The translations under genes were made by a program, and so were the position numbers. 9,774 nt of DNA, taken from an uncultured Bacteroidales bacterium. GTDB lineage: Bacteria > Bacteroidota > Bacteroidia > Bacteroidales > Bacteroidaceae. Below the pieces are notes generated by a model that worked only from the letters and a program-made list of their open reading frames with translations, was not told the DNA's origin and ran no database searches. The stretch covers positions 1 through 9,774 of the forward strand of contig CAMBWV010000015.1 of the NCBI GenBank assembly GCA_945871755.1, in the 5' to 3' direction. Of the stretch, positions 1 through 9,774 are shown one piece after another (the first letter of the stretch is position 1; every line of letters begins with the position of its first letter).

Positions 1-1
1 C

Positions 2-3934
<3,933 letters not shown>

Positions 3935-3956
3935 CGGATAGCATCAGCGCATATTC

Positions 3957-3993
3957 CCGAGGCCGCACGTTTGTGCGGCCTCGGTGTTTTCTT
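3957..3993 (+). terminator. Rho-independent terminator after the GH2 gene
   Basis: A perfect 12-bp stem pairs 3957-3968 (CCGAGGCCGCAC) with 3973-3984 around a GTTT loop and is followed by TGTTTTCTT. It begins 22 bases after the GH2 stop codon, so it should end that transcript and isolate the two-component genes downstream. Confidence 0.93.
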
Positions 3994-4030
3994 GAGGCGC
4001 GCAGGCAGCCCCAGCCAGCTGATGGATTAT

Positions 4031-4124
4031 CTAGCAGTTCTAGAAATTCTAGAGATTCTAGAGATTCTAGAAAACCTAGAAATTCTAGAAAATCTAGAGA
4101 TTCTAGAAAATCCAGAGAGTCCAG
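4031..4124. repeat. 9-bp tandem repeat array phased on CTAG
   Basis: CTAG occurs at exactly 9-base intervals at 4031, 4040, 4049, 4058, 4067, 4076, 4085, 4094 and 4103, then CCAG at 4112 and 4121. Typical units are CTAGAGATT, CTAGAAATT and CTAGAAAAT. The consensus is nearly self-complementary (AATTCTAGAATT-like), so either strand could form many alternative hairpins. It lies between the GH2 terminator and the kinase start. Because the unit is 9 bases, all copies read in one frame (E-N/I-L repeats on +, S-R-I/F on -), which creates false open frames. Function unknown; a protein-binding iteron or a slippage-prone leader are both possible. Confidence 0.9.
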
Positions 4125-4213
4125 CCCCCAGCAGCATCTCCGCTCCGCTGAAAAATCCCAGCCTTTCGCTGAAAATCCTTGGCAAGCAGCAAGAAATTAC
4201 CCAAATTTGCAAT

Positions 4214-5458
4214 ATGAGAATCAAGCCTTCCTATAAGAAAAACCTCGTTATCCTCTTGATTTGGGTGTTGGTCTTTGCCTCCGCCCCACTCTACATGCTC
4301 TATGAAGAATCTATCATAGATTCGGAAGTGGACTGGCAGGAATTGACCCACATCTGGTCCTACGAGGCGGGGTTCCTCGTCCTCTTCCTCATCCACCACT
4401 ATTGGATGCTGCCCCAGTTGGTCTATCAGCGAAGATTCAAACTATACGCCCTCTGCTATCTGCCGCTGCTCATTGCCTTTGGTGCTTTCCTGATGTCCCT
4501 AGGGCCCAGAAACCCGTTTCTCGCCCCCTTCCACAAAGATCAACCATTCAAGAACGAAGCGCCACCGCCCCAGTTTGGACCGCGGGAAAAGGATGGCGAG
4601 AAACCTTTCCGCGATGACGGACCACGCAAAGACAACGAGGATTCACGTGCCATCAATGGCGAACCCCGCGACATCCATGAGAAGCAACGCCAGCATTTCA
4701 AGCCTCGCAAGAAACACGGCCCGTTGCCCGCCCCCATACTGGCGAAATTGGTTATCGCCGCCCTAATGATGGGCGTGGACTTTGGCATCGTAGCTTGGCG
4801 CAGACAGCAGATGATGGGACAAAGGTTGCTCCTCCTCGAGCGCCTCAATCTGGAGCGCGAACTGGAGCATCTGCGCCAGCAAATCAATCCACACTTCCTC
4901 ATGAACACGCTCAACAATATCCACGCCCTGGTGGACATTGACAGCGAGCGGACGAAACGCGCCATCGTACAACTCTCCTGCCTCATGCGCTATGCCCTCT
5001 ACCATGGCAACGAAACAATGGTGCCGCTCGCCAAGGACCTTGAAGCACTTGATGTGTATTTCCAACTCGTACGCCTGCGCTATAGCAACAAAGTTGATAT
5101 ACAATTTCGTACGCTCGAAGGCGACGTGCCCACAATGCAGGTGCCGCCCCTCATCTTTGCCACCTTCATCGAAAACGCCTTCAAGCACGGCATTAGTTAT
5201 CGCCATTCGTCGTACGTACATGCCAGTCTGCAACTGACGGACGATGGTCGCCATCTGCTCTTCCAGTGCATCAACAGCCGCCACGAGCAGACCGACAAGC
5301 ATACCGAGCAAAGTAAGAAGAAGGCCGACGGCATCGGACTACAGAATGTGCGCAAGCGGCTCGACCTCCTCTATGACGACCGCTACACACTCACCATCAA
5401 CGACACGAACCCCAACACCTATTCCATAGAACTCACCCTCCCAATCTCCACACCATGA
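4214..5458 (+). CDS. LytS/YehU-type sensor histidine kinase, four TM segments
   Basis: A 414-residue membrane histidine kinase of the His_kinase (PF06580) plus HATPase_c type that pairs with LytTR regulators. The ATG at 4214 (MRIKPSYKKN) is chosen because it places basic residues directly before the first TM segment; the frame is open further upstream only through the 9-bp repeats and the terminator. TM segments are about 10-30, 48-66, 76-97 and 173-195. By the positive-inside rule (YQRRFK after TM2, WRRQQ after TM4), the 75-residue loop at 98-172 should be periplasmic. It is extremely rich in K, R, D, E, P and H. A coiled coil at about 198-222 leads to the phospho-acceptor H227 in QINPHFLMNTLNN. 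The N box is ENAFKHG (320-326) and the G box GIGLQNVRKRL starts at 373. The stop overlaps the next start as ATGA, so the pair is translationally coupled. No convincing promoter box was seen upstream. Confidence 0.93.
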   Translation: MRIKPSYKKNLVILLIWVLVFASAPLYMLYEESIIDSEVDWQELTHIWSYEAGFLVLFLIHHYWMLPQLVYQRRFKLYALCYLPLLIAFGAFLMSLGPRNPFLAPFHKDQPFKNEAPPPQFGPREKDGEKPFRDDGPRKDNEDSRAINGEPRDIHEKQRQHFKPRKKHGPLPAPILAKLVIAALMMGVDFGIVAWRRQQMMGQRLLLLERLNLERELEHLRQQINPHFLMNTLNNIHALVDIDSERTKRAIVQLSCLMRYALYHGNETMVPLAKDLEALDVYFQLVRLRYSNKVDIQFRTLEGDVPTMQVPPLIFATFIENAFKHGISYRHSSYVHASLQLTDDGRHLLFQCINSRHEQTDKHTEQSKKKADGIGLQNVRKRLDLLYDDRYTLTINDTNPNTYSIELTLPISTP

Positions 5459-6198
5459 TCAAAGTTATCGTCATAGATGATGAGCCGCTGGCCCTTCAGC
5501 AGATTGCAGAGATGGTCAGCCGAACGCCCTATTTTGAACTGGTGGCGGCGTGCGACAGTGCCTTTGAGGCCATGCAGACTATGGAACAGCAGCCCATCGA
5601 TGCCATCTTCACCGACATCAATATGCCCGACCTCTCGGGAATGAAGTTTATCGAATCCCTGCGCGAGCAGCCCATCGTTGTCTTCACCACAGCCTATGGA
5701 CAATATGCCGTTGATGGGTACAAGGTCGGTGCTGTTGACTACCTGCTCAAACCCTTCGGCCAACCCGAGTTCCAGCGCGCGGCAGCCAAGGTCAAGGAGC
5801 AATACGAACTCCGACAGGCTGCGCACTTGCAGGCAGCCGCCACGCCCACAACCCCAGCCTCTTCGGACAACAACATCCTCTTCGTCAAGGATGGCTACAA
5901 CTATATCCGCATCCTGCTGACCGACATCGTCTATATTGAGTCCCAGAGCGAATACCTCAAACTCTACTTGAAGGACGGCACCTCCCACATGGCCCTCATG
6001 AGCCTCAAGAATATGATTCTCCTGCTGCCGCCCGAGAGTTTCCTCCGCATCCACCGCTCCTACATTGTCAACATGACGCACATCAAGAGCGTATCGCGCG
6101 GCCGCATCTTCCTCGACCGCAATCAGGAACTCCCCATTGGCGACCTCTACAAGGAGCAGGTCTTCCAATTTATTGAGAAGCGAATCATCGGCAAATAA
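5455..6198 (+). CDS. LytTR-family DNA-binding response regulator
   Basis: A 247-residue response regulator. The receiver domain covers about 1-105, with acidic pocket D8/D9, phospho-acceptor D54 (FTDINMPDLSG), switch T78/T79 and conserved K99 (YLLKPF). An Ala/Pro/Thr-rich linker at about 118-136 joins it to a C-terminal LytTR domain (about 138-245), recognised by VKDGYNYIRI, DIVYIESQSEYLKLYL, FLRIHRSYIVN and LPIGDLYKE. It should be phosphorylated by the kinase encoded immediately upstream, whose stop codon overlaps this ATG by four bases, and then bind promoter DNA. Target genes cannot be read from this window. The small exported-protein reading frame downstream begins 67 bases after this stop and may be cotranscribed. 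Confidence 0.95.
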   Translation: MIKVIVIDDEPLALQQIAEMVSRTPYFELVAACDSAFEAMQTMEQQPIDAIFTDINMPDLSGMKFIESLREQPIVVFTTAYGQYAVDGYKVGAVDYLLKPFGQPEFQRAAAKVKEQYELRQAAHLQAAATPTTPASSDNNILFVKDGYNYIRILLTDIVYIESQSEYLKLYLKDGTSHMALMSLKNMILLLPPESFLRIHRSYIVNMTHIKSVSRGRIFLDRNQELPIGDLYKEQVFQFIEKRIIGK

Positions 6199-6265
6199 TC
6201 TCCCATCGCAGAGCGACAAGGGCAACCTGTCCCCCTTGCCCTCCACCTCACAAACAACTTCAATT

Positions 6266-6693
6266 ATGAGAAAGTTCTCCTTCATCCTTCTTCTCGCCGT
6301 CCTGCCCCTGACACTCAGTGCCGACGATGCCGTTTCGGGGCTGGTCATCACGAAGACCAACGACGAACGCGTGGAAGTGGCCAGGGCGGCGGTGGCAGCA
6401 GCAGCTCGAGCATCGGTTCGGCCTCGCAAGGCTACTACCTAGGCAGCTCGCCCTCCAGCTGCAACACCAGCGGCGAAGCCATCTGCACCTACCGCTTCGA
6501 GAAGAACGTGAGCAACAGCCTCTCGCTCCTCACAGCCCCCAACCTCGGCACAGGCAGCATCACCATGAAGCAAGGAACCAGCGAACCTACCTCAGCCAGC
6601 ATCATCGTGAAGAGCACAACCGACACGCCCGTCTTCTGGATTACCCCCGAGGTCAGCACCACGAGCACAGCGGCCACAGTCACGTCAAAATAA
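6266..6693 (+). pseudogene. Small exported Ser/Gly/Thr-rich protein, apparently split by a one-base frameshift
   Basis: The ATG at 6266 begins a clear signal peptide (MRKFSFILLLAVLPLTLSA, then DDAVSGLVITKTNDERVEVA). In that frame, translation becomes an Ala/Arg run with a stop at 6440-6442. The -1 frame carries a more protein-like sequence from about 6382: a GGGGSSSSS linker, then YYLGSSPSSCNTSG, CTYRFEK and a Thr/Ser-rich tail, ending at TAA 6691-6693. Joining 6266-6382 to 6382-6690 gives about 142 residues. The pattern fits loss of one base near 6375-6400, either a real mutation or a sequencing/assembly error. The VITKTN-type segment resembles the start of many small secreted Bacteroidales proteins of unknown function; no domain was recognised in the C-terminal part. 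As written, the gene encodes only a 58-residue product. Confidence 0.6.
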
Positions 6694-6735
6694 GGCCCAT
6701 CCGCAAGAATGCCATAGCCTAGAAAAGGGGGCATA

Positions 6736-6821
6736 GGTAGTTTTTCTATGAAATCAGCTTGCGATGTATTTACGGCTATCGTGTCGTAAACACATCGCAA
6801 GCTGATTTTTTAGAAACTACC
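6736..6821. mobile_element. Palindromic element A (short MITE-like relative of element B)
   Basis: An imperfect inverted repeat of about 30 bp pairs 6736-6767 with 6792-6821, including a perfect 17-bp block (6751-6767 with 6792-6808, AAATCAGCTTGCGATGT). A nested stem TTTACG (6769-6774) / CGTAAA (6785-6790) lies in the loop. The ends read GGTAGTTT...AAACTACC. Its left half aligns with element B: 6746-6788 matches 8057-8098 in 37 of 43 columns, sharing AGCTTGCGATG and GGCTATCGTG at the same spacing. It has no coding capacity and no target-site duplication is visible. As RNA it would form a long hairpin with a T run and might terminate transcription from the genes upstream. Confidence 0.7.
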
Positions 6822-7022
6822 CTGAAATGAATATCAAGACCGCGCATCAAGACCGCCATCTATCAAAGGTAACCATCCGAAAGCAGCCGACTTGCGCCTA
6901 AAATTGACCGTTTCAAGAATCCTATGCTCAAGCTCAACCACTTTCGTTAAGCCCGTTTCATTGGTGAGAAATGTACCGCACCTTGCTTGCAAGGTGTGAG
7001 TACAGACGAAGCCCGTGATACA
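6822..7022. other. Intergenic stretch with one REP-like hairpin and no recognised gene
   Basis: No gene is recognised here. The only structure I can support is a REP-like copy at 6969-7003 (ATGTACCGCACC...), whose core CACCTTGC (6979-6986) pairs perfectly with GCAAGGTG (6989-6996) across TT. Related copies lie downstream of the three-gene module at 8536, 8597 and (inverted) 8718. Several frames are open for 40-60 codons but resemble nothing known to me. Confidence 0.6.
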
Positions 7023-7150
7023 CACAGTTTCATCCTATGAAACTCACAGTTTCATCCCATGAAACGCACAGTTTCATCCTATGAAACTCACAGTTTCATC
7101 CCTTGAAACACACAGTTTCATCCCATGAAACTCACAGTTTCATCCTATGA
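7023..7150. repeat. 22-bp tandem dyad array (5 full copies plus a partial)
   Basis: Units start at 7023, 7045, 7067, 7089, 7111 and 7133, the last cut after 18 bases. Each contains the dyad GTTTCAT-ccy-ATGAAAC with 7-bp arms and a 3-base loop; unit four has one arm mismatch (CTTGAAAC). Units differ mostly at one loop base and at the last base. A 22-bp period is close to two helical turns, so the dyads would lie on the same face of DNA, as expected for cooperative binding. The array ends about 200 bases upstream of the promoter-like box of the DUF3791-like gene. Function unknown: operator array, nucleoid-protein site or structural repeat. Confidence 0.88.
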
Positions 7151-7329
7151 CCTATTCCTTGAAACAATATACGCGCTAAATATCAGAAGGTTAGAAAAAT
7201 CTTCCAAGATTCACAGATTGCTCCTCTGCAGAAGTATTTCTTGTGGACAGACCAAATCTGCTTACAAACTACCTACCCCCGCATCTACTCCTTCATTGAT
7301 TTTTTACAAATCGGCTAGACAAATAAAGA

Positions 7330-7356
7330 TTGTATGCTTTTCTTTTTGTACTTTTG
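7330..7356 (+). promoter_or_regulatory. Bacteroidetes-type promoter for the DUF3791/DUF3990 module
   Basis: TACTTTTG at 7349-7356 matches the Bacteroidetes -7 consensus TAnnTTTG exactly and lies 33 bases before the ATG at 7390. A weaker TTG at 7330-7332 could serve as the -33 element, although the spacer is somewhat short. The surrounding DNA is A+T-rich. Confidence 0.5.
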
Positions 7357-7389
7357 TTGGCAAACAATAAGCATAGGATAAATGACAAC

Positions 7390-7605
7390 ATGAATAGCAA
7401 TAACATCGATTTCATAACTTACTGCATCGGCAACCTCGCACGCCGATTAAACATGAGTGCCACAGAGGTGTATCGTCGCCTGAAGCAATCAGACATCCTG
7501 AATGGGTATATCATACCCAGTTACGATGTGCTCCACACCTTTAGCAAGGAGTATCTTATGGAAGACCTCACCGAATACATGAGGGAGAAAGGAGTGTTGG
7601 CATAA
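7390..7605 (+). CDS. DUF3791-like small protein
   Basis: A 71-residue cytoplasmic protein. It resembles DUF3791: an N-terminal helix (NIDFITYCIGNLARRLN), then MSATEVYRRLKQSDILNGYIIPSYDVLHTFSKEYLMEDLTEYM, with the characteristic YxVLHTxxxEYxxxDxxEY pattern. The ATG at 7390 is chosen because the family-like sequence starts there and the promoter-like box lies just upstream; an in-frame TTG at 7330 would fall inside that box. The TAA stop shares its last A with the next ATG (TAATG), so it is coupled to the DUF3990-like gene. In other Bacteroidales these two families are commonly adjacent (from memory). A partner or antitoxin role for the DUF3990 protein is inference. Confidence 0.78.
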   Translation: MNSNNIDFITYCIGNLARRLNMSATEVYRRLKQSDILNGYIIPSYDVLHTFSKEYLMEDLTEYMREKGVLA

Positions 7606-8099
7606 TGAAAGTATATCACGCATCAACTGTTGTCGTGGAATCTCCCGACACAAAGCATAGTCGAGCTTTCCTTGATTTCGGCCCAGGATTCTATGTCACC
7701 ACCTTACAAGAACAGGCTGTGAAATATGGAGCACGCTTTACCTATCGTGGCAAAGAAGCCTTCCTCAACACCTACGAACTTGCTGATGACCTCAGCCAAT
7801 GGAGAATCATTGAGTTCAAGCATTACAATGAAGCATGGCTTGACTTCGTCACAGAATGTCGTCGAGGGAAAATCATTGGTGACTATGATATAGTTATTGG
7901 CGGCATAGCCAACGATAAAGTATTCCGTACCGTTGACCTCTATTTTGCAGGCGACATTTCAAAAGAGGAATGCCTTCGTCGCCTTATCTTTGAGAAGCCC
8001 AACAACCAGATTTGCATCCGCACGCAGCAGGTACTCAACGAATGTTTAGGTAGGTTCTATAAATTAGCTTGCGATGGATTTTTGGCTATCGTGCCGTAG
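7605..8099 (+). CDS. DUF3990-like (ADP-ribosyltransferase-fold-like) protein with element-derived C-terminus
   Basis: A 164-residue protein resembling DUF3990, which I recall as part of the ADP-ribosyltransferase superfamily. Visible motifs are VYHAS at 3-7 (compare the YHG[TS] of that fold), FGPGFYVTT at 25-33 followed by LQEQAVKYG, a central EWLDFV-like segment (AWLDFVTECRRG), and PNNQICI at 132-138 carrying Q135. No signal peptide or TM segment is visible. The native sequence appears to end at L148; residues 149-164 (GRFYKLACDGFLAIVP) are encoded by inserted element B. Without the insertion the gene would end IFKSSQRL and stop, at 156 residues, overlapping the next ATG. The fold motifs precede the junction, so the protein may still work. 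Catalytic activity and target are unknown; a toxin-like role is inference from fold and gene arrangement. Confidence 0.78.
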   Translation: MKVYHASTVVVESPDTKHSRAFLDFGPGFYVTTLQEQAVKYGARFTYRGKEAFLNTYELADDLSQWRIIEFKHYNEAWLDFVTECRRGKIIGDYDIVIGGIANDKVFRTVDLYFAGDISKEECLRRLIFEKPNNQICIRTQQVLNECLGRFYKLACDGFLAIVP

Positions 8100-8237
8100 G
8101 TTTTTGTTTTCCATGAAGGAGCGTAGCGGGCTACGTGACTGAATGAAAAACAAAAAGATACGGTGCGAGAGGCGGAAAGACATCCAAGCCAAATAGAAAC
8201 ACCAACCAACCTTTGAAACTAATTTATAGAACCTACC
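8049..8237. mobile_element. Palindromic MITE-like element B, 189 bp, inserted in the DUF3990-like gene
   Basis: Perfect 19-bp terminal inverted repeats, GGTAGGTTCTATAAATTAG at 8049-8067 and its exact complement at 8219-8237, bound the element. The trinucleotide TTA flanks it on both sides (8046-8048 and 8238-8240), as a target-site duplication would. Inside is a second inverted repeat, TTTTTGTTTTCCAT (8101-8114) with ATGAAAAACAAAAA (8142-8155 region), extended by CCGTA (8094-8098) / TACGG (8159-8163). A central 6-bp stem CGTAGC / GCTACG sits at 8122-8135. There is no transposase gene, so any movement would need a transposase supplied in trans. Removing the element plus one TTA restores the host reading frame and an ATGA overlap with the downstream gene. 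It shares its left half with element A at 6736. Confidence 0.85.
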
Positions 8238-8263
8238 TTAATCTTCAAAAGTTCTCAACGCCT

Positions 8264-8485
8264 ATGAATACTATGCACGATGAAGCCTACCATGCAATAC
8301 TGGAGGCAAAGTACGCACGAATCATCAACGAGATTAGCGAGATGCACAGCGTGAGCCTTGAAGAAGCCATGGATATTTTCTACAATTCTCCGCTTCTGCC
8401 CCTTCTCGAAGAAGGCATTGCCGACCTTCATTGCCGAAGCGAGAAATATTTGGCAGACGAAATTTGGCGAGAACGAGAACAATAA
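8264..8485 (+). CDS. Small acidic partner protein of the DUF3791/DUF3990 module
   Basis: A 73-residue, mostly helical, acidic protein (MNTMHDEAYHAILEAKYARIINEI...). Its EEAMDIFYNSPLLPLLEEGIADLHCRSEKYLADEIW region resembles the small DUF3791-related third gene often found behind DUF3990 genes; this assignment is from memory. The ATG at 8264 is preferred over an upstream in-frame TTG at 8213 because 8213-8263 is partly element B and because the ATG would overlap the ancestral stop of the preceding gene (ATGA at 8264-8267). Today the preceding stop lies 164 bases upstream, inside element B, so coupling is lost and expression may depend on readthrough or on a new junction promoter. Confidence 0.72.
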   Translation: MNTMHDEAYHAILEAKYARIINEISEMHSVSLEEAMDIFYNSPLLPLLEEGIADLHCRSEKYLADEIWREREQ

Positions 8486-8498
8486 AAGAATCATCAAG

Positions 8499-8620
8499 AA
8501 GGCGTGAGTACGGAGTTCGCACTCATTGCTAATACAATGTACCGCACGTTGCTTGCTCTAAGGTGTGAGTACGGAGTTTGTTCTCATTGAAAACGCAATG
8601 TACCGCACGTTGCTCGCAAC
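8499..8620. repeat. 61-bp direct repeat, two copies, each containing a REP-like sequence
   Basis: AAGG(C/T)GTGAGTACGGAGTT begins at 8499 and again at 8560, and AATGTACCGCACGTTGCT begins at 8536 and again at 8597, so the period is 61 bases. The two units differ mainly in the middle. The second unit continues into the left arm of the inverted repeat at 8597-8718. The repeat lies just downstream of the small partner gene. Confidence 0.8.
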
Positions 8621-8718
8621 GTGTGGCTCCGCGCAATATGGAAGATTTACCTATATAATAAGGCGGAAACAATCCATTGTCCGCGGAGCCACACGTTGCA
8701 AGCAACGTGCGGTACATT
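8597..8718. repeat. REPIN-like inverted pair of REP-like hairpins between convergent genes
   Basis: Arms of 37 bases at 8597-8633 and 8682-8718 are complementary except for one position, with a 48-base A+T-rich spacer. Each arm is itself a hairpin: CACGTTGC-TC-GCAACGTG on the left, and the same core with a TT/AA loop on the right. The pair sits between the stop of the small partner gene (+) and the stop of formate-tetrahydrofolate ligase (-), a usual location for REP doublets and a possible bidirectional transcript end. No T run follows, so I do not call a rho-independent terminator. A related single copy lies at 6969-7003. Confidence 0.85.
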
Positions 8719-8734
8719 TCATGGCAATGAGCCG

Positions 8735-9774
8735 TTAACTCAGACCGACAATCTCGCCGTCCACGTAGTCAATGTGGTTGGCTTGCGGGTCGCGGGGCAG
8801 GCCAGGCATGCGGAGGATTTCGCCAGCTATGGCTACAATCATTTCGGCACCTGCATTGAGGACAACGTCCTTGATTTGGATGCGGAAATTCTTGGCCACG
8901 CCGTATTGCTTGGCATCGGCAGAGAAGGAGAATTGCGTCTTGGCTATGCAGACGGGGAAGGCTGACATACCGTGGGCTTCGGCCAGGCGGATGCGGTTGA
9001 GGGCAGGCTTGGCGAAGTCAACACCTTCGGCACCGTAGATTTGCTGGGCCACACGCTCAATCTTGCGCTGGATGGTGTCGTCGTCGGCGTAGGTGAAGGC
9101 GAGGGGCTGCGAGGGATGCTTCTCGATGGTATCAACCACGAGTTGCGCCATCTCCACTGCGCCTTCGCCGCCCTCGGCATAGGCATTGTTGATGACGAAG
9201 GGCAGACCGAGTTCGGCCTCGCAGTGGTGGCGAAGCAGGGCCATCTCTTCATCGGTGTCCGTGGCGAAACGGTTGAACACGACGACTACGCTCTGTCCAA
9301 ACGAGCGAAGGTTCTGCACATGGCGGTCTAGGTTTTCAAGGCCCTTGCGCAGACCATCCATGTTGGGTTCCTTGATAGCGTCGAGGGCCACGCCGCCGTG
9401 CATCTTCAGGCCCTGTGCGGTGGCCACGATGACCGTGAGCGCAGGTTGCAGACCGCTCTTGCGGCAGAGGATATTGTAGAATTTCTCAGCGCCGAGGTCA
9501 GCGCCGAAGCCCGCCTCCGTGATGGTGTATTCGCTATGGCTGAGGGCCATCTTAGTGGCCAGGAGCGAGTTGCAGCCGTGGGCGATGTTGGCGAAAGGTC
9601 CGCCGTGAACCACTGCGGGCGTGTTTTCGGTGGTCTGTACGAGGTTGGGCTGGATAGCGTCCTTGAGGAGCACCATGATGGAGCCTGCCACGCCCAAGTC
9701 GCGAACGGTAAAGGGCTTTCCCTCGTAGGTATAGCCCAGCAGGATGTTTTCAATGCGACGGCGCAGGTCGGCCT
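8735..9774 (-). CDS. fhs: Formate-tetrahydrofolate ligase, C-terminal 346 residues (5' end outside window)
   Basis: A cytoplasmic enzyme that joins formate to tetrahydrofolate with ATP, giving 10-formyl-THF for one-carbon metabolism. The frame is open to the window edge, and in-frame sequence upstream of the TTG at 9697 ([25 protein letters not shown]) fits the family, so that TTG is not a start. Recognisable blocks are [84 protein letters not shown] and the C-terminal [18 protein letters not shown]. The family is normally about 555 residues, so roughly 210 are missing beyond 9774. The gene is convergent with the accessory genes, and its stop lies 16 bases from the REPIN-like repeat. No frame disruption is visible. 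Confidence 0.96.

What the first reader, a model, noticed from the sequence alone, without database searches (positions are those of the whole stretch)
8046..8267. Precise insertion of a 189-bp palindromic element into the 3' end of a DUF3990-like gene
The element 8049-8237 has perfect 19-bp terminal inverted repeats and is flanked by TTA on both sides. Deleting the element and one TTA joins codon 148 (TTA) to ATC TTC AAA AGT TCT CAA CGC CTA TGA, giving the ending IFKSSQRL. The TGA overlaps the ATG of the next gene as ATGA. Restoring both a plausible protein end and operon-style overlap is hard to explain by chance. The present protein instead ends in 16 element-encoded residues, and the third gene is uncoupled by 164 bases. 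It is a small non-autonomous element donating a stop codon and protein tail to its host gene.
Basis: partly seen in the sequence, partly recalled or inferred. Interest (0 to 1): 0.8.

Follow-up and report, generated by a model that had tools for sequence, protein, structure and literature searches.

The report
Mobile hairpin spliced into gene end
A 189-base palindromic DNA element, one of many copies in its genome, lies inserted in the last codons of a predicted toxin-like defence gene and supplies that gene's final 16 codons and stop; it belongs to a family of likely mobile hairpins found in 154 of 399 related genomes searched.

Summary
The element at 8049-8237 has perfect 19-bp inverted ends and is one of 18 full-length copies in this 67%-complete genome. 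It interrupts the 3' end of a DUF3990 gene at the codon where seven of seven close native relatives run on.

One correction: the family's target duplication is 4 bp (TNNA), perfect in 10 of 18 own copies against 1.6 expected, while 3-bp identity is at chance. This copy is one base short of it.

Beyond the finding, a covariance model matches 154 of 399 genomes in 22 of 30 genera of the bacterial family. Copies from other genera keep the ends, the duplication (11 of 18) and a hairpin with compensatory changes. No transposase with these ends was found. The operon matches the candidate phage-defence module PDC-M13.

It is a MITE of a widespread, apparently little-described hairpin family. Tail donation by MITEs is already known elsewhere.

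The parts
8049..8237 (+). 189-bp hairpin MITE copy
   Evidence: one of 18 full-length copies in own genome; model R1 194 bits, but this copy was in the model; RNA fold -83.2 kcal/mol, z -11.5
8049..8067 (+). left terminal inverted repeat GGTAGGTTCTATAAATTAG
   Evidence: 0 mismatches to the right repeat
8219..8237 (-). right terminal inverted repeat
8045..8048 (.). left target-site flank TTTA
   Evidence: family duplication is 4 bp TNNA; native L062 and L063 read GAATGTTTA here
8238..8240 (.). right target-site flank TTA, one base short of the 4-bp family rule
8121..8136 (+). apical stem GCGTAGC-GG-GCTACGT of the hairpin
   Evidence: the 5 pairs of this helix are 100% paired in 18 copies, 3 of 5 with changes on both sides; changes on both sides also in other genera
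7605..8099 (+). DUF3990 gene (ART clan, RES-toxin-like predicted fold), PDC-M13B model; codons 149-164 and stop lie in the element
   Evidence: PF13151 156 bits; PDLC04438 175 bits; fold match 9r35
8049..8099 (+). element-coded tail GRFYKLACDGFLAIVP plus stop TAG
   Evidence: absent from 120 of 120 listed homologues
7390..7605 (+). DUF3791 gene, PDC-M13A model
   Evidence: PF12668 91 bits; PDLC04434 101 bits
8264..8485 (+). third gene of the operon, PDC-M13C model, its ATG now 164 nt after the preceding stop
   Evidence: PDLC04443 124 bits; ATGA overlap in seven natives
6743..6816 (.). degenerate short sibling of the element
   Evidence: inverted pair I4; 87% match of 6744-6788 to element bases 7-50

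Best explanation
The 8049-8237 sequence is a non-autonomous transposable element (MITE) that has inserted into the 3' end of a DUF3990 gene, very likely moved by a transposase supplied in trans that makes a 4-bp A/T-rich target duplication. Shown: multi-copy family, inverted ends, 4-bp duplications in the family, uninterrupted native relatives, element-coded last 16 codons and stop, loss of the ATGA overlap. Inferred: a DDE-type transposase acts in trans (none found). Predicted: the first element-coded residues (GRFYKLA) take the place of the terminal beta-strand that the native protein forms from its last residues, so the protein may still fold. Inferred: the hairpin in the operon mRNA uncouples the third gene and may be a processing or stability site. 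From either end of this copy two of three frames stop within six codons; the third is open for 16 codons from the left end.
For: Own genome: 18 full-length among 56 matches. Perfect 4-bp duplications: own 10 of 18 (expected 1.6), relative G075 22 of 30 (expected 2.7), other genera 11 of 18 (expected 1.0). Flanks meet at codon 148.0 in 7 of 7 native relatives; P0001 ends IFKSSQRL; 119 of 120 listed homologues are 156 aa and one 157, none with GRFYK. Hairpin: 35 of 54 pairs with changes on both sides, 92.2% of cells paired versus 79.9% in shuffles and 41-48% slid. Native model: strand 148-155, block pLDDT 97-98; chimera: same strand predicted, pLDDT 93 for block 141-150 and 65 for 151-160. Frames.
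Against: No transposase bearing these ends was found: PF13701 in 0 of 9 genomes, PF01609 in 4 of 9, PF05598 in 13 of 58, PF13612 in 18 of 58, PF13586 in 2 of 18; 67 loci tested (30 of 32 PF05598 and 30 of 114 PF13612 matches, all 5 and 2 of the others), none bounded by the ends. The window copy's duplication is imperfect, as in 8 of 18 own copies. The chimera's tail has low confidence and the alignment may bias it towards the native strand. By an ORF scan (70 aa or more) this is the only one of 18 own copies that adds residues to an ORF; 2 of 30 in G075 extend short ORFs of 74 and 99 aa.
Confidence: 0.9

Rival explanations
1. The element is a structured non-coding RNA gene or regulatory element kept at useful places, and its mobility is incidental or past.
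For: Compensatory changes along a long hairpin across genera; several copies sit within a few bases of ORF starts and stops.
Against: 4-bp duplications and uninterrupted relatives show insertion; no Rfam match at E up to 1 in 6500-9000; short forms of 61-106 bp also carry duplications, 6 of 8.
Confidence: 0.15
2. The join is an assembly artefact: the assembler crossed between repeat copies and fused two loci.
For: The assembly has 350 contigs and several matches end at contig ends.
Against: Both flanks belong to the same native operon at the same codon in 7 of 7 relatives.
Confidence: 0.03
3. The palindrome is kept by DNA-level arm-to-arm correction, not by selection on an RNA or DNA hairpin.
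For: Template switching can equalise the arms of quasi-palindromes (general knowledge, not tested here).
Against: One arm keeps an unpaired stretch of about 30 nt in the window copy, and a right-hand unpaired stretch recurs in the consensus folds.
Confidence: 0.3
4. The insertion simply breaks the module: the protein tail is junk and the third gene is silent.
For: The native terminal strand is replaced and the gene overlap is lost.
Against: All three genes remain open and match their PADLOC models, and the tail is predicted to form the same strand.
Confidence: 0.45

Closest known systems
Bacterial MITEs fused in frame to genes: RPE of Rickettsia, ERIC, Yersinia 168-bp repeat, Correia/NEMIS (review PMC2229807, passages seen)
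   Same: About 100-200 bp, non-autonomous, stem-loop transcripts, intragenic fusions supplying protein residues; NEMIS stem-loops proposed to act through RNase III
   Different: Here 19-bp GGNNNGTTCTATAAATTAG ends, 4-bp TNNA duplication (the review lists TA at several of these families' termini) and another bacterial host range; not compared by sequence
PINSR, 188-bp repeat of Prevotella intermedia/nigrescens (PMC4755523, section 3.4 and passages read)
   Same: 188 bp, 177 and 184 copies in two strains, intergenic, Prevotella lineage
   Different: Its authors report no terminal inverted repeats and say it is distinct from MITEs. Its consensus is in a figure that is not held, so I could not compare sequences
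Porphyromonas gingivalis MITEs such as the minisatellite-bearing MITE (PMC4596501, search listing only)
   Same: MITEs in another Bacteroidales species
   Different: Not compared by sequence
PDC-M13 candidate phage-defence module (PADLOC models; PMC13356809 passages: 3324 occurrences in its rumen data)
   Same: The three genes have their best matches to M13A, M13B and M13C models
   Different: Third gene separated from the second by the element. Gene B also matches M13A and M10A models, and gene A also M13C models, less well
RES-domain toxins of toxin-antitoxin pairs (PDB 9r35, 6fkg)
   Same: Best fold matches of the native DUF3990 model
   Different: About 10% identity, TM-score 0.40-0.47; only 9r35_A is below E 0.001

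Membership tests
MITE | short, multi-copy, no transposase gene | tested here: met
   189 bp; 18 full-length own copies; the only listed ORF (50 aa or more) wholly inside is 50 aa
MITE | terminal inverted repeats | tested here: met
   19 of 19; 0-2 mismatches of 19 in 18 copies from other genera
MITE | target-site duplication | tested here: met
   4 bp in 10/18, 22/30 and 11/18 copies against 1.6, 2.7 and 1.0 expected; the window copy itself is one base short
MITE | empty sites in relatives | tested here: met
   7 of 7 native relatives; P0001
MITE | cognate autonomous element with the same ends | tested here: inconclusive
   five transposase families searched, 67 loci tested, none bounded by the ends
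IS5-type partner | ends and transposase of the IS5 family | tested here: inconclusive
   resemblance of ends and duplication is from recall; fetched PF05598, PF01609 and PF13586 loci lack the ends
PINSR | 188-bp consensus sequence | not testable with these tools
   consensus only in a figure
PINSR | no terminal inverted repeats (authors' statement) | tested here: not met
   perfect 19-bp repeats here
PDC-M13 module | A, B and C proteins next to one another | tested here: met
   101, 175 and 124 bits; PADLOC's own rule for the system was not seen
ART-clan toxin | DUF3990 domain and ART-like fold | tested here: met
   PF13151; RES-toxin fold match E 7e-4; clan per PMC7955679 passage
ART-clan toxin | toxicity or ADP-ribosyl transfer | not testable with these tools
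   none

The most novel reading that the evidence does not exclude
A single hairpin MITE superfamily, ends GGNNNGTTCTATAAATTAG and 4-bp TNNA duplications, pervades a whole bacterial family. It keeps its full-length hairpin by compensatory evolution because the folded RNA or single strand is functional. Its open end frame lets it land in gene 3' ends as a ready-made terminal beta-strand plus stop. PINSR of Prevotella intermedia would be one of its branches.
Probability: 0.3. Interest if true: 0.75.

Novelty: new member of a known kind. Interest (0 to 1): 0.55.

Why it matters
The case shows, with uninterrupted relatives, a mobile hairpin rewriting the coded end of a candidate defence protein and removing an operon overlap. 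The family behind it matches 154 of 399 genomes searched in 22 of 30 genera, and one genome (G013) holds 233 and 244 end-motif hits on its two strands. The window copy has no Rfam match, and I found no transposase with these ends. The defined end motif gives a handle with which to look for the transposase, to test whether the hairpin acts in RNA, and to re-examine PINSR.

Tried and rejected
Autonomous partner: PF13701, PF01609, PF05598, PF13612 and PF13586 searched; 67 fetched loci tested for the ends. Only a separate 185-bp MITE near one transposase turned up (L167, again as L287). Of the 114 PF13612 matches only 30 were fetched, and flanks were 1.5 kb, so a partner could be missed. Thirteen stretches of G004 and G031 around lone or widely spaced ends showed no obvious transposase by eye; their ORFs were not family-scanned. 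Exact 19-bp end in viral contigs: 0; degenerate end: 8 contigs, one with a second end at element distance. Plasmids and phages: no match to the 189 bp. Terminator scan of 7300-8740: none; promoter-like sites 4 versus 2.5 expected. I considered an outward promoter made by the element end and dropped it, because several ORF starts lie 2-11 bases from the end. Gene A and gene C are not detectably alike by BLASTP (E 0.09). A paper search for the end and apical letters found one unrelated paper, and another term set none.

Results against the reading: duplications imperfect in 8 of 18 own copies; only 1 of 18 own copies adds residues to an ORF of 70 aa or more; 245 of 399 family genomes had no model match, among them G061 and G080 (99% complete, same genus); no shuffled control of the covariance model was run.

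Full report
OBSERVATION. The window contains at 8049-8237 a 189-bp element with perfect 19-bp inverted ends. The DUF3990 ORF (7605-8099, PF13151) runs into it and takes its last 16 codons and stop from it; the ATG of gene C follows after 164 nt.

INSERTION IS REAL. The own genome (1.63 Mb, 67% complete) gives 56 matches, 18 of them full-length at 81-100% identity. A search with the native part of the protein gave 67 loci. The seven closest full-length ones (L058-L064) have an uninterrupted 156-aa gene whose stop overlaps an ATG of gene C as ATGA; six of the seven also have an in-frame ATG about 30 bases upstream, so gene C's start is not certain. Placed separately, the window's left flank ends and its right flank begins at codon 148.0 in all seven. 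The protein search found 453 homologues, the best 120 listed: 119 are 156 aa and one 157; none contains GRFYK. Because both flanks come from one operon, a chimeric assembly is unlikely.

DUPLICATION LENGTH. Over 18 own full-length copies, 4-bp flanks are equal in 10 (1.6 expected from swapped flanks), while 3-bp flanks are equal in 1 (2.3 expected). In G075 4-bp flanks are equal in 22 of 30 (2.7 expected). The site is TNNA: T first in 17 of 18, A last in 16 of 18 own copies. The window copy has TTTA and TTAA, one base short of the family rule; TTA is not the true unit.

FAMILY. The 189-bp query finds 17 of 61 genomes, own included, all in the same genus. The 19-bp end with up to 2 mismatches finds 24 of 58 genus genomes, with 195 and 201 hits on the two strands of G075, against 2 hits in all for the reversed control. 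With up to 1 mismatch it is in 4 of 393 genomes of the order, own included. A looser end pattern is in 6 of 16 genomes reached through relatives' loci. Copies printed show subfamilies whose outer bases differ (GGTAG, GGGGT, GGGAT, GGTAT, GGTGG) and as a rule match at both ends. In G075 short forms of 61-106 bp (6 of 8 with perfect 4-bp duplications) and long ones of 258 bp (1 of 2) occur. On 18 diverse copies that I chose, 35 of 54 predicted pairs show changes on both sides that keep pairing; 92.2% of cells pair against 79.9% in shuffles (0 of 500 reach it) and 41-48% when slid. The window copy folds at -83.2 kcal/mol, z -11.5. A covariance model from those 18 finds 154 of 399 genomes of the bacterial family, in 22 of 30 genera; 245 had no hit. 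That search scored only six candidates a genome with strict filters, so copy numbers and absences are not exact. E-values of the model are rough and no shuffled control was run, so I checked hits otherwise: of 28 loci fetched (L324-L351) 18 come from other genera; these are 185-201 bp, have 0-2 mismatches in the 19-bp ends, and have 4-bp duplications in 11 of 18 against 1.0 expected; one miss lacks its right flank. A consensus fold of those 18 not given the structure finds the same kind of hairpin, 28 of 49 pairs with changes on both sides; but they were picked by the model, which leans towards it. Twelve stretches from other genera, chosen mostly around hits, held eight copies; three further 20-kb stretches of G779 held none.

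PARTNER. Five transposase families were searched in 9, 9, 58, 58 and 18 genomes; of 67 loci fetched none is bounded by the ends. For PF13612 only 30 of 114 matches were fetched. IS5 came to mind for its ends and 4-bp duplication; that is recall and is not supported by these calls. Draft assemblies often lose repeated elements.

HOST MODULE. The three genes match PADLOC's candidate phage-defence models PDC-M13: gene A 101 bits to M13A, gene B 175 bits to M13B, gene C 124 bits to M13C; weaker matches to sister models exist. DUF3990 is listed in the ART clan (PMC7955679, passage) and occurs in a Serratia Rhs C-terminus (PMC4524185, passage). The native model (pLDDT 94) best matches RES toxins of toxin-antitoxin pairs, E 7e-4, TM 0.47.

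EFFECT ON THE PROTEIN. In the native model residues 148-155 form the last strand with high confidence. In the chimera the element-coded residues are predicted to take that strand, with block confidence 65, and the last six residues have confidence under 50. This is a prediction from an alignment that may favour it. Over both ends of 18 own copies, 35 of 36 entries meet a stop within six codons in two frames; the third frame is open for 3 to 59 codons, 16 here. By an ORF scan, only this one of 18 own copies adds residues to an ORF of 70 aa or more; in a few others the stop falls right at the junction. In G075 2 of 30 extend short ORFs of 74 and 99 aa.

EFFECT ON THE OPERON. The native ATGA overlap is replaced by a hairpin and 164 nt. 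No intrinsic terminator was seen. Stem-loop transcripts of Neisseria MITEs are proposed RNase III targets (PMC2229807, passages), so mRNA processing between B and C is a reasonable but untested guess.

NOVELTY. In-frame fusion of MITEs to genes is known (PMC2229807). A 188-bp repeat, PINSR, is known from Prevotella intermedia with 177 and 184 copies in two strains; its authors found no inverted ends and set it apart from MITEs (PMC4755523, section 3.4). Equal length and lineage make it a possible relative, but I could not compare sequences. A search of the paper library for the motif letters found one unrelated paper; term searches listed PINSR and Porphyromonas MITE papers, of which I opened the PINSR paper, and one found none. 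Figures, supplements and most subscription papers are not covered. I file it as a new member of a known kind, with a wider host range than the finding suggested.

Noticed in passing
window 6743-6816: A degenerate short sibling of the element, with both arms carrying the same sub-terminal motif.
   Followed up: partly
window 7016-7147: About six copies of a 22-bp tandem repeat (CACAGTTTCATCC.ATGAAAC) upstream of the module.
   Followed up: no
window 6970-6998, 8536-8564, 8597-8642, 8673-8718: A second, REP-like palindromic repeat (GTACCGCACGTTGC) flanks the module on both sides.
   Followed up: no
window 4022-4125: A 9-bp tandem repeat near the start of a 495-aa ORF, coding LEILEILEN-type repeats.
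   Followed up: no
L004 732-919: A copy between two ORFs that face away from it, with starts 4-5 bases from both ends.
   Followed up: no
L321 1621-1793: A viral-collection contig (IMGVR_UViG_2600255111_000002) with a pair of degenerate ends 173 bp apart and a further end at 9049.
   Followed up: no
G013 and G031: Very high load of the end motif: 233/244 and 110/82 hits on the two strands.
   Followed up: no
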